A DNA stretch of 38,632 nt, taken from assembly GCA_021779665.1 (NCBI GenBank), contig JAJYAG010000010.1, positions 15,499-54,130 of the forward strand. Direction: 5' to 3'. Of the stretch, positions 1-38,632 are shown piece after piece (position 1 is the stretch's first letter; the number at the start of each line of letters is the position of its first letter). Made by a program: the position numbers and the translations under genes. The DNA is from Bacteroidota bacterium. GTDB taxonomy: Bacteria > Bacteroidota > Bacteroidia > Bacteroidales > JAAUTT01. The notes below the pieces were generated by a model. The model saw nothing but the letters and a program-made list of their open reading frames with translations, did no database searches and was not told where the DNA came from.

Positions 1-1147
1 ATTCGAGCCACAGGGTATCTCTGGTCAAAGGTACACATACAATTGCATGGTTGAATAAGTTAATGGGGAAGGCGGGATTGACAATGTTGCTCGAACCGTC
101 GGCCCGTATTAAGGTGTAGTGCGATTTTATGCCGGCACTTTTTAAAAGAGAAACCATATAGTTGGAAAGTGCCTTGCAGTCGCCGTATCCCAGCTGGTCA
201 ACATCAAGGGCTGTCATAGGCTGATATCCTCCAAGACCTAGTTGCACGCCCACATACCTGGTTCTATTCTGTAAATATTTATATATTCTTTTAACCATTT
301 CAGTTGTGTCAGTTATTCCGGTAATTAACTCCTTCACTGCCGACACGGTGGATGGGGGGAGTACATCGCGGCCTTTGTTGAGGCTGGCAATCCAGATTCC
401 AAAATTGTCCCAGCTGTTAAGTTTCCCCGTAGTTTTATGAAACTCAAACTCGTCGGGAGCTGTGTAAACCACAGGTGAAACTTCCAGAAAATAGGGACTG
501 AATGGTTCGGGAGAATAGGCCTTTAGTGATGATACTGCCCATTTTGTCGATATGCGGTTGCCAGTGGTTGTAACTTCAGGTTCACCTATTTTGTTAACCG
601 AATATCTGAAGGGTATTCCATTGTTGGAGATGATTTCAAAGCTGCTGTTTTCTATTGCAATTTCAGGATCATCCTGGGCAATCCAAACAGGGTATTTCAA
701 TAAGCCGTTATGGTTTATCTCGTATTCGTACTCCACCGTGAAAGGATAGCCATTAACTACAGGCTGGTAGGCCATTACTTTTAAATCGCTGTAAAAACTC
801 GAACCATCATAGGCCGGATACTCTGAAAAATCCGATCGCTTTAACTTTTTAAGGACCTTACCATTGCTGTCAATAATAACTCCCGAAACCGAACTGATTT
901 TACTGTATGGGTCAAATGGAATGGAAAATACAGCTTCATCGTCGCCTTTTTTGTTAAGGATGGTGGTTATAGTCTTAATTTTTTCTGTTGCCGAACCAAT
1001 GTTTTTTATTTCAAAGGAGTGCGTTACAAGTCTTTTTACAGCCGAAGCATTTGCTTTTAGATCTTCGGGCATAGCAGGTAAACTGGTTTGGGCAAAACCG
1101 GAGCTTACTGATAGCAGGAAGGTAATTGCCAGTAAAATCTTTCTCAT
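1..1147 (-). CDS. DUF3857/transglutaminase-like exported protein (partial, 3' end outside window)
   Basis: The reading frame opens at the ATG at 1147 (minus strand) and is still open at the left edge: 382 codons are visible. It starts with a signal peptide (MRKILLAITFLLSVSSGFAQ). The first half fits a DUF3857 N-terminal domain. The transglutaminase-like core follows: Cys324 lies in GYGDCKALSNYM and His367 in LFNHAIV, the spacing expected for the Cys/His pair of this fold; the third catalytic residue and C-terminal domain would lie beyond the edge. It begins only 5 bp after the stop of the upstream paralogue (1153-3042), so the two probably share a transcript. The substrate is unknown; family members are secreted or periplasmic proteins of Bacteroidota often found as tandem pairs. 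The domain call rests on motif recognition. No link to the neighbouring PUL is visible. Confidence 0.85.
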   Translation of the reverse strand, partial: MRKILLAITFLLSVSSGFAQTSLPAMPEDLKANASAVKRLVTHSFEIKNIGSATEKIKTITTILNKKGDDEAVFSIPFDPYSKISSVSGVIIDSNGKVLKKLKRSDFSEYPAYDGSSFYSDLKVMAYQPVVNGYPFTVEYEYEINHNGLLKYPVWIAQDDPEIAIENSSFEIISNNGIPFRYSVNKIGEPEVTTTGNRISTKWAVSSLKAYSPEPFSPYFLEVSPVVYTAPDEFEFHKTTGKLNSWDNFGIWIASLNKGRDVLPPSTVSAVKELITGITDTTEMVKRIYKYLQNRTRYVGVQLGLGGYQPMTALDVDQLGYGDCKALSNYMVSLLKSAGIKSHYTLIRADGSSNIVNPAFPINLFNHAIVCVPLTRDTLWLE

Positions 1148-1152
1148 AGTTG

Positions 1153-3042
1153 TCAGATTTTTTTTAATACAATTTGTTCAGCTTCTTTTGTCACGATCTG
1201 GTTATATAGTTCCCGCAAAATTTCATACTCCTCAGCCAGGTATAATGATTTACCTATACTAAACTTACAGGAAAGTGTAATGAATCTGTTTGCTGAAGAA
1301 ACTGAGTAGGTAAACCGGATGGAATTGTCGGGCGATTTCAATAAAACAGACTTAGGTAGCTCGGCTATAGTGTAACCTTCAGGTATTTCTAGTTTGAGAA
1401 TACGAGAATTGTCGCGTAAATAACCAAAATCTACAGGGTAAGTCCGTTTTTCTGATTTGAAAGGATTTTCAGTTATTTGTTCTGTAAAAAGCGGGTTAAA
1501 GAATATTTTATCGGAAGTGACAACTACATTGTCGTTCATTTCAACATTCATCTTAATTTTTACCGATTTATAAATGCTGTCGAGATTTTCAATATTCGGA
1601 GAGCTGATTTTTATTTCCTTGTGGTCAGCCTGATAGTTCTCTATGTACTTTTCAAATCCCGCAACTTCTTCAATTTCTTCTCTTAAATCGTGTGCTGCAT
1701 AACCTTTGTAGTCTTTTGATAAAATTCCGGTTACTTCGCCGGTTGCATTTATTTTAAGATCCATGAAGGTAGCTTTTGTTGAGGCCATTTGTGGCTTAAG
1801 ACTAAACCAGCGACCTTTATAATATTTTGTTTCGAACATGCGGCCTTCTCCGTTTAAGCATCTGTAGGGGAGTGTGCCCAAAGGCAGAAAAGGATCGGTT
1901 GCATCCATAACGTAATTGCTGGTGTCGATTTTAACGTTGGCTACCACATAATTAAGTTTGTCAAGTGTAGGGTGGGCCGGATGTAACAAGCCATTGCTCC
2001 TGGTGCTCAAAACTACAGGATAAACATCCAGATCGAGTTCCTTAAGCAAAGCAATAAGCATAAGGTTGATTTCAGCAGTATTGCCTGTTTTTTCCTTAAA
2101 TGCCTGCGACATCATTTTTGTAGTGAAAATATAGTTTTGCTCGTTCCATTTCATGTGTTTCTGAATGGCTTCATATGCACATTTCATGCGTTCGTAGGGT
2201 GGGAGGTTTCTGGCTTTTATTTGGTTAACAAGGTCTTTCATGTAACCTGTTAATTTAAGCTTTCCTCCAAAGTCTTCATCCTCCGAAAGGATTTTGTTAA
2301 CATCTTCCCAGTCTTCTGTAAAGCTTTTGTATAATCCGGGGAAGGATACATTCTTTAGTTCAAACTCCATTTTCGAGACGAAGTTATACAGAGAACTGAT
2401 ATATGGTTCCTCCCTGACAGCGCTCACATTTTTGGCATACCAGTGATTAGGTCCTATTGTTCCTATGTTGTCGTATCCATAGATTGATTTGTTAAAACTA
2501 AAGTAAGGCGATTCGGGAATATACAACTCGCTCCAGACAACAGGTATTGGAAACTGGAAATTCCAGGTGCCGGGAAGACCGGGATAAGTGATCCTGAATT
2601 CGATAACAGATCCTACCTTTACATTTGGCATGGTGAATTTTACGTTAAACCTGCCTGTAGCATATTGCTCCGGGAAAATTTGCTCTTTTTCGAGTTTGGT
2701 TGATACAATCTGGTCGTTTACAAGATTATGCGTAAAACCCTTTACCATATAATTATTTTGCGAGATGAAAGAATTGTTAGCCCATTCAAACCCTTCTTTT
2801 TTAAGGATTTTAATTTTTGTGTGCCTTGTAAAGTTAAAGTTGTCCAGACTAAATTCTCCGTTGTCGTAAAGTACTACAGCTACAGCACCTGTATCCTTAT
2901 CGTAAGCTGTCATTTTAAGTTCGTCTAATTCAGGTTTGCCAAATTTGACCTTGGGAGCTTGCTGCCCAATAAGGTGGTTTGATAGTAGCATTAAAATAAA
3001 CGAAAGAATTAAAATTCTTCCTTGGTTAGTAGTCATTTTCAT
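1153..3042 (-). CDS. DUF3857 protein with degenerate transglutaminase-like domain
   Basis: This 629-aa exported protein has a signal peptide (about residues 5-27, ending NHLIGQQ) and the same architecture as its downstream neighbour: DUF3857-like N-terminal half, transglutaminase-like core (about 280-400), C-terminal beta domain. The catalytic pair is absent: the position of the Cys is Thr322 (KTGNTAEINLML) and the position of the His is Tyr365 (KLNYVVANV). The 43-residue spacing equals the Cys324-His367 spacing of the neighbour. An Asp (MDATD) that could be the third residue is retained. It is therefore probably not a transglutaminase or protease and may bind a ligand or partner. Similar Cys-less members are common in Bacteroidota, so this is a subfamily trait rather than a fresh mutation. 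The start at 3042 gives MKMTTN; the ATG at 3036 is an alternative. Confidence 0.85.
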   Translation of the reverse strand: MKMTTNQGRILILSFILMLLSNHLIGQQAPKVKFGKPELDELKMTAYDKDTGAVAVVLYDNGEFSLDNFNFTRHTKIKILKKEGFEWANNSFISQNNYMVKGFTHNLVNDQIVSTKLEKEQIFPEQYATGRFNVKFTMPNVKVGSVIEFRITYPGLPGTWNFQFPIPVVWSELYIPESPYFSFNKSIYGYDNIGTIGPNHWYAKNVSAVREEPYISSLYNFVSKMEFELKNVSFPGLYKSFTEDWEDVNKILSEDEDFGGKLKLTGYMKDLVNQIKARNLPPYERMKCAYEAIQKHMKWNEQNYIFTTKMMSQAFKEKTGNTAEINLMLIALLKELDLDVYPVVLSTRSNGLLHPAHPTLDKLNYVVANVKIDTSNYVMDATDPFLPLGTLPYRCLNGEGRMFETKYYKGRWFSLKPQMASTKATFMDLKINATGEVTGILSKDYKGYAAHDLREEIEEVAGFEKYIENYQADHKEIKISSPNIENLDSIYKSVKIKMNVEMNDNVVVTSDKIFFNPLFTEQITENPFKSEKRTYPVDFGYLRDNSRILKLEIPEGYTIAELPKSVLLKSPDNSIRFTYSVSSANRFITLSCKFSIGKSLYLAEEYEILRELYNQIVTKEAEQIVLKKI

Positions 3043-3203
3043 GGTGGTTCTATTAATTGGTTGATAAATTCTATTGGTTTTGGACCATAATTATAATAAA
3101 AGTTTTTAAGTTAGAATACGACAAGAGTCTGGAAATTATGTGATATAAAATACTGATCAGATAAAATCAGGGATGGAAGCAATAATTTATACTGATTTTA
3201 ATC

Positions 3204-3277
3204 AAAAAAGGCCGGATCTCACGACCAGGCCTTTTAACTAACCAACAAATCCAAATTGATTATTACTTGAATTTAGA
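3204..3277 (-). ncRNA. Candidate ~74-nt small RNA or attenuated leader
   Basis: On the minus strand a perfect TATATTTG box (3289-3282) is followed by an unstructured U-rich stretch and then a strong hairpin: AAAAGGCC (3235-3228) pairs with GGCCTTTT (3213-3206), the loop can add a GG/CC pair, and the hairpin runs directly into six U. No gene is being terminated here, because the next gene to the right is on the opposite strand. Either this is a free-standing short RNA or a leader that terminates most transcripts before the DUF3857 operon, whose start codon is about 160 nt beyond the terminator. The loop core is UCGUGAGA. No Rfam family could be assigned from memory. Confidence 0.45.
3206..3235 (-). 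terminator. Intrinsic terminator of the candidate small RNA
   Basis: The 8-bp stem AAAAGGCC/GGCCTTTT with a 14-nt loop is followed on the minus strand by TTTTTT (3209-3204). In plus orientation the T-tail is only four bases long, so it would work less well as a terminator in that direction. Confidence 0.6.
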
Positions 3278-3281
3278 TGAT

Positions 3282-3289
3282 CAAATATA
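3282..3289 (-). promoter_or_regulatory. Bacteroidota -7 element TATATTTG (minus strand)
   Basis: Read on the minus strand the sequence is TATATTTG, a perfect match to the Bacteroidota housekeeping -7 consensus TAnnTTTG. No clear TTTG -33 box sits at the usual distance; an A-tract occupies that place. The predicted start of transcription is about 3275-3278, which places an intrinsic terminator roughly 70 nt downstream and the DUF3857 start codon about 235 nt downstream. Confidence 0.45.
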
Positions 3290-3501
3290 GAACTTTTTTT
3301 TTTCACTTAATAATTTTGTCAGTTATTACATTAAAATTTAATGATGAGACACTTTGCAGTTCTTTTAAGTTTTAATTCTAATTATGATTCTGTTACACAG
3401 TTAATTCTGATCCGATTGTAAGAATTACCCCAAATTGAGGTCAACTATTTAATGTATTTATTACATTTATGTCAAATTTTTTGGGTTTTGATAATAGGTT
3501 T

Positions 3502-3533
3502 TTTGTTTTGACGCTAACTGGAATATATCTTTA
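3502..3533 (+). promoter_or_regulatory. Possible promoter for the module A sigma gene
   Basis: TTTG at 3502-3505 and TATCTTTA at 3526-3533 (7 of 8 to TAnnTTTG) are separated by 20 bp, close to the Bacteroidota -33/-7 spacing. They lie about 60 bp before the sigma factor ATG. The match is imperfect in an AT-rich stretch, so this is tentative. Confidence 0.3.
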
Positions 3534-3595
3534 GTTGCTTTTTGAATTTGTATTTACATTTACATAGCTTTTTACCCTCAACCTTCTCAAATTAA

Positions 3596-4189
3596 ATGGG
3601 ATTTAACTCAGAAAATGATTTACTGCTTCAAATAAAGCAAGGGAGCATGGATGCTTTTGAAAGGTTATATTTTGATATGCAACCCCGGATGTTTGCTTTT
3701 TCCCGAAAGTTTATCGAAGATAGAGAAGTTGCGCGGGATATCATTCAGGAAATCTTTTTTGAATTTTGGGAAAACCGTTTGGTTACCGATATAAAAACCT
3801 CTGTAAATGCCTATCTTTTTAAAGTTCTTCATAATAAATGCCTCAACCATATTCGCGATAGTAAGGTCAGAGGACGATATGTCAGTTATGTTGACATAAA
3901 ATTAAGGGAAGCTGAACTGCTCTTTTTTGACGAGGATCAGGAGAGTTATAAAAGTATTTTCCTCAAGGAAATTGAGGAAATTTTAAATGCAAGTATTGAA
4001 AATTTACCTGAGGGCTGCCGTGAAGTTTTTATTTTAAGCAGGAATCAGGGATTGTCCAATAAAGAAATTGCCGATCAATTGAATATTTCGGTTCGTACAG
4101 TTGAAAACCAGATTTACAGAGCGCTGAAAATTCTAAAGACCAATTTGAAGGATTACCTGTATTTCATTTCTCTTTTTGTTAAATTTTAA
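3596..4189 (+). CDS. ECF RNA polymerase sigma factor (module A)
   Basis: This 197-aa cytoplasmic protein is an ECF-type sigma-70 factor of the kind that controls Bacteroidota PULs together with a FecR anti-sigma factor. Region 2 is at about residues 20-90 (GSMDAFERLYFDMQPRMFAFSRKF, then DIIQEIFFEFWENR), and region 4 with its helix-turn-helix at about 135-182 (LPEGCREVFILS, then NKEIADQLNISVRTVENQI). The C-terminus ends in a short hydrophobic tail (LYFISLFVKF), a feature shared with the second sigma factor at 13458. The FecR gene follows after 108 bp. Predicted role: drives transcription of the adjacent susCD pair when released by FecR. Target promoter sequences are not known. Confidence 0.93.
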   Translation: MGFNSENDLLLQIKQGSMDAFERLYFDMQPRMFAFSRKFIEDREVARDIIQEIFFEFWENRLVTDIKTSVNAYLFKVLHNKCLNHIRDSKVRGRYVSYVDIKLREAELLFFDEDQESYKSIFLKEIEEILNASIENLPEGCREVFILSRNQGLSNKEIADQLNISVRTVENQIYRALKILKTNLKDYLYFISLFVKF

Positions 4190-4297
4190 CTGCTTAATTC
4201 TGATTTTCATCTCGTTCTGATTTTTTTTTGAAAAAAGGCATTTTTTTAATGAGTAGTTGACTTAATCAATGTGTCATACCATTATGGAACTAACTAG

Positions 4298-5296
4298 ATG
4301 GGAGAATCATTGAATAATATTGAACTAATTACTTCGGTACTGCAGGGAGACGCTTCTGAACAGGAGAAACAGGAATTATATGCATGGATGCAGTTGAGCA
4401 AAGAAAATGAAGAAATCTTTTTTGGCTTAAAGGAATTATATGAGGCTGGTAAATGGGAAACATTTAAAAGTGAAGCTAATACGCCACAGCTTTGGAACCA
4501 GTTGAAAGAAAGAATAGAGAATACTCCTGAAATAGAGCTTGAAGCTGAGAATCCAAATCCATATTTACAGTTTTTAAAATATGCTGCCATTTTTTGCATT
4601 GGAATATTTTCTTTCTGGCTTGTAGGTAAGTTTAGTAAGAAAACCGATGAAAATTTAAAAGTCCAGGTAGTTACCGGTATAGGCGAGCGATCGCAGGTTC
4701 TACTGCCCGATGGAACCCGCGTTTGGGTGAACTCATGCAGCTCATTCACTTATTTCAGTAATTATGGTAAGGAAAACCGGAATGTTTTTCTTAAAGGTGA
4801 AGCATATTTTGAGGTTCACAAGGATAAATCTATGCCTTTTATTGTGCATTCATCCGGTTTTCACATCAGGGCGCTGGGTACATCTTTCAACGTTTCTGCC
4901 TACACCGATGATGATGAAGTTTCTGCGGTTTTGCTTGAAGGTAGTATTTGTTTTGAAAACAAGAGCTCGGGAGAGTCTAAAGGTATTTTACCCGGTCAGA
5001 AAATTGCCTATTCAAAGACTACGGCTTGTACCAGGGTGTTGAATGTTAATCCGGAGGTTTATTCGGCTTGGAGCAAGGGAGAAACTCAATTTGAACATTT
5101 AAAGCTCGAAGAAATTATAAAAAGATTGCAACGGACATATAATCTTACAATTATTCTGAAAAATGAAAAAATGAAGGAACTTTACTTTTCGGGAACTTTC
5201 AGAAACTATGAATCGTTTGAGCGCATTCTAAAAGTTATATGTGTAAATACCAGTTTGAACTACAAAATAGTTAAGGATACAGTTTACTTAAAATAG
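4298..5296 (+). CDS. FecR-type anti-sigma factor (module A)
   Basis: This 332-aa inner-membrane regulator has a cytoplasmic N-terminal part that should hold the sigma factor (residues 1-90), one transmembrane helix (about 92-110, FLKYAAIFCIGIFSFWLVG), a periplasmic FecR domain (about 125-220: GERSQVLLPDGTRVWVNS, GEAYFEVHKD, IRALGTSFNVSAY) and a C-terminal DUF4974 domain (about 262-330: EEIIKRLQRTYNLTI, ELYFSGTFRNYESFERIL). In this family the periplasmic part senses the STN domain of the partner SusC transducer. A 9-codon ORF (ATG at 4284, stop at 4313) overlaps the start in another frame, which could lower its translation. It lies between the sigma gene and susC, as is usual for transenvelope signalling PULs. 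Confidence 0.93.
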   Translation: MGESLNNIELITSVLQGDASEQEKQELYAWMQLSKENEEIFFGLKELYEAGKWETFKSEANTPQLWNQLKERIENTPEIELEAENPNPYLQFLKYAAIFCIGIFSFWLVGKFSKKTDENLKVQVVTGIGERSQVLLPDGTRVWVNSCSSFTYFSNYGKENRNVFLKGEAYFEVHKDKSMPFIVHSSGFHIRALGTSFNVSAYTDDDEVSAVLLEGSICFENKSSGESKGILPGQKIAYSKTTACTRVLNVNPEVYSAWSKGETQFEHLKLEEIIKRLQRTYNLTIILKNEKMKELYFSGTFRNYESFERILKVICVNTSLNYKIVKDTVYLK

Positions 5297-5301
5297 AAAT
5301 T

Positions 5302-5389
5302 ACTAATACTAACTTAAAAATATAATGCCTATGAAATAACAAAAGGTTTAAAAACTGAAAGAGCGGAAAAAGGACCAGTTTTCCCGCTC
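5302..5389 (+). promoter_or_regulatory. Conserved susC leader A: mini-ORF plus hairpin
   Basis: This leader contains a block (5302-5336) that closely resembles one in leader B: CTTAAAAATA, a short spacer, then GCCTATGAAAT. The ATG at 5331 opens a two-codon ORF (Met-Lys-stop, ending 5339). A hairpin follows: GAGCGG + AAAA (5361-5370) pairs with TTTT + CCGCTC (5379-5389, one bulged C), loop AGGACCAG. The ATG-to-hairpin distance is 30 nt and ATG-to-susC 127 nt, against 29 and 129 nt in leader B. Function unknown; translation-coupled attenuation or RNA-binding control are possibilities. Confidence 0.5.
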
Positions 5390-5457
5390 AATATTCAGTA
5401 AAACATTAGCTTGTTTGCAATTAACTAACTTTTTATTTTACCAAACCTTGTAAAAGT

Positions 5458-8400
5458 ATGAAAATTTTAAATTTATACGGGTGCTTTATTGCGCTAAAAA
5501 TAAACAAAAAGCTACTGCACATTATGAAAATATCGATGCTACTAATGATCTCTTGCTCGATAACCTTATTTGCGGGCAATACCTACTCTCAAAACGCTTC
5601 AATTTCTCTTGATTTAAAAAACGCCAATATCCGGGATGTATTTAAAGCAATTGAGAAACAGTCGGACTACAGGTTTTTCTATAACGAAAAACAACTCGAC
5701 CTCGACAAGAAGCTGGATGTTCAATCTTCAAACATCCGTCTTGCCGATGTTCTGAACAATATTTTTCAGAATAGTGATATCGCATATCAGGTTGTGGATA
5801 ATTACATTGTAATTGTGTCAATGAAAGCTTACCAGAATGAGCTTTTGGAAAAACAGGCCCAGCAGAAAAAAATATCTGGTATAACCACTGATGCAACTAC
5901 CGGTGAACCACTTCCGGGAGTTAACGTTTTGGTTGAAGGAACAACCATGGGCGTAATAACCGGCGATGATGGAAGATATTCCATTGATGTGCCGACAAAC
6001 GCTACCACATTGGTTTTTTCCTATATAGGTTATGTAACTGAAAAAATAGCCATTGTTGGCCAAACAACTATTGATGTTAAAATGGTTCAGGATGTTCAAA
6101 GCCTGGAAGAAATTGTGGTTGTTGGTTATGGAACTCAAAAACGTACCAATGTTGTTGGAGCTGTTGCTTCTGTTAGTGGCGATAAGCTTCAGGGCATTCC
6201 TGCTGTTAACGTTTCAAATGCAATCTCTGGTCTGGTTCCCGGAGCAACAGTTGTACAGCAAACCGGCGAACCCGGACAAATGAGCCCCCGAATTTTGATT
6301 CGAGGCAGAAGTACCATTAATACTGATAACAGCCGTATGTCGAACCGGGCAGAAGTTGCTCCGCTTGTTATTATCGATGGTGTTCCGGGTCGTTCCATGG
6401 ATGAAATTGACCCGAATGATGTTGAAAGCCTTTCGGTATTGAAAGATGCTTCAGCAGCCATTTATGGTGCGCAGGCCGCAAATGGTGTTATCCTTATTAA
6501 AACTAAAACAGGTAAAGAAGGTAAGCCACGGTTAAACTATCAGTTTTATCAGGGAACTATGACGCCCACTATGGTTCCAGAGGTTACCAATGCAGCAGAA
6601 TATGCAACCATGCTTTCAGAATACCAGGTTGCCCAGGGTAAAGCCCGCAGATACAGCGACGCTGATATCGAACTCTTTAAAAACGGAAAAGATCCTTGGG
6701 AACATCCTAATACCGACTGGTACGGAGATTTAATCCGCAAATGGACTTCAACAAGCCGTCACAATATATCTTTGGATGGTGGGTCAAAAGGTATGAGGTA
6801 CTATGTATCCATGGGTCATAAGGTTGATAATTCCTTTTACAAAGCCAACTCTACCAAGTACAAACAATATAACGTAAGGGCTAAACTCGATTTCCCGATT
6901 AACAAATGGTTAAAAACAGGTGTTGAACTTGCAGGATTCTTTAATAACAGGATTTATCCGTATAAGAGTGCCGATGCCATTGTTGGTCAGTCAACACGTC
7001 TGGTTCCGACTAACTGGTCGTATTGGCCCACCGGTGAACCCGGCCCCGATATTGAGTATGGTGATAACCCTGTTGAAACCTCCACGCTGAGTGCTGGAAA
7101 GAACGATCAGAAAACTTACAGGTTGTTAAGTTCGTTTAATGCAACCATAGATGTTCCTTTTATTAAAGGTCTCTCATTCAATGGTAGCTATAGTTACGAC
7201 TTAACCAACTATTACAATAAAGCTTTTTATCAGCCCTGGACACTGTATTATCCAAACTGGAGCCAGGCAACCAGGGGAGCTGATGGTTATATAACAGCTA
7301 TGCCTTTAACACCAACATTGAGAGGTCTTTCATCTCCCGAAAATAACGAAAGGTACGAAAGAACCTACAATCAGAACATGCTTGTTAATGCAAATTATAC
7401 CAGAACTTTAGGAAATCATAATATTTCGTTGTTTGCCGGATTTGAGCAGTATACCAACGATTTCAACTCAATGTATGCTTATCGTAAGTACTACATTTCG
7501 CCAATTATCCAAACATTGGATGCTGGTAACTCAAAAGATCAGAATATTACAGGTTCACAATCGGTTTATGCCCGTAAATCTTACATAGGTCGTGCTACTT
7601 ATGATTATGCAGGCAAATACCTGGCAGAAGTTGTATTCAGGGCCGATGGTTCTCTGAAGTTTCCTCCTTCGAAACGCTGGGGTTATTTTCCTGGTTTAAT
7701 GTTAGGATGGAGAGCTTCCGAAGAAGATTTCTGGAAAAATAACATAAACTTTGTCAATTACTTTAAGCTTAGAGCTTCTTTTGGTATGATGGGTATGGAC
7801 CCGACCGCTCCTTTCCAGTTCATGGATAAATATGGAATTTCAACAGGTATGACATTCGGAACAGGTGGCGCAATTGAAACAGCAGTTGGTCCTCCATCGG
7901 TTGCTAATCCTAACCTTACATGGGAAACTCAAAAGACTTATAACGTTGGTTTCGATTCCAAGTTTATGAATGATCTTTTCCATTTGAATGCTGAATTATT
8001 CTATAACAGAAGAGAAGATATTCAGACCCCCAGAGATGCTTCCGTTCCCAACTTCACTGGTTTAACTTTGCCTGCAGAAAATATTGGTATTGTGGATAAT
8101 AAAGGTATTGAAATTGATGCAGGTTTCCACAAATCGCTCAACAAAGATCTTCGCATTGATGTAACCGTTAACTACAGTTACAACCATAACGAAATTGTTG
8201 AAATAGACGAACCGAAGAAAGCTCAGCCATGGCAGCAACTTACCGGTCATTCTTACGGTGCATGGTTAATGTACGATGCAATAGGTATCTTTAAGGATCA
8301 GGCTCAGGTTGATGCTACTCCTGCAAAAGTAACAGGTACCAAGCCAGGCGACGTAATTTTCCGCGACGTAAACAATGATGGTAAAATTGATGGCGATGAC

Positions 8401-8901
8401 CGTATATTGTTCGACAGGGTTGACGCTCCGGAATCGTTCTATGGTGGTAGTATTAATGTTGCCTGGAAAGGATTTACGCTTTATATTCAGATCCAGGGGC
8501 AGGGAGAATTCCTGAAGAACAGTCAGTACGACAACCGTCGTGGTGAAGCTGGTAACTACTATAAATGGCAATACGACGGACGCTGGACACCGACAAATAC
8601 CAATGCAAGTGTTGCAAGAGCTTACAACCGCGACGACCTTTACTGGTCGCCCGATGTTCGCATGAGCGATTACTGGCTCGAGAATACAGCCTACTGCCGT
8701 TTGAAGAATGTAATGCTTAATTATGCCATCCCAACCCGATTCTATTCGAAGATTGGTATTGCAAAAGCAAGTATTTACTTTTCGGGTAATAACCTGGCGT
8801 TGATTTACTCTGCAACTAAAAAGTGGGATCCGGAAACAAACAACCCTGGTGTTTATCCTGCCATGAAAACATTTGCAGTTGGAGCCAACTTAACATTCTA
8901 A
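5458..8901 (+). CDS. SusC-like TonB-dependent transducer (module A)
   Basis: This 1147-aa outer-membrane transporter imports glycan fragments with the SusD lipoprotein that follows 17 bp later. Order of domains: N-terminal extension and signal peptide (about 1-45, cleavage near NTYSQ), STN signalling domain (48-121), carboxypeptidase-regulatory-like beta sandwich (138-212), plug (from about 215, EEIVVVGYGTQKRTNVVGA), and the barrel to the terminal Phe. An Asp-rich loop (DVNNDGKIDGDD) typical of SusC proteins is present near residue 975. The STN domain makes it a transducer that can signal to the FecR encoded just upstream. The start at 5458 was kept because its distance from the leader ATG matches module B; 5524 (MKISMLL) is an alternative. 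Substrate cannot be read from the sequence. Confidence 0.95.
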   Translation: MKILNLYGCFIALKINKKLLHIMKISMLLMISCSITLFAGNTYSQNASISLDLKNANIRDVFKAIEKQSDYRFFYNEKQLDLDKKLDVQSSNIRLADVLNNIFQNSDIAYQVVDNYIVIVSMKAYQNELLEKQAQQKKISGITTDATTGEPLPGVNVLVEGTTMGVITGDDGRYSIDVPTNATTLVFSYIGYVTEKIAIVGQTTIDVKMVQDVQSLEEIVVVGYGTQKRTNVVGAVASVSGDKLQGIPAVNVSNAISGLVPGATVVQQTGEPGQMSPRILIRGRSTINTDNSRMSNRAEVAPLVIIDGVPGRSMDEIDPNDVESLSVLKDASAAIYGAQAANGVILIKTKTGKEGKPRLNYQFYQGTMTPTMVPEVTNAAEYATMLSEYQVAQGKARRYSDADIELFKNGKDPWEHPNTDWYGDLIRKWTSTSRHNISLDGGSKGMRYYVSMGHKVDNSFYKANSTKYKQYNVRAKLDFPINKWLKTGVELAGFFNNRIYPYKSADAIVGQSTRLVPTNWSYWPTGEPGPDIEYGDNPVETSTLSAGKNDQKTYRLLSSFNATIDVPFIKGLSFNGSYSYDLTNYYNKAFYQPWTLYYPNWSQATRGADGYITAMPLTPTLRGLSSPENNERYERTYNQNMLVNANYTRTLGNHNISLFAGFEQYTNDFNSMYAYRKYYISPIIQTLDAGNSKDQNITGSQSVYARKSYIGRATYDYAGKYLAEVVFRADGSLKFPPSKRWGYFPGLMLGWRASEEDFWKNNINFVNYFKLRASFGMMGMDPTAPFQFMDKYGISTGMTFGTGGAIETAVGPPSVANPNLTWETQKTYNVGFDSKFMNDLFHLNAELFYNRREDIQTPRDASVPNFTGLTLPAENIGIVDNKGIEIDAGFHKSLNKDLRIDVTVNYSYNHNEIVEIDEPKKAQPWQQLTGHSYGAWLMYDAIGIFKDQAQVDATPAKVTGTKPGDVIFRDVNNDGKIDGDDRILFDRVDAPESFYGGSINVAWKGFTLYIQIQGQGEFLKNSQYDNRRGEAGNYYKWQYDGRWTPTNTNASVARAYNRDDLYWSPDVRMSDYWLENTAYCRLKNVMLNYAIPTRFYSKIGIAKASIYFSGNNLALIYSATKKWDPETNNPGVYPAMKTFAVGANLTF

Positions 8902-8918
8902 TTTATAATTAAGAGTAT

Positions 8919-10811
8919 ATGAAAAAAATATTATATAATATATCCGCACTCATATTGTTTATGTTTGCGATTTCGTGCCAGGAAGATGTGCTCGATAAAA
9001 AAGCCGTTGATAGCTTTAATACCGATCTCGTATTTTCGGATATTAATGTTGTAAGCTCATATCTTGGTAAATGCTACGACCGTATGGGAGGTAATACCGA
9101 TGCCGGTATTCTGGGCGCCCGCGAGGATTTACTGGTATCGGGAACCGACCAGACTCTCTGCATTCACCGTCCCGCCAACTATGTTATGCTGAAGGGTACC
9201 ATGAGTCCCGACCAGCTTGGTTTTTTTGCTAATAATGGATATGGCGGATATTTGCGTTGGAATAACCTTTATGCAAACATTCAGGATGTTAACAGAATTT
9301 TGGCAAATATTGATGCTGTCAAAATAACTGCAGCCCAGGAGGCATTAAAAACCCGTATTAAAGGGGAAGCTTATTTCATCAGAGCATTCGATTATGCCTC
9401 TTTGCTGATGGTCTATGGTGGAGCTGTTTTAACTGATAAGCCTTATAAATTGGGCGAAGATTACTCCACAATAAAAAGATCGACCATAAAGGAAACCCTC
9501 GACTTTATATTGAAGGACATCCAAAGTGCTATTGATAATTTACCTGCCACCGTAGAACAGGGACGTGCTTCGCGTGCTGCTGCCGGAGCTCTGAAATCAA
9601 GAATTCTGCTTTTCTGTGCAAGTACGTTAACCAATGGAGGATGGACAGAACAGGCATCCAATACTCTTATTTCTTTCCCTGCCGGCAGTCAGACCGGTCT
9701 GTTGCAACAGGCCCGCGATGCCGCTAAGGATGTGATGGATGGTAAATATGGTACTTTCTCTTTGGTTGGATCCACCTCCGATCCTGCTGCTGACTTGTCG
9801 GCTGCCGATATACAGAAATATTCCGATAATTATTTCAATATTTTCAATCAAAAGGCTGCCTGGAACAGCGAAACCATTTGGGGTATTCAATTCCCGCTTA
9901 CCGGTGGTAATGTAAACAATGCCAACCTGTGGTACGGTCCGAACGGATATCATAACTGGGGTAATAATAACCCGACCGAACAGGCTGTAAGAGCTTTTGA
10001 AATGGCAGATGGAACCAAATTCCAATGGGATAAATACAATCCTGGTGAAATGGATATCAGAACTGCAACTGCAGCTGAATTGGCTGCTGATCCACAGAGG
10101 AATCCCTATAATGGTCGCGAACCTCGTTTTTATGCCTGTGTTTTGTACGATGGAGCTCCCTGGCAAGCACGTCCTTCGGATGCTGCCGGACTCGAGCCCG
10201 AAAATAAGGTGCAGACAGGTTATTATTACAAAAACGTTGGCGATGCTGAACCTTATAAAAAAGGTCTGGATACCCGCCAGGGTTTGATTGAAGCATGGAA
10301 TGGGACCAAAGTGGGATATTACATTAAGAAATTACTGGATCCGGCTACAGCAGGTCAGTATTATCGTAATACTAATACATGGGTCGAATTCCGTTATGCT
10401 GAGATTCTTATGAACTATGCTGAAGCATGTATTGAACTTGGAGGAACTGATCTCCAGAAGGGTATTGATGCTTTAAATATGGTTCGTAACCGCGCCGGAT
10501 TACCCGACAGGGTTACTGCCGACCAGGCTACTGCCCGCGACTATGTGCGTCACGAAAGAAATATAGAGTTCTTTGGCGAAGGCCATCGTTTCTACGATAT
10601 CCGCCGCTGGATGATAGCTGAGCAGGTTATTACCAACGTATATGGAATGCGGGTTGAGCACTACGATAACGGCTATACCATCTGGAAACATAATAAGGCT
10701 GACAAAGCTGACGACCGCTCATTTACCGATAAAAAATTCTATTGGGTACCAATTGCACGCGATGAAATGAATAAGGCGCCACAATTACAACAGAATCCAG
10801 GGTATAATTAA
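8919..10811 (+). CDS. SusD/RagB-like glycan-binding lipoprotein (module A)
   Basis: This 630-aa surface lipoprotein captures glycans over the SusC pore. The signal peptide ends in a lipobox with Cys20 (FAISC). The N-terminal SusD-like TPR part covers about 25-330, and the C-terminal SusD/RagB part contains the family motifs RYAEILMNYAEACIELG, NMVRNRAGLPD and RHERNIEFFGEGHRFYDIRRW. It ends with QNPGYN, as many SusD proteins do. It follows susC by 17 bp and is closed by a strong intrinsic terminator 22 bp after the stop, so susC and susD form a transcription unit of their own with limited read-through. Confidence 0.95.
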   Translation: MKKILYNISALILFMFAISCQEDVLDKKAVDSFNTDLVFSDINVVSSYLGKCYDRMGGNTDAGILGAREDLLVSGTDQTLCIHRPANYVMLKGTMSPDQLGFFANNGYGGYLRWNNLYANIQDVNRILANIDAVKITAAQEALKTRIKGEAYFIRAFDYASLLMVYGGAVLTDKPYKLGEDYSTIKRSTIKETLDFILKDIQSAIDNLPATVEQGRASRAAAGALKSRILLFCASTLTNGGWTEQASNTLISFPAGSQTGLLQQARDAAKDVMDGKYGTFSLVGSTSDPAADLSAADIQKYSDNYFNIFNQKAAWNSETIWGIQFPLTGGNVNNANLWYGPNGYHNWGNNNPTEQAVRAFEMADGTKFQWDKYNPGEMDIRTATAAELAADPQRNPYNGREPRFYACVLYDGAPWQARPSDAAGLEPENKVQTGYYYKNVGDAEPYKKGLDTRQGLIEAWNGTKVGYYIKKLLDPATAGQYYRNTNTWVEFRYAEILMNYAEACIELGGTDLQKGIDALNMVRNRAGLPDRVTADQATARDYVRHERNIEFFGEGHRFYDIRRWMIAEQVITNVYGMRVEHYDNGYTIWKHNKADKADDRSFTDKKFYWVPIARDEMNKAPQLQQNPGYN

Positions 10812-10832
10812 TATTTAGAACTATCTCTTTTC

Positions 10833-10861
10833 AGGGCCGGCTCAGAAGGGCCGGCCTTTTT
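10833..10861 (+). terminator. Intrinsic terminator after susD (module A)
   Basis: GGCCGGC (10835-10841) pairs with GCCGGCC (10850-10856), loop of 8 nt, followed by TTTTT. The stem is entirely GC, making this a strong candidate. It sits 22 bp after the susD stop and 22 bp before the MFS start, leaving no room for a promoter downstream, so the MFS gene probably depends on read-through. Confidence 0.85.
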
Positions 10862-10882
10862 CATGTTTTAACCGGTAAATTG

Positions 10883-12097
10883 ATGTCTATGAGTCGATTC
10901 AGCTTATATATGATGATGTTTTTCCAATACTTTATGTATGCAGTGTGGTGGGTGCCTTTAGCTGCTTACCTGACAAATATTGAAGTGACATCAGTTCAAA
11001 AATCACTTATTCTCAGTTCTATGGCTATCGGATGCCTGGCTTCTCCTTTTTTTGGGATGATAGCCGACAGGTATATCGCAGGTCAGAAATTACTTTTTTT
11101 ATTAAATATTCTCAATAGTGCTTTCCTCTTTATGGCAGCACAAACCTGTCATCCAACCATATTGTTTGTGCTTCTGATGTTTACTATGCTTTTTTACATG
11201 CCTACTTGGGGACTCACAAGCGCTATTGCAATGACCCATTCTCCATCTGAAGAATTTCCACGGATCAGGGTTTTCGGTTCTGTTGGCTGGGTAGCTTCCG
11301 GTTTATTTAGCGTTGTGGTGGTGAATGTATTCAAACTTGATTTTGACGGAACAAGTCTTCCGTTTTATTTTGGCGCTGCCACCGGGATTGTGGCGGCAAT
11401 ATTTAATTTGTTCCTGCCCAATACCCCTCCTGCCGGAAAAGGTAAGAAGGTATCCTTTATCGATGTGTTTGGATTTGGAACGCTGAAACTTATGAAGGAC
11501 TGGAATTTTGCCATATTTATTATTCTGTCGTTTTTGTCCATGATACCTTTTGCAATGTATTTTTCCTATTTTTCTGAGTTTCTTCTCAATCAGAAAATTA
11601 AATATATAACCGTTACAATGAACTGGGGCGTTCTGGCCGAAATGGGATTTTTATTGATGATTCCTGTTGCAATAAAGAAATTTGGGATAAGGAAAGTTAT
11701 GATAATTGGTTTGATTGCGCTGGTTGTTAGATATTTATCTTTTTATGCAGGTGGTATTGCCGATCAGCAATGGCCATATTATATCGGAATTTTAGTTCAC
11801 GGGTTAATCTTTGGATGTTTTTATGTTGGAGGTCAGATTTACATTGATAAAAAGGCTCCTGATGATCTGAAATCGCAAGCCCAGGGTTTTATATTTCTTG
11901 TAACATTTGGTATAGGGCTTTTAACCGGAAATATTATCAGCGGAACCGTGATCCATTATTTTAGTAACATTGGTGGGGTTTCTCATGCTTACAATTGGAA
12001 TGCAATATGGATGATCACCACAGCCTTATCAATTTTAGTCCTGTTAGCGTTTGTTGCATTTTTCAGAAATGAGGTTGTGAAAAATAATGAAAACTGA
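10883..12097 (+). CDS. MFS transporter, nucleoside:H+ symporter-like (probable sugar importer)
   Basis: This 404-aa inner-membrane protein has about 12 hydrophobic segments and resembles the nucleoside:H+ symporter branch of the major facilitator superfamily (PFFGMIADRYIAGQKLL after helix 2; RIRVFGSVGWVASG before helix 4). Members of this branch are common in Bacteroidota PULs, where they are thought to bring mono- or disaccharides from the periplasm into the cytoplasm, although the family was named for nucleosides. The start was set at the ATG at 10883 (MSMSRFSLYMMMFF); 10889 is also possible, and the TTG at 10880 is unlikely. It is placed between two terminator-like hairpins, separate from susCD and from GH130. 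The true substrate is unknown. Confidence 0.88.
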   Translation: MSMSRFSLYMMMFFQYFMYAVWWVPLAAYLTNIEVTSVQKSLILSSMAIGCLASPFFGMIADRYIAGQKLLFLLNILNSAFLFMAAQTCHPTILFVLLMFTMLFYMPTWGLTSAIAMTHSPSEEFPRIRVFGSVGWVASGLFSVVVVNVFKLDFDGTSLPFYFGAATGIVAAIFNLFLPNTPPAGKGKKVSFIDVFGFGTLKLMKDWNFAIFIILSFLSMIPFAMYFSYFSEFLLNQKIKYITVTMNWGVLAEMGFLLMIPVAIKKFGIRKVMIIGLIALVVRYLSFYAGGIADQQWPYYIGILVHGLIFGCFYVGGQIYIDKKAPDDLKSQAQGFIFLVTFGIGLLTGNIISGTVIHYFSNIGGVSHAYNWNAIWMITTALSILVLLAFVAFFRNEVVKNNEN

Positions 12098-12184
12098 AAT
12101 TAAATCGTTGGATTGGTCTTTAATTAGATAGTACCTGGTATTGCTTAACATTCACTGACAAATCGAAATATTCCCAACACTTTG

Positions 12185-12229
12185 AAGCGAAAAGCTTATC
12201 TTAGCAACATAAGTTTTTCGCTTTTATTT
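12185..12229 (+). terminator. Terminator-like hairpin just before GH130
   Basis: GCGAAAAGCTTAT (12187-12199) pairs over 13 positions (one G-U) with ATAAGTTTTTCGC (12209-12221); two further A-T pairs extend it and TTTTATTTG follows. The loop is CTTAGCAAC. Sequence and T-tail look like an intrinsic terminator for the MFS gene, but the hairpin ends only about 8-15 nt before the GH130 ATG, so it may also hide the translation start of that gene. Confidence 0.7.
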
Positions 12230-12236
12230 GTTGTTT

Positions 12237-13322
12237 ATGAAAAAGATACTGACTCTTGCCTGTTTTTCACTCCTCTGCTTATTAACCTATTCTCAGGATT
12301 GGACGCTTGGTCCGTTTGTTAAAACAAAAGAAAATCCAATAGCAAAGGCTGATTCAACTTTAACATTTTTCTGTCCTGTTAAAAAGGAAGTTGTAAAGTG
12401 GCAGCGTGCCGATGTGTTTAATCCGGCAGCGATTGTAAAAGATGGTAAAGTATACCTTTTTACGCGTTGCGAAGATAACCCCAAAGCCATTCTGGGTGGC
12501 AGAACTTCCCGAATTGGGCTCTCAACAAGTACCGATGGCATTCACTTTATGAAGCATCCTGAACCCGTTTTGTTTCCAACCGATGATAAGTTTAAAGAAC
12601 TGGACTACCCAGGCGGTTGTGAAGATCCCCGGATTGTCGAAACCGAAGATGGTTTGTATGTAATAGCTTATACCAGCTGGAATACCAAAATAGCGCGTCT
12701 TTCCATTGCTTTCTCCAAAGATCTCTACCACTGGGAAAAGAAGGGTGCCGCTTTCGCGAAAGCCTTCGACGGAAAGTTTATGAATATCTGGTCGAAATCG
12801 GGCTCGATTGTTACCAAAATGAAAAATAACAGGCCTGTAGTTGCCAAAATCAATGGTAAATACTGGATGTACTGGGGCGAACAGTTTGTTAACCTGGCCT
12901 GGTCCGAAAATCTTTACGACTGGTATCCATTACTTGACGAAAAGGGCGAACTTAAAAAAATAGTTGTTCCGCGTGCTGGTAAATTCGACAGCAACCTTAC
13001 CGAATGCGGACCACCGGCATTGATTACCGATAAGGGAATATTGCTTATTTATAAAGGTAAAAATGCCACCAACGAGAAAGCCGATCCTACTTTACCCAAG
13101 GGAACCTATTCCGTTGGGCAGGTGCTTTTCAGTCTTGATAATCCCGAAAAGGTTATTGCCCGGACGGATACATGCGTTCTGAAACCTTCTCTGCCTCATG
13201 AAATCACCGGCCAATATACCGCTGGCACTACATTCTCAGAAGGATTGGTATTCTTTAAAAACAAATGGTTTCTCTACTACGGTACTGCCGATTCTTTTGT
13301 AGGCCTTGCTGTTAAAGAATAA
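12237..13322 (+). CDS. GH130 family beta-mannoside hydrolase or phosphorylase
   Basis: This 361-aa exported protein (signal peptide MKKILTLACFSLLCLLTYSQ) is a five-bladed propeller enzyme of GH130. Motifs: FNPAAIVKDGKVYLFTRCED (blade 1), SRIGLSTSTDGIHF, GGCEDPRIVETEDGLYVIAY with the expected general acid Asp130, LTECGPPALITDKGILLIYKG, and GTADSFVGLAV at the C-terminus. The family acts on beta-1,2- or beta-1,4-mannosides, either by phosphorolysis or hydrolysis; export to the periplasm, where phosphate use would be less useful, favours hydrolysis, but this is inference. The ATG at 12237 was chosen over the TTG at 12228. It is the only enzyme of module A, and a mannosidase is unusual beside RG-I enzymes. 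Confidence 0.85.
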   Translation: MKKILTLACFSLLCLLTYSQDWTLGPFVKTKENPIAKADSTLTFFCPVKKEVVKWQRADVFNPAAIVKDGKVYLFTRCEDNPKAILGGRTSRIGLSTSTDGIHFMKHPEPVLFPTDDKFKELDYPGGCEDPRIVETEDGLYVIAYTSWNTKIARLSIAFSKDLYHWEKKGAAFAKAFDGKFMNIWSKSGSIVTKMKNNRPVVAKINGKYWMYWGEQFVNLAWSENLYDWYPLLDEKGELKKIVVPRAGKFDSNLTECGPPALITDKGILLIYKGKNATNEKADPTLPKGTYSVGQVLFSLDNPEKVIARTDTCVLKPSLPHEITGQYTAGTTFSEGLVFFKNKWFLYYGTADSFVGLAVKE

Positions 13323-13355
13323 TTTACTTCCATCTTGCTTATAGATAGGAGTAAA
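13323..13355 (+). terminator. Imperfect stem-loop after GH130
   Basis: The arms 13323-13335 and 13343-13355 pair at 12 of 13 positions (one G-U among them, one mismatch) around a 7-nt loop directly after the GH130 stop. No T-tail follows on the plus strand, so it may be a processing or stabilising 3' structure rather than a true terminator. Confidence 0.35.
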
Positions 13356-13399
13356 ATGTAAATTTAAAAGCGTTAATGTAACACTTCTTCGGAAATTAC

Positions 13400-13430
13400 T
13401 TTCAAGAGTATAGTTAAACATGTATATTTA
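13400..13430 (+). promoter_or_regulatory. Possible promoter for the module B sigma gene
   Basis: TTTC at 13400-13403 and TATATTTA at 13423-13430 (7 of 8 to TAnnTTTG), 19 bp apart, lie about 28 bp before the sigma factor ATG. The arrangement fits a Bacteroidota housekeeping promoter with one mismatch in each box. Confidence 0.35.
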
Positions 13431-13457
13431 AATCCTGAATAAATCAGGAGTCAATTG

Positions 13458-14042
13458 ATGGATTATTCTGATAGTGAGATTTATGCCGGAGTTCGTAATG
13501 GGGATCTAGCAGCTTTTGAGCAGCTTTATAAGCAATATTATACCTTTTTCCGGCTAGTAGCATTTCATATCACCCATAATAACGACGATGCTGAAGAAGT
13601 TGTTTCGGAGGTGTTTGTTAAGCTCTGGAACCAAAGAAACGAAATTGAGATTGCAACTTCTGTTAAAGCTTATATTACCAGAAGTGTACAAAATGCAGCA
13701 ATCAATTTTGTAAAGAAGCAGACTGCAGCAAAAAAAGTGACCAACAGCATTGACGAATCCGATTACTGTTTACTGGCCTGGGATAGTGATTATCCGCTCG
13801 GACAGCTTTATGAAAAGGATGTGATTGAAATTCTGAAAAAAAACATCCGATTACTGCCCGAGGGCTGCCGCAAAGTTTACCTGATGAGCCGAACCCGGGA
13901 ATTTACCTACAACGACATTGCCGAAAAACTTGGAATATCCGTAAACACTGTAAAAATGCAGATGAAAATTGCCCTTTCCCGTCTGAGGGAAGCTCTGGTT
14001 GATTATATCTCGATCTTTCTTATATACATTGGTTTATCCTAA
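13458..14042 (+). CDS. ECF RNA polymerase sigma factor (module B)
   Basis: This 194-aa ECF sigma factor is the partner of the FecR encoded 74 bp downstream. Region 2 is at about 12-85 (GDLAAFEQLYKQYYTFFRLVAF, DAEEVVSEVFVKLWNQRNEI), region 4 at about 132-182 (LPEGCRKVYLMSRTREFTYNDIAEKLGISVNTVKMQMKIALSRL, given here as consecutive motifs LPEGCRKVYL, NDIAEKLGIS and NTVKMQMKIA). It ends in a hydrophobic tail (YISIFLIYIGLS). The ATG at 13458 was preferred to the TTG at 13455: an AGGAG stands six bases upstream, one of the few Shine-Dalgarno-like sites in the window. It resembles the module A sigma factor in layout but is clearly diverged, so it probably has its own promoter specificity. Confidence 0.93.
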   Translation: MDYSDSEIYAGVRNGDLAAFEQLYKQYYTFFRLVAFHITHNNDDAEEVVSEVFVKLWNQRNEIEIATSVKAYITRSVQNAAINFVKKQTAAKKVTNSIDESDYCLLAWDSDYPLGQLYEKDVIEILKKNIRLLPEGCRKVYLMSRTREFTYNDIAEKLGISVNTVKMQMKIALSRLREALVDYISIFLIYIGLS

Positions 14043-14116
14043 AATTTATTTTTTTTTCATTTTCGATACACCCTCCCGTCTTTTCTTTTTGTCGTATAAA
14101 TAGAATACTTACAATT

Positions 14117-15253
14117 ATGCAAACCCACGAGAATTTTAACTTTTACGATTCGCTGATTATCAAACATCTGAAAGAGGAACTCGCTCCAACAGAGAAAGCA
14201 GAGCTCATTCAGTGGGTGAACAGCGATAAATCGCACAAGCGTTATTTCGATGAGTTTTGTGAAATCTGGATTGCCTCACTTGCTGTTGCCGAGGATAATG
14301 AAGAAGTCAGCATGGCCGCCTTTCATAAGTTCAGGAAAGAAATTGGCGTAAGCGACAGATTTTCTTATCCCTATAAAATAACTTTGAATGTACTTAAGAA
14401 ATATGCTGCTGTTTTTATAATCGCCTGCGCGTTGAGTGGCTTTCTCTTTTACAATATTGGCAAAAACCAGCTTACTCCAGGTCTTATGGCTAAAAATGAG
14501 CTCGTAGTTCCTTTTGGCTCGAAGGCAGAATTCACACTGGCTGATGGAACCAAAGTAACCCTGAATGCTGGCAGCAAGCTGAAATATTCGGGTTCGTATG
14601 GAATAACCGACAGAACGCTGCAACTCGAAGGTGAAGCATATTTCAAAGTTGCAAAAAACCGGCAGCTTCCTTTCATTGTTAAAACATCACATGTCGATGT
14701 CAGAGCCCTTGGTACTGAATTTAATGTAAAGGCATATCCCGGCGAAGAAACAATTGAAACTACCCTTGTGGAAGGGTCAGTTGATATTGACCGGAATAAC
14801 ACAAAGACCCCTGCAGGGTTAACTGTTTTAAAACCTAACCAAAAATTCACATACTATATAAATAAGCCTGCAATTAAAGAGGCTGAAGTAAAAAAAGAAG
14901 TACTCAAAGCTGCTGAAAAGCATCTAGCTTTAAAGCACGATACAGCTATCGTTACCAGGTTGAACGATGTCGCACCCGTTATTTCCTGGAAAGAGAATAA
15001 GTGGATTATCGAAAACCAGAATCTGCAGCAACTGGCCATCGAAATGGAGCGAAAATTCGATGTTAAAATTAATTTTAATTCAGAACGTCTTAAAAATTTC
15101 CGCTTCTCAGGAACTTTGCTAAACGAACCTATTGAGCAGGTGCTTATGGTAATGGGGGTTTCGGCACCAATCACCTATAAAATTAAGGGCAAGGAAGTTT
15201 TTCTGATAGAGGGCGAAGATTTCGATAAAATGTACAAGGATTTATATCAATAA
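14117..15253 (+). CDS. FecR-type anti-sigma factor (module B)
   Basis: This 378-aa inner-membrane anti-sigma factor has an N-terminal sigma-binding part (1-90), a transmembrane helix (about 95-113, KYAAVFIIACALSGFLFYN), a FecR domain (about 128-225: PFGSKAEFTLADGTKVTLNAG, GEAYFKVAKN, VRALGTEFNVKAY) and a C-terminal DUF4974 domain (about 305-372: LQQLAIEMERKFDVKINF, FRFSGTLLNEPIEQVL). It is longer than the module A protein because of a Lys/Glu-rich linker (about 245-295). It lies immediately before the second susC leader and should sense that transducer. Confidence 0.93.
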   Translation: MQTHENFNFYDSLIIKHLKEELAPTEKAELIQWVNSDKSHKRYFDEFCEIWIASLAVAEDNEEVSMAAFHKFRKEIGVSDRFSYPYKITLNVLKKYAAVFIIACALSGFLFYNIGKNQLTPGLMAKNELVVPFGSKAEFTLADGTKVTLNAGSKLKYSGSYGITDRTLQLEGEAYFKVAKNRQLPFIVKTSHVDVRALGTEFNVKAYPGEETIETTLVEGSVDIDRNNTKTPAGLTVLKPNQKFTYYINKPAIKEAEVKKEVLKAAEKHLALKHDTAIVTRLNDVAPVISWKENKWIIENQNLQQLAIEMERKFDVKINFNSERLKNFRFSGTLLNEPIEQVLMVMGVSAPITYKIKGKEVFLIEGEDFDKMYKDLYQ

Positions 15254-15263
15254 TAGTAACGAA

Positions 15264-15351
15264 ACTAATATACTAACAACTTAAAAATAAAAGCCTATGA
15301 AATTCTGACGTGTAAAAAAATAAAAGCGCAGGATGGACGAACACCCCGCGC
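15264..15351 (+). promoter_or_regulatory. Conserved susC leader B: mini-ORF plus hairpin
   Basis: A block at 15264-15303 matches leader A (ACTAATA, CTTAAAAATA, GCCTATGAAAT). The ATG at 15297 opens a three-codon ORF (Met-Lys-Phe-stop, ending 15308). The hairpin GCGC-a-GG (15326-15332) pairs with CC-c-GCGC (15345-15351) around a 12-nt loop that contains GGACGA; the leader A loop contains GGACCA. A naive gene call would start susC at the ATG at 15333, which lies inside this hairpin loop. Confidence 0.5.
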
Positions 15352-15425
15352 AATTCTTATTCAATGCACCAATGTTGCTTTTACCAGAAGCACACTGGAT
15401 TAATCATTTAATACATTACAAAACT

Positions 15426-18400
15426 ATGAAAAAAACGAATACTAATGTTATTCCATTGTCTCGTTATGGAATAAAAAAACTACTAACAATCATGAAACTA
15501 TCTTTTATAATAGTTTTTGCATGCGCTCTTCAGGTTAGTGCCACAGTTTATTCTCAAAGTTCAATTAATCTGAATGTAAGAGGTCAAAGTCTGAAAGAAG
15601 TTCTGAAAATGATCGAACAAAACAGCGATTTCAGATTTTTCTACAGCGACAATATGACGCTCATTAATGAGCCTGTATCTATAAAGGCTGAAGATAAGAA
15701 TGTTGTGGAAGTGCTGGACGATTTATTCTCCAATTCCCAGTTAACTTATAAAATTTTTGATAATAATCTCATTGTTGTTGCTCCCAAGCGGAGCGCTCAG
15801 CAGCAAAAGGTTTCAGGAACCATTACCGATGCGGTTACCGGCGAACCTATTGTAGGGGCCAATATTATTGTTGAAGGAACAACCATAGGTGTTGTTTCCG
15901 ATATCGACGGCCGCTTCTCTATAGATTTGCCTGGTCCGGAATCGGCAATTGTGGTATCTTTCCTTGGATACCTTTCGGAGAAAGTTATACCTGCCGGACA
16001 AACAAATCTTTCCATTAAGTTATCGCCTGACATCACAAACCTCGAAGAAGTTGTTGTAATTGGTTACGGTACTGCAAAGAAGAGCGATGTTACAGGAGCA
16101 TTAACCCGAGTAACCGAAAAAACTATCAAAGAAAAACCTGTACAGAACGCCATCCAGGCCATGCAGGGAAAAGCTGCAGGTGTGGATATTGGCACAAACG
16201 TTCGTCCCGGCGAAGTTGCTTCGGTTACCATCCGCGGAACACGCTCTATATCTGCTTCCAACTCTCCTCTGTATGTTGTCGACGGAATTATTCTCATGGG
16301 AAGTATCAACGACATCAACCCAAACGATATCAGCGGAATGGAAATTCTTAAAGATGCATCGGCAACTGCTATTTATGGTTCGCGCGGTGCAAACGGTGTT
16401 GTGTTAATCACTACTAAAAAGGGCAGCAAAGGTCAGCTCTCGGTAAATTATGATGCAACAACTTCTTTGGAAACCATTCATTCGTTAACCGATTGGGCAA
16501 GTGCAGGCGAAGCTATCGACCGCTTGCGTCTGGCCGAAATCAATGGTGGAACTTATAAATTGGGCTCAGCATCGCTGCTTTATCCCGATCCTCAGGCTGA
16601 TATCAATAAATTTGGCAATTCTGACCCTACTACAATATCAGCAATTCGCAGAGCTTACCAGTGGAACGATCCCGAGGCTTTCACTTCTCCAATCATGCGC
16701 GATGCAACCGCTGAAGAAATTGCAAAAGGCTGGCCAGCTCAGGTTCCTGTTTACAATTCGGGTAATATTCCAACTACCGATTGGGCTGATCTTTTAACCC
16801 AAACCGGAGTAACTCAGAACCATCAGTTAGCTGTTTCGGCCGGTAACGAAACATCGCGTCTCTACACTTCTTTTGGCTATTACAACAATAATGGTACCCA
16901 GAAGAATCAGGATTACCGCAGGTTTACCATTAAAATAAACGGCGATATTAATCCAACCAAATGGTTAATGGTGGGAACATCCTTAAATGCTGCCTTCACA
17001 AACCAAAGATACGGAACAATCAACCGTTCGGGTAGTGCTACAGGTCCTCAGGATGCTTATGGTATGGCACTTAGCCAGTATCGTATGGCCAGACCTTACG
17101 ACGAAAACGGCGAAATGATTTTGTATCCTGGAAATAACAAGGCGGCTCCCACATGGAACCCTATCATTGATATTGATAATACCGAAGACGATCGCAGGGC
17201 AATGAACTTCCAGGCTAACCTGTATTCGGAAGTGAAATTTACCTCATGGTTGAAGTACCGCATGAACTTTGGTTCCGGATTCCGCTATGGCCGTAACGGC
17301 GCATGGCAGGGTTCGCAGTCTACACTCAGAAGAACTGCTAATCCCCAAACATCGGCTGCCAGCTATGGTACTTCCGAGAACTTCCAGTACATGCTCGAAA
17401 ACCTTTTGTACTTTGATAAAACGTTAGGTAATCATTCATTTGGAGCTACTCTCTTACAGTCGGTTCAGAGCTACCGTTCTGAAAGTTCTAGTATCAATTC
17501 TTCGAAAATTATTTATGACATTTCGAAGTGGTACAACGTTGCTGCCAACCTCAATGGTAATCCCGATTCGTATGGAACAGGATTTACTGAGAATTCGCTG
17601 ATGTCGTACATGGTACGTTTAAATTACTCGTTGTTAAACCGCTATTTGTTTACCGCCACTGGTCGTTACGATGGAGCCTCGGTACTTGCACCGGGTAACA
17701 AGTGGGATTTCTTCCCGTCGTTTGCTGTAGCATGGAAAATGCAGGAAGAGTCGTTTATGAAGTCAATTTCATGGATCAACGAACTGAAACTCCGCGTAGG
17801 TTATGGTGTTGTAGGTAATTCAGCGGTGGGAGCTTATTCAACTTCCGGCCCTCTTTCGCAGTATAAATATGCTTTTGGCGATATTCCTGCCATAGGTTAT
17901 AATCCTTATAACATGCCAAACCCTGAACTGCAGTGGGAAAAAACAGCCCAATCGAATGTGGGTATTGATTTCGCAGTGCTTTCGGGTCGTATCAACGGTA
18001 CTGTTGAGGTTTATGAGTCGAACACTACCAATATTCTTATGGACCGCAGCATTCCGTCAATTGCCGGATACCCTTTTATTACCGGAAATATTGGTAAAAT
18101 GCGGAACCGCGGACTTGAAATTACCTTAAATACAATCAATGTTAAAGGTAAAAACTTCCAGTGGAACACCGATTTTAACTGGAGTGCCAACCACGAAGAA
18201 ATTGTTGAACTTGTTAACGGCAAGGAAGACATGAAAGGTAATAACTGGTTTATAGGACAGCCCTTGCAGGTTTTCCGTACTTACGAAGTTGATGGTTTAT
18301 GGCAGAATAACGAGGCCGACCTTGCTGAAATTGCTTTATGGAAGGCCAATGGATATAACTTTGAACCGGGTCAGTACAAACCTGTTGAACAGGGAACTCC

Positions 18401-18980
18401 CAATTATAAGCTCGAAGATGACGATAAAGTAATCAGGGGTACTGTTCGCCCGAAATGGGTTGCCGGTATGACTAACAATTTCAATTACAGAAATTTTGAT
18501 TTGTCATTTTTTGCTTATGCACGTATAGGCCAGAAATATTTCTCTTCGCTCATTCCTGGCGGATCAGGTGGAGGAAGCTATGTGGGATATGTACGTTCGG
18601 TAGATGCTTCAGATTTCTGGTCGCCCTCCAATGCAGGTGGCAAATATCCCCAGCCTACAACAAACCCCAAAGCTTCGAATGCCGATGTTAACAGGGCTAT
18701 GTTTATCAACGACGGTTCTTTTGTGGCTATTCGTAATATTTCCTTGTCGTATACTGTTCCTTCCAAATTCCTTGAAAGATTCAAAGTGAAAAGAGTACAG
18801 GTATATACCCAGGTACTTAATCCTTTCCTCTTTGGTGGTGAAGTTGTAAAAGCAGGTATAAATCCTGACGATACAAATGGCTGGACCAGTGTAAACTCGG
18901 TTGGCGATCCTACTGGCGGTACCAATAATAACACAATGATTATCCGCAGTTATGTATTTGGTATCAGAGTAGGTTTATAA
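15426..18980 (+). CDS. SusC-like TonB-dependent transducer (module B)
   Basis: This 1184-aa outer-membrane transporter has a signal peptide (about 1-44, cleavage near ATVYSQ), STN domain (46-118: LKEVLKMIEQNSDFRFFYSD), carboxypeptidase-regulatory-like domain (128-205), plug (from about 208: EEVVVIGYGTAKKSDVTGA; LKDASATAIYGSRGANGV) and a barrel ending SYVFGIRVGL. The start was placed at 15426 (MKKTNTNVIPL): this gives a normal exported N-terminus and the same distance from the leader ATG as in module A, while an in-frame ATG at 15333 would add 31 residues encoded by leader RNA. It should import the RG-I fragments produced by the enzymes downstream and signal to the FecR at 14117. The Asp-rich loop of the first SusC is degenerate here (EDDDKVIRG). 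Confidence 0.95.
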   Translation: MKKTNTNVIPLSRYGIKKLLTIMKLSFIIVFACALQVSATVYSQSSINLNVRGQSLKEVLKMIEQNSDFRFFYSDNMTLINEPVSIKAEDKNVVEVLDDLFSNSQLTYKIFDNNLIVVAPKRSAQQQKVSGTITDAVTGEPIVGANIIVEGTTIGVVSDIDGRFSIDLPGPESAIVVSFLGYLSEKVIPAGQTNLSIKLSPDITNLEEVVVIGYGTAKKSDVTGALTRVTEKTIKEKPVQNAIQAMQGKAAGVDIGTNVRPGEVASVTIRGTRSISASNSPLYVVDGIILMGSINDINPNDISGMEILKDASATAIYGSRGANGVVLITTKKGSKGQLSVNYDATTSLETIHSLTDWASAGEAIDRLRLAEINGGTYKLGSASLLYPDPQADINKFGNSDPTTISAIRRAYQWNDPEAFTSPIMRDATAEEIAKGWPAQVPVYNSGNIPTTDWADLLTQTGVTQNHQLAVSAGNETSRLYTSFGYYNNNGTQKNQDYRRFTIKINGDINPTKWLMVGTSLNAAFTNQRYGTINRSGSATGPQDAYGMALSQYRMARPYDENGEMILYPGNNKAAPTWNPIIDIDNTEDDRRAMNFQANLYSEVKFTSWLKYRMNFGSGFRYGRNGAWQGSQSTLRRTANPQTSAASYGTSENFQYMLENLLYFDKTLGNHSFGATLLQSVQSYRSESSSINSSKIIYDISKWYNVAANLNGNPDSYGTGFTENSLMSYMVRLNYSLLNRYLFTATGRYDGASVLAPGNKWDFFPSFAVAWKMQEESFMKSISWINELKLRVGYGVVGNSAVGAYSTSGPLSQYKYAFGDIPAIGYNPYNMPNPELQWEKTAQSNVGIDFAVLSGRINGTVEVYESNTTNILMDRSIPSIAGYPFITGNIGKMRNRGLEITLNTINVKGKNFQWNTDFNWSANHEEIVELVNGKEDMKGNNWFIGQPLQVFRTYEVDGLWQNNEADLAEIALWKANGYNFEPGQYKPVEQGTPNYKLEDDDKVIRGTVRPKWVAGMTNNFNYRNFDLSFFAYARIGQKYFSSLIPGGSGGGSYVGYVRSVDASDFWSPSNAGGKYPQPTTNPKASNADVNRAMFINDGSFVAIRNISLSYTVPSKFLERFKVKRVQVYTQVLNPFLFGGEVVKAGINPDDTNGWTSVNSVGDPTGGTNNNTMIIRSYVFGIRVGL

Positions 18981-19003
18981 AAAACATTTTAAACATAAGG
19001 TTT

Positions 19004-21307
19004 ATGAAAAAATATATCATACTTACAGCATTAATTTTTGCCACGGTAGCTTGTGAGGACTTTCTCGAAGAAAAGCCTGTAACAACGCTTAACCAGGATT
19101 TCTACAAAACAGCCGATGGCCTCGAGTCGTTGGTGAAAGGTTCTTATCAGATACTGCGCTTTAAACCTGATTACAACCAGGGTCACTATCTTTTTGGAAC
19201 CTGCAGCGATGTTGAAGTTTTCAGCTGGTCGAATGCAGACCGCGTTGCTATGGGAACTTATGCCATCGACGCATGGGGACCTGCTGCCACCGGAACACGA
19301 ATGACACCCAATGTTAACTCACTTATAGGTAGTACAAGTGGAGGTGTTTCCGAAGGTGTTTATCCGGAAGTTAGCCGATGCAATATTTTCCTCGAAAATT
19401 ACGATAACCTCGACGCTGCCACACAAACCAAACTTGCAGCTCGTAAAGGCGAAATTCTGTTTCTCCGCTCATATTCATATTATATGATTACCAATGTTGT
19501 GGGCGCCGCTCCTTTAATTCTTAAGAGTTACAAAGGTCTTCCCGAGAACTTCAGTTATCCTAAGGAGTCACTGGAGAATATTTATAAACAGATAATTTCC
19601 GATTTAAGATTGGCTGTCACCATTCTTCCTGCAACAACAACCGATGTGGGTCGTGTTACCAAACCTGCAGCAGCACATCTGCTTTCCAAGTTATACCTTC
19701 ACAGGGCTCAGGCTGCAAATTGGGATGGAGCAGAACCTCATCTCAAAATGTTATACAAGGGCAAAGTCGCTACCGACCTCGATTCCGCGAAGTTTTATGC
19801 GACCATGGTTATTGATCAGATGAAAGGTAATACCACCTATGGCGGATTAGAGCCCGATTTTTCAAACCTATGGAAAAATGCAACGGGTGATTACACCAGA
19901 GAAAAGAGCAAGGAGATTATTCTTGCAGCCCAATATGAACCAACACTGACTTATAATGGCCGGTATGGCAATACCCTTGTTCACCTTTACAATAGCAATC
20001 ACACCTCATTAAGAGCATGTACGCCGCGTACCATGGATTATGGTCGGCCCTATGCAACTGCAGGTCCTTCGGATTGGGGTTTGGATATGTACACCGACCG
20101 AGCAAACGACTCCCGTTATTATAAGACTTTTTTAACTGATTATGTTGCCACCGATGCAAAAGAAGCAGGCGGTAAACCCTGGGATGCTGCAACTGCTTAT
20201 TATTACAATAACAGGCTCAAACCTGCTTCGGATCCCAATGTCACTGTATCGACAGCAAGCAAAATCAAGTATCAGAAACGCTCCATTGTTTATATCGAAA
20301 ACTCAAAGGATGAACCATTCGATTCTCTCTGGGTAGTTAGTCAGCCTTACATTATGATGGTTCGCTGGATGGTGGGCAGCCCCAATGGCGCTGGTTACTT
20401 TACAAAGACAGGAAGTACTATCACCGGCTTCAAACCTGGTGCCGATGTTAACCCTGCTAATCCAATTGTTACCGATATCACAGGTCGTAAACTGATGTAC
20501 CGTATCAGTGGCGATAAGGGTGAACCTTTTGGTCTCGACCGTGGTAATGCTGTAGCTCAGTGGTATGTAAGCCCGAGAAAATGGCTGGATATAAACCGTG
20601 GAAAAGGAACTGATCCGAATGGCTCGGGTGCTATCGACTTCCCGATCTTCCGTCTTGCCGAAACTTATCTCATTCGTGCAGAAGTTAACGGTCGTTTGGG
20701 TTTATTTACCGAAGCCATTGCCGATCTTAATGTAGTTCGCAAACGTGCTGCTTTTCACTCGGGCGAAAAACGTTCGGATGTACTTGTAAACATGGAGCCG
20801 ACAGTTTTGAATGGCAAGGTTACCATTCCTGCAGGCGAAAAAGTTGCCCCTTATGCGGTTACTACCGACTCGTATTCCAAAATTGCTGTTGATGGAACCG
20901 AATGGCAGGCAGGAACTACAAGGGCTAAACGCGAAAACTATCCTCCTACAGCTTTATCAGATATGGAGCGGTTTATTCATTTTATTTATAATGAAAAAGC
21001 CCGTGAATTCATCTTTGAGCTTATCAACTGGGAAGATTTGCATAACGCCGGAATTCTTTACGACCGCGTATACTACCGCGATAACATGGGCGCTCCAGCC
21101 TCATCTACCGGAACTGCTGATTTCCCCTTCCCTGCCGATGATATCTCTACCGGTACAATTGGTGCCAGAGGTATTGGTAAAGGACAATTTCAGAAATTCA
21201 ATACATTTAAAGCATGGCCTCAGTCGTTCCTTGAGCTGTTGACCGACGAACAGGGTAGTCCTCTTTCAAGTGAGGCCAAAGCTGCATACCAGAACCCTGG
21301 ATATTAG
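19004..21307 (+). CDS. SusD/RagB-like glycan-binding lipoprotein (module B)
   Basis: This 767-aa surface lipoprotein has a lipobox with Cys17 (ATVAC) and is the partner of SusC 23 bp upstream. The N-terminal SusD-like part (SLVKGSYQILRF; RKGEILFLRSYSYYMIT) and the C-terminal SusD part (RLAETYLIRAEVNGRLG, IADLNVVRKRAAFHSG, FIYNEKAREFIFELINWEDL) are clear, and the end is YQNPGY. It is over 130 residues longer than the module A SusD; the extra length is in the middle and C-terminal half (about 330-700) and could form an enlarged binding surface. An intrinsic terminator follows within 40 bp of the stop. Confidence 0.94.
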   Translation: MKKYIILTALIFATVACEDFLEEKPVTTLNQDFYKTADGLESLVKGSYQILRFKPDYNQGHYLFGTCSDVEVFSWSNADRVAMGTYAIDAWGPAATGTRMTPNVNSLIGSTSGGVSEGVYPEVSRCNIFLENYDNLDAATQTKLAARKGEILFLRSYSYYMITNVVGAAPLILKSYKGLPENFSYPKESLENIYKQIISDLRLAVTILPATTTDVGRVTKPAAAHLLSKLYLHRAQAANWDGAEPHLKMLYKGKVATDLDSAKFYATMVIDQMKGNTTYGGLEPDFSNLWKNATGDYTREKSKEIILAAQYEPTLTYNGRYGNTLVHLYNSNHTSLRACTPRTMDYGRPYATAGPSDWGLDMYTDRANDSRYYKTFLTDYVATDAKEAGGKPWDAATAYYYNNRLKPASDPNVTVSTASKIKYQKRSIVYIENSKDEPFDSLWVVSQPYIMMVRWMVGSPNGAGYFTKTGSTITGFKPGADVNPANPIVTDITGRKLMYRISGDKGEPFGLDRGNAVAQWYVSPRKWLDINRGKGTDPNGSGAIDFPIFRLAETYLIRAEVNGRLGLFTEAIADLNVVRKRAAFHSGEKRSDVLVNMEPTVLNGKVTIPAGEKVAPYAVTTDSYSKIAVDGTEWQAGTTRAKRENYPPTALSDMERFIHFIYNEKAREFIFELINWEDLHNAGILYDRVYYRDNMGAPASSTGTADFPFPADDISTGTIGARGIGKGQFQKFNTFKAWPQSFLELLTDEQGSPLSSEAKAAYQNPGY

Positions 21308-21310
21308 CCG

Positions 21311-21318
21311 TATATTTG
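21311..21318 (+). promoter_or_regulatory. TATATTTG box after susD (possible -7 element)
   Basis: A perfect TAnnTTTG match four bases after the susD stop. No TTTG -33 box is visible at the proper distance and a terminator follows 26 bp later, so a productive promoter for GH2 is doubtful; it could start a short RNA or be chance. Confidence 0.2.
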
Positions 21319-21343
21319 ATACTTAAAAGGATTTTTGTAAATT

Positions 21344-21376
21344 TCAGGAAGAGATATTATTTCTCTTCCTGATTTT
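21344..21376 (+). terminator. Intrinsic terminator after susD (module B)
   Basis: TCAGGAAGAGA (21344-21354) pairs perfectly over 11 bp with TCTCTTCCTGA (21362-21372), loop TATTATT, followed by TTTT. It lies between susD and GH2, mirroring the position of the module A terminator, and would keep enzyme gene expression below that of susCD. Confidence 0.85.
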
Positions 21377-21408
21377 ACTTATGTTATATTCAATTTAATA
21401 CGCTTGAG

Positions 21409-24327
21409 ATGACTACTTTCAAAACGAAGCTCCTGACTTTTCTGCTTCTGCTCTTCATTCTGAATTCATTATCTGCAATTTCTTCTGTAAAAGATGTACT
21501 TTATCTTTCGGGGACTGATAATACCAATACCAAAACCTGGGATTTTTTCTGTACTTCGGGGCGTAACAGCGGCGTGTGGTCAAAGATTGAAGTTCCGTCG
21601 CACTGGGAACAGCAAGGGTTTGGCGAGTACGACTACGGACGGGATTACCGGACCTATGGCAAAAAATTCAAGTTTGCCGACGAAAAAGGATTGTATAATT
21701 ATTCGTTTTCGGTTCCTGCTGCCTGGAAGGGGAAACGAATATTTATTGTTTTCGAAGGTTCGATGACCGATACCGAAGTGAAAATTAATGGTAAGCCTGC
21801 GGGAGATATTCATCAGGGCGCTTTTTATCAGTTTCGTTACGATATTACCGATAAGCTGAATTTCGGAAAAACCAATCTGCTCGAAGCCACGGTGAGCAAA
21901 ATGTCGGCCGATGCCTCGGTAAACAATGCCGAGCGGTTAGCCGATTACTGGGTGTTTGGTGGAATTTTCCGGCCAGTATACCTCGAAGCTTTTCCACAGG
22001 AATATATTCGGAATATTGCTATTGATGCCAAGGCCGACGGTACTTTCGGAATGGATGTATTTCCACATGGTCTGAAAGGAAAACGCACTGTTTCTGCTGA
22101 AATTTATGATCAGCAAAACCGGAAAGTTGCTACATTTTCTTCTCCTGTAAACCCCGGAGACTCAATAATTACAATCAATACCAAAGTTAATTCCCCGAAT
22201 TGCTGGACAGCTGAAACTCCTTCGCGCTATAGCGTAAAAGTATGGCTGAAGGAAGGCGAAAAGGAGCTCTTTTCAACATCGGAGAAATTTGGTTTCAGAA
22301 CCGTTGAAGTGCGCCAGGGTGATGGAATCTACCTGAATGGTGTAAAAATTAAAATGAAAGGTGTGAACCGACATGCATTCTGGCCCGAAACGGGTCGTTG
22401 CCTCAATAATAAGATAAATCTGGAGGATGTGAAGCTTATCAAGTCAATGAACATGAATGCAATCCGCTGTTCTCATTATCCGCCCGACAAGGTTTTTCTC
22501 GATTACTGCGATTCGCTGGGGTTGTATGTGATTGACGAACTGGCTGGCTGGCAAAATGCATATGCCACTGCTCCTGGTGAAAAGCTTGTGAAAGAAATGG
22601 TGCTCCGAGATCTCAACCATCCTTCCATTATTTTCTGGGCCAATGGAAATGAAGGTGGCACCAACAAGGACCTCGACGATGATTTTCTCCGTTACGACAA
22701 ATCCAAACGAACAGTAATACACCCGCATCACAGACCGGGCAATGATTTTAACGGCATCGACTGTAACCACTACGAAAATTATTACAGCTGTAAAAAAATA
22801 TTTACCGAAGGGAAAATTTACATGCCAACTGAGTTTTTACACGCTCAGGACGACGGTGGTGCTGCCGCCGGACTGGCCGATTTCTGGGAGCTTTTCTGGA
22901 ATACACCAAACTCGGGCGGTGGTTTTATATGGGCTTTGGTGGATGAAGGTATCGTTCGCACTGATCTCAATGGCTTTATCGATGCCAACCGGGTGAATGC
23001 TCCCGACGGAATTGTGGGTCCGCATCGCGAAAAAGAGGGAAGCTTTTATGCCATCCGCGAAATCTATGCTCCGGTGAAGGTTAAAATGACAAAGCTGTCC
23101 GAGAATTTTAACGGATATATACCGGTTGAAAACCGTTACCATTTCACCAATCTGAGCAATTGCAAGTTCGAATGGCAGCTGGTTAATTTCGGCAAAGTTG
23201 CCGATCGTCAGCCTTCACATGTTGTGGTGAAAAGTAGCGTTGTGCAGCATGTGGATGTCAAACCCTTGCAAAATGATTCCCTCAAACTTGATCTTCCGGC
23301 CGATTATAAAAAATATGATGCTCTTTACCTGAAAGCTTTTGACCCTTCTGGCGAAGAGATTTTCTGCTGGAGCTGGAAAATAAGTGGCAATGTAAAAGCC
23401 GTCAATCAGATTGTAAAACGCGATTTAAGACAGCAGGAAAAACAGGAACTCGAGAAGCTCAAAGCTGCCGGTATTCAGGAAGACAATATTCTGCCTATTG
23501 AGCAGCAGGCCGGCGATCTCTCCAAAGAAAAGGGCATGGCCGAATTGATTGACAACGACAGTCTTTACACCTTAAAGGCGTCCGGTATTGCTGTTTCTTT
23601 CAGCAAAAAAAATGGGACAATCAAAAGAGTGGCCAACGACATGGGTCTGCCTTTACCTTTCGGCAACGGCCCCGTTCTGGTAAGCGGTTCAGCTAAGCTC
23701 GACAGTGTTATTCCTCAAAAAAATGAAAAGAGTTATTCGCTGCGGATGGTCTATTCGGGCGATCTCAAATATATTACCTGGACCATGTACAGCAGCGGCT
23801 GGCTGGCCATGAATTACGAGTATAAAGTTGAAGGCCCGCAAATGTTTACGGGTGTTAGCTTCGATTTCCCCGAGTCGGATGTAATAGGCGCCAAATGGTT
23901 GGGAAAAGGTCCTGCTCATGTATGGAAGAACCGCATGCAGGGTGATGTGCTCGATGTTTACCAGAGGTTTTATAACAACCGTTTACCGGCCGATAATTCG
24001 TGGGGATTGCCTCAGTTTAAAGGGTATTATCCCGATATTTCGTGGATGGAATTTAACACCGTGGATGGCAAATTTACCGTGGTTGCGAAAGAGGAGAATT
24101 TGTTTGTAAGGCTTTTCAATTTCTACGGAATTTCCGGTCCAAAGAATTTCCCGGTTTTGCCTGTTGGCGATATTTCGTTCCTCGATGCCATTCCGCCTGT
24201 CGGAACCAAACTTGCTATGGGCATCAGCAATGATACCTGGAACTTAGGGCCTGCCGGCGAACTTAATAAAATGGATCAGCCCGTTAAACGCACCTTGTAT
24301 TTTTATTTTGGATTGATAAACGAATAG
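21409..24327 (+). CDS. GH2 family glycoside hydrolase (beta-galactosidase/beta-glucuronidase type)
   Basis: This 972-aa exported enzyme (signal peptide about 1-25) has the GH2 layout: sugar-binding jelly roll (about 40-195: VPSHWEQQGFGEYDYG, DYWVFGGIFRPVYLEA), immunoglobulin-like domain (about 195-295), TIM barrel (about 300-590), and C-terminal beta domains that resemble the small-chain domain of beta-galactosidase. In the barrel KMKGVNRHAFWPETGR precedes the predicted acid/base Glu415 (FWANGNEGG) and the predicted nucleophile Glu475 (MPTEFLHAQDD). The exact specificity cannot be read; GH2 enzymes in RG-I loci of Bacteroidota remove beta-galactosyl or beta-glucuronyl side groups. It is followed after only 3 bp by the DUF4450 gene, so the two are probably translationally coupled. 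Confidence 0.9.
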   Translation: MTTFKTKLLTFLLLLFILNSLSAISSVKDVLYLSGTDNTNTKTWDFFCTSGRNSGVWSKIEVPSHWEQQGFGEYDYGRDYRTYGKKFKFADEKGLYNYSFSVPAAWKGKRIFIVFEGSMTDTEVKINGKPAGDIHQGAFYQFRYDITDKLNFGKTNLLEATVSKMSADASVNNAERLADYWVFGGIFRPVYLEAFPQEYIRNIAIDAKADGTFGMDVFPHGLKGKRTVSAEIYDQQNRKVATFSSPVNPGDSIITINTKVNSPNCWTAETPSRYSVKVWLKEGEKELFSTSEKFGFRTVEVRQGDGIYLNGVKIKMKGVNRHAFWPETGRCLNNKINLEDVKLIKSMNMNAIRCSHYPPDKVFLDYCDSLGLYVIDELAGWQNAYATAPGEKLVKEMVLRDLNHPSIIFWANGNEGGTNKDLDDDFLRYDKSKRTVIHPHHRPGNDFNGIDCNHYENYYSCKKIFTEGKIYMPTEFLHAQDDGGAAAGLADFWELFWNTPNSGGGFIWALVDEGIVRTDLNGFIDANRVNAPDGIVGPHREKEGSFYAIREIYAPVKVKMTKLSENFNGYIPVENRYHFTNLSNCKFEWQLVNFGKVADRQPSHVVVKSSVVQHVDVKPLQNDSLKLDLPADYKKYDALYLKAFDPSGEEIFCWSWKISGNVKAVNQIVKRDLRQQEKQELEKLKAAGIQEDNILPIEQQAGDLSKEKGMAELIDNDSLYTLKASGIAVSFSKKNGTIKRVANDMGLPLPFGNGPVLVSGSAKLDSVIPQKNEKSYSLRMVYSGDLKYITWTMYSSGWLAMNYEYKVEGPQMFTGVSFDFPESDVIGAKWLGKGPAHVWKNRMQGDVLDVYQRFYNNRLPADNSWGLPQFKGYYPDISWMEFNTVDGKFTVVAKEENLFVRLFNFYGISGPKNFPVLPVGDISFLDAIPPVGTKLAMGISNDTWNLGPAGELNKMDQPVKRTLYFYFGLINE

Positions 24328-24330
24328 GGC

Positions 24331-27300
24331 ATGCTTCTGCGATTTCTGAAGATTTTATGTGTATTGTTTCTGTTGGTTTCTGTGTGCAATATTACAGATG
24401 CGCAACAGGCTAAGCTTTGGTATGGAAAAGAGCGGCAGTTACGCTATAAGCCCGATGGTTCCGACTTTGTAATCACCAATGGAAAGCTGCGGTTTAACAG
24501 GGGATTGTATGGGTCGAATACTGCTTTCAGGGTTGAAGCGGGCGATTTGCCTGAGTTTGCCATGTATCTTCCCGGAATGGGAGGCAACCTGAAGTTTGGA
24601 CTGATAGATTCCAACGGATCGAAATGGCTGAATGACGCACAAAATATCACAGCCAGATACCGTCCTGGTTCTATGATTTATTCCATAACCGATCCTGTAC
24701 TTGGTAAAGGCAGTCTTCAGATTACCGTTCTTGCACTTTACGATTTGGAAGGCATGATTGTAAAGTTCAATCCGGTTGATGTTCCTTCAAACGTACAGCT
24801 TTTCTGGGCCTTTGGTGGGGTTACGGGTAAAAAATTCTCCCGCGATGGCGACCTGGGCGCCGATCCGGAGTCGTCTTTCTACCTGAAGCCTGAGTATTGC
24901 AAGGATAATGAATTTACTATCTCCAAAAACTCCTTCAGGGTTTATTATGGAGTAGCCGACAAAGAAACCAATCAACGAAAATCTGTTGGCGGAATTTTCC
25001 CTCCCGAAGCAAAATTGAAAGTTTCGAATGCAAATCAACAAGCAACACCCTACGATCTTTATAATTCTACGGCAACTCAAAACCCTGTAATATGCGGTGT
25101 TTTGAACTTGTCGAAGCAGCCTTTCTGGATACACATAGGAGTGTCTTCCGGCAACGAAACACAGGAATATTCCCGATTACCGGAACAGTTCTCCATAGCT
25201 GAACTGCAGCGAAAAATGCTTGCCGAAAGGATAAAAATAAGTACCCCCGATCCTTTTATCAACACCGTAGGCGGGGCTTTGAGCGTTGCTGCCGATGCTG
25301 TATGGGAAGATCCATCGTTTCTGCACGGGGCTAATGCATGGCGTATGCGTTTAAACGGATGGCGCGGTGCCTATGCTGCCGATGCCCTTGCCTGGCACGA
25401 TCGCGCCAAAATGCATTTTTCGGAATATGTCAAGGCACAGTATCTGGAACCTGCTTCCGGACCCAATGTTCCCGATCCGAAAACCAATCTTGCCCGTCAG
25501 GAGGAAAAAGCCGGCAACTCAATTTTTACAGAAGGCTACATTAGCCGTAATCCCGGAAAGATATCGCCCCCGCATCATTACGACATGAACCTTGTGTTTT
25601 TCGACCAGTTGCTGCGGCATGTTGACTGGACCGGCGATACAGCATTTCTGCGCGAAATGTGGCCGGCAGTAAAGCGTCACCTTGCATGGGAAAAGCGGTG
25701 CTTCGACGGTAACAACGATGGTTTGTACGATGCTTATTGCTGTATCTGGGCGAGCGATGCCCTGCAGTACAGCGGTGGCGGGGTTGCACACTCCTCGGCC
25801 TACAACTTCTTTGCAAATAAAAAGGCGGCTTTGCTTGCCGAAATTCTTGGTGAAGACCCCAAGCCTTATCACGATGAAGCTTTTCGGATCCTCCAGGCTA
25901 TGGATAAGAACCTGTGGCTGGCCGATAAGGGCTGGTTTGCAGAGTACAAGGATTTACTGGGTTCGCAAAAAGTTCATCCTGCGGCAGCATTGTGGACCGT
26001 TTATCATACAATCGATTCAGAGGTAACTGATCCTTTTCAGTCGTACCAGATGCTGCGGTATGTGGATACGCAGATTCCTCACATTCCGGTTACAGCAACA
26101 GGTTTAAAGGGCGAATATTATATGCTTTCCACCACCAATTGGCAGCCTTACGCCTGGTCGATCAACAATGTGGCTTCGGGCGAAGTTTTTCATACTGCAC
26201 TGGCCTATTGGCAGGCTGGCAGAAACGATGAAGCTTTCCGTATTCTCAAAAGCTCGTTGCTCGATTATTTATACATGGGGAGCAGTCCCGGAAATATCGG
26301 ACAACTCTCGTTTTACGATCCTTTCCGGGGTGAATTGTACCGCGATTTTGCCGATGGCATTGGCATCTTAAGCCGTGCACTTACGGAAGGACTGTTCGGA
26401 ATTCGTCCTGATAAAATGAACAATCGTTTGTTCGTTGTTCCGGGATTTCCGTCCGACTGGGACTCTGCATCGCTTTCAACTCCCGATATTGCTTTTAAGT
26501 TCCATAGGAATAAGTTTGTGGATAATTATTCCGTCAGAAGCGGGTATTTCAAAAATCAGAAACTGTTGCTAAGAGTCAAAGCCCGCCAGGTAAAGGTGAA
26601 GGCGGTAACATTGAATGGTAAACCTGCGAAGTGGTCGGTGCTTAAGAATGCTGTGGATGTTCCTTCAATTGAGATACAATGTGATCCTTCACAGCAATAT
26701 GAGATAAAAATTGAATGGATGGGCGGAAATCCCGAAAAAGTTACCATTCCTTCATTTGTTGCTAAAGGCGAAAATGTCCGGTTGAAGTCGGAACAAGCAG
26801 AAATTGTTGAATTACTGGATCCGCAAAATATTCTTGAACGCCAAAGTTTATCCTCCAAAACTTTGAGTGCTTTCATTACTGGAGTTACTGGACACCGGAC
26901 AGCCTTCTTAAAACTGCGTCAGGGGCAGATGGAATGGCTACAGCCGTTGGATGTTGAGGTACGTCCGGGAGTGGAGATCCTGCCGGTTCAACAAAATTCA
27001 AAAGAAGGCCTATCTTTTATGATCAGGAATAATTTGGCACATTCGATTGATGGAACTGTTAAGCTGAATGGTTTTTCAAAATCCATTCGAGTGGAAGCAA
27101 AATCGCAATCGGCGGAAATTAAAGTCACGTCCGAGTTTTTGGTTCCGGGAAGCAATAAAGTTTCGGTTATCGCAAACAACCAGGAATATTTCCAGAACCT
27201 GGTAAACTGGCAAATTAGTTCCCAAAAGCGGGATGCTTACGAGACCATCAGTTTATTATCCAGTTTTAACGATCGGGTAACAAACATCTTCAAAAATCAA

Positions 27301-27951
27301 TACCTGTCGCCCCGCTCTCCATATCCGACACTTGCAATTCCTACGCAGGGAATTGGCGACTGGTGCTCCTTTAAGGAGACCGAAGATATTGACGATTCGG
27401 GATTACGGGCTAAAGCAGGTTCAGCCAATCGGATTACCATACCTCAGGGTATTCCCTTTGCAACGCCGGGCTCAGCAGGTACGAATAACATTGTATTTAC
27501 CTCCCAATGGGATAATTACCCCAAGGAGGCTACGGTTAATCTCTCCGGAAAGGGGGCGCACATCTATCTTTTGATGGCAGGTTCCACACACCACATGCAG
27601 AGCCAGTTCGATCAGGGTGAAGTTCGTGTAAATTATACCGACGGAACTTCGGAAGTGCTTACTTTGCGCAATCCGGATAACTGGTGGCCTATTGAGCAGG
27701 ATTATTACGAAGATGGTTTTGCTTTCAGGGCAGGAACACATCCCGTGCGCATTCACCTCAAAACAGGCGAAGCAACTACCGATAGTTATCCGGTTCTCAA
27801 TAAAAACAAAACAAACAAAATTGAGGGTGGCGCTGCAACCGTGCTCGATTTGCCGCTCGATCCCTCAAAAGAATTAAATTCTTTAACCCTTAAAACTTTT
27901 GCCAACGATGTGGTAATTGGTTTAATGGCAATAACGGTAAGTCGTTTGTAG
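24331..27951 (+). CDS. DUF4450-type protein with (alpha/alpha)6-barrel glycosidase-like domain
   Basis: This 1206-aa exported protein (signal peptide MLLRFLKILCVLFLLVSVCN) starts 3 bp after the GH2 stop. The N-terminal beta-rich region (about 25-290) recalls DUF4450. The central part (about 310-720) looks like a six-hairpin glycosidase: VWEDPSFLHGANAWRMRLNG, HHYDMNLVFFDQLLRHVDWT, AYCCIWASDALQYSGGGVAH, STTNWQPYAWSINNVASGEV, then a GH78/GH95-like C-terminal cap (ALTEGLFGIRPDKMNNRLFV). A further beta-sandwich region (about 740-1206) ends the protein. I know of no activity that can be assigned with confidence. Its coupling to GH2 and location between susCD and CE12/PL11 suggest an exo-acting enzyme on an RG-I side chain. 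The gene is intact and of full length. Confidence 0.8.
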   Translation: MLLRFLKILCVLFLLVSVCNITDAQQAKLWYGKERQLRYKPDGSDFVITNGKLRFNRGLYGSNTAFRVEAGDLPEFAMYLPGMGGNLKFGLIDSNGSKWLNDAQNITARYRPGSMIYSITDPVLGKGSLQITVLALYDLEGMIVKFNPVDVPSNVQLFWAFGGVTGKKFSRDGDLGADPESSFYLKPEYCKDNEFTISKNSFRVYYGVADKETNQRKSVGGIFPPEAKLKVSNANQQATPYDLYNSTATQNPVICGVLNLSKQPFWIHIGVSSGNETQEYSRLPEQFSIAELQRKMLAERIKISTPDPFINTVGGALSVAADAVWEDPSFLHGANAWRMRLNGWRGAYAADALAWHDRAKMHFSEYVKAQYLEPASGPNVPDPKTNLARQEEKAGNSIFTEGYISRNPGKISPPHHYDMNLVFFDQLLRHVDWTGDTAFLREMWPAVKRHLAWEKRCFDGNNDGLYDAYCCIWASDALQYSGGGVAHSSAYNFFANKKAALLAEILGEDPKPYHDEAFRILQAMDKNLWLADKGWFAEYKDLLGSQKVHPAAALWTVYHTIDSEVTDPFQSYQMLRYVDTQIPHIPVTATGLKGEYYMLSTTNWQPYAWSINNVASGEVFHTALAYWQAGRNDEAFRILKSSLLDYLYMGSSPGNIGQLSFYDPFRGELYRDFADGIGILSRALTEGLFGIRPDKMNNRLFVVPGFPSDWDSASLSTPDIAFKFHRNKFVDNYSVRSGYFKNQKLLLRVKARQVKVKAVTLNGKPAKWSVLKNAVDVPSIEIQCDPSQQYEIKIEWMGGNPEKVTIPSFVAKGENVRLKSEQAEIVELLDPQNILERQSLSSKTLSAFITGVTGHRTAFLKLRQGQMEWLQPLDVEVRPGVEILPVQQNSKEGLSFMIRNNLAHSIDGTVKLNGFSKSIRVEAKSQSAEIKVTSEFLVPGSNKVSVIANNQEYFQNLVNWQISSQKRDAYETISLLSSFNDRVTNIFKNQYLSPRSPYPTLAIPTQGIGDWCSFKETEDIDDSGLRAKAGSANRITIPQGIPFATPGSAGTNNIVFTSQWDNYPKEATVNLSGKGAHIYLLMAGSTHHMQSQFDQGEVRVNYTDGTSEVLTLRNPDNWWPIEQDYYEDGFAFRAGTHPVRIHLKTGEATTDSYPVLNKNKTNKIEGGAATVLDLPLDPSKELNSLTLKTFANDVVIGLMAITVSRL

Positions 27952-27982
27952 TCGTAAGTCGTAGGTCGTAAGTCGTAAGTAA
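27946..27982 (+). repeat. Short 7-bp tandem repeat
   Basis: Four to five copies of a 7-bp unit (GTCGTAA / GTCGTAG) begin at the stop codon of the DUF4450 gene, the first copy overlapping it, and fade into AAGTAAGTAA. It probably arose by slippage. Confidence 0.7.
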
Positions 27983-28027
27983 GTAACACTTGGGAAATGA
28001 GTGTAAGGCATTGATGACAGACTTGTA

Positions 28028-28087
28028 TTAAGCGCCGTAGGTGCGATATATTTGTAGCCCTGGGAGTAGCGAAGCGGAACCCAGGGA
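28028..28087 (+). repeat. Dispersed extragenic repeat with hairpin
   Basis: The sequence starting AAGCGCCGTAGGTGCGATAT, followed by a TTTGTAGCC segment and the stem CCCTGGG (28058-28064) / CCCAGGG (28080-28086), looks like a dispersed extragenic element that recurs in Bacteroidota genomes (recognised from memory, not searched). It includes a perfect TATATTTG at 28047-28054, so it may bring a promoter to the CE12/PL11 pair 150 bp downstream. The rest of the 249-bp gap (27952-28200) shows only weak hairpins. Confidence 0.5.
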
Positions 28088-28200
28088 GTTGAATTTCAGC
28101 CGGTTTTTCGGCGGCGTGCAAATCGGTTGAGAAAAGTGGTTATCTCTACATCGCCGCAATAGATAAGATTAAACGAAAGAACTACAGGATTATACATTAT

Positions 28201-29010
28201 ATGATTAAAACAAAAATGAAACAAACTTTAATTTTATTCGCAGCTGCAGTTTTATTGCTGGCTTTCAAAGGCGATAAACCCCGGACGGCTCTTTACATTG
28301 TTGGTGATTCCACCGTGAAAAACGGTCGTGGCGATGGAGCTGGCGGACTGCGTGGATGGGGCGAGAAGCTGGTGTTTTATTTCGATTCCACAAAAATTAA
28401 CGTTGAAAATCATGCGCTGGGAGGAACCAGCAGCCGTACTTTTCAGACGCGGGGATTATGGGACGCCGTTTTACAAAAGATCAAAAAAGGCGATTATGTG
28501 CTGATGCAGTTCGGGCATAACGATGGCGGGGCTTTGAACGACAGCAGCCGTGCCCGTGGAACTATCAGGGGTATTGTCGGGGACTCGGTCGAAATCGACA
28601 ATATTCTCACCAAAAAACATGAAGTGGTTCACAGTTATGGCTGGTATATGCGGAAAATGGTGCGCGAAACCAAGGCCAAAGGCGGAATTCCGGTTATTGT
28701 AACCCCTATTCCCCGTAACGACTGGAAAGACGGCAAAATCATCCGTACCCCGGACAGCTATCCTGATTGGGCGAAGGAAATCGCCCGACAGGAAAACATC
28801 CAGTACATCGACATGAATAAAATATTGGCCGAAAAACTCGACACTTATGGCGAGGACCAGGTAATCGAGAAATATTTTTTCAAACGCGATCATACCCATC
28901 CCACCGAGGAGGGAGCAAAACTAATTGCCGCGTTAATGGCGCAGGAGATAAAAGCGCTGCCGCAGTGCAAGCTGAAACGGTATCTGGTAAAAAATCCCAC
29001 GATTAAATAG
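28201..29010 (+). CDS. Rhamnogalacturonan acetylesterase (SGNH hydrolase, CE12)
   Basis: This 269-aa exported SGNH-fold esterase removes acetyl groups from the galacturonic acid residues of RG-I, opening the backbone to the lyase. Block I is YIVGDSTVKNG with nucleophile Ser37; the oxyanion-hole block III is FGHND with Asn107; block V is DHTHP with Asp230 and His233. The family signature GALRGWGE-like segment (GLRGWGEKL) and NHALGGTSSRTF are present. The ATG at 28216 would give a tidier signal peptide (MKQTLILFAAAVLLLAF) and is a plausible alternative start. The PL11 lyase follows five bases after the stop, so the two enzymes that work on the same backbone are made together. Confidence 0.92.
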   Translation: MIKTKMKQTLILFAAAVLLLAFKGDKPRTALYIVGDSTVKNGRGDGAGGLRGWGEKLVFYFDSTKINVENHALGGTSSRTFQTRGLWDAVLQKIKKGDYVLMQFGHNDGGALNDSSRARGTIRGIVGDSVEIDNILTKKHEVVHSYGWYMRKMVRETKAKGGIPVIVTPIPRNDWKDGKIIRTPDSYPDWAKEIARQENIQYIDMNKILAEKLDTYGEDQVIEKYFFKRDHTHPTEEGAKLIAALMAQEIKALPQCKLKRYLVKNPTIK

Positions 29011-29015
29011 TGATT

Positions 29016-30920
29016 ATGAAAACGGTCAAAAACATTGCCTTAGTCTTTCTTTTCATGATTTGCACAGCACCCGGAGTGTTGGCGCAACGACAAATGGAAT
29101 TCTTGTCGCGCGGGTTGGTGGCAGTGCAGGCTGGTCGCGACAGTGTTTTTCTGAGCTGGCGGTTGCTGAATTCCGATGCTGAAAATATTGCTTTTGATGT
29201 TTATCGCCAGACAGGAAATGGCAAGTCTGTAAAAATCAATAAAAAACCGCTTACGAAAGCTACATCGTTGATGGATGTTGCGCCGCTTGAAAACGGGAAC
29301 TACACTTATCGTGTGAAACCGGTGAAAGGAGGAGAAGAGGATACATTTGTATTTGTGAAAAAGGCTGAAGGAAATCCCTGGTTCACCATCAACCTGCAAA
29401 CTCCCGATAAATATTCTCCCGGCGACATTGCTCCCGGCGATCTTGATGGAGATGGCGATTATGAACTTGTGGTTCACATGAATGGCATGGGCCACGATAA
29501 CAGTCACCGCGGCATGACCGACCCGCCCATTTTTCACGCCTATAAAATGGATGGAACGCTTTTGTGGAGCATCAACCTGGGTAGGAATATCAGAGAAGGA
29601 GCACATTATACACAATTTCTGGTGTACGATTTCGATGGCGATGGTCGTGCCGAGGTGGTGATGAAAACCGCCGACGGAACCCGTGATGGGAAAGGCATCG
29701 TTATTGGCGACTCCACAGCCGATCATCGGAATGTCGATGGTCACGTTGTGCGTGGTCCTGAGTTTTTGACGGTATTCGACGGGCTCACAGGAGCGGCTTT
29801 GTCAACAGGGAAATACTGGCCGCCGCGTCATCCGGTAAACGAAAATCCTACTCCTGAGGAAATGAAACAAATATGGGGCGACGGCAATGCAAACCGCTCC
29901 GAAAGATATCTGGCATGTGTGGCTTATCTGGATGGAAAGCGTCCTTCGATTGTGATGTGCCGCGGATATTACACAAGAGCTGCACTGGCAGCCTGGGACT
30001 GGCGCGATGGAAAACTCACCCAGCGCTGGCTGTTCGACAGCGACGACCCTGCAACCGACAACCGTGCCTACAGAGGTCAGGGTAACCACAACCTGAGCGT
30101 AGGCGATGTGGATGGCGATGGCTGTGATGAAATTATGTACGGAGCCGCTGCCATTGACAACGACGGCAAAGGCCTTTATTCAACAGGCCTCGGGCATGCC
30201 GATGCCATGCATCTTTCAGATCTGGATCCAAACCATCCCGGATTGGAAGTTTTCAATATACAGGAACGCTTTGGCGATGCAGGACTTAACTTCCGTGATG
30301 CCAAAACCGGCGAAATACTCTGGAAGGTGGCTTCAGTTAAAGCTGACGAGGAAGGTGGCGACAAAGGCGAAGGTCCCGGACGTGGCGTGGTGTTTAATGT
30401 CGATCCCCGGTATCCCGGTAACGAATGCTGGGTCTTTGGCGCTGCCCTCAAAGGGATGTGGAATGCTCAGGGCAAAAAGATCTCGGAAACGACTCCCAAT
30501 ACCTGCAATTTTGCTGTATGGTGGGATGGCGACCTGCTCCGCGAGCTGCTCGATAAAAACATGGTGATGAAATGGGACTGGGAAGCTCAAAAAACAGCTC
30601 CTCTCATGATTGCCGAAGGATGCACGAGCAACAACGGTACCAAATCAACTCCGGGATTAAGTGCCGATTTGTTTGGCGACTGGCGCGAAGAGGTGGTTTT
30701 TCGCACGATTGATAATAAAGCTTTGCGGATTTACACAACAACCATTCCTACGGAGTACCGGTTTGTTACCCTGATGCACGATCCTGTTTATCGCTTAAGT
30801 GTGGCCTGGCAGAACGTAGCCTATAATCAGCCACCTCATCCGGGTTTTTATATTGGCAAAGAAATGGCTAAATTGCCAAAACCTGAGCTGAAACTGGTGA
30901 AAGGGAGTGCTAAAAAGTAA
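29016..30920 (+). CDS. PL11 rhamnogalacturonan endolyase
   Basis: This 634-aa exported lyase (signal peptide MKTVKNIALVFLFMICTAPG, cleavage near LAQRQ) cuts RG-I between rhamnose and galacturonic acid by beta-elimination, leaving unsaturated uronic ends for GH105. The start MEFLSRGLVAV, the fibronectin-like N-terminal segment and a calcium-rich beta propeller are seen: GDLDGDGDYELVV, YDFDGDGRAEVVMKTADGT, VGDVDGDGCDEIMYG. The length is normal for the family. The ATG at 29016 was chosen over a GTG at 29010 that overlaps the CE12 stop. This gene, together with CE12 and two GH105 genes, is the main reason for calling the locus an RG-I PUL. Confidence 0.94.
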   Translation: MKTVKNIALVFLFMICTAPGVLAQRQMEFLSRGLVAVQAGRDSVFLSWRLLNSDAENIAFDVYRQTGNGKSVKINKKPLTKATSLMDVAPLENGNYTYRVKPVKGGEEDTFVFVKKAEGNPWFTINLQTPDKYSPGDIAPGDLDGDGDYELVVHMNGMGHDNSHRGMTDPPIFHAYKMDGTLLWSINLGRNIREGAHYTQFLVYDFDGDGRAEVVMKTADGTRDGKGIVIGDSTADHRNVDGHVVRGPEFLTVFDGLTGAALSTGKYWPPRHPVNENPTPEEMKQIWGDGNANRSERYLACVAYLDGKRPSIVMCRGYYTRAALAAWDWRDGKLTQRWLFDSDDPATDNRAYRGQGNHNLSVGDVDGDGCDEIMYGAAAIDNDGKGLYSTGLGHADAMHLSDLDPNHPGLEVFNIQERFGDAGLNFRDAKTGEILWKVASVKADEEGGDKGEGPGRGVVFNVDPRYPGNECWVFGAALKGMWNAQGKKISETTPNTCNFAVWWDGDLLRELLDKNMVMKWDWEAQKTAPLMIAEGCTSNNGTKSTPGLSADLFGDWREEVVFRTIDNKALRIYTTTIPTEYRFVTLMHDPVYRLSVAWQNVAYNQPPHPGFYIGKEMAKLPKPELKLVKGSAKK

Positions 30921-30929
30921 ATGTAACAG

Positions 30930-31054
30930 GCCCTCACCCTAAATCCCTCTCCCAAAAGAGAGGGACTTTGAGGAAGAGACAGAATTTTAGAATTAACGCA
31001 TAAGCTCAAAAGTGGAACTCCCTTCTCCTGTCGGAGAAGGGCAGGGATGAGGGC
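30930..31054. repeat. REP-doublet-like palindromic element 1
   Basis: Two inverted units make up most of the PL11-GH105 gap. The left unit starts GCCCTCACCCT and has hairpin TCCCTCTC (30944-30951)/GAGAGGGA (30958-30965). The right unit has hairpin CCCTTCTCC (31020-31028)/GGAGAAGGG (31033-31041) and ends AGGGATGAGGGC, which pairs with the left end. The same layout occurs at 33716-33881. This fits a mobile REP doublet of the kind spread by RAYT transposases, but no transposase is in the window. Confidence 0.75.
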
Positions 31055-31094
31055 ATTTAATATTTTTTTGAATAACGACTAAACTATTATAAAC

Positions 31095-32432
31095 ATGAAA
31101 GGTAAACTGATTACATTTTTTATCCTGCTTGGGGGGCTTAACCTCCGGGCTCAGAAAGTAAACGACTCCAATTCGCCGCTTCATTTGATGAAGCCTGAAT
31201 ATGACACTCCTTACGGAAAGCCCGAAGTAAAAAGCATTACCGAAGTGCTCGACAGGGTATATAACTGCCTCAATCAGGTTACTCCAACAGTATTGTTAAA
31301 TAAGGATACCCAGCAGGAGATAAGTGATTACTCCAAAATAGACGAGAAAACCATTTTCAAGCCGGGAGATTTCCGCCTGATCAGTTACGAATGGGGTGTT
31401 ACCTATGCCGGGATGTTGCTTGCTTCGGAGTCTACAGGCGATCCAAAATATGCCGCTTATACAAAGAGCAGGTTGAAATTTCTGGCCGACATCCGTCCAT
31501 GGTTTGTGAAGCTCGAAGAAAAAAAGCCCGATGCTAAACATGCTTTGCTAAGAACACTTCATCCGCATGCACTGGACGACTGCGGTGCTGTTTGTGCCGC
31601 TATGATCAAAACCCAGCGTGCGGGCTTCGATGGAGATCTTAACCCTTACATCAAAAGCTTTATCGATTATATCAGCACTAAGGAATTCCGTTTGCCCGAC
31701 GGCACCCTTGCCCGGAACCGTCCTTTGCCCAACGCGATCTGGCTCGACGACCTTTTTATGAGTGTTCCTGCTCTGGCCCAGATGGGTAAACTTACAGGGG
31801 ACAAAAAATACTTCGACGACGCAGTTAAGCAAGTGCTTCAGTTTTCGGAAAGGATGTTCAACTACCAGAAGGGTTTGTTTATGCATGGCTGGATCCAGGG
31901 TATGGACGAGCATCCTCAGTTTCACTGGGCACGTGCCAATGGCTGGGCGGTAATGACAATGGTAGAGCTGCTCGAGGTACTGCCCGAAAATCACCCCGAT
32001 CGCTCAAAAGTGCTTGATATTCTGCGCAAGCATATTCGAGGGTTGGCGAATTATCAATCGGGAAAAGGCTTCTGGCATCAGCTGATTGATCAGAACGACT
32101 CCTACCTCGAAACTTCGGCAACTGCCATCTATACTTATTCGATCGCAAGGGCTATTAACCGTGGTTACGTGGATGCGGCTGTTTATGCTCCAATGGTTTG
32201 TCTGGCCTGGAATGCTGTTGCTACCCAGGTGAACGAAAAAGGCCAGGTGGAAGGGACCTGCGTGGGAACAGGTATGGGCTTCGATCCTGCTTTCTATAAG
32301 TACCGCCCGGTGAATGTATATGCTGCTCACGGCTACGGCCCGGTTCTTCTGGCTGGTGCCGAGATGATACAGCTTGTCAAAAACTTTAAAATTGATATCA
32401 ACGATAGTGCTGTAATTCTGTACAAACAGTAA
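31095..32432 (+). CDS. GH105 unsaturated rhamnogalacturonyl hydrolase (first copy)
   Basis: This 445-aa exported (alpha/alpha)6-barrel enzyme removes the 4,5-unsaturated galacturonic acid left by PL11 by hydration of the double bond. A signal peptide (MKGKLITFFILLGGLNLRAQ) is followed by NAIWLDDLFMSVPALAQMG with Asp218/Asp219 at the catalytic position of the family, FHWARANGWAVMTMVELLE, ETSATAIYTYSIARAINRGY and the C-terminal AAHGYGPVLLAGAEM. It is separated from PL11 by a repeat element. It differs strongly from the second GH105 at 32526 in length and motifs, so the two are unlikely to be redundant and may take different chain lengths or different unsaturated uronic acids. Confidence 0.9.
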   Translation: MKGKLITFFILLGGLNLRAQKVNDSNSPLHLMKPEYDTPYGKPEVKSITEVLDRVYNCLNQVTPTVLLNKDTQQEISDYSKIDEKTIFKPGDFRLISYEWGVTYAGMLLASESTGDPKYAAYTKSRLKFLADIRPWFVKLEEKKPDAKHALLRTLHPHALDDCGAVCAAMIKTQRAGFDGDLNPYIKSFIDYISTKEFRLPDGTLARNRPLPNAIWLDDLFMSVPALAQMGKLTGDKKYFDDAVKQVLQFSERMFNYQKGLFMHGWIQGMDEHPQFHWARANGWAVMTMVELLEVLPENHPDRSKVLDILRKHIRGLANYQSGKGFWHQLIDQNDSYLETSATAIYTYSIARAINRGYVDAAVYAPMVCLAWNAVATQVNEKGQVEGTCVGTGMGFDPAFYKYRPVNVYAAHGYGPVLLAGAEMIQLVKNFKIDINDSAVILYKQ

Positions 32433-32525
32433 AAGTAGGGATATAGGGTTTAGGTATTAGGCTATAGAAATAAATATCCCTGGCATTTACTTTCAAATAG
32501 AAATAACTTAAAAATTAAAACAATT
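32433..32525. repeat. Short AT-rich spacer with imperfect repeats
   Basis: The spacer between the GH105 genes contains a degenerate ATAGGGTTTAGGTATTAGG run enclosed by the inverted pair GGGATAT (32438-32444) and ATATCCC (32474-32480). It may be an extragenic palindrome or slippage-made sequence. Confidence 0.35.
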
Positions 32526-33659
32526 ATGAATTTCAAAAAATTAAACCTCATACTATTAACCATATTTTTGGCTATATATTCCGTCAGCGCCCAGAATTTG
32601 CCTTCGAAAAAGGAAGTGCTGGATCAGATGGTTCTTACCAACGCATATTTCATGAATAAATGGCCCGATCCTGGAGTTTCCATCGTCACCAATAAAACCC
32701 GCCCAAGTAACATCTGGACAAGGGCGGTGTATTATGAAGGGCTGATGGAGCTTTATAAAATAAATAAGGATAAGGCTTATTACGATTATGCCGTTAGATG
32801 GGGCGACTCGCACAAGTGGGGCCTGAATGGCGGCGTACGAACCAGAAATGCCGATAACCATTGCTGCGGACAGACTTACATCGATCTTTACCTGATGGAT
32901 AAAAAGCCCGAATACATTGCCGATATAAAAACCTCGGTCGACTCTATGCTGAAGACCTCGAAAATTGACGACTGGAACTGGATCGATGCTTTTCAGATGG
33001 CCATGCCGGTGTATGCACGTTTAGGGGCGTTGTACAACGATAATCGTTATTACAACCGCATGTTCGAGATGTATAACTATAGCAAAACCGTTCAGGGTGG
33101 AAAAGGCCTGTTTAACCCTGAAGATAACCTCTGGTGGCGCGATAAGGATTTTGTAGCTCCCTATAAAGAACCCAACGGACAGGATTGTTACTGGTCGCGC
33201 GGCAACGGATGGGTGGTAGCTGCCATGGTACGTGTGCTCGAAGTGATGCCTAAAAATGCACCTCATCGCAAGGAATACCAGAAAATGCTTGTGAAGATGC
33301 TTGAAGCACTTGTCCCCATCCAGCGTACCGATGGCTTCTGGAATGCAAGTCTGCACGACCCCAACAACTTTGGCGGTAAAGAAACCTCAGGAACTGCTCT
33401 TTTTGTTTATGGAATGGCCTGGGGAATTAATAATGGAATTATCAGCAGCAAAAAATATATGCCTGTTATTGAAAAAGCCTGGAATGCCATGGCCAAAGAA
33501 GCAGTGCATTCAAACGGATTTTTAGGATATGTACAGGGAACTGGTAAACAACCATCGGAGGGCCAACCGGTGACTTACGATCATGCTCCTGACTTTGAGG
33601 ATTATGGATTGGGTTGCTTTCTGCTTGCAGGCAGTGAAGTATATAAACTGGCAAAATAG
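32526..33659 (+). CDS. GH105 unsaturated uronyl hydrolase (second, divergent copy)
   Basis: This 377-aa exported enzyme (signal peptide MNFKKLNLILLTIFLAIYSV, cleavage near SAQN) is of the usual GH105/GH88 length. Motifs: WPDPGVSIVTNKTRPSNIWT, NHCCGQTYIDLYL, the catalytic-type DWNWIDAFQMAMPVYARLG with Asp154, WSRGNGWVVAAMVRVLE, and ETSGTALFVYGMAWGINNGI. It should act in the periplasm on unsaturated oligosaccharides. Palindromic repeats stand on both sides of the GH105 pair, at 30930-31054 and 33716-33881. Confidence 0.9.
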   Translation: MNFKKLNLILLTIFLAIYSVSAQNLPSKKEVLDQMVLTNAYFMNKWPDPGVSIVTNKTRPSNIWTRAVYYEGLMELYKINKDKAYYDYAVRWGDSHKWGLNGGVRTRNADNHCCGQTYIDLYLMDKKPEYIADIKTSVDSMLKTSKIDDWNWIDAFQMAMPVYARLGALYNDNRYYNRMFEMYNYSKTVQGGKGLFNPEDNLWWRDKDFVAPYKEPNGQDCYWSRGNGWVVAAMVRVLEVMPKNAPHRKEYQKMLVKMLEALVPIQRTDGFWNASLHDPNNFGGKETSGTALFVYGMAWGINNGIISSKKYMPVIEKAWNAMAKEAVHSNGFLGYVQGTGKQPSEGQPVTYDHAPDFEDYGLGCFLLAGSEVYKLAK

Positions 33660-33715
33660 GAAGAGCAGTCCTCAGATCTCAGACGACAGTGATCAGACAG
33701 AAACTCTTAGGAACA

Positions 33716-33881
33716 CCTCACCCCCAACCCCTCTCCTCAAAGAGAGGGGAGTAGTTAAGTGGCTGTATCAAGGTTGTTCTCTCTGATGAGGATTTAGGAT
33801 GAATTAATTTTAAGACATCACTTGATACTCAATGGCAAACCGGAGCAGTCACCCTCTCTGGAGGAGAGGGCTGGGGTGAGG
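33716..33881. repeat. REP-doublet-like palindromic element 2
   Basis: The left unit starts CCTCACCCCCA with hairpin CCCCTCTC (33728-33735)/GAGAGGGG (33742-33749). The right unit has hairpin CCCTCTC (33852-33858)/GAGAGGG (33864-33870) and ends TGGGGTGAGG (33872-33881), complementary to the left end. About 100 bp without recognisable content separate the units. Together with element 1 it brackets the two GH105 genes. The rest of the 286-bp gap holds nothing else that was recognised. Confidence 0.75.
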
Positions 33882-33945
33882 TTTTAATTGTCTTCCCTCT
33901 GTGGTTCCGTTTAACTTTTTTGCATCACCTTTCAAATATCAAAAA

Positions 33946-35493
33946 ATGAATAAATATTTATCAATTCCGCTGTTACTGTTCTTTTGCTTTCAACTCAAAG
34001 CAACTGTCATTCCCGCCAGTCCATTTCAGGATCACATGGTTTTGCAGCAGGGGCGGTTAATACCTGTCTGGGGAAAAGCTAATCCCGGCGAACAGGTCTC
34101 TGTAACCATTGCCAAACAATCGCACAGTGTAACCACCGATAAAGACGGAAACTGGCGCATAAATCTGGATGCCATCACCGCAGGCGGTCCTTTCGAAATG
34201 ATTATACAAGGCGAAAATACCATCACAATTAAAGATGTTTATGTTGGCGAAGTCTGGCTCTGCTCCGGACAGTCGAACATGGATATGACTGTTGCCCGCG
34301 AGGACAGATACTGGGCTGGTGTTTTCAACGAGAAAGAGGAGGTTGCCCAGGCCAAATATCCTCAGATCAGGGTTTTCGATACGGAATATACACCACGTGA
34401 AGAACCGCAGGCAACTGTAAACGGCAAATGGGAAGCGGTTTCACCCGAGACTGTTGGACATCTTTCTGCAACAGCGTATTTCTTTGCCCGTGAGCTTTAC
34501 AATAAGTACAAAGTGCCTATTGGGCTTATCACAACAGCTTATGGAGCCAGCTGCGCCGAAGCCTGGATCAGTCAGCCTGCCCTTGAGGCAAATCCTGAGT
34601 TAACCTTTCTGATTGATAACTATATCAAAAAGAAAGCTGCTTATAATCCAACTCTCGAAGAACTTCAGAAACTTAGCGACGATATGGAGAAATGGAAGGT
34701 GGATGCCGCCAAAGCCAGGGCTGAAGGTAAAGATGAACTGCGGCAGCCCAAAAACAAAGATCCCCGTGTGGACCAACATAATCCTTCTGTTTGTTACAAC
34801 GGTATGGTGGCTCCGTTGATCCCTTATGCAATTCGTGGAGCAATCTGGTACCAGGGCGAATCGAACGGTGCCATGGCTAAGATTTACGATAAAATCATGG
34901 AGACCCTCATTCTCGATTGGCGTACCCGCTGGGGACAGGGCGAATTTCCGTTTTTCTATGTACAGCTCGCCAATCATCAGCAGTTGATTACCGATCCTGT
35001 AAAAGATGACCCCATGGTTTTTGTCCGCGAAGGTCAGCTGAAAAATCTTTCGGTACCTAACACCGGCATGGCCGTTGCTATCGACAATGCTGATCCGACT
35101 GATCCGGGTAACATTCATCCTAAAAATAAACAGGAAATCGGGAAGCGGCTCTCGTTGATTGCCCGTGCCAGGGTTTATGGGGAAAACATCCCTTATTCCG
35201 GACCTATATACGATTACATGACCATTGACGGCAATAAGGTGAAAATTGCCTTTACCCATTTAAACGGAGGTTTGGTTGTCAAAGGCGACAAGCTCATTGG
35301 ATTTGCCATTGCCGGTGCCGATAAACAATTTGTACATGCAGATGCTGTGATCGATGGCAATAATATCATTGTGAGCAGTCCCGAAGTTCCCAATCCTGTT
35401 GCAGTTCGCTACGGCTGGGCAAAGAACCCACAGGTGAGTCTTTATAACAAGGCTGGGTTACCGGCTTCTCCTTTCAGGACTGATGACTGGTAA
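33946..35493 (+). CDS. SGNH-type (sialate O-acetylesterase-like) carbohydrate acetylesterase
   Basis: This 515-aa exported esterase belongs to the sialate O-acetylesterase-like group (some members are classed CE20). After the signal peptide come PFQDHMVLQQ and a beta-sandwich domain, then EVWLCSGQSNMDM with nucleophile Ser110, GLITTAYGASCAEAW, AIWYQGESNG, and DPTDPGNIHPKNKQEIGKRL with the His of the triad. Despite the family name, sialic acid is improbable in this locus; in plant-glycan PULs such enzymes deacetylate pectin or xylan. It would complement CE12, for instance by acting on rhamnose or side-chain acetyl groups. The ATG at 33946 (MNKYLSIPLLLFF) was chosen over the GTG at 33901. Confidence 0.88.
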   Translation: MNKYLSIPLLLFFCFQLKATVIPASPFQDHMVLQQGRLIPVWGKANPGEQVSVTIAKQSHSVTTDKDGNWRINLDAITAGGPFEMIIQGENTITIKDVYVGEVWLCSGQSNMDMTVAREDRYWAGVFNEKEEVAQAKYPQIRVFDTEYTPREEPQATVNGKWEAVSPETVGHLSATAYFFARELYNKYKVPIGLITTAYGASCAEAWISQPALEANPELTFLIDNYIKKKAAYNPTLEELQKLSDDMEKWKVDAAKARAEGKDELRQPKNKDPRVDQHNPSVCYNGMVAPLIPYAIRGAIWYQGESNGAMAKIYDKIMETLILDWRTRWGQGEFPFFYVQLANHQQLITDPVKDDPMVFVREGQLKNLSVPNTGMAVAIDNADPTDPGNIHPKNKQEIGKRLSLIARARVYGENIPYSGPIYDYMTIDGNKVKIAFTHLNGGLVVKGDKLIGFAIAGADKQFVHADAVIDGNNIIVSSPEVPNPVAVRYGWAKNPQVSLYNKAGLPASPFRTDDW

Positions 35494-35536
35494 GGTTTTT
35501 CTTTTTATATTGCATTTATATTTAACACCACTGATT

Positions 35537-37939
35537 ATGAAAAAAGGATACTTCGTGCTCCTGCTTTGCATTTTATTTATTGAAGGAAACAATATTATAG
35601 CGCAATCGCCCAACCTCCTCTGGTACAATAAACCTGCGGATTATTTCGAAGAAACGCTTGTTCTGGGGAATGGAAAAACAGGAGCATCGGTATTTGGTGG
35701 CATTAACTCCGATAAAATTTATCTGAACGACGCAACGCTATGGTCAGGCGAACCTGTAAATCCCAATATGAATCCCGATGCATACAAAAATTTACCTGCT
35801 ATTCGCGAAGCTTTAAAAAATGAGGATTACAAACTGGCTGATAAGCTGAATAAGAGTCTTCAGGGAAAATTTTCCGAATCGTATGCCCCGCTTGGAACCA
35901 TGTTCCTTGAATTTAATCACAGCGGCACTCCTCAGAATTATTACCGGGAACTCGATATCAGCAAGGCTGTTTCAAAACTGAACTACGATGTGAATGGGGT
36001 GAAGTTCTCGCGCGAATATTTTATTTCGCATCCCGACAAAATAATGTTAATTAAACTGAATGCCAGTCAAAAAGGCCAGTTGAGCTTTAGTGTGAAGTTT
36101 AACAGTCAGCTGAAATATAAAACTGTACCATCCGGCGGATCGCTAAGCGTGAACGGTTACGCCCCAGTCCATGCTGAACCAAACTATCGCGGCGATATGC
36201 CCAACGCTGTTATTTTCGATCCTGAAAAAGGGACCCGGTTTTCAGCTCTTTTCAAAATAGTTAATACCGACGGAAAGATAACCACCACCGACAGCACCCT
36301 GGTACTTAAAGGCGGTACGGAAGCTGTTCTTCTGGTATCGATAGCCACCAGCTTCAATGGATTTGATAAAAACCCTGCCACACAGGGACTAAACAACCAA
36401 GCCTTAGCCAGCGAACAACTCGACAAGGCTTCCCTCAAAACCTATGCTCAGCTTAAAAAAGCTCATGAGACGGATTATTCATCCTTTTTCTCAAGGGTTA
36501 AACTCAACCTTGGTGAAACAACTGCTCCAAACCTCCCGACCAACGAACGTCTGAAGCGTTATGCCGAAGGTAAGGAAGATAAAAATCTGGAAGTGCTGTA
36601 TTTTCAGTATGGAAGGTATTTACTTATCAGCAGCTCGAGAACGCCCGGAGTTCCTGCCAATCTTCAGGGAATCTGGAACCCATACATGCGGCCGCCATGG
36701 AGCAGCAACTACACCATCAATATTAACGCCGAGGAAAACTACTGGTTAGCAGGGAATACCAACCTTTCGGAGATGCATGAGCCGATGATGGATTTTATTA
36801 AAAATATAAGCACAACCGGCGCCGTTACTGCCAAAACCTTTTACGGATGCAATGACTGGGCTGCGGCACACAATTCGGATATCTGGGCCATGAGCAATCC
36901 GGTGGGCGATTTTGGGAAAGGCGATCCGAACTGGGCCAACTGGACCATGGGTGGAACCTGGCTCAGCACGCATCTTTGGGAACAGTATTGTTTTACACAG
37001 AATAAGGATTTTCTCCGCAACAAAGCTTATCCCGTAATGAAAGGAGCCGCCCTTTTCTGCCTGGAATGGCTGGTGGAGGATAAAAATGGCAAATTAATTA
37101 CGGCACCTTCTACATCGCCGGAAGCGCTGTATAAAACCCCGGAAGGCTATACAGGAGCCACCATGTATGGAGGAACAGCCGATCTGGCAATGATCAGGGA
37201 ATTATTTCTCCAGACCATAAAAGCGTCGGAAGTCCTGGGTGACGACGCGGAGTTCAGGGCTAAGGTTAAAAATGCGCTGGACAAACTTTATCCATACCAG
37301 ATCGGGAAAGCCGGTAATCTCCAGGAATGGTATTACGACTGGGACGATCAGGATCCCAAACACCGTCATCAGTCGCACTTGTTTGGTTTGTACCCAGGTC
37401 ACCATATAACCCCGGCATTAACTCCCGACATTGCAAATGCATGCCGTAAAACCCTCGAAATTAAAGGCGATGAAACTACAGGGTGGTCGAAAGGCTGGCG
37501 CATCAATCTCTGGGCTCGTTTGTGGGACGGCAACCGTGCCTACAAAATGTACCGTGAGTTGTTGAAGTATGTCGATCCCGATGGCTTGAGAACTAATTAT
37601 TCAGGCGGCGGTGGCACCTATCCAAACCTGTTCGATGCACATCCGCCTTTCCAGATCGATGGTAACTTTGGCGGTGCTGCTGCTGTTGCCGAAATGCTGC
37701 TTCAATCGACTGATGAAGAAATCCGTATTCTCCCGGCCTTACCCGATGCCTGGTCGCAAGGATCGGTTTCGGGGATTTGTGCCCGTGGCGGATTTGAAAT
37801 ATCGATGGAATGGAAAGATAAAAAGCTTACAAAGATTGAGATCCTTGCCAAAACTGATGGTAAAGCAAATCTGATTTATGGTAATACCCGTAAGGAACTT
37901 AACCTGAAAAAGGGGCAGAAGATGGAGGTAAAATGGTGA
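35537..37939 (+). CDS. GH95 alpha-L-fucosidase/alpha-L-galactosidase
   Basis: This 800-aa exported enzyme (signal peptide about 1-23, LFIEGNNIIAQ) has the GH95 layout: N-terminal beta domain (LLWYNKPADYFEETLVLGNG, YLNDATLWSGEP), (alpha/alpha)6 barrel, C-terminal beta cap. The residues equivalent to those of Bifidobacterium AfcA are all there: Asn395 and Asn397 (YTININAEENYW), Glu529 (STSPEALY) and Asp708 (FQIDGNFGG). Around them the usual NINTEMNYW reads NINAEENYW, a Met-to-Glu change near the sugar pocket. In RG-I loci GH95 enzymes remove alpha-L-Gal or alpha-L-Fuc side sugars. The ATG at 35537 gives a clean signal peptide; an earlier in-frame ATG at 35483 overlaps the preceding gene. Confidence 0.9.
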   Translation: MKKGYFVLLLCILFIEGNNIIAQSPNLLWYNKPADYFEETLVLGNGKTGASVFGGINSDKIYLNDATLWSGEPVNPNMNPDAYKNLPAIREALKNEDYKLADKLNKSLQGKFSESYAPLGTMFLEFNHSGTPQNYYRELDISKAVSKLNYDVNGVKFSREYFISHPDKIMLIKLNASQKGQLSFSVKFNSQLKYKTVPSGGSLSVNGYAPVHAEPNYRGDMPNAVIFDPEKGTRFSALFKIVNTDGKITTTDSTLVLKGGTEAVLLVSIATSFNGFDKNPATQGLNNQALASEQLDKASLKTYAQLKKAHETDYSSFFSRVKLNLGETTAPNLPTNERLKRYAEGKEDKNLEVLYFQYGRYLLISSSRTPGVPANLQGIWNPYMRPPWSSNYTININAEENYWLAGNTNLSEMHEPMMDFIKNISTTGAVTAKTFYGCNDWAAAHNSDIWAMSNPVGDFGKGDPNWANWTMGGTWLSTHLWEQYCFTQNKDFLRNKAYPVMKGAALFCLEWLVEDKNGKLITAPSTSPEALYKTPEGYTGATMYGGTADLAMIRELFLQTIKASEVLGDDAEFRAKVKNALDKLYPYQIGKAGNLQEWYYDWDDQDPKHRHQSHLFGLYPGHHITPALTPDIANACRKTLEIKGDETTGWSKGWRINLWARLWDGNRAYKMYRELLKYVDPDGLRTNYSGGGGTYPNLFDAHPPFQIDGNFGGAAAVAEMLLQSTDEEIRILPALPDAWSQGSVSGICARGGFEISMEWKDKKLTKIEILAKTDGKANLIYGNTRKELNLKKGQKMEVKW

Positions 37940-37990
37940 ATTTTCAGTGAATGAAATTCATTTATCTAAAATATGTTGTTAATTGGTAAT

Positions 37991-38026
37991 CTCCTTATCA
38001 ATTCTTAAAATTGATTTGAGTCGGAG
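37991..38026 (+). terminator. Weak stem-loop after GH95
   Basis: ATCAATT (37997-38003) pairs with AATTGAT (38009-38015) and an outer CTCC/GGAG pair can extend it. There is no T-tail, so its role in ending the PUL transcript is uncertain. The rest of the 261-bp gap holds a second small palindrome CCAAAT/ATTTGG (38104-38119) and no ORF on the plus strand. Confidence 0.25.
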
Positions 38027-38200
38027 ATAATATTTTACTTACTATTCTATAATGCCATGGCTGTTAAAATACATCCATTCAGTTGATAGGAATTGAGTTC
38101 ATTCCAAATATTTATTTGGGCAAATCTTCAATCCATAATTCGCATTATTAATCTCTCTTTTTATACTTTTATAAGAAAAACGTAATTTAAAGTTGACGAT

Positions 38201-38632
38201 ATGAAAGCGGCAGTAATGACCGAATATAACAAGATTGAGTGGCTGGAAGTTGACAAACCTGCATGTAAACCCGGTGAGATACTTATAAAAGTAAATTATG
38301 GCTGTATTTGCGGTAGCGATCAGCATGTACATAAGGGTGAGTTTCATCCCCGTACATCTACTCCTATGATCATGGGACACGAATTCGGAGGTGAAGTGGT
38401 GGAGGTTGGTAACGGTGTAACCGGATGGGAAGTTGGGGATAAGGTTGCTCCCGATCCTATTTACTGGTGCGGACATTGTCCGGCTTGCCAGAAAAAGCAT
38501 TATCCGGCCTGCACAACGTTGAAGCTGATCGGCATCGATTCCAATGGCGGTTTCACCCAATATATTTCCCTGCCACCTTCCATGTGTTACAAGGTTCCCT
38601 CCAATATTCCCGATGAGCATGTTGCGCTGGTG
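38201..38632 (+). CDS. Zinc-dependent medium-chain alcohol dehydrogenase (partial)
   Basis: The first 144 codons of a zinc-dependent MDR-family dehydrogenase are visible before the right edge. The catalytic zinc ligands start in CGSDQHVHKGEF and MGHEFGGEVVEVG (Cys and His-Glu), and the structural zinc site is WCGHCPACQKKHYPAC. The protein is cytoplasmic, without a signal peptide. The type (sorbitol/threonine dehydrogenase-like) would suit oxidation of a polyol or a deoxy or rare sugar such as L-galactose, L-fucose or L-rhamnose released by the PUL; this is inference from position only, and the gene is separated from GH95 by 261 bp so it may be an independent unit. Confidence 0.88.
   Translation, partial: MKAAVMTEYNKIEWLEVDKPACKPGEILIKVNYGCICGSDQHVHKGEFHPRTSTPMIMGHEFGGEVVEVGNGVTGWEVGDKVAPDPIYWCGHCPACQKKHYPACTTLKLIGIDSNGGFTQYISLPPSMCYKVPSNIPDEHVALV

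Follow-up and report, generated by a model that had tools for sequence, protein, structure and literature searches.

Gene order and leader features of the two loci

The window, that is, the whole stretch of 38,632 nucleotides that was analysed, carries two loci, A and B. In both, an ECF sigma factor, a FecR-type anti-sigma factor, an STN-type susC and a susD follow one another in the same order. Both susC genes contain STN, CarbopepD_reg_2 and Plug domains, and a SusD gene lies next. The features of the two loci are as follows, the ends of the predicted antisense RNAs having been placed by the -7 box and the terminator tail.

3596..4189, plus strand: ECF sigma factor, locus A (domain search)
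4298..5296, plus strand: FecR-type anti-sigma factor, locus A (domain search)
5327..5333, plus strand: GCCTATG motif of leader A, containing the mini-ORF start codon
5331..5339, plus strand: mini-ORF A, ATG AAA TAA (Met-Lys-stop)
5361..5389, minus strand: stem-loop A, read as intrinsic terminator of an antisense RNA; 11 minus-strand pairs, tail TTTCAGTTTT
5350..5446, minus strand: predicted antisense RNA A, ~97 nt, 5′ end at 5446
5451..5458, minus strand: putative antisense -7 box A, TACTTTTA, 5/6 of TAnnTTTG, overlapping the susC A start codon
5458..8901, plus strand: STN-type susC A (domain search)
13455..14042, plus strand: ECF sigma factor, locus B (domain search)
14117..15253, plus strand: FecR-type anti-sigma factor, locus B (domain search)
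15293..15299, plus strand: GCCTATG motif of leader B
15297..15308, plus strand: mini-ORF B, ATG AAA TTC TGA (Met-Lys-Phe-stop)
15326..15351, minus strand: stem-loop B, read as intrinsic terminator of an antisense RNA; 10 pairs, 7 of them G-C, tail TTTTATTTTT
15313..15414, minus strand: predicted antisense RNA B, ~102 nt, 5′ end at 15414
15419..15426, minus strand: putative antisense -7 box B, TAGTTTTG, exact TAnnTTTG, overlapping the susC B start codon
15426..18980, plus strand: STN-type susC B (domain search; protein tested 15426-18977)

As the first-pass annotation had described, mini-ORF, hairpin and susC succeed one another in both leaders at the coordinates listed. Counted from the mini-ORF ATG, the stem lies at 30 nt and the susC ATG (5458) at 127 nt in leader A; the corresponding distances in leader B are 29 nt and 129 nt (15426). 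The same annotation took the ATG-to-stem spacing to be fixed and the loop GGAC(C/G)A to be shared, and both turned out to be limited to leaders A and B: the spacing ranges from 18 to 46 nt in 29 leaders of the same genome, and the consensus around the loop of 60 aligned stems is UGC...AACA.

Most STN-type susC genes, in the window (5458-5526 and 15426-15494) as in the same-genome loci, carry a second in-frame ATG about 66 nt after the first. Judged by eye, a normal signal peptide begins at this second ATG, so that a start at the first would place about 22 extra residues in front of it. A 629-codon ORF on the minus strand of the window (1153-3042) had no Pfam match at E up to 0.001.

Distribution of the leader element

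The window's genome has 33 STN matches, and the arrangement of mini-ORF, stem and susC was found in 29 of 30 loci examined (all but L017), the mini-ORF start having been chosen by eye in these 30. Together with the rule-based counts given below, this puts the arrangement beyond chance. TIGR04056 finds 56 SusC genes in this genome, 26 of which are among the STN loci. When the upstream stretches of the 30 others were searched with a covariance model of the stem (R1, built from 60 stems of the window's genus and some other families), 5 matched at E up to 0.01; 4 of these sit behind a FecR gene and the fifth, L031, has a duplicated leader. Seven FecR-linked susC genes have no STN locus: four match the model at E up to 0.01 (L042, L045, L049, L056) and three do not (L037, L041, L053). 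L037, one of the 24 other susC genes used as a comparison below, has a FecR gene upstream and shows no element by eye, and L035, L044 and L055, which lack FecR, look similar by eye with a model E above 0.01. In L031 and L233 (G000:C139) the susC leader and the first susC codons are tandemly duplicated, the upstream copy entering a broken N-terminus.

Searched in the window alone, R1 finds stem A with 19.4 bits (E 0.013) and stem B with 30.9 bits (E 1.8e-5). Across the window's genome there are 18 matches at E below 0.01, all before a susC or, on C139, before a duplicated susC start fragment; 16 of them belong to the training set and two (C294:3267 and C139:3757) lie outside it. Leader A is the weaker case: its box agrees at 5/6 positions, and the leader, though part of the training set, is not among the genome-wide matches at E up to 1.

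For a wider view we used a named set, the best 80 FecR loci nearest to the query among the matches listed, taken regardless of leader. In 69 of them the gap is 60 nt or more, or the start is unknown. R1 matches 42 of these 69 at E up to 0.01 and 49 at E up to 1, leaving 20 without a match at that threshold. The best 32 matches are all on the plus strand; in the 69 loci, those at E up to 1 start anywhere from 7 nt upstream to 299 nt downstream of the fecR stop. Genera with matches at E up to 0.01 include Bacteroides, Parabacteroides, Flavobacterium, Flavivirga, Arenibacter, Muricauda, Pedobacter, Cyclobacterium, Belliella and Marinifilum. At nine loci FecR overlaps the next gene or ends within 25 nt of it (L161, L164, L174, L175, L176, L178, L179, L235, L239); there is no room for a leader and the element is absent.

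Genome-wide searches of 12 named genomes gave 81 matches at E up to 0.05, with at least one in 11 genomes. Thirty of the matches were examined as loci, and in 25 of these an ORF of at least 150 codons lies within 350 nt. Pfam assigns all 25 ORFs to the SusC type (all have CarbopepD_reg_2 and Plug, 23 have STN), and at least 4 of the 25 loci were already in the named set. The other five comprise three that seem unrelated (L339, L341, L349) and two that seem to be remnants. In L327 (Bacteroides faecis) leader and hairpin are followed by a susC-like start that is soon broken, with no 150-codon ORF in the stretch examined; in L347 (a Chitinophagaceae MAG) an orphan hairpin and a susC-like start were seen by eye with no susC gene behind. 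Outside the class, 21 FecR loci gave no leader match at E up to 1, the sole match (L111 at 2277) lying inside the next gene. A class-wide search matched 22/60 genomes at E up to 0.01, though the element is not present in every one of them; R1 is unspecific at weak scores, and many loci of that search resemble ordinary terminators with no gene behind, some matching on both strands.

Leader statistics were taken from the named set and from a set of 101 leaders, drawn from the window's genome and 14 chosen genomes. Membership of the latter was decided by folding and, in part, by eye; neither was used for the named set. The 101-leader set lacks loci that had no hairpin in range. A hand-made list removed 26 loci for a misassigned stem, a missing leader gap or the lack of a usable hairpin, and 9 stem positions were placed by hand.

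The stem-loop pairs better on the minus strand

In the 60-stem alignment (720 stem cells) the exceptions to pairing on the plus strand are 95 A·C against 7 G·U, and in the independent named set (45 rows found by the model) they are 49 against 1. Since A·C on the plus strand is a G·U wobble on the minus strand, pairing is more complete on the latter: among the stem cells of the 45 named rows, 95.7% are paired there, against 86.8% on the plus strand. At least 6 of the 8 nt before the G/C stem are A in 87/100 leaders and 43/45 named loci, an A-run that would give the minus-strand transcript a U-run behind its hairpin. On the sense side, a T-run of 6 or more behind the stem occurs in 3/100 and 0/45, so that the sense intrinsic terminator expected after the mini-ORF of a leader-peptide attenuator was not found in these sets. 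Moreover, a general terminator scan lists both window stems as minus-strand terminator-like sites (31 sites against 17.7 in shuffles), with stem-loop B second of the 31.

The first-pass annotation had proposed structural selection on the hairpin, to be sought in other susC leaders. Covariation is indeed found there, with a score of 0.449 against 0.171 in shuffled alignments and at most 0.173 in slid controls; the spacing that was to accompany it is merely loosely kept. Two-sided change is seen at 12/12 stem pairs, a count reached in 39/500 shuffles. Folding served to select the 60 stems, which builds in part of their pairing but not the direction taken by the exceptions. Our own first reading, like that of the annotation, was a sense-strand RNA element, with a protein or ribosome model, and it was overturned by the A·C excess. 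Given that excess, the U-run and the terminator scan, a minus-strand RNA terminator is the best reading of the hairpin, in preference to a structure of the susC mRNA.

The window had no match at gathering score among the Rfam 15 covariance models. In a search of 8 leader loci at E up to 1, Rfam gave solely two Acido-Lenti-1 RNA matches (RF01687), at 151-196 and 309-354 of L240 (Parabacteroides acidifaciens), at the far end of that locus and off its leader. The family is listed for Acidobacteria and Lentisphaerae (PMC2864571). Median z of the folding energy is -1.89 in 30 same-genome leaders and -1.85 in 66 named ones, against -0.49 in the 24 other susC and -0.53 in 6 FecR-linked susC without an STN locus. 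By itself, folding energy is a poor witness for the leader element.

A candidate antisense promoter at the susC start codon

The motif CAAAnnTA is present in exact form at -7 of the susC start in 63/101 leaders and in 27/43 named loci with a start and a model match at E up to 0.05, against 1/24 other susC of the window's genome (L035), a count that stays at 1/24 when any in-frame ATG may serve as start. On the opposite strand the motif reads TAnnTTTG, the -7 box of the Bacteroidota primary sigma factor (PMC7366714), and it is taken as an antisense promoter signal. A TAnnTTTG promoter is reported for 52% of the cis-antisense RNAs of B. thetaiotaomicron (PMC7366714). At least 5/6 of the box is present in 89/101 leaders. 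Among the remaining named loci the exact box occurs in 7/23 with a gap and no model match at E up to 0.05, and in 1/11 with a gap under 60 nt. Misassigned susC starts exist (L247 and L305 among the named loci), so the box counts are too low.

Setting the box at -12 to -5 of the antisense start, the position reported for a similar box (PMC9723704), puts the predicted start at -12 of susC. A C at this position, giving a G start, is found in 60/101 leaders, 19/43 named loci and 2/24 other susC. A -33 box is hardly visible (CAAA at +16..+24 in 13/101 leaders and 1/24 others). From predicted start to terminator tail, measured by sequence, the antisense RNA would have a median length of 92 nt in the 101 leaders (5-95% range 69-115) and of 81 nt in the named loci. 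On the sense strand, TAnnTTTG was found in 0/101 leaders in the 90 nt upstream of the stem and in 1/101 between stem and susC, below the shuffled mean of 3.25 in each stretch, and a primary-sigma promoter on that strand was rejected on this count.

A short reading frame on the sense strand

The mini-ORF lies outside the predicted antisense RNA, and the antisense gene therefore explains nothing about it. Between -60 and -12 from the stem, the 101 leaders contain 140 ATG against 60 GAT, 48 GTA and 36 AGT. At least one triplet whose frame closes before the stem is present in 88 leaders for ATG, and in 30, 23 and 19 for the other three. Of the 140 ATGs, 132 are closed before the stem in their own frame, against 80 and 63 in the other two frames. 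The same holds outside the GCCTATG motif, where 87/95 ATGs close in frame against 59 and 48. The 45 named leaders give the same picture, with 58 ATG against 33 GAT, 31 GTA and 27 AGT, and a closed ATG in 37/45 against 16, 15 and 13. Here 53/58 ATGs close in frame (31 and 34 in the other frames), as do 38/43 of those outside GCCTATG (22 and 28). Further triplets, given as total and closed before the stem, are ATA (190, 139) and ATT (144, 101), whose composition is not matched to ATG, ATC (42, 27), TTG (43, 34), GTG (17, 14) and CTG (36, 20). AUG is depleted near starts in Bacteroidota generally (PMC6847099), against which the mini-ORF ATGs stand out.

Eight named leaders have no closed ATG. In six of these (L252, L259, L296, L309, L310, L291) the fecR stop itself lies 2-18 nt from the stem; L316 and L246 have neither. 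Mini-ORFs overlapping the fecR end were kept in the 101-leader set and, for named loci, excluded from the statistics on 118 mini-ORFs that follow. The number of codons before the stop is 1 in 9 (ATG-stop), 2 in 42, 3 in 18, 4 in 20 and more in 29. From the end of the stop to the stem the median distance is 17 nt, and the ATG-to-stem spacing has a median of 30 nt (5-95% range about 21-49). In the window's genome the mini-ORFs lie 101-165 nt upstream of susC, and all 29 of the same-genome leaders close theirs before the stem.

The reading frame is kept in 6/6 pairs of same-genome and congeneric loci with 72-85% identity of the SusC N-terminus, and bases differ in 5 of them. For example, L002 and L128 read ATG AAC TCT ACC TGA and ATG AAC TCA ACT TAA, L049 and L072 read ATG ACA TAA and ATG AGT TGA, and L025 and L135 read ATG AGA TAA and ATG AAG AAA AAC TAA. 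The ATG excess and the in-frame closure thus bear out the earlier proposal that the mini-ORF is a real feature: at the level of sequence it is under selection, and it is probably translated. That its start is better than that of susC was not borne out. Position -3 holds C in 69/118 mini-ORFs and A in 30/118; in susC it holds A in 56/101 and C in 2/101, with A at -6 in 86/101. A at -3 and -6 are positive determinants of initiation in Flavobacterium johnsoniae (PMC6847099). With so poor a start context, initiation at the mini-ORF may be weak.

Counted post hoc, the last residue of the mini-peptide is Thr in 18 and Pro in 10 of 87 unique ORFs (expected 8.3% and 2.6%; p 3e-4 and 1e-4), and internal residues also lean to T/S/P/G (52/199). 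As a lead only, the Thr/Pro excess before the stop could reflect slow termination.

Proposed mechanism and alternative readings

The strand of the structure, the box, the terminator and the selection on the mini-ORF can be read from the DNA itself. We propose, with a probability of roughly 0.8, that the leader is a sense/antisense pair, in which a minus-strand RNA gene lies over the susC leader and the mini-ORF stands on the sense strand at the border of the duplex. From this we infer antisense expression, repression of susC and a role for a parked ribosome. Minus-strand transcription would start 12 nt upstream of the susC start codon, which the antisense -7 box overlaps, and would end at the hairpin and U-run, yielding an RNA of ~80-100 nt antisense to the leader. 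Made while the operon is uninduced, this RNA would pair with the leader to within 12 nt of the start codon and lower susC output. Each RNA would repress its own susC, as DonS does in Bacteroides fragilis, and so keep an ECF/FecR-controlled susCD operon quiet until induction. Stem sequences differ among paralogous loci, as expected if each RNA serves its own target alone. A suggestion of the first-pass annotation, that a regulator acts through the leader, survives to the extent that a small RNA is probably involved; the hairpin as an element of the susC mRNA does not.

A ribosome on the mini-ORF (usually 1-8 codons), or at the end of fecR, would terminate at the edge of the antisense duplex. 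It might keep the leader ribosome-free so that the antisense RNA can pair, or it might protect the upstream mRNA. Alternatively, the mini-ORF might be the step that the antisense RNA blocks, like the leader ORFs of plasmid R1 and hok/Sok. The data favour none of these roles over another. A bolder extension holds that, phylum-wide, a translated start-stop element of ECF/FecR-controlled susC mRNAs (AUG, usually 0-7 codons, stop) parks a ribosome that decides antisense silencing, beyond the susC start alone. This we consider rather unlikely; if true, it would mean control by minimal ORFs at the scale of a phylum, the Bacteroidota.

The strongest competitor grants the antisense gene and makes the mini-ORF a mere trap for ribosomes re-initiating after fecR, which keeps them out of the antisense target region, its own translation being unregulated. 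The six of eight named loci without a closed mini-ORF whose fecR stop takes its place 2-18 nt before the stem are what such a trap would give. It accounts neither for the GCCTATG motif nor for the many loci whose fecR stops 40-300 nt upstream, and we regard it as a possibility to be taken seriously, against which we would still lean.

Much less probable is that GCCTATG is a DNA element, for example an ECF sigma factor promoter box for the sense transcript, with the mini-ORF as its by-product. The motif occurs within 60 nt before the stem in 45/101 leaders and 14/45 named loci and is strongly conserved where present, and 11/17 of the GCCTATGNNNTAA sites in the genome lie in such leaders. However, the reversed control pattern occurs 16 times, so that the total of 17 shows no excess. 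No second conserved block was found upstream at a fixed distance, where there is merely a weak A-rich stretch at -15 to -12, and on this ground GCCTATG was rejected as a promoter. Moreover, many paralogous ECF sigma factors would need one common box, mini-ORF length varies by whole codons (1, 2, 3, 4 and more), and the ATGs outside the motif close in frame as well (87/95 against 59 and 48).

We give a slightly poorer chance still to the hairpin as a leader structure of the susC mRNA that a protein, a small RNA or a ribosome halted at the mini-ORF would sense. A conserved hairpin position, a covarying stem and a mini-ORF that ends before it in 29/29 same-genome leaders would suit this; the excess of A·C over G·U on the plus strand (95 to 7 and 49 to 1) speaks against it, and the A-run and the box at the susC start are left unexplained. 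That the hairpin terminates or protects the 3′ end of a sense fecI-fecR transcript is very improbable, for although it lies close behind fecR in a number of loci, the sense-side U-run is hardly present (3/100 and 0/45).

Relation to known systems

The sense/antisense reading places the predicted RNA beside DonS, a member of a family of 78-128 nt cis-antisense RNAs opposite susC homologues (PMC7366714). DonS lowers the expression of its PUL by a mechanism termed unknown (PMC11697453). Thirty-two PUL-associated antisense RNAs have been counted in B. thetaiotaomicron (PMC10994844), and 15 PULs with such RNAs are cited for B. fragilis (PMC9723704). The RNA predicted here has the same place, strand and length: the minus-strand box and terminator point to an RNA opposite the susC 5′ end, the predicted lengths are 97 (A) and 102 nt (B), the primary-sigma promoter box is exact in B and 5/6 in A, and the predicted intrinsic terminator supplies a defined 3′ end. 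We therefore read it as being of the DonS type, a type recognised by these signals rather than by kinship with the DonS sequence. The family has been described in Bacteroides PULs, whereas the gene here, a prediction from sequence, extends to genera outside Bacteroides and has a sense mini-ORF beside it, of which the accessible parts of PMC7366714, PMC10994844 and PMC11697453 make no mention for DonS.

RNA control of SusC translation near the start codon is also known from the FopS/GibS sRNAs with RbpB in Bacteroides thetaiotaomicron (PMC11697453). The FopS sRNAs target susC genes elsewhere in the genome, whereas the RNA predicted here lies on the strand opposite its own target. In plasmid R1 (tap/CopA) and hok-mok/Sok, a short leader ORF stands beside the target of an antisense RNA on the same mRNA. 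Those ORFs are longer and translationally coupled to the gene; the mini-ORFs here usually have 1-8 codons and, in the same genome, lie 101-165 nt upstream of susC. Eukaryotic start-stop uORFs consist of an AUG followed by a stop, a form taken by 9/118 of our mini-ORFs, though in a different kingdom and with a likeness in sequence alone.

The hairpin of susC leaders thus belongs to a known kind. As far as our literature searches go, what is new is the spread beyond Bacteroides, the antisense box overlapping the susC start codon, and the mini-ORF. These three features are unmentioned in the accessible parts of PMC7366714, PMC10994844, PMC11697453, PMC12596196, PMC9723704, PMC6847099 and PMC2864571; the original DonS paper, most subscription papers and the supplements lay outside the search. 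The signals suggest that susC antisense genes could be annotated by sequence, from a box at -7, a C at -12 and a terminator ~60-110 nt upstream. As the architecture occurs, by sequence, in genera well beyond Bacteroides, any carrier with RNA-seq can serve to test the antisense prediction. Moreover, a conserved mini-ORF at the duplex border would offer a direct handle on the mechanism of DonS repression, and so short a reading frame beside an antisense gene could help to show how switches of this kind work.
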